From NCBI RefSeq assembly GCF_037975245.1, contig NC_092582.1, positions 22,594,577 to 22,658,576 of the forward strand: a stretch of DNA of 64,000 bases, written 5' to 3'. A program made the translations under genes and the position numbers. The DNA comes from Apostichopus japonicus (taxonomy: Eukaryota > Echinodermata > Holothuroidea > Aspidochirotida > Stichopodidae). Shown one piece after another: positions 1 through 64,000 of the stretch (its first letter is position 1; each line of letters starts with the position of its first letter). Under the pieces are notes generated by a model that saw nothing but the letters and a program-made list of their open reading frames with translations, ran no database searches and had not been told where the DNA came from.

Positions 1-290
1 ACAGGTCAAACAGAGGAGCCCCAGGAGAGCATATTATATTACCAAGGACAACCTTTCTTGATAGTTGGACAGCAGACTCTAACTGCATTATATGATTTTG
101 TTCCACACAAAAAAAAATATATATATAGCATTCTTTGACTTTAAAGATTTAGTTAAAAAGATGTATTTTTCAATCACTCCTAATATTTCACATATATATA
201 TCTGATTTTTTTTATTACCTGAAACCCTTTGGCAACTTTAAGCAATCCCTTCGGAATATCACCCATAGTAAACTGTCTATTCAAACATAT

Positions 291-620
291 GAGGCTCATC
301 AGGTTAAGTGGCTGAACTGCTTAGTCTAATGCACAGACCAGTAGGTCAGTTGCAATTCATCACACTGGGATACCTCTCCATGTGTTTTTTTCCTTCTTCG
401 ATTTTTGCTTTACATCTGAGGCTCATCAGGTAAAGCGGCTGAACTACTTAGTCTAACACACAGACCATTAGGTCAGTTGCAATTCATCACACTGAGTTTC
501 TTTTTCCTTCTTTGTTTTTCTCTACATCTGAGGCTCATCGGTTAAAGCGGCTGAACTACTTAGTCTAACACACATTAGGTCAGTTGCAATTCATTACACT
601 ATGAGACCTCTCCTAGTCTT
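291..620. repeat. Three tandem copies of a roughly 110-127-bp unit
   Basis: Copies begin at 291, 418 and 530 with GAGGCTCATCRGKTAAGYGG and share a core ending near GGTCAGTTGCAATTCATCAC, separated by T-rich linkers that contain TTTTTCCTTCTT. This lies 3' of the last visible COP1 exon, so it is probably within the last intron. I do not recognise the family. Bases 1-290 show nothing assignable. Confidence 0.7.
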
Positions 621-902
621 TGTCCAAAAATTACCCCGGTAGGTAACGATCCTCACCCACGATATCTCTTAAATTTACAAAAAATCAGAATAATATTAAT
701 TACAAAATATAAACAGTTTTCTCAAAATTTTTCTTCATTCCACAAAAAGACACTTGGTAAGTTACCTAACGATGGACAAAATTTGGATGTAACTTTTAGA
801 GACAAATAATAGCTTACTCTAACCTAAAATTCACTGCTGTCAAAAGCTGTTTGATAGTTAGCAGTGGGGTGGGGTGGGGGGGGGTGGGAGGAGGGAACTC
901 AC

Positions 903-36100
<35,198 letters not shown>

Positions 36101-38061
36101 TATAGCTTTTCTCACGTTCACTTTCTTTGAAGCAACTATGGAAACTGCAGCTAGGAAAAGTACGAACAGTTGTGAAATACCCTAGAAATCAAGGGCCTAA
36201 ACTACAGTAGTGTGACAGTGTAAGGTTCCGCCATTGTTACTCGTACACGCAGAACTGCGTTGTGCATGCACAGAACTTCATTATTTTCTATTTGCTCAAA
36301 ATTTACACTGCATCACATTGAGCTGGTCTGGATACGAAGGTCAACAGGTCAGCGCACCTGCGTACCAGCTCTGAGTTGGGTGTGTCGAAACCATAGAAAT
36401 TGATAAGGATCTTGGAATTTATTTAAATTATACATGACATCTCGAAATTTCAAATGTTCATGAACTGACCTTTTCAAGAAAAAAGAAGTAAAAAGAAATA
36501 AAGAACGTTCGTTATGCTATTATTTTAGTAATCAATGTGATCATAGGCATATATATTTGGCTGATATGTGAATATTTGCACATATCACCAGTAATTGGCA
36601 GTGGGTCCATTTTTTGATATATCTGCATGGTATCTGGTTCAATTAGTTGTTGTCATAATGCAGTTTTCATCACTTATATGTATAATTGTTTACTGACCAA
36701 TTTAAAGCGTCGGTTTCATATTGAAATTAGGGGAAGATCACGGGTTCTTATGACTGGGGGCCAGTTTCACTTTGCCAGTGGGATATGGTAGTCAAGCTTT
36801 CGGTCCAGTTCGATTGCTGTGGAACCGCTAGGATCTGTCGACGTCCCTTTGGGGTTACTAACGTGAAGACTGCCATACACAAACAACTAGGTTCGAGGAC
36901 GGAATACATTGTCCATCAACACACAAGGGAGACTGTTACTATATGTACATTAGTAGATTTTTAAACCTGCATGTGCAGTTGGCAACCGACACTGCGCGCA
37001 GTAACGTTGACGAAACTGAACGCGCTCTAACGTTTAACTTCAGTTTGTACATGTTTTCACCTTCTAATTAAAGTAGTGAGGTGTCTTCTAATTGAAGTTA
37101 GTTACAAACGGGATATAGCAAATAGGTTTACGATAATTACCGGTTTTGCGAGAATTTCTAAAAGATATTGAATTTTACGTTGAACCGAAACATATATAGA
37201 GGCTGAAAATAGTATATTCTAAAGTTCCGTCTTTCAATTTGATATGTGAAAGAACCAGGTGTAGAGTCTCTTTGCGCTTACAAGCAGTTTCGAAACCATT
37301 CTGTTTTAAATTCGTAAGACTGATTGAAAAGTTCCTTCATTACTGGATTTCTCAATATCAACTCAATGTCGATCGGGAAAACGCTTTTCAGTTTCGGTTT
37401 GTAGAAGGCCTATCGAGGAAGCTAGTCTTGCTGTATGTTAGTTTTGTCATTCGAAGGCAACTGTGCTATGTGTACGTGAATTTTGCATAAACCGAGAGAG
37501 AGAAAGAGGTTGAGTCAAAGGTGGAGAGAGATGGGGGTGGGGGAGGGCGTGGGAGGTGGAGAGAGTGGACACGGTACGGCCTCTCGTGCTGAACTCAGCT
37601 TTGTAGTTAGACCACAAAGGTTCGGCCCGGATAGGAAAACTGTCCGCGGCCCCGCACTGATTTTCAAAACCATTAATGCCGGCGGTCCGAAAACCCTGTA
37701 AGATAGGAGCATTGTTTTACTCATAAATCAATAGAAACAATGATACCGTATAGAATAAAACTGTATAATACGCATGTAGGACATTTGGTCGTCCGTCACC
37801 ACATATTGGAACATTTCCATTTCTTGTTTTGGAAGTCGTTAGATCCTTGCGTGCAGGGCCCTGTGGGGGGGGGGTTGGCCCGCGGATTGGATGCAAAATC
37901 TCACCGAGGTTCGCACGGTCAATTACACTCCAACCCTTGAGAAAGTATCATGGATGATTCAAATCATAGCGAAATAGCGCCGCCTCAAAAACCTATTCGA
38001 TGGCGCTGTCTCAAAACTGTATAGTTACTATTGAGTTATAGTATACCGTAGTTGGATAGTT
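36101..38061. other. COP1 upstream region
   Basis: This holds the presumed COP1 promoter and 5' untranslated sequence, just upstream of the minus-strand ATG at 36100, and extends to the edge of the large transposon. No TATA box or other core element can be called with confidence. Short frames here (for example in the GGAGAGAGATGGGGGTGGGG stretch near 37540) have no recognisable protein character. Confidence 0.5.
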
Positions 38062-38067
38062 GTTATC
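38062..38067. other. Left target-site duplication of the 24-kb element
   Basis: GTTATC lies directly outside the left TIR and is repeated exactly at 62137-62142 directly outside the right TIR. The next outward base differs on each side, so the duplication is exactly 6 bp. Confidence 0.92.
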
Positions 38068-38573
38068 TATGGAACGCGAAAAGGGCAATCTTATTTCGTT
38101 GTCTAAACTAAGTTTGTTGCTGTCTAAACTAAAGTTGTTGCTGCTGTTTTTACCATGTTGTTGCCTAAACTTACGTTGTTGTCTAAACTTACGTTGTTGC
38201 CTAAACTTACGTTGTTGTCTAAACTTTTGTTGTTGCCTAAACTTCCGTTGTTGCCTGAACTTTTGTTGCTGCCTAAACTTACGATGTTGCCTAAATTTCC
38301 GTTGTTGTCTAAACTTTCGTTGTTGTCTATAAACTTCCGTTGTTGTCTAAACTTTCGTGGTTGTCTAAGCTTCCGTTGTTGTCTAAACTTACGTTGCTGC
38401 CTAAACTTACGTTGTTGTCTAAACTTTCGTTGCTGTCTAAACCTACGTTGCCGTCTAAAGTTGGTTCTGTTGTCTTAACTTAAGTTGTTGTCTAAACCTA
38501 TACGTTGCCGTCTAAAGTTGGTTCCGTTGTCTAAACTTACGTTGTTGCCATCGGCGCTGTTCAACAATTGCTC
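38068..38573 (+). repeat. Left terminal inverted repeat
   Basis: 506 bp. After the 18-bp tip TATGGAACGCGAAAAGGG it consists of about 20 tandem units near 18 bp (TTGCCTAAACTTACGTTG and variants with TTGTCTAAACT, TTCCG, TTTCG, TTTTG), ending with CATCGGCGCTGTTCAACAAT next to TGCTC. It pairs with 62136-61610; positions 38068-38235 are identical to 62136-61969. Weaker similarity continues inward to about 38620 (TTTTCGCTCGAAATTCAAC against TTTTTCGCACGAAATTTAAC). Confidence 0.95.
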
Positions 38574-38688
38574 AACGTGATGTAAATGAAATAACTTTTC
38601 GCTCGAAATTCAACTTGCGCCGCAAATGCTAACTTCTACTATACGCACGTATAACAATTAATATTTACTGAGCCATTAGTCGACAGAC

Positions 38689-41600
38689 ATGGCGGAAATC
38701 GACCAATTTAAGCAATATATTTACTTGGGTTACACGAACAGGAAGATTGCAGAGTACTTGGGATGCTCTGAAAGGACTGTAAAGAGTCGGAGGAAAGAAT
38801 ACAACCTTCGAAACAAAGATGTTCAAAGTGCAGTGCATGGTACGTCTGCCTATTAGTAGTACATTATCTAGGTTGAGAAAAAGAATTACTGTAGGTCTAG
38901 GCTAGGCCTAGTAATATTGCCACATACATACCGTTATCTACCAGTAGGCATGTTATTATTAATAATGACCAGTTGCCAGTCTAGCAAACTCGTCCCCTCG
39001 ATATACAAACCCTGGCAGATTCTCCTCTCTAAATTCCAATCTCGTAGCCCCTTCACAAACTTCCCCCAAAGATCAAGGTCTAGAAACATTTAGCATGCTG
39101 CAATGCATTTCTAAGACTTGTAAGTTGTAAGGCATATATGTAGCAAGAGTAACACATTTTTGGGTGTTACAAAAACGAATGACAATTGCGTTACACATAA
39201 CGAATGACAATATGTTGTACACACTAAAAAATTAGGGTGGGGGTCCTGGTGGAGGGGGCACACCTAGGGAGGGGTTTAAAGCGAGCGGTTTTAGATGCCA
39301 AATGATGCAAACTGCTCCATTTTTTTCACCTACAGTATATTTGTATTCTATTAGCTGTATATTTACAACCTTATCATTTTAGAAACTTAAAAAAAAAGAA
39401 GTGGGGATTCATGTAACAACCCCACTCCACTGTGGCTACAGGCCTGTCTAAGGTAAAACTGTAACTGTTCAAATCCAAAGGAATACGGTTATATCTACAT
39501 TACTACTAGAACTTAAAAGGCTAGGCTATATATGTGGTTGACAGTCAACGTGCACCTCGCAAACTTGCCCTCCACTGTCAGCAAACTCTCCCCTGAGTAT
39601 TAGGTTAAAGTTGTGATTAATTATTTTATATGTTCTAAAGGCAACACAGTCTGTTGAAAAGGTTAAAGGCGAAGTTCCATATGTGGTAATACTTGTATTC
39701 GTGCACTGCAGGGTTATTGAAGGGAAAGAAGTCACACTTGTACTTGAAATAAAGGAGACAGGGCTAGGGTGTGAGCAAGGAATAGACATGATGATGTCAT
39801 TGTCTTAAAATTTGTATACATCCCTTTCCTTAGCTATATTATTTGTCAGTATACACTATTAGTCCATACTGCACATTCTGTAGGACTACTGTAGGATATG
39901 ATAGTTTCCAGATGGGAGAGAATTGAAGAAAAAAAATCATCAATTTTGTATACAATATGGCAGCCTCCATGAATAGACAAGTGGTTCTTTCAAATCCTGT
40001 TCTTAACAAACTATAAAAGAAATTTTCATGGGAATTCCATCACAGTATGAACATTTATTCTCTGAACCAAAGAGTACAAATACGATCACCATGGTTTCAT
40101 TTCATGATGTACATCAGTGTTTAGTGCATCTTGGTACATTACACTAGTGTACTTCTTTTCTTCTTCTTCAATCATTATCATGAAAGTGAAATTATCTATT
40201 TTCTGTTTAGATGCAGAGTTGGATGAGATGGTGAAAGCTGCTGTTGGAAAGAATCCATCCTATGGTGAGAAGATGGTTGCTGGCCTTCTAGCATCAAAGA
40301 ATGTACATGTTCAACGTGATAGGATTAGACAGTCCATTCGCAGAGTTGACCCTGATGGTATGTTGTTAACATAGTGATGAAACAATGTGGAACACAGTGC
40401 TAGTTTGTAAGTAATACATACATGTATAAATAAATAAAATAGAACAACTACTTATCAGGTAACACGACCCCTGCTTACAACAGTTATCAGTACAGTGGTT
40501 TACATCTTAAACATTTTGATATAGTGTTTCATCCCCTCAATTGAGGGAATTATGAGGCAACCTACATGCAAAATGTCTGGAATATTCTAAATAGCTTAAT
40601 CATTCTGAGCCATATACTGTACACCACAAACTATCATGTCAAAATATCACTGCGTACAAATAATGTGCCTACAGATGGATGCATCATCGATCTCCTTTGT
40701 AGAGTTATGAACTCAGTAAGGAAGTACATGTACTGTACGTAACTGTTCCAACTTTATCCGAACTAAAACTCAGGGCACATATCTCTAACAATTTCATACG
40801 GTACTCTCTAACTACTTTAATGAGCCATGTAATTACTTCAGCTCACCCAAGGCAAGCTCTGAAATATACACTATTAAATTCATTACATTTTAAATTGATA
40901 CAGAAGGCAAAGTACTTCACCTGAAGAGTGAGTAATACAATTCACATAGGCCTACGGAACAAATTTGCCTTTGAAAGTATTATTTCAACATGCAAATTTG
41001 GATATACTGTATGTCGGTTGCTGTGACGTTCACCAAGAAAGGTAATACAATTTTAGTTATACAACTGCCCAGAATAGTGAATGTTGCAAATAGATGTTAA
41101 CTTATTATAACCTCCACATATGACCTCCAATGAATTTGTCAGTGCCTGAGTCAATTTTATTCTAACACCTGATCCCCATGTGCAACAGATTGAAGGCAAC
41201 ATCCCTTACATGAGTTACATTTTGAGTTATTGCTGGTTTGGGTCTCTCCTTTATATTGTGTAATTGACAGTTGATATTCTATATTTGTACCAGTTTTTAT
41301 TCCCTTACATCAACTTATGATTGTCAATAATAAAAAATACACAAAATTCATGGGGAAAGGAGCAGTTTGACTGAACATTATGACCTTTCACCATCTATAT
41401 TCATGTGAAGTTATGTATATTGTACTCATACATTCATCAGCGAATGATTGTCACTAACCTTGGTCCTGTCACTGACAGTCTCTTGGAAGAGAAGCAGATT
41501 AAATGATTTTGTATTTTGACCTTTCTTGATGTCCATGATATTCACCTTTCATCCACCTACTAGGTGGATTGGTTGCCCTTCATCAATTGACAACTGCTGT

Positions 41601-44600
41601 CAACAGTGGTCAAAATGAGATGACAAAGTCTTTTGAGGAGAAGTATACATGGAAATGTTAAAGAACTCATATTTTGACCAATCTTGCTCTCAGTTGAATT
41701 TGTGTAGGTCACCTTCTCTGACAAATGACTGTCCACTAGTTTGAAGAACATTCCAAATCCCATTTTAAAGAATCCAGATTCCAGATTTGATGTTTTCTTT
41801 CTTTTGACATCCAGTGATAATATTTAAATGGTATTAAAGTGGGTTGGTTCATGGCTTTTGTGTTATGGCTTTTGCGGCATGTCATATTTCAGTTCCTTAC
41901 TCCTTGAAAGTTTAATTGTCTTAGAACAAAACACCCTTTTCCTTTTAGGAGTGGAGACCAGAAAGAGAGTAGCGCTTCACAGAAGGCAGTACAGTGTTCC
42001 TGGCCCTAACTCACTCTGGCATATTGATGGAAATCATAAGTTAATAAGGTAGGCCTACATCCAAATATACATTTAGGAAGTTGACATAAAGCATACATGC
42101 TTAACATATAATTTCATTGCCTTCTGCATCTTGAGGCCACCCACATGTTAGAAGATGTGTGAAAATGGTGATTTTAAAAAAAAATTCAAGTTCTTGAATA
42201 TTAAGCAACGGCTGATATTGTATGGAGGCAGACACAGTATTTCAATCCTATAACAATCGACAGTAATGATATTATCATATGTGCAGTACAAAAATTGGAT
42301 GCTGTGTGTGTAATATGTGGCAACCACCAGTGGATGCTTTGTTTGACATTGCTATTAATTTCTAAAATAGGACTACTGTACATTAGTACTACTGTACAGT
42401 AGTACTTGAACAGGAATCATCATGGTTGTAATTCATGTTTGTTTTCTAACTTCAAAGATTAAATTTGATAATTAAACCAACTGTTGATCATGCATGCAAT
42501 TTTCATGTTTAATTTTTAAGATGGCGTTATGTAATACATGGGGGCATTGATGGCTACAGCAGAATTCCAGTTTTCTTAAGGTGCTCCACTAACAACAGGG
42601 CGCACACAATGCTTTCTGCATTTAAGGAAGGTGTTTTGCAGTATGGGTTGCCATGGACAGTCAGATCTGACAAGGGTGGTGAGAATACCAGTGTCTGTGC
42701 ATTCATGATGGCACATCCTTTAAGAGGGCCAGGGCGTGGGCACTTCATTACAGGAAGGAGTGTCCACAATCAGAGAATTGAAAGACTTTGGAGAGATATG
42801 TTCACAGTAAGTTTTAAGCTCAACCCACTAATATCACTTAGTGTAAATGGGTTAATGTCTGTCTCTTTGTTATAAAGCCTACTTCTACTACAATTGGTGG
42901 CTGATTTTTCTGAAATTTGCAGTGAAGGTGCCACATTGGGATATAACTTGTTCATGAAAAGATGCTTGGATAAAGGGAAGTGGAAATTTAATGCAATTTC
43001 CATCTTTTTTCAGTTACAGTTCTCAGTCCATCCTTCAATGGAAGCTGGTCACTTCGCCAAACAACCATTTCGCCCAACTTTACCATTTCGCCCAACCAGC
43101 CTGGTCATTTCGCCCAACCAGCCAAGCCTAAAGTAGTGTCATCCTCCCAATATACCCGAAATAACTGCTTAGACTACTATCGATATCGAGCGGACCTCAC
43201 TGTATTTACCTAACACGAAGTAACATAACCCAAAATGAATCAAATCGAAATAGTGAAATAGAAAAAGTAATATTATTCTGACTGAATATGAGTAAAAACA
43301 TGGTTGGGCAAAAAGATCATGCTGGTTGGCCGAAATGACCCGGCTGGTTTGGGGAAATGGCAGTTGGACGAAATTATTGTTGGGGGAAGTGACCAGAAAG
43401 CCCTTCAATACTATTGGTACATCATATGGTAATGAGCTTTATAGTGAACTGGGTAAGGGGTGATACACCTTATGGATGACACATACATACATAAGCGCTT
43501 CCTACACACATAAGCAGTAGACAAGACAGGTACACTTCTACATAATGACATTTTGTTTGCCGTGTCCAAAATGCTTTTACATTTGTGTCTTACTAGGGGC
43601 AGTTATTTGTTTGAATGAGTGTAATTACTTTTACTCAGACCCCCCCCCCCTTTTTTTGTTGTTGTGAGAACTGCGTTTACAAGTAGTTGACAACAAACCT
43701 TAAATCAACTCCACATCACACAGTTAATATGTTTTGTTTCATCTGTTTATCTTTTCTTATCACTCCATGTACAATGTAATGGAAATAAGTAAATAATAAA
43801 AAACTATAAGTGTGAAATAATTGTGCTGCAACTTCAGAGTGTACATTGGGATTTGTATTTCATTCAGGGATGTGCCAGTGTCTACTACAAACTGTTTACA
43901 AAGATGGAGGATGAAAACATTCTGGATGTTACAAATGAAATTGACCTTGCTGCCCTCCATCATGTGTTCTTGTCAATCATCAATAACCACCTGGATATTT
44001 TTCAACAGAGTTATCTTCATCACAAACTAAGAACAGAACATAACAAAACTCCTCTTCAGCTTTGGCATTCTGCCATAGGTTATGGTTTTCCTATGGACTT
44101 CATCACTGAGGTAATTAATACTAGAAACAGCAATTTGCATTTCTACAGAGCATTGCACTATTTGCCAGTGTAGTTCAGTGTCAATATTGTGATAATTTTC
44201 TTGATTTTGTCCCTTTATACAATTGATAATGCCATCTTTTAAGTTATTGTTTTGTGTTGGTAGGAGGGATGGAACATTCTCACAACTATTAATGCCAAAT
44301 CAAATACCACTCAGTTTAAGTAACATGGCTTCAACACCTCACAAATCCTAATAACCATGAAAGGTTAATTCAAGACAGAATTTTCTGTTCCAAAATTGAT
44401 AATGTGATAACAAACCGTTGTTTGTTTCTGTCATAGGTTCTTCACTTGTGGGATAAGGTTTGTTTACTAAAATGTTAAATTCCCCTTCATTGATTCCAAT
44501 GCAAACAACAGTCTTGCATTGCATAAGTAATGACATTGCATAAGTTATTTAATCAGAATTATACTAGTAAAAAGTTGTTAGCAAAGTGAAAGAATCATAT

Positions 44601-45487
44601 CTATAGCTTAATGTCCTTAACATTGTAATTGCACACTTTGACTCCAACTGACCTAGCATTTGTCACATCGAGTTATGTATACAACACAAGGGTTGTCATG
44701 GTAACAAATTAGGTTATACAATGGAAGGCCTGCTTTGACTTGACCTCAAAACATCTTCATGGGCCTTTTCTTGGGTTAACTATTTGGGTTTTTTATATTC
44801 AACTTGAAACTTTGAAATTTTGTCATACTGGGCTATCAACGACAGAATAGCCCCTCAATGCACAGCATTATTGCAGTTCATCACTTAAGGAATATCCATT
44901 GTTATTGTAAACCTAGAACAATTGTAATGCAATATGGCTGTGACTATTGCTTTCATAATCCTTCAATCTGTTTCATTGTAATTATTCTGTGGGTTATTTC
45001 ATCAAAACTTATGAATATAATCCAAATTAGAACCCCTCCCCCCATTCTATATTCTCCCATAACTGTGGCTGATGCTCACTCATAATGTATGGGATCATTG
45101 AAATGATTAACAGAATTTACAGGACCTGCCTTGCTGTTAAGATTGAGAACTCAATTGAAGATGTAACAATGAAGACCAAAGAGACTACACAACAATATCT
45201 TTAGTATATCCTATTTTGCAACATTGCCACTGAAAGCAATATAACAATTTTACAGTATTGATATTATTATTTTTATGCAGGCAGAGTTTCAACAGTACAT
45301 GCCAGAGCAGGCAGGGAATGAAACCGCAGCTGTCAACATCCCTGGAGGGATACTACTGAATGAGGATCAGCTTTTAGCTCTCAATGATAATTTCAGTTTA
45401 GATGTTGCTAGCCTTCAAGTTGAAGAAGACCAAATCAGTTACTTCAGTGCTGCTAAGGAATTTATCTACAACCTCATTTACCATTAA
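38689..45487 (+). CDS. DDE integrase (rve-type) transposase of the 24-kb element, 6 exons, 377 aa
   Basis: Exons 38689-38839, 40211-40357, 41949-42048, 42521-42806, 43868-44110 and 45281-45487 all have GT-AG borders, agree in phase, and sum to 1134 nt (377 codons plus TAA). Residues 1-50 form a helix-turn-helix ([20 protein letters not shown]), a likely DNA-binding domain; residues 51-99 resemble the second helical domain of related integrases. The RNase-H-fold catalytic core follows: D126 in [10 protein letters not shown]183 in RSDKGGEN, E220 in [13 protein letters not shown] (D-56-D-36-E). All three catalytic residues are present. Similar intron-bearing integrase-core proteins are known from fish, cnidarians and other animals. 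It should cut and join the TIR ends. The ATG lies 115 bp inside the left TIR. Intron 4 holds a MITE. Assignment as transposase is strong; activity is inferred. Confidence 0.92.
41949..42806 (+). other. Integrase catalytic-core exons 3 and 4
   Basis: Exon 3 (41949-42048) ends in the first catalytic Asp block, [11 protein letters not shown]. Exon 4 (42521-42806) carries [19 protein letters not shown], the second Asp ([10 protein letters not shown]) and the catalytic Glu ([11 protein letters not shown]). The codon for R133 is split between them (AG + A). Spacing between the second Asp and the Glu is 36 residues, close to the D35E of retroviral integrases. Confidence 0.93.
43040..43401. mobile_element. 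362-bp fold-back MITE inside integrase intron 4
   Basis: Flanked by a perfect 8-bp direct repeat CCTTCAAT (43032-43039 and 43402-43409). The ends are inverted: GGAAGCTGGTCACTTC on the left and GCTTTCTGGTCACTTC as reverse complement of the right. The inverted arms extend about 100 bp and contain repeated ATTTCGCCCAAC motifs. The core has no coding potential. An 8-bp duplication fits hAT-like mobilisation. Confidence 0.85.
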
Positions 45488-46390
45488 GTTAAACCAGTTT
45501 AGCAGAAGTAAACTAAGCACATTCAAGTTGAAACAAGCTATATTATAATCAGACCATACAGTAAACTGTTACTATTACTACACTTCCCACATTTATTCTT
45601 GACATTGTCAGGGAATGTTAAAAAAAAGGTCCTGTTTGGGTAAATGGAGAAATGGTTTGGGGAAATGTTTCCTAACTTTATTACAAAACAATATGAAAGC
45701 AAAAATGAATTCAGGCAAATCATATGTAGTTTACTATATTTAAGTCACCCGTTGAATGACCTTACATGGAAACTTGACCTCTACTGAAAAATTGTTACTC
45801 TAAACCCTTTAACTTTAGCAAAACTTAAAAGACCTTGTTTTTTCCTAAAGATCCCGACCAAAAGGCATATGTGAAAGGTTCCAAAATATGTGGAAACATA
45901 TGCCCAAGGTCATACAAGTTCAACACAGAATGTAATTTGCATTATAAATTGGCATATAGGAAATGTAAGTGCAGGTTTAACTTTTAGTACAAAATCTTTA
46001 AAGAAGTAAATTTTGGTCTCACCTAAAATCGCACTTTGATATACATTTTAGACCACATCAAACCATTTTGTAGGAAAACAATTACTGGAATGTAGCTCTA
46101 AACCATCCTTTGACAAAGAGTAAAAAAAAACTTATGTTACCCAGCCAAAATCTCTAACAATGTTCAAAAGCTTAAAAACTATGAAAATATATGCCCAAGA
46201 GGCCAAGATACTACCTCTCCAACCTAGAAAAGATTTTGCACCATATAATGACTTAGTCAGCAAATATTAGTCCAGGCTTGTTCAGGCACCGCCACGGGCG
46301 ACTGTACTTTATGCGTACTCTACAAGAGACACAAATGACGCTTTAATGAATATAGTTATTTGTATGTAAATATTTTTTTGTATGGATTGT

Positions 46391-46396
46391 AATAAA
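46391..46396 (+). promoter_or_regulatory. Possible poly(A) signal for the integrase gene
   Basis: AATAAA about 900 bp after the integrase stop, in an AT-rich stretch followed by TG-containing sequence. I noticed no closer canonical hexamer, but the motif is common in AT-rich DNA. Confidence 0.3.
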
Positions 46397-48092
46397 TGAA
46401 TACCTGTCATATTGCTTTCGATTAATCTCTTGTTCTCATAATTTTTTTACCTTTTTGTTAAAGAATCATTCATCACTGGTTTCTTTATATAAATGTCTAC
46501 TGACTGTACTTTGGTAAAGAGAAAAACTGATCCAACAACTTTTCAGTAAAGCCCAATGATTAAACAGTGTAATATATATATACCTTTACTTTCCAATACC
46601 TTTTCCTTAACTAAATATTTATGACACCTTTATACAAAAGAAATACAAAGAACTAAAACAGAAGTTGCATTACAATTCATCTGTGTAATGCTTCTAGTTC
46701 ACAGAACAGGTGAAATTCTATTGACTGGGAAAACGCCCCCTATGTTTAATTGTTAGCACATGTTGGTAAACCAAACCAGCTTGCAAGGAAACACAAGAAT
46801 TTATCACCTCAAACTTTGTTAATAATACAAGCATGGAATTATATCATGCTAAGAAACTACATTTTTGTACAAAACTGATATAACTGTGCACCTGGTAAAA
46901 TAATGTATTATTGCATTAATTGATAGTAGTGACTTATAATATAACCATTTCACTTCAGTAAACCATGATACAATTCCACCCCCCCCCCCCCCATTACCAA
47001 AAGAGTGGGTTGTGACAGTCAAATGATTTCATTTAGACTTAGTTATTTGTAGAAAGACTAATGTAAGGCTTGATACTAAAGATAAAGTAAACTGGATCGT
47101 CACTGTAGCCCAAGCTCGTTTAATAGAAAGTCATTGGTATTAACGTTTGCCCAAACACTCAGCGATAATAGTACTTTGTGTAAATACTGTATGGCAAGCA
47201 GGTATATTTTATTTTCTATTCATATCACTGAGAACAATTGGACGGATATCTGAAATAAACTCTTTATGAAAATCAAAGGTTTGACTGTTCAAGGTTTGAT
47301 ATGTGCACATTTTTTCCATCTGACAAAATTTTTCCTGATACATTGAATGTAGTGAGATAAGATAAAATCAGAACACAATAGAACAAAGTTGTTTGTTCTT
47401 ATCCTCTGCTTTTAGTAGTACTATGGATGTGCTTAAAGTTCTCAATAATGTATATAAAAAATTAATGAAAGATCTGTATAAAACATGTTTAGGCTTAAGT
47501 ATTTGTGCTTTAATTTATTACATGTGAAACCAGAAAGTAAGTCGGCAACTAGTAGTACCTATTCTAGTTTTAAACATTAATTGCAAAATGTTAGTCTAGT
47601 AGCCTTATTACACCATGGAACACTTAGCACAAATACAACACATGCCTTGAATGTTACTGATAAACACAATGTTACTGATAGGCACTAATAAATATGGCAA
47701 GCATAGGCAACTTCATGAAGGCAGCCGATTGAGTTGGTGTTAAATCAGAAAGTAAACCAATTCTACCCAGTTTTGTTCAACATGAGAGCAGCATGTCATA
47801 CTAATAAAGACATTTCATAGTTTTTGTTTGACTTATTGAATGTTAATTGGCCATTATTTAAGGATATGTATATATTCTGTTCAACTCTTTCAAGATCCGG
47901 CTTTGAAAATGGTAATGACCAACTCAACTAGCTGCATAACAATACTATGATGCTGGCTGGACGTGAAAAAATACATGAATATATAATATTTGTCTGTTGA
48001 TACACTTTGTACTCTCAAATGTATAAGAAATATATGGAAATAAATAGAAATATGTTAAGATTGAAAGAATTAAGGGATGTAGATATCTTCTT

Positions 48093-48098
48093 TTTATT
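48093..48098 (-). promoter_or_regulatory. Possible poly(A) signal for the HECT gene
   Basis: AATAAA on the minus strand (TTTATT on plus), about 480 bp past the HECT stop codon. It is a weak prediction in AT-rich sequence. Confidence 0.3.
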
Positions 48099-48577
48099 TT
48101 TACATGGCAAGATGTTTTTATGGCAAGTGACTAGTTTGGAATGTAAGAAATGTAAAGTACCATTTTAGCCCAATATGGATGTTGGGCATTGTTTTGTGTT
48201 TACTTGATGTCATGCACACAATTAAATATGATGAAACTTATATGGAGATTGTTCGTCAATCAACATTAATCCTTGATTATGACATCATAATTGTAGATCA
48301 GACTAGATCAACCAAAGATTTAATATTACTGTAAACCTTAGATTGTTATAAAGGGCATGGGAATATATCATAAAGATTGTTTTTGTGTGCATGTTTTAAA
48401 TTAAAAAAGTCTATTAAAACTAGTTTATGTTAATTAAAGTTACTTGTAGAAGAATGAGATTGTGGATCACAATGAGAGTGAGAGTGTGAAAGTGAGAGGC
48501 AAATGAAGAAAATATGCAACAGTTGTGTTGCCAAACCCATTATAGCAGAAATAAAAGTGAAACAATAGCAGCAAAAG

Positions 48578-51500
48578 TTACTGCTTTCCAAACCCAGGGG
48601 AACATAGAATTGCTTCTGTCATCAATCGGGCAAATTTGTCTGCATCTGTTATTCCCCTTGGTAGATGCAATTCCAAGCCACACGTTGATGATGTGGGATA
48701 TGGCTTGATGCCTTCGACCGGAGTATAAAAACTGATATCAATTTGTTTTTCAAACCCAATAGGTGGTATGGAGTCTGCACCGGTACAAAATCTTAGGATA
48801 TGATGCATCCCAACAACAACACTTTCATCGTCTTCTTCTGCCGACATGCTGCACTCACCAGCTACAGAAATGCAAAGATATGGACAATAAAGTGTTAATA
48901 AAGGTAGCACCAGCTTCAGGCCTTCGACAACCAGGCCAGGGAATGGGCATGTGCATTTTCCCCCCAAAAAATTCATAATAATGTTCTTCAAAATAAAGCA
49001 AATAATCTTTCAATAGCAAATTAAAACAACCAGTAAGAAATTGTAGGAATGCACAATGGTTTCTCGTGTCATGGTTATTACAATTATTGAACAGTGACCA
49101 GAGCCCAACTTTTAAAATGGTGTCTTCTGTCTGCAAATGCTCATTCTGTAAGTGTCATCAGCTGATAATGATAATTTACCTGGAATGTTCACACATTTAC
49201 TCTTCATAAATATACATAATAATTTGACCCTGACCCTAAATCTGTCCTATCCTAATATTTGAACATTACAATACATATCACATCCATGGTTTAATGCCTT
49301 TTTCCTACATGTTGATAAGCAGAAAATGGTTTAAAAGCAATTCTTAGGTTTCTTGACCTTTGACATCATAAATCATGCTGGCAAGAGTTTACATGGTCTG
49401 GCATCTACCCACCAAGTTTGAACACGACCGGTCTTAGAGTGTAGGAGTTTGCGACATTTGGTTTTGCTCACACACTTCCTCACATTTCTGATGTGGGGTG
49501 AAGTACAATATGTCATCTCCCTATACATTACATGTAGGGAGATGCGATAAAAAAACATTGCTCATCAATTGAGGTGATATCACACCTGCTTGCTTCAAGC
49601 TCAATTTGGGTAGCCGACGTGGTAATTTTATCTGCAAATATCTCAAGAACCATACAAATGAATTGAATACAAATTTCCTCAGAATGCCTGAGTTATGTTC
49701 CTCTTATACTTTATAGATTTTGGTTTAAGCCCTGCACTCAAATAAATATGCATTTTCTCCAATTTAACATACAGTAATCGTGCATGCAAGGTATGCGTCA
49801 CACACACACTGACCCTGACTACATCTATACATGTAACCTTCCACAATTAATGCAGAAGCATACACCTACCTTGGCATTTCTGAAGGAATTGCTCCCAACA
49901 GAACACAGTGTCCCCCTCTTGGTCTTCCTTTACAATGTCATCTGACCAATTGACTTTGAATAATTTTTTTAAAGAGGTAAAAGTGAGCTCTTTAGCAGTT
50001 GATGTTAGTAGTGGCTTGAATGGCATGGGTTCTTCAGCAATCATTTGCCAAAACCCACCAACACTGTCCATCCCTTCTTGGAATTCTTCCACTTCAGCCT
50101 TACATCTAAAGTGAAAAATGATATACTATGTAGTTACATCACCATACAAAGTATAAACTAAATAGGACAAACGGTTGCAGAGATATTGATATTAAAATAA
50201 TGTTACGGTAAGCCCGCCCAATCATTAATATGCAAGCCCCACTAAAAATGATAGAGATCATCTGCTTACCACAACCGACATACCAAGTATGACATCAATC
50301 ACATATTTCCTTCTAAAGACACTGTGTACAAGCTAGAGCATCGCATATAGACACAAGCAAGCAAGCAAGCACCCACACGGATGCATAGGTTCGAATGGAT
50401 GCCAAAGCATCAGAACAAAAAGATCCATGAGATATGCCCAGCATACCGTTTAATGGTTGTGAGTAATACTATTTACTTTATCTTTAATGTTTTCAGCTTG
50501 TTACACAGTGTGAAATGTATTTATACTTAGAGAACTGTTGTCATTAACTTACAACCGTGGATGTAACTATTGATTTGATATATATCCTTACCTGTAAAAT
50601 ACATGCTGTTTGACCAGCGCCTTGATGGTGTCTTCTTTGGATTCAATAGACAAAGAATAGATCTTACTGTATCCACTGTTGGCTGCCCAATCACTCACCG
50701 CTGCCACTGCTGGGTCAATCATACTCTCAGATGATATACCTTCAATCTACATGGGTCAATAAATAATCATGCATGGACAGTCTGTTTTATGTTACACAAA
50801 ATAAAGGTAGTCAAATTTAACACATTAAATGCATGGAAACCACTTTTGAATTCTGATCAATGTCTGATGTATTTGCATGTAATTTTAAAATACTCCTTGA
50901 ACATTTAATCAACTGACATACACAACAGTTTTAACTTTTGGGCTTGTTGTGCTCTGTATGCGCAATTAGCATAGTAATTATGCAAATGTGTCATAATGTA
51001 GTTGTACTCAGATTTCAAGTCTCACTGAAGATTCTGCTTACCAACTTCTCTTCAGAAATATATTCATATCATTTATTTGGAAGCATGAAAATGTGATCAA
51101 GACAATTATATTACCTGATATGGTAACTTTTTACAGAAAACAAAACATTGTTCTAAAGATAGAGTTAGCAACATTTTATAAACCTCAAAACTTCAATAAT
51201 ATTTATAAAATGTTTAGTTTTGAAAATGGAAAAGTAACATATATCTGCACAGCTTACAGAGTAAACACTACAGCAACATGTTCAAAACTGGTTACTTATT
51301 AGTGAATAAGTTGACATTTTCTTTGGCACAATGGTAGTTATCAACGTTTAATTATTTATATCACTATAGAATAGAATCAAAGAAAGTACCATCTTTAAAT
51401 GACACAGTACATGAATGTCTGTAACATCTGATATCTCAATTTGTTCCTCTGGCTTGCCGACCTTCCCGACCATAAGATTATACAATCCTGGGTGCAGCAT

Positions 51501-52632
51501 AGGGAACCCAGGGCCACCATGAAGAACACTCCAAGCAATGAATTGCCCTGCCAGCTTATACTTCCCCATTTCCAACAAATCAATGTCATGGGAGAAGTAA
51601 AGCTTTCCAGGCTTTCCCTCAAAAATGCTGAGGGATGCCAACTGTTGTGTCAACAATCTGTAAAATATAAAATTAAGACCACCAAGACTGATTATGAACA
51701 CTTTGTTACAAAGTAAGATGTACAAAAGATGCTAAAGTGCACTTGGTCTATAATGTACCAAATTGATGCACTATTTACTGCTTGATTTGAGAAACAGGAT
51801 GGCAAAATAAGTATGTTAGACTACAATAGCATCTACAGGTTTCAGTAACAAAACAAAAGCTCATTTCAGGACGAAGATGTCACACGCTATTGATAATTAT
51901 GACATCTGCTACAAAACTCCATAGGCACACTAGATAAACACAATGCAAAAATGCATTGAGCTTGTCCTTTTTAGCAAATTATCTGGCATGGGGATAATAA
52001 TATTCCAACAATTCCATACCGAAACTTCAGAACTTTCCATAGACATGATTCTAAGATATTTTCACCCTTTAACCTTTAGTGAAAAACTTATGGTACGTAA
52101 TGTACATTATTATTATTGTCAACATCATCACAAAGTGGTTATGGTTTGACATCATATGATTTTTCACCTCATCCAAACACAGTTAACATGCCATATAATT
52201 AGAAAAATACCAGGAACAAGCTTAAAGATGAAATCATTTAACCACACAATTATGAGGTAAGGAATAGTAAGTGATTGGAAGATTCAAGTTTGAGATTCAT
52301 AAACATTCATGTAATTTTGACCTCTAGCAAAGAGCTTTTATACTAATCATTCAAACAACAAAGATTAGACAGAGAAAGAGAAAATGTGTTAAAACACCAA
52401 AACATACCTAAAAAACTCTCGTTTTGGCCCACCAAGGTCGACTGCATCTTCACCAGAGAAATGGATGACTGGATCTTTGTAAAAGGAAAATTCTGTCTGT
52501 TTTCTAATTACATCAGTGGCAGTTTTGATAACTTTCTTTCTACGAATGACTAAGTCCACTGACTGCGCCTCTCGTAGACCACGGTAGGTCACCAGCTTAC
52601 TCTGCATTTGAGCCACTAGAGCTGTTTCATCA
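48578..52632 (-). other. HECT catalytic domain exons 10-14
   Basis: The N-lobe includes DLVIRRKKVIKTATDVIRKQ and VDLGGPKREFFR (the family's conserved D-x-GGP-x-REFF block), then GKPGKLYFS and LHGGPGFPMLHPGLYNLMVG. The C-lobe includes LRFCTGADSIPPIGF and the catalytic YPTSSTC at C714, then LPRGITDADKFARLM and AILCSPGFG. Every signature expected in an active HECT is present. Several codons are split across junctions and restore conserved residues (R434 in REFFR, A654), supporting the splice model. Confidence 0.95.
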
Positions 52633-55600
52633 CTGGGAAATGACACAAAGAGAAAAACCAACTTTGCTAAAATGATTGAATTCCCTGCTGTTGCTCTAAT
52701 ATCAACCAACTGGCCTCCCTAATCTTATAAGTTATAAACAGAGAGCATGCTAATGATCATCACCCTGTAGTCCCTGCACAGCAATGTATCTGCCCATGCC
52801 AGCATGGTTTATATCTTATTTCAATATGCTATGTTCAAAGCCCCCAGCTGATGCACGCCTCTCATGATGACATCACAATTCATTTTTCCTCGTTGACAAT
52901 TGTGGAAAAATCCCTGATAGGCTGCATTCCATCCAAAAGAGGATGGCTAAATACACCATGTCCATGAGATGGAATAGGAAGACAGATACGTAACATTTTC
53001 CTTTCCGCATGTTTTGCGCATACAATAATTTCTATGCTAAGTCCCTCATAATTGGCACTGTGTGACCATGGATGGATAAAGGAGAGGTCATCTAACTCTC
53101 AGCATATAATCCAATTGACAGGCATTAGTTGAGAAAGAGAAGACAAAGGAAGAGCAGCTTGCATGGGAATGATTAGTGAATGTAAATTCAGTATGTTTAC
53201 ATGGTGTTAAGGTAAATATGCTTAATGCTTACTGATCTTTGTCCAAATCTCGAAGACTCTCCTCCAAGACTAACTTCATGTCATCATCAGTGTCCGACTC
53301 TGATGGGGAAGGGCTTGCCGGTTCTATTAGGTTGATGTAGTCTTGGACACACCTACATGAATTAAAAAGACATGCTAACATTTGCACTATCAAATACTGA
53401 ATGTTCTTACAACACTGATAAAGAATTTGTTTTTCAAATTTCACACCCTTGCACAATTTTCCTGCATGTTTCACATATGAAATGATCATTTTCAATGAGA
53501 ACTGTTTCATATGTGAAATGAACAAATCATATGTAAAATGGCTATTTTCATACAAGAAATGTCCTAAGCCTCACACGAGGAACATCATTTCACTGAGATT
53601 TACCCATTTCCAGTTTCCTATGTGGAGTTTGTATTTCATATGAGGAAGGTAAAATTCTCATATAGGAATTCTAGTTTCATATGAGGGATGCATTCCAATG
53701 TACTCTGCCAAATTCACTGATCAGAGTATGGCATGCAGTTTGTATATTAGTTGACAAGAATATTTTTAATAGAACTGAAAGGTATCCCTACCATCAGTAT
53801 GAATATTACAGGTGAATAATATATAAGGAATCATACAATACAAGTAACCCAATGTACAGGAAGCAGCATGTATCACAAAAATTTCTGATATTACAAGAAT
53901 TTGCTAAAAGTTTAACAAAACCCAACAATAATCACTATGTACTCTCTATAGGGGAGTTTTGTACTTCAAATCGAATATAAGTACAAGAAGAAATTTCTGT
54001 ACTTGTGTTAAGCTTAACAACTTGTATTGATGCAGACTCAACCATATACACATACTCTTGCCCAGAACTAATGCAGTACTCTGATTGTACTCATCTCACC
54101 AGATCCCACATATCAGGGATTTGAGCAAAACTTAGGCTATTCCTATTACTTGTAATGTAATATCTATGGTAAATGTCAGGCATTGCACCTTATTCCATTC
54201 AATGAGAATTTAGGTTTATATACTGGAGTACCGGTAGTCTTAAACTTTTAATGCAATAATCAACAAGGCATGCATTAAGTACTGTTCATAGCTACAAAAT
54301 GACTATAACTTCATACCACCACTCCTATTTTTCCACCATGGCATGCATGGTCACTGTTGAATTTGGGCAATAGTTCTCAACACAATATTTTCATGTCCCT
54401 TTCCCTCCCATCCAGTATGGCTACTGACTAGCTTACCTGTCAGAAACATGGAAGTGGCTTTCATTCTGTATTCCAGATGTTGATGGTGTATCATTGCCAA
54501 TTCTGATATGAAAGCAGGGTTATAACAGGAAATTAAGTTCAACCAGAATTTTGGACAAAAAATTCGCCCTGGATGTTTGCTTAATTCACTAATTTGTGTA
54601 AATATGGATATGAAAGAGTGTGTACATGAAGGACTGGCCGACCACATAATGCTTTCTAGAATTTAGTACACAATAAAATCCCAGATTGGCATAGAAAGAG
54701 TTTCAGAACTTGAATGGGCAGGGTGGGCATCAGAAGGGGCAAAGTGGGCTGTGAAGCAGTATAGCTATGGCACTTAAAGCTTAAAGTTGAATGCTTACAG
54801 CCTTTCTCAAGGCCGATGCCCTCTCACACGACTTTACAAGTTAAGCCCTGTCATTGGTAACTTGTCACACCCACACACCAAAGTGTGCACAATTCAATCA
54901 ATCTCTCTTGGGGACTTCCAGGGGACTTCCAATAGGGTGCAGCCACAAACGGGCAACACCCAACTATATCTACAAGTTAATTACCTTGCAAGTCCCCATT
55001 TACACACTTTGGTGAATAGAAGCAATGGAGATAATGTGCCTTGCCCAAGGATACAACCGAATGATCTTGCCAGGTATCGAACATCAATCCTTAATCACAA
55101 GTCCACTGCCTTAACCATTTGACCACAAGCCCACCCCCCCCCCCCACACCCCACTTACTAACTTACTGGTGAACATTTGACTTAAAGCATACTGAGATGT
55201 ATTTATTAGCTTATAGTAGGTCAAGATTCAACAAATCACAATTGAAACGCACGATTTCCTTGAAGCATTAGAGAGATAATAATAAGAGAAAGCTGGTCAT
55301 GATTATGATAAGCAAGAAGAACATTTTCATAACAATTATAAAGAACATATTACTTACATATCAGGAGCACAAAACTGGGGTCCAGTCTGTATTTCTGATG
55401 CAGCTGGTTCTGTTTGTCTATCATTCCCATCTCTAATTTGAAATAGAACGAAAATAACCAGAAAGCTATGATCTGTGACTTAAAAAATTATGTCATCAGT
55501 TATCTGATTGATAAGGTATATATAACCAAGTTAACTTTGCCAACCAAGAAAGTCACACCAAGCAATCCTGCATGAATGTCCATCAATCTGTAGTGTTTCT

Positions 55601-58600
55601 GATTCATATTAAGGCATCCTTACATGCTGTCAAAGATGTTCCTATGCCATGTTCTACTAAGCCTTAAGTTGTTTACATAGCAAAATATTTTGGATAATTG
55701 AAATAGAACTGACATTTTATTACCAAAAGAAAATAAGAGTAAGAGGATCTCAGAACTCTTTTACTCAAGACAGTCAAGAACTTTATGCAATCTAAATTGG
55801 AACACTGTTTACCTAAAAAGAAATTTAACAATTGGTCTTGTTATTCATCTCTTACATATTTTCTTACATTTTTTTCCTACATGTTGTTACAGACGTACAA
55901 AATATATGTTGTACAAATGAGGTAACCATTATTACAAGTTTTACAATGTTAGTCCAAATATAGTATATTTTTATCCATAATACAACCCAGCATTGAACAC
56001 ATATATATTTGTCTTAACTGTTTCACCCTAGAATAATCAGTGTTGAAAAGGGAATGTACACTCTAATGCATCCAATCATTTTGTACACTACACATTCACT
56101 ACATCTCCACACTGATTAATTTATACATAGCGAAGCTTTAATTGTGAACGCTGTGACAAACTGACTAACCTTTCAACAGAGCAACTTTGAGTCTCTGTTA
56201 CAACCCCATGAGCGGAAGGTCTTGTGTCATCATGCTCGTCTCTAAATAAAGTAAACATAACAGGGATGTAATGATATACTATGTTTTTTATGATACTTCC
56301 ACAGTATTTGTATTAAAACCAGATATGCAAGATGCAGTACATCAAAACTTGGGTAAAAAGTCATTCAGAGCTTGTATCACCTATAACAAACCTTTCTTGT
56401 GTCTGTCTCCCACACTGAGTTACATGTTTCTTCAGTTTTGTTTGGGCAAAAAACATCTGGCATTGATTGCATTCAATCATCAGTTCATCTTCCTCAGTGA
56501 CTTCATCAACCTTAGCATAATAAAAATGAAAGAAAAATATTACCTTAACATATAACTAGCATGGAGTTGTAGTAAAACATATCAGCAACTGTAGTCCTTC
56601 TTAAATAAGCAACTACTGGGTTCATACTTGTTTATCTTAAGTTTAGCAATATAGTGTTGTCAAAAGTATAAAGCTAAAGAAAAAGGTGGGGGAAGAAAAT
56701 TGTACACAGAATAATACAGAACTGTTCAAATTGTTTTAACTATGTATCACAAACTATGAAAAAGAAAAAAGAAGCATGCCGACACTAACTATAGGCCAAT
56801 ACCACATAATGCTGTAGAGAAAGTGGATTCATATACCTAAATTTGATTTTCCAAAAACAATGTCTCTTGAATGGAACTACCAAAAACAAGTCACCATGAA
56901 AAAAGCTAACCTAAGCCAAGAAGGTAAAGAAAGAGGGAATTCAGTAGGTAAAATATATTAATTTCATGTGTCAGCTGAGTTCTAAAAAATCAAATAATGT
57001 AAGAAACAAACATGAGAGGACCAAGCCCTGAAAATCATGGCTATCAATGGCAATCTCTCATATTGTAACGCAATCATATGCTTTAAATGTGGCTTCAGAG
57101 CAACCCAGTGGACAATAAAAGCAATAGTAAAACAGTAAATATATAAATAGCTGAGCAAAATATGGTCCCTTTTTCTCACCGTCATGTTTGAAAGATCCAA
57201 TTCAGCCTGTATTGGTCTCAAATAAATCCGAGCTTGTTTCATTACAAACTTCAGGTTTGCTGCAGAGTAACCTCCTCCAGCAGGCAAAGAAATGCTCTCT
57301 AGCAGCTTTGTTTGTGCAGTACTTCGGAGATATTCGTAACCTCCTGCATCTTTTAGTTTGGGGAATTCCTCCATTAGTCTTGCTTGCAATTCCACTGCAG
57401 TTATAGAAGATGAGACCGAAATTTTTTTTTCTCCAAGTCCAGCCGCTTGCAAAATCTTTTGCTGGAATTTTGAGGGGATTATTTTCTGTAATAACGAAAA
57501 ATGTACACATTAAACAGCCTGTAATAAAATGTGCAAAACATCAAAGAGTAATTTTCCATCGGTCCTGTACTACATTTTCTAGATCATTTCATAACGAGAT
57601 CAGCACTCAATGCAGATATAACAGGAGATACCCTGTCTTTTTAATATCTGCACTCTTGATGTCCCTCAATCAACACCTTCTACAGTAAAAAGTATGTCTG
57701 TACAGTTTGTGCATTGAACAGTACATAGAAGTGCATATTTATTTATTGACAAATTCAGTTGCAGAAATGGATAGTTTGACTGTATGCAGGGTTAGTGAAT
57801 TTGGATACACTGCAACCTACTACATGTATAGTGTAGAAGTAATGATATGGAAATTCCCTTTTTCTTGTGAATTTGTTATTAGATGTAACATGAGAAAGTA
57901 CCATCTCCTCTAAAACAGAACTTTACATACAAATAATGTTGCTGTGCATTGCAATGGGGAAATTATGTTTTACTTGTTTTAATGTTTTCAGTAATTATCA
58001 TACTTGCATGTTATTTCTAGTAGACAAACAGACCCCCCAAAAAAATCCAAATTTGTGCTAAACTGAACAATTTGAGATGTAGTTGATATAAAGCAACCAT
58101 GCTTCTTCAACTTATATGGTTACAATTAGCGTTGTAAAACAACATTTTCCCAGTCTGATCATGATTATTATTCTAACTGTGCACTGTTCAATTCACTGTT
58201 TGTGTTAATATGTATGGACATAATGAACAGTCTGACAGAGTGGTGCAACTTTTCTTAATTGTTGAATACCATACCTTTCTAATTTCTGTACATTTTATTC
58301 CAGTGAATGTTTCTTTCATATGTATTGTACAGCTCACTCAAATGATCATCACTACAATCACAGGAATCAAGAAATATCTGTCCAGTGTGTGTGTTCATTG
58401 ATACATTTCTAGAACACTGTGATATAGTCAATCCTCACTGCAGATGAAATCTTGGAAATTTCTAATAAATTTCAATTAGTTTTGGCCTGTTTTTGTAAAT
58501 ATTATTAGCCTGATGCATACAGTAGTCAATTGGAACTTTGCCGATGTACAAAAGAGGTCGTCTTTGACAGCCAATAACTAAAAAATATATGTTGGAAAAA

Positions 58601-61439
58601 ATCTGATTATTTTTTCTGGAAGAGATATAGTACTACCCTGTTGGTACACAAAATTTCAGGAGGGTGTTTAGCCTTATTTGGAAATGAAAAATCCTCCTTT
58701 ACAAGAAAATGTTTTTGTCTCTTTTGATGTTCCACATGTTTTGAGCCTGGGTATTGTACTTCAAGGTCATTCCATTCAATACTGTGCAGATTGCAATGAG
58801 ATATTGAAACAAATACTATTTACAAAGTACTTCTCTGCTTCTGGTTAAATTCATTTAATTCAAAGACTTTACTATATATTAAAAATGAATGTCAACTGGT
58901 ACATACATGTACAGTGTGTACAGTACATTTATGAACAGTGTGTACTTGTACAGTGTGTATTACTGCTACAGTAGGTTTAAGCATAAAGTAGTACTGTTTT
59001 TGGAGAGGATGCAGCAACAGCCATTTTTGATTTGACATGGAATGACCCTATTTACACAAAATGTAGTATGAGGGAAGGGTCCTGCTCGTCACTTTAAACA
59101 GTAATATTCCCTGAAAATCACAAAATTAAAGTAATGTTAACTCATTTGATACTTACTGTAGATGGCAGAGCTAGACACATCACTGTCAGCGACAACAATC
59201 GTTTCCTCCTTTGATTAGGAGCGGGCACACTGTATGGCCGAAATAACCGACTGGTTTCTCTTTGAGCTACCATGTTAGAAAAAAATGTTAATGATGAGGT
59301 TGCAATACAGGTAATTTGTAATATTTGAAGATGACATGTACAGTATATATGTGTAACATTTGAGAATTAATACTCAATGAAGCAAGTAGACTCCCATGCA
59401 GTATTTCTGAAATGAATGATTGACAGGCTCATAAATAGCCATTGTATTACTCACAGAAAAAGTGATGAGGTCAATTTAAAAAGTAAGTTAAAGTCATGGT
59501 GATACATTTCCTTTTTAACAAACATTACTTGATCAGATGGAAGTATTTGTAGTGTGATTACAATTTCATGAGAATGTAAACAAGGGTATCTGAGTACGAG
59601 TACCTACCTTCTTTCCTGAGTACACAATTTTGCATTAGCACTATAAATTTGCTTATACAGTAACTTTCAAAAATTAAGAGTACTAGGACAAATCCATTCT
59701 CACGAGTGCAGGCAATTGTGCCACAATATGAGTAGGATCACTGCAAGTCTGTTTAATCAAATAGTGTTAACATGTCAAAACAAATAAACACAAAGAAAAT
59801 GTTACCATCTGGACCATATGTTCCCCCATACAATACAAGTGTTTACATTCCAAAAACCAAACCTTGCTGTTAAAAAGCTAGCATATGTACACGTTTGCAT
59901 TTGAAGCAAATAAAGCTACTGTAGTATTTTGTACACTGTAAAAATTGAAAAAAAAAACAAAGGCCTACCAGCTCTCTCTCTATTGTCTCCTTCAACATTC
60001 AATGCTGATGCTCGACATCTGCTTCTTAAGATGGCTTGTCTCCCTATCCCTTCAACTCCCAGCCTATCAAGCTGATCACCTGACATCAATTGGACAGCTC
60101 CTGTAGTAACCTGTTGCAATATATACATAAGGAATAATTAGCAATAAATCTTTTATGTTCTGACACCACTATCAGTAATCTAATTAATTAAATCTTTTCA
60201 GCATGTTATGCCAATACTGACATGTTGATTCTCATTGAAACAGGCATAGTTGCTTGACCTGTTTCTATTAAAACAATTCGTACTAAATCTAGTAAATACC
60301 ATAAAACTTAAAGTTTTGCTACGTTAATCCAGGTATTTAATGCATGGTAGATGCTAGTACTGGAAACTCTTGCAAACACCGGCTTGTTTCCTTCTGGGCC
60401 TCTAAAAAAAACTTTGAAGACAATGAATATAACACTAATTGCTTAAGGATATTCACAACAGACCATCCTAACAATTAGGTGTAGCCTTATCTGGCCATAT
60501 TCCTACAGACACACTTAACCTGCTGCCTCTCAAACTTAAGTAGGTTGTTCTTGACAGCTAGCCTACAGTGTATATTTGAAGCAAAGTTTGAATATGTAGT
60601 ATTTATCCAGGGGGCTGCTGTCACTAGATTTGGCTATGGTCCCTTTACATCAAGCATCATGATAAACCTCATTAAGTTTATTAAGTGTGATGTGTAAAGT
60701 TTAAGTTTTATCCACCACATTGTGTCTCGAAGTTTGATGAGGACACATTCATGTAGCCTACACCATGATAGAGATGAACTTCTCAATCTCAAATCAAATT
60801 TACTTTCAATCTGAGCCACGAGGCTCTTATTGGTTACGACTGGGGGCCCAGAAGATTTAATCACATGAAAATAGACAAAGTTTTTGATGGATGTATGACG
60901 TTTTAACGTGGCCAAGATTGACAAATCAGTATGGGGCACATCTCGTGAGGTAAACCTGGGGGTCCCATAATACTTAATTGGGGGCCAAAAATGCATTTAT
61001 TAACATGAAGAGAGACAAAAATGAAACTTACTCAGATGATTACAGTAGTATTTTTAGTAATGTAGGCCTGGCCTTTAGTACTTCTACTGGTAGTACTTCT
61101 TAGAATACTGAAACACCAATGACAGCAGCCCCAAAGGGCCAACCCAAAATGGCATTAGGCCTAATCATTTTGAACAGAGATGGGGATTTTTAGTTTTGTA
61201 ATCGAACTAAAGCCTAGGGGAACTACTGGGAGTAGGACTAATTCCGCCTATCATAGCCCAAGCTAATCAGGGCGCACTTTGGGGACTACAATTAATTAAT
61301 GTGAATGATAAGGCACTAGCCTAGGCTAGGCCTAGGCCATTTAATCCAATCACTTTGGTAACTAAAGGCTTACCCCTTCACGATCGAAGTTGTCGACCAC
61401 TCGCTGTGGGTAGTCTAGACTGATTAAAATTCTTTCCAT
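48578..61439 (-). CDS. HECT E3 ubiquitin ligase (SAM, UBZ-like, UIM-like, HECT) carried by the transposon, 747 aa
   Basis: Fourteen exons: 61439-61374, 60110-59969, 59266-59157, 57485-57180, 56510-56392, 56241-56170, 55432-55358, 54502-54437, 53352-53233, 52632-52408, 51657-51390, 50746-50592, 50105-49870, 48861-48578. All borders are GT-AG, phases agree, total 2244 nt (747 codons plus TAA). Domains: SAM-like 1-60; a conserved domain about 90-200; C2HC finger with C222, C225, H237, C241; acidic linker of related short exons; UIM-like motif about 341-355 (DDDMKLVLEESLRD); HECT about 380-747 with catalytic C714 (YPTSSTCGLELHLPR) and the C-terminal SPGFG motif. It resembles the G2E3-like proteins expanded in fish and other animals. 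It should transfer ubiquitin to substrates by a Cys thioester; substrate unknown. The ATG lies about 170 bp inside the right TIR, mirroring the integrase. The frame is undamaged. Confidence 0.93.
50135..50280 (+). repeat. Dispersed repeat, copy 2
   Basis: The diverged partner of 25313-25470 (see that entry), here in the HECT intron between exons 13 and 12. It shows that interspersed repeats have colonised the large element's introns. Confidence 0.6.
52880..53030 (+). mobile_element. Possible LINE reverse-transcriptase C-terminal fragment
   Basis: Plus-strand translation around 52896-52990 reads DNCGKIPDRLHSIQKRMAKY then TMSMRWNRKTDT before a stop. The LHSIQKRMAKY piece resembles the LQ.LQNRAARxI region that follows the reverse transcriptase in many non-LTR retrotransposons. 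It is short and unsupported elsewhere, so it may be chance. It lies in the HECT intron between exons 10 and 9. Confidence 0.25.
54790..55135 (-). mobile_element. tRNA-derived SINE in a HECT intron
   Basis: Read on the minus strand from about 55132, it begins GGGCTTGTGGTCAAATGGTT, with an A-box-like TGGTCAAATGG and, about 40 bp on, a B-box-like TGTTCGATACC; together they form a tRNA-like head. A body follows with TCCTTGGGCAAGGCACATTA, a core common in SINEs of marine invertebrates and fish. It is inserted between HECT exons 7 and 8. The plus-strand frame across it is not a gene. Confidence 0.8.
56392..61439 (-). other. N-terminal exons 1-5 of the HECT protein: SAM-like, conserved domain, UBZ-like finger
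   Basis: Exon 1 (ERILISLDYPQRVVDNFDRE) and exon 2 (LMSGDQLDRLGVEGIGRQAI) together read as a SAM-like helical bundle. Exons 3-4 carry the block KFQQKILQAAGLGEKKISVS ... LQARLMEEFPKLKDAGGYEY ... YLRPIQAELDLS, which is the N-terminal signature of G2E3-like proteins in fish; I cannot name its fold, possibly ubiquitin-like. Exon 5 holds IECNQCQMFFAQTKLKKHVT followed by QC, a C-x2-C-x11-H-x3-C finger resembling the UBZ4 type of RAD18. Confidence 0.8.
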
Positions 61440-61609
61440 TATTGAGTCTGGTAGTAAGACTAAGAAAAGTATGAGTACCAATATGGCTCGTGGGACCCGG
61501 GTGTGATAGTGGTAGTCTGAGGCCTATATAGTACATAACAGCATTCTCATGCGCTGGTGTTAAATTTCGTGCGAAAAATTGAAACGATCTATGTTTACGT
61601 CACGTGGTC

Positions 61610-62136
61610 GAGCAATTGTTGAACAGCGCCGATGGCAACAACGTAAGTTTAGACAGCGACGTAAGTTTAGACAACGAAAGTTTAGACAACGGAAGTTTAG
61701 ATAGCAACGGAAGTTTAGATATCAACGAAAGTTAAGGCAACGACGTAATTTTGAGCATCAACGTGAATTTAGTCATCAACGTAATTTTAGACATCAACGT
61801 GAGTTCAGACATCAACGTGAATTTAGACACCAACATGAGTTCAGACATCAACGTGAGTTTAGACAGCGACGTAAGTTTAGACAACGAAAGTTTAGACATA
61901 AATGTAATTTTAGGCAGCAACGAAAGTTTAGACAACAACGTAAGTTTAGGCAACAACGTAAGTTTAGACAACAACAAAAGTTTAGACAACAACGTAAGTT
62001 TAGGCAACAACGTAAGTTTAGACAACAACGTAAGTTTAGGCAACAACATGGTAAAAACAGCAGCAACAACTTTAGTTTAGACAGCAACAAACTTAGTTTA
62101 GACAACGAAATAAGATTGCCCTTTTCGCGTTCCATA
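61610..62136 (-). repeat. Right terminal inverted repeat
   Basis: 527 bp, the reverse complement of the left TIR. It contains about 20 units near 18 bp (plus-strand CAACAACGTAAGTTTAGG and variants such as CATCAACGTGAATTTAGA). The outermost 168 bp (61969-62136) are identical to the left end. The inner part has its own unit variants (CATCAACGTGA family, 61750-61860) absent from the left TIR, so the arrays have changed independently by unit gain and loss. Confidence 0.95.
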
Positions 62137-62142
62137 GTTATC
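62137..62142. other. Right target-site duplication of the 24-kb element
   Basis: GTTATC directly after the right TIR tip CGCGTTCCATA, matching 38062-38067. The predicted empty site reads GGATAGTTGTTATCATGCTA. Confidence 0.92.
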
Positions 62143-64000
62143 ATGCTAGCCACAATTCATTGTTGATAGCACGGAATAATTGATGATTTCATTAATTTAA
62201 AAAATGAGTAAATTATATCAATAGGTGTTTGACGAAATCATCAAATCATCAACAAATAATATTGGGATCAAAAAAATTAAAACAATTGTCTCACTCTGTA
62301 GTAGTTTATGAAAAGCTTATCATAAGTATTAGTTATAAGTGGCCATATCTGGCGTTGATGGAAAAAAAATACCCTCTAAAAATAACCCGATCAACAACTT
62401 TCAAACAACTATACCAAGCATGCTAGCTAGTTCTCAAAGTATTTTTTTCCCGGTGCTCAGACTCATTACACCTGACGTTCGGTAGTTAGTAAGCATTAAA
62501 TCCCGCGGTGCATGTTACTTCTAAACCGTGTACGTTTTTAGAATTAATCGTAAACATTATGTAGACCAGCGGTCCGCAAACTCTTGGGCCCATCGTAACC
62601 CAGAACCTTCCATGAGGACTGAGTCATGATCCTCCCCCCCCCTCCCAACCCACCCTCAGATTCGACGCTCAGACTGCAGGAACTACAGTTATATGGTTAT
62701 AACTTGGTATTTAAGAAAATATCACTTAATCATATATAAGTCTATCACATAAACGGATTTTTTTCTTGGTTAATTCACTTTCGTCCCTTGTGAAGACACC
62801 AAATATTTAACCTATTAAATATTTATCTAATTACTGGACGAACGGTAATTTGGACGAAACAACACAAATGGAATATGTTTATTTTGGGGGCCACGGTTTT
62901 CACAAATTGTGCATCCAGTCTTACTTGGTCATCTTATCTCGATTTCTTATTCATAAGCAATTAAGCCATCGTGATACTGCAGTATGATTTATGTATCAAT
63001 TGCCCAGGCTTCTTTATATGCACTTTGCCCTTCGATTGGTGCTGAATGGGGTGTATCGGCGCAGACCGTGTGACATTGTCACCTACCGTACGTCGTCTGG
63101 GCTTCATTGCAACTTTTACGGTAGCATACGCCCATGAAAAGCCCCATTGACTTACATACTAAATCACAAAAGTAATGTGGCCTTTAAGTCTAGATAGAAG
63201 TTTTCACTAGCTAAACGCTACCCATCACCGGATAGCTGACAAATTGGCCTTTTATGGCACCATCAATTTTCCGTATCATGACCATGTAGATTTTTTGCTA
63301 TCCGAGCCGGAAGTTTTCGTCACTTGTAAACAAACCTCTTCACTCTGTGGTAAACAAATTTCCTACGCTGCTCCTGGGAGGCCTAAAGGAGTCTAAAATT
63401 GCCTCAATTGACCCAATTTTCTCACCACATGTACATCCATTCATGCTCTTCAACATGCAAGCCACAAAAAACTAGATCATGATTGATAACAGGTCACAAA
63501 AGATGTTCTCCTGCTGCTTTTTGGCACTTTTCCTGAAGAAGAACAATCGAGCGGATGGATATAGACTTTAATAGGAGTATGCCACCTTACGTCACCTTAG
63601 ACACCACACTTCAATTGGGAGTTTTGATAGATAGTTTACCCCCTCGTTATTTGTAAATCCGGAAATTATACCCATCTGAGAGGGAAGTTCTACGAAATGG
63701 AGGGATTATGCAAATCTCCGCTGTTTCAGACATATGTCAAATATGGTACCATCGTAATTTTGAAGATAATAGTTCTTGGACCTTTTACAGCCTTCAATAG
63801 AAAGATGACGGGGATATGACAAAATATTCTACATCGTATAGGCCCACTATAGTAGCCAGCCTTGCATATACCCTACAGTAAAGCTGCATTATAGCTTAAA
63901 TTGTAGCTGTATTATAGCTTATATTGAAGTTGTATTATAGCTTATAATATATTTGTATTATAGTTTATATTATAGCTGTATTATAGCTTATATTATAGCT
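62143..64000. other. Right flank, no gene recognised
   Basis: AT-rich host sequence beyond the element. No frame here has recognisable protein character and no tRNA or rRNA is seen. The region ends in a short tandem array running off the window. Confidence 0.5.
63885..64000. repeat. Tandem repeat of about 23 bp at the right edge
   Basis: Imperfect units of TGTATTATAGCTTATATTAT plus AGC repeat to the last base, so the array continues outside the window. Confidence 0.8.

Follow-up and report, generated by a model that had tools for sequence, protein, structure and literature searches.

We identified, in the Apostichopus japonicus genome, what is very likely an IS3EU/GingerRoot DNA transposon that is moved by a DDE transposase and carries a HECT ubiquitin ligase as an integral, long-kept accessory gene. 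The element lies in the 64,000-nucleotide stretch that we analysed, here called the window (C22:22594577-22658576 of the 671.6-Mb assembly). The superfamily itself is known; the HECT ligase within it is the new part of the finding.

The element proper occupies window positions 38068-62136 (24,069 bp), and both target site duplications (TSDs) lie outside it. An earlier note on this DNA had reported a perfect 6-bp direct repeat, GTTATC, abutting the two ends, and we found it at 38062-38067 and at 62137-62142. The termini are TATGG..CCATA. The claim that the terminal inverted repeats (TIRs) are identical over their outer 168 bp was also borne out, since exactly 168 bp are without difference between the ends. 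In the left TIR (38068-38576, plus strand), this outer part is followed by an array of 18-bp repeats and then by an inner block common to both arms (38525-38576 and 61607-61658); the right TIR spans 61607-62136 on the minus strand. With the arrays and the inner block included, the inverted repeat measures about 510-530 bp per side, with an arm pair of 263 nt at 94% complementarity. The left subterminal array (38157-38547, plus strand) holds 21.4 tandem copies of GTTGTTGTCTAAACTTAC, and the right one (61636-62047, minus strand) holds 23.4 copies. The 18-bp units within the arrays are diverged. Allowing up to three mismatches, the 22-bp terminus was found within the window at the two ends only, and 0 times in 100 shuffles.

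Two genes lie convergently within the element, a transposase gene on the plus strand and a HECT ligase gene on the minus strand, and both are intact. The earlier note had spoken of exactly two genes. Two intact spliced genes are indeed present, and it is likely that there are no others, as judged by Pfam on 19 of the 135 ORFs of at least 50 aa in the element; of these 19, 10 are not part of either gene's exons, and none of the 10 had a Pfam match. The transposase gene (38689-45487) has six exons, at 38689-38839, 40211-40357, 41949-42048, 42521-42806, 43868-44110, and 45281-45487. These were said to splice in phase, and their translation is exactly the public A. japonicus protein P0007 of 377 aa. 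Pfam found an integrase core (PF24764, E=1.4e-81) in the protein, with rve under its cut-off, and the N terminus is HTH-like (HTH_23, E=4.4e-5, just below cut-off). The DDE triad of D126, D183, and E220 is unchanged across 11 aligned transposases. The HHCC set is absent from the protein: upstream of D126 there are just C26 and four His.

The ligase gene (48578-61439, minus strand) has 14 exons, at 61439-61374, 60110-59969, 59266-59157, 57485-57180, 56510-56392, 56241-56170, 55432-55358, 54502-54437, 53352-53233, 52632-52408, 51657-51390, 50746-50592, 50105-49870, and 48861-48578. The claimed number of exons was confirmed by the public A. japonicus protein P0001, which equals the 747-aa translation in every letter. 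A 12-exon model was rejected; it is short of two small exons, and P0001 matches the 14-exon model. The protein has a SAM_2 match at its N terminus, a Cys-rich finger that we recognised by eye, and a HECT domain (PF00632, E=5.6e-9). Near its C terminus lies Cys714, unchanged in six of six aligned ligases, so that the catalytic residues that had been described for the two proteins, D126/D183/E220 in the transposase and Cys714 in the ligase, are present. Residues 386-746 match the HECT domain of yeast Rsp5 in sequence (E=1.6e-6). Rsp5 was also the top Foldseek match of the predicted ligase structure (E=2.2e-7, TM-scores 0.23 and 0.42), a result to which we give low weight; the predicted structures of both proteins are weak (mean pLDDT 51.5 and 54.8). 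The ligase would be catalytically active.

We searched the assembly with the terminal 162 bp and obtained 40 primary matches, the best 40 of 631 first-look candidates, of which 35 were retrieved; four on C7 and one on C16 (19.6 Mb) were left out. Among these best 40 of 631 candidates, 9 of 13 distinct two-ended insertions had a perfect 6-bp TSD, 2 had a TSD alike in five of six bases, and 2 had none (C14 and C11 20.5 Mb). At least nine perfect TSDs would arise by chance with a probability of about 2e-30. The count leaves out the one-ended or complex loci L021-L023, L025, L026, L028/L051, L031, and L047. C10 9.64 Mb, which is among the nine, has two possible right ends, and the outer, TSD-giving one was counted. 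L026 is two-ended and complex. C7 was entered as one insertion: its 11 two-ended copies have one common insertion site (10 with a perfect TSD and 1 with five of six bases) and spread together with the surrounding repeat.

The earlier note had proposed looking for other copies with a different TSD and both genes, and one is present on C5. This copy is full-length (24,870 bp) and inverted, has the TSD GTGACA, and contains both genes, arranged as in the window. It is 98.43% identical to the window copy over aligned bases outside the coding sequence and TIRs. It is damaged by a 610-bp deletion into transposase exon 6 and by a 1,061-bp insertion that breaks ligase exon 5. Three more copies, at C12 30.3 Mb, C17 23.5 Mb, and C17 27.4 Mb, each retain a single TIR end and decayed parts of both genes. 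Thus, five copies with both genes were examined, and the four outside the window are damaged.

Short elements resembling MITEs measure 187-202 bp and about 750-920 bp. The derivatives on C4 and C6 (16.4 Mb) have one common deletion junction (element positions about 830/22762) and different TSDs, which indicates that they moved in trans. Loci with the TIR and without these genes had been named in advance as evidence against the element. Such loci do occur; they are short, internally deleted or MITE-like derivatives, and they do not refute it, because such derivatives are normal for DNA transposons. An absence of empty alleles had been named as well, and we did find empty sites. When the flanks of the C4 insertion were joined and used as a query, 38 of 40 scored matches crossed the junction, the best being on C20 and C12 (99% over 200/200 bases). 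For the C7 insertion, 4 of 40 scored matches did so, with a top match of 94% across 183 bases. A search of this assembly for the window's site with its flanks joined recovered the two flanks themselves and no empty copy, as expected for unique sequence. Copies with other 6-bp TSDs and empty sites for two insertions therefore support the claim that this is a mobile element.

Does the ligase belong to the element? The query for a genome search was P0002, a ligase that shares about 50% identity with P0001; 57 of 220 candidates were scored, and we grouped the resulting 57 rows by eye into 18 HECT loci. Seven rows that were lone N-terminal fragments, repeats near the element end, were left out (C8 7.6 and 38.0 Mb, C20, C17 16.13 and 3.94 Mb, C15, and C19). 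A search with the transposase P0011 gave 126 rows (124 of 210 candidates scored) in 79 loci. Among the scored candidates, a related transposase lay within 15 kb at 12 of the 18 HECT loci and within 40 kb at 13, and all 13 nearby pairs are convergent. Random placement of 18 loci on the same contigs (lengths of C8 and C23 approximate) gave a mean of 0.24 and a maximum of 3 in 5000 trials. Because loci of one family are not independent, there are fewer independent cases of pairing than the count suggests. The family of the window element accounts for five of the 18 loci, all five of them paired; outside this family, 7 of 13 were paired within 15 kb and 8 of 13 within 40 kb, again among scored candidates. 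At the paired loci, identity of the HECT exons to P0002 ranges from 44% to 99%, the minimum being at C13. This divergence to 44% indicates that the pairing is old. By subtraction, no more than 66 of the 79 transposase loci lack a scored HECT within 40 kb, and HECT is thus a feature of only part of the superfamily in the A. japonicus genome.

A second family is represented at C6 12.57-12.60 Mb, with a HECT protein about 50% identical to the window ligase. Its ends read TATGGAACGCCAAAAGGGCAA on both sides, one base off the first 21 of the window family. This copy has no matching TSD; three of six bases are alike at either possible right end. The earlier proposal that the ligase is part of the element holds, as both genes recur together in other copies and families. 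We conclude that related families carry the HECT gene as an integral accessory gene of long standing and not as a chance neighbour.

Selection on the two genes was measured as dN/dS on exon-bounded codons, with at least 60% identity demanded per exon match. For the ligase, the window copy (C22) gave 0.38 against C5 (95% interval 0.18-0.90, 734 codons), 0.18 against C17 27.4 Mb (0.11-0.30, 292 codons), 0.59 against C12 (0.41-0.89), and 0.79 against C17 23.5 Mb (0.47-1.45); C5 against C17 23.5 Mb gave 1.19. Of 10 copy pairs, 6 had an interval below 1 and the other 4 were inseparable from 1; the pairs share copies, are not independent, and have the neutral decay of dead copies mixed in. The pairs inseparable from 1 involve decayed copies and few changes. 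For the transposase, which has few changes, the interval was below 1 in 1 of 10 pairs (C22-C12, 0.45, 0.23-0.90). These values argue for past constraint on the ligase, short of proof.

We propose that the DDE transposase would act on the TATGG..CCATA ends, probably making contact through the subterminal 18-bp repeats, and would insert the element with a 6-bp stagger; DDE transposition with such a stagger is shown by its genomic traces. An active ligase may then ubiquitinate a silencing or restriction factor of the host. We favour this counter-defence tentatively, at a little less than an even chance. It is the best fit because the element has kept its ligase, because this gene is convergent with and separate from the transposase, and because fungal relatives carry a different enzyme with a supposed anti-silencing function. 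Most of the remaining probability would go to a ligase that regulates the transposase or transpososome, or the host cell cycle. Control of transposase turnover is a further alternative role.

The same data bear on two other accounts of the ligase. HECT could be a dispersed host gene family near which IS3EU elements insert, and five of the 18 HECT loci (C17 22.07, C8 15.37, C16 26.5, C7 14.25, and C17 18.86 Mb) lack a scored transposase within 40 kb. However, two full-length copies with different TSDs hold both genes inside the same TIRs and an outer TSD, and the 13 nearby pairs are convergent without exception, which makes this account very improbable. The ligase could instead be a passenger, a host gene captured once by an ancestral element and carried by the descendants without benefit. 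That related HECT proteins in Holothuria and Dysidea are annotated as 'G2/M phase-specific E3 ubiquitin-protein ligase' favours such a capture, as do the transposase loci without a scored HECT (up to 66 of 79) and the 4 of 10 pairs with a ligase dN/dS inseparable from 1. Nevertheless, the ligase was retained at paired loci that have diverged to 44% against P0002 with the convergent layout unchanged, its catalytic Cys was retained in all six aligned ligases, and 6 of 10 pairs have dN/dS intervals below 1. We therefore regard a passenger as distinctly unlikely, and an accessory gene that is kept by the element as the better account.

The element as a whole might also be a Polinton/Maverick relative stripped of its replication and capsid genes. 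Polintons/Mavericks are marked by a protein-primed DNA polymerase B, a packaging ATPase, and a capsid. This set of hallmark genes is found in part in the available portion of PMC5753468. The earlier note had remarked on the resemblance, which is real in size, long TIRs, 6-bp TSD, and an integrase-type enzyme, but superficial, as the termini, TSD, and transposase fit IS3EU/GingerRoot. The TATGG..CCATA termini differ from those of Polintons, the core is PF24764 with rve under its cut-off, and the convergent two-gene layout recurs. As the note had also stated, no Polinton replication or capsid gene is seen: with Pfam, neither the two spliced proteins nor any of the 19 ORFs examined gave a polymerase, ATPase, or capsid match. 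We give this origin next to no credence. Ginger1 likewise has an integrase-type transposase, but with an HHCC domain and a 4-bp TSD according to the accessible part of PMC10045372, and was ruled out for an element with a 6-bp TSD and without HHCC.

If HECT genes are kept in IS3EU/GingerRoot elements as we propose, the implications could reach further. It is conceivable, although we consider it rather doubtful, that HECT-bearing IS3EU elements are an old and widespread animal lineage whose dedicated counter-defence ligase eliminates a silencing factor of the host, and that many animal 'G2/M phase-specific E3 ubiquitin-protein ligase-like' genes are transposon genes. A transposon-encoded E3 ligase kept across several diverged families would offer animal DNA transposons a new route of acting on the host, comparable to the DNA-demethylating enzymes that fungal IS3EU elements carry, and some HECT genes tallied as expansions of host gene families may be selfish. 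A testable question is raised: what are the ubiquitination targets of the ligase, and is a silencing factor among them? Among the open-access papers listed, none was recognisable as describing HECT in IS3EU elements (Repbase, Dfam, and the original GingerRoot paper may differ), and the word 'HECT' is absent from the main texts of PMC10045372, PMC12730594, and PMC6431247. A HECT protein of a mimivirus appears in the available part of PMC6027436. Viral contigs scanned with P0007, A2, and A1 gave no confirmed relative. A prokaryote scan gave three matching contigs, all of one sponge-symbiont MAG; these have no HECT match and are probably sponge DNA.

The window ligase resembles cellular HECT ligases (Rsp5/NEDD4 type, AREL1, and G2E3-like) in its HECT domain, residues 386-746. 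NEDD4-type ligases have C2 and WW domains N-terminal to HECT, whereas the window ligase has a SAM-like N terminus and a Cys-rich finger and lies inside a transposon. By its termini, TSD, and transposase features, the element fits as a long, structurally intact IS3EU/GingerRoot member. The accessible portions of PMC10045372 and PMC12730594 give IS3EU termini as TA..TA, with TAYGG..CCRTA in fungal families, TIRs exceeding 30 bp, and a TSD of 6 bp; that of PMC10045372 describes a transposase without HHCC whose first catalytic D lies 100-300 residues in. The window element has TATGG..CCATA at both ends, within the TAYGG..CCRTA pattern, TIRs longer than 30 bp, a 6-bp TSD (GTTATC; perfect at 9 of 13 distinct insertions), and an integrase-like DDE core without HHCC whose first D is D126. 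Compared with the IS3EU elements described in those portions, it is distinguished by its 24-kb length, 18 introns, and minisatellite-like TIR interior. In the part of PMC12730594 available, fungal TET-bearing IS3EU elements carry an alpha-kinase on the strand opposite the transposase, together with a TET/JBP gene that is thought to aid escape from host silencing. The window element likewise has its accessory gene opposite in strand to the transposase, but a HECT E3 ligase stands in place of the alpha-kinase and TET/JBP. Thus, as far as those excerpts go, the fungal elements carry a dioxygenase that acts on DNA methylation, whereas this animal element carries a ubiquitin ligase.

Among the best-scored candidate matches in the genome assembly, contig C17 held 34 of the 79 transposase loci and 7 of the 18 HECT loci. 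Scoring covered 124 of 210 candidates for the transposase and 57 of 220 for the ligase, and the HECT loci were grouped by eye. As C17 accounts for only ~37 of 672 Mb, its share of both was in strong excess. On contig C7, we found that the copies (L039 to L050) represented a single nonautonomous insertion of 0.75 to 0.92 kb. It had multiplied within one chromosome along with the repeat around it, and this repeat was also present in uninserted copies.

For the C17 copy at 27.4 Mb (L022 and L036 to L038), dS relative to the window copy was 0.30 for the ligase but 0.07 for the transposase. Therefore, this copy may be chimeric or gene converted. Separately, a 47-bp unit was observed in ~18 tandem copies within a ligase exon of the C12 copy (positions 18999 to 19847 of L023, L032, and L033 combined).

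Beside the element, the minus strand of the window contained WD40 pieces and the second half of a RING finger (858 to 21281), which resemble COP1. When the window was searched with a simple motif, the other, first half of the RING was not recovered. Thus, the element may sit in, or close to, the 5' part of this gene. The plus-strand open reading frames at 33083 to 34999 resemble a hAT/ZBED-type transposase-derived protein; 34496 to 34999 gave no significant Pfam match. A plus-strand minisatellite (15968 to 16998) carries three overlapping open frames of 341, 161, and 229 amino acids, which are coded by the repeat and are not a gene.

One public gene model, P0129 (contig 24,479,007), joins a homeodomain-like segment to ligase exons from an element copy; this fusion is probably an annotation chimera. 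Three contigs of a sponge-symbiont MAG (L001 to L003), probably sponge host DNA, encode a transposase 48 to 52% identical to that of the window element.
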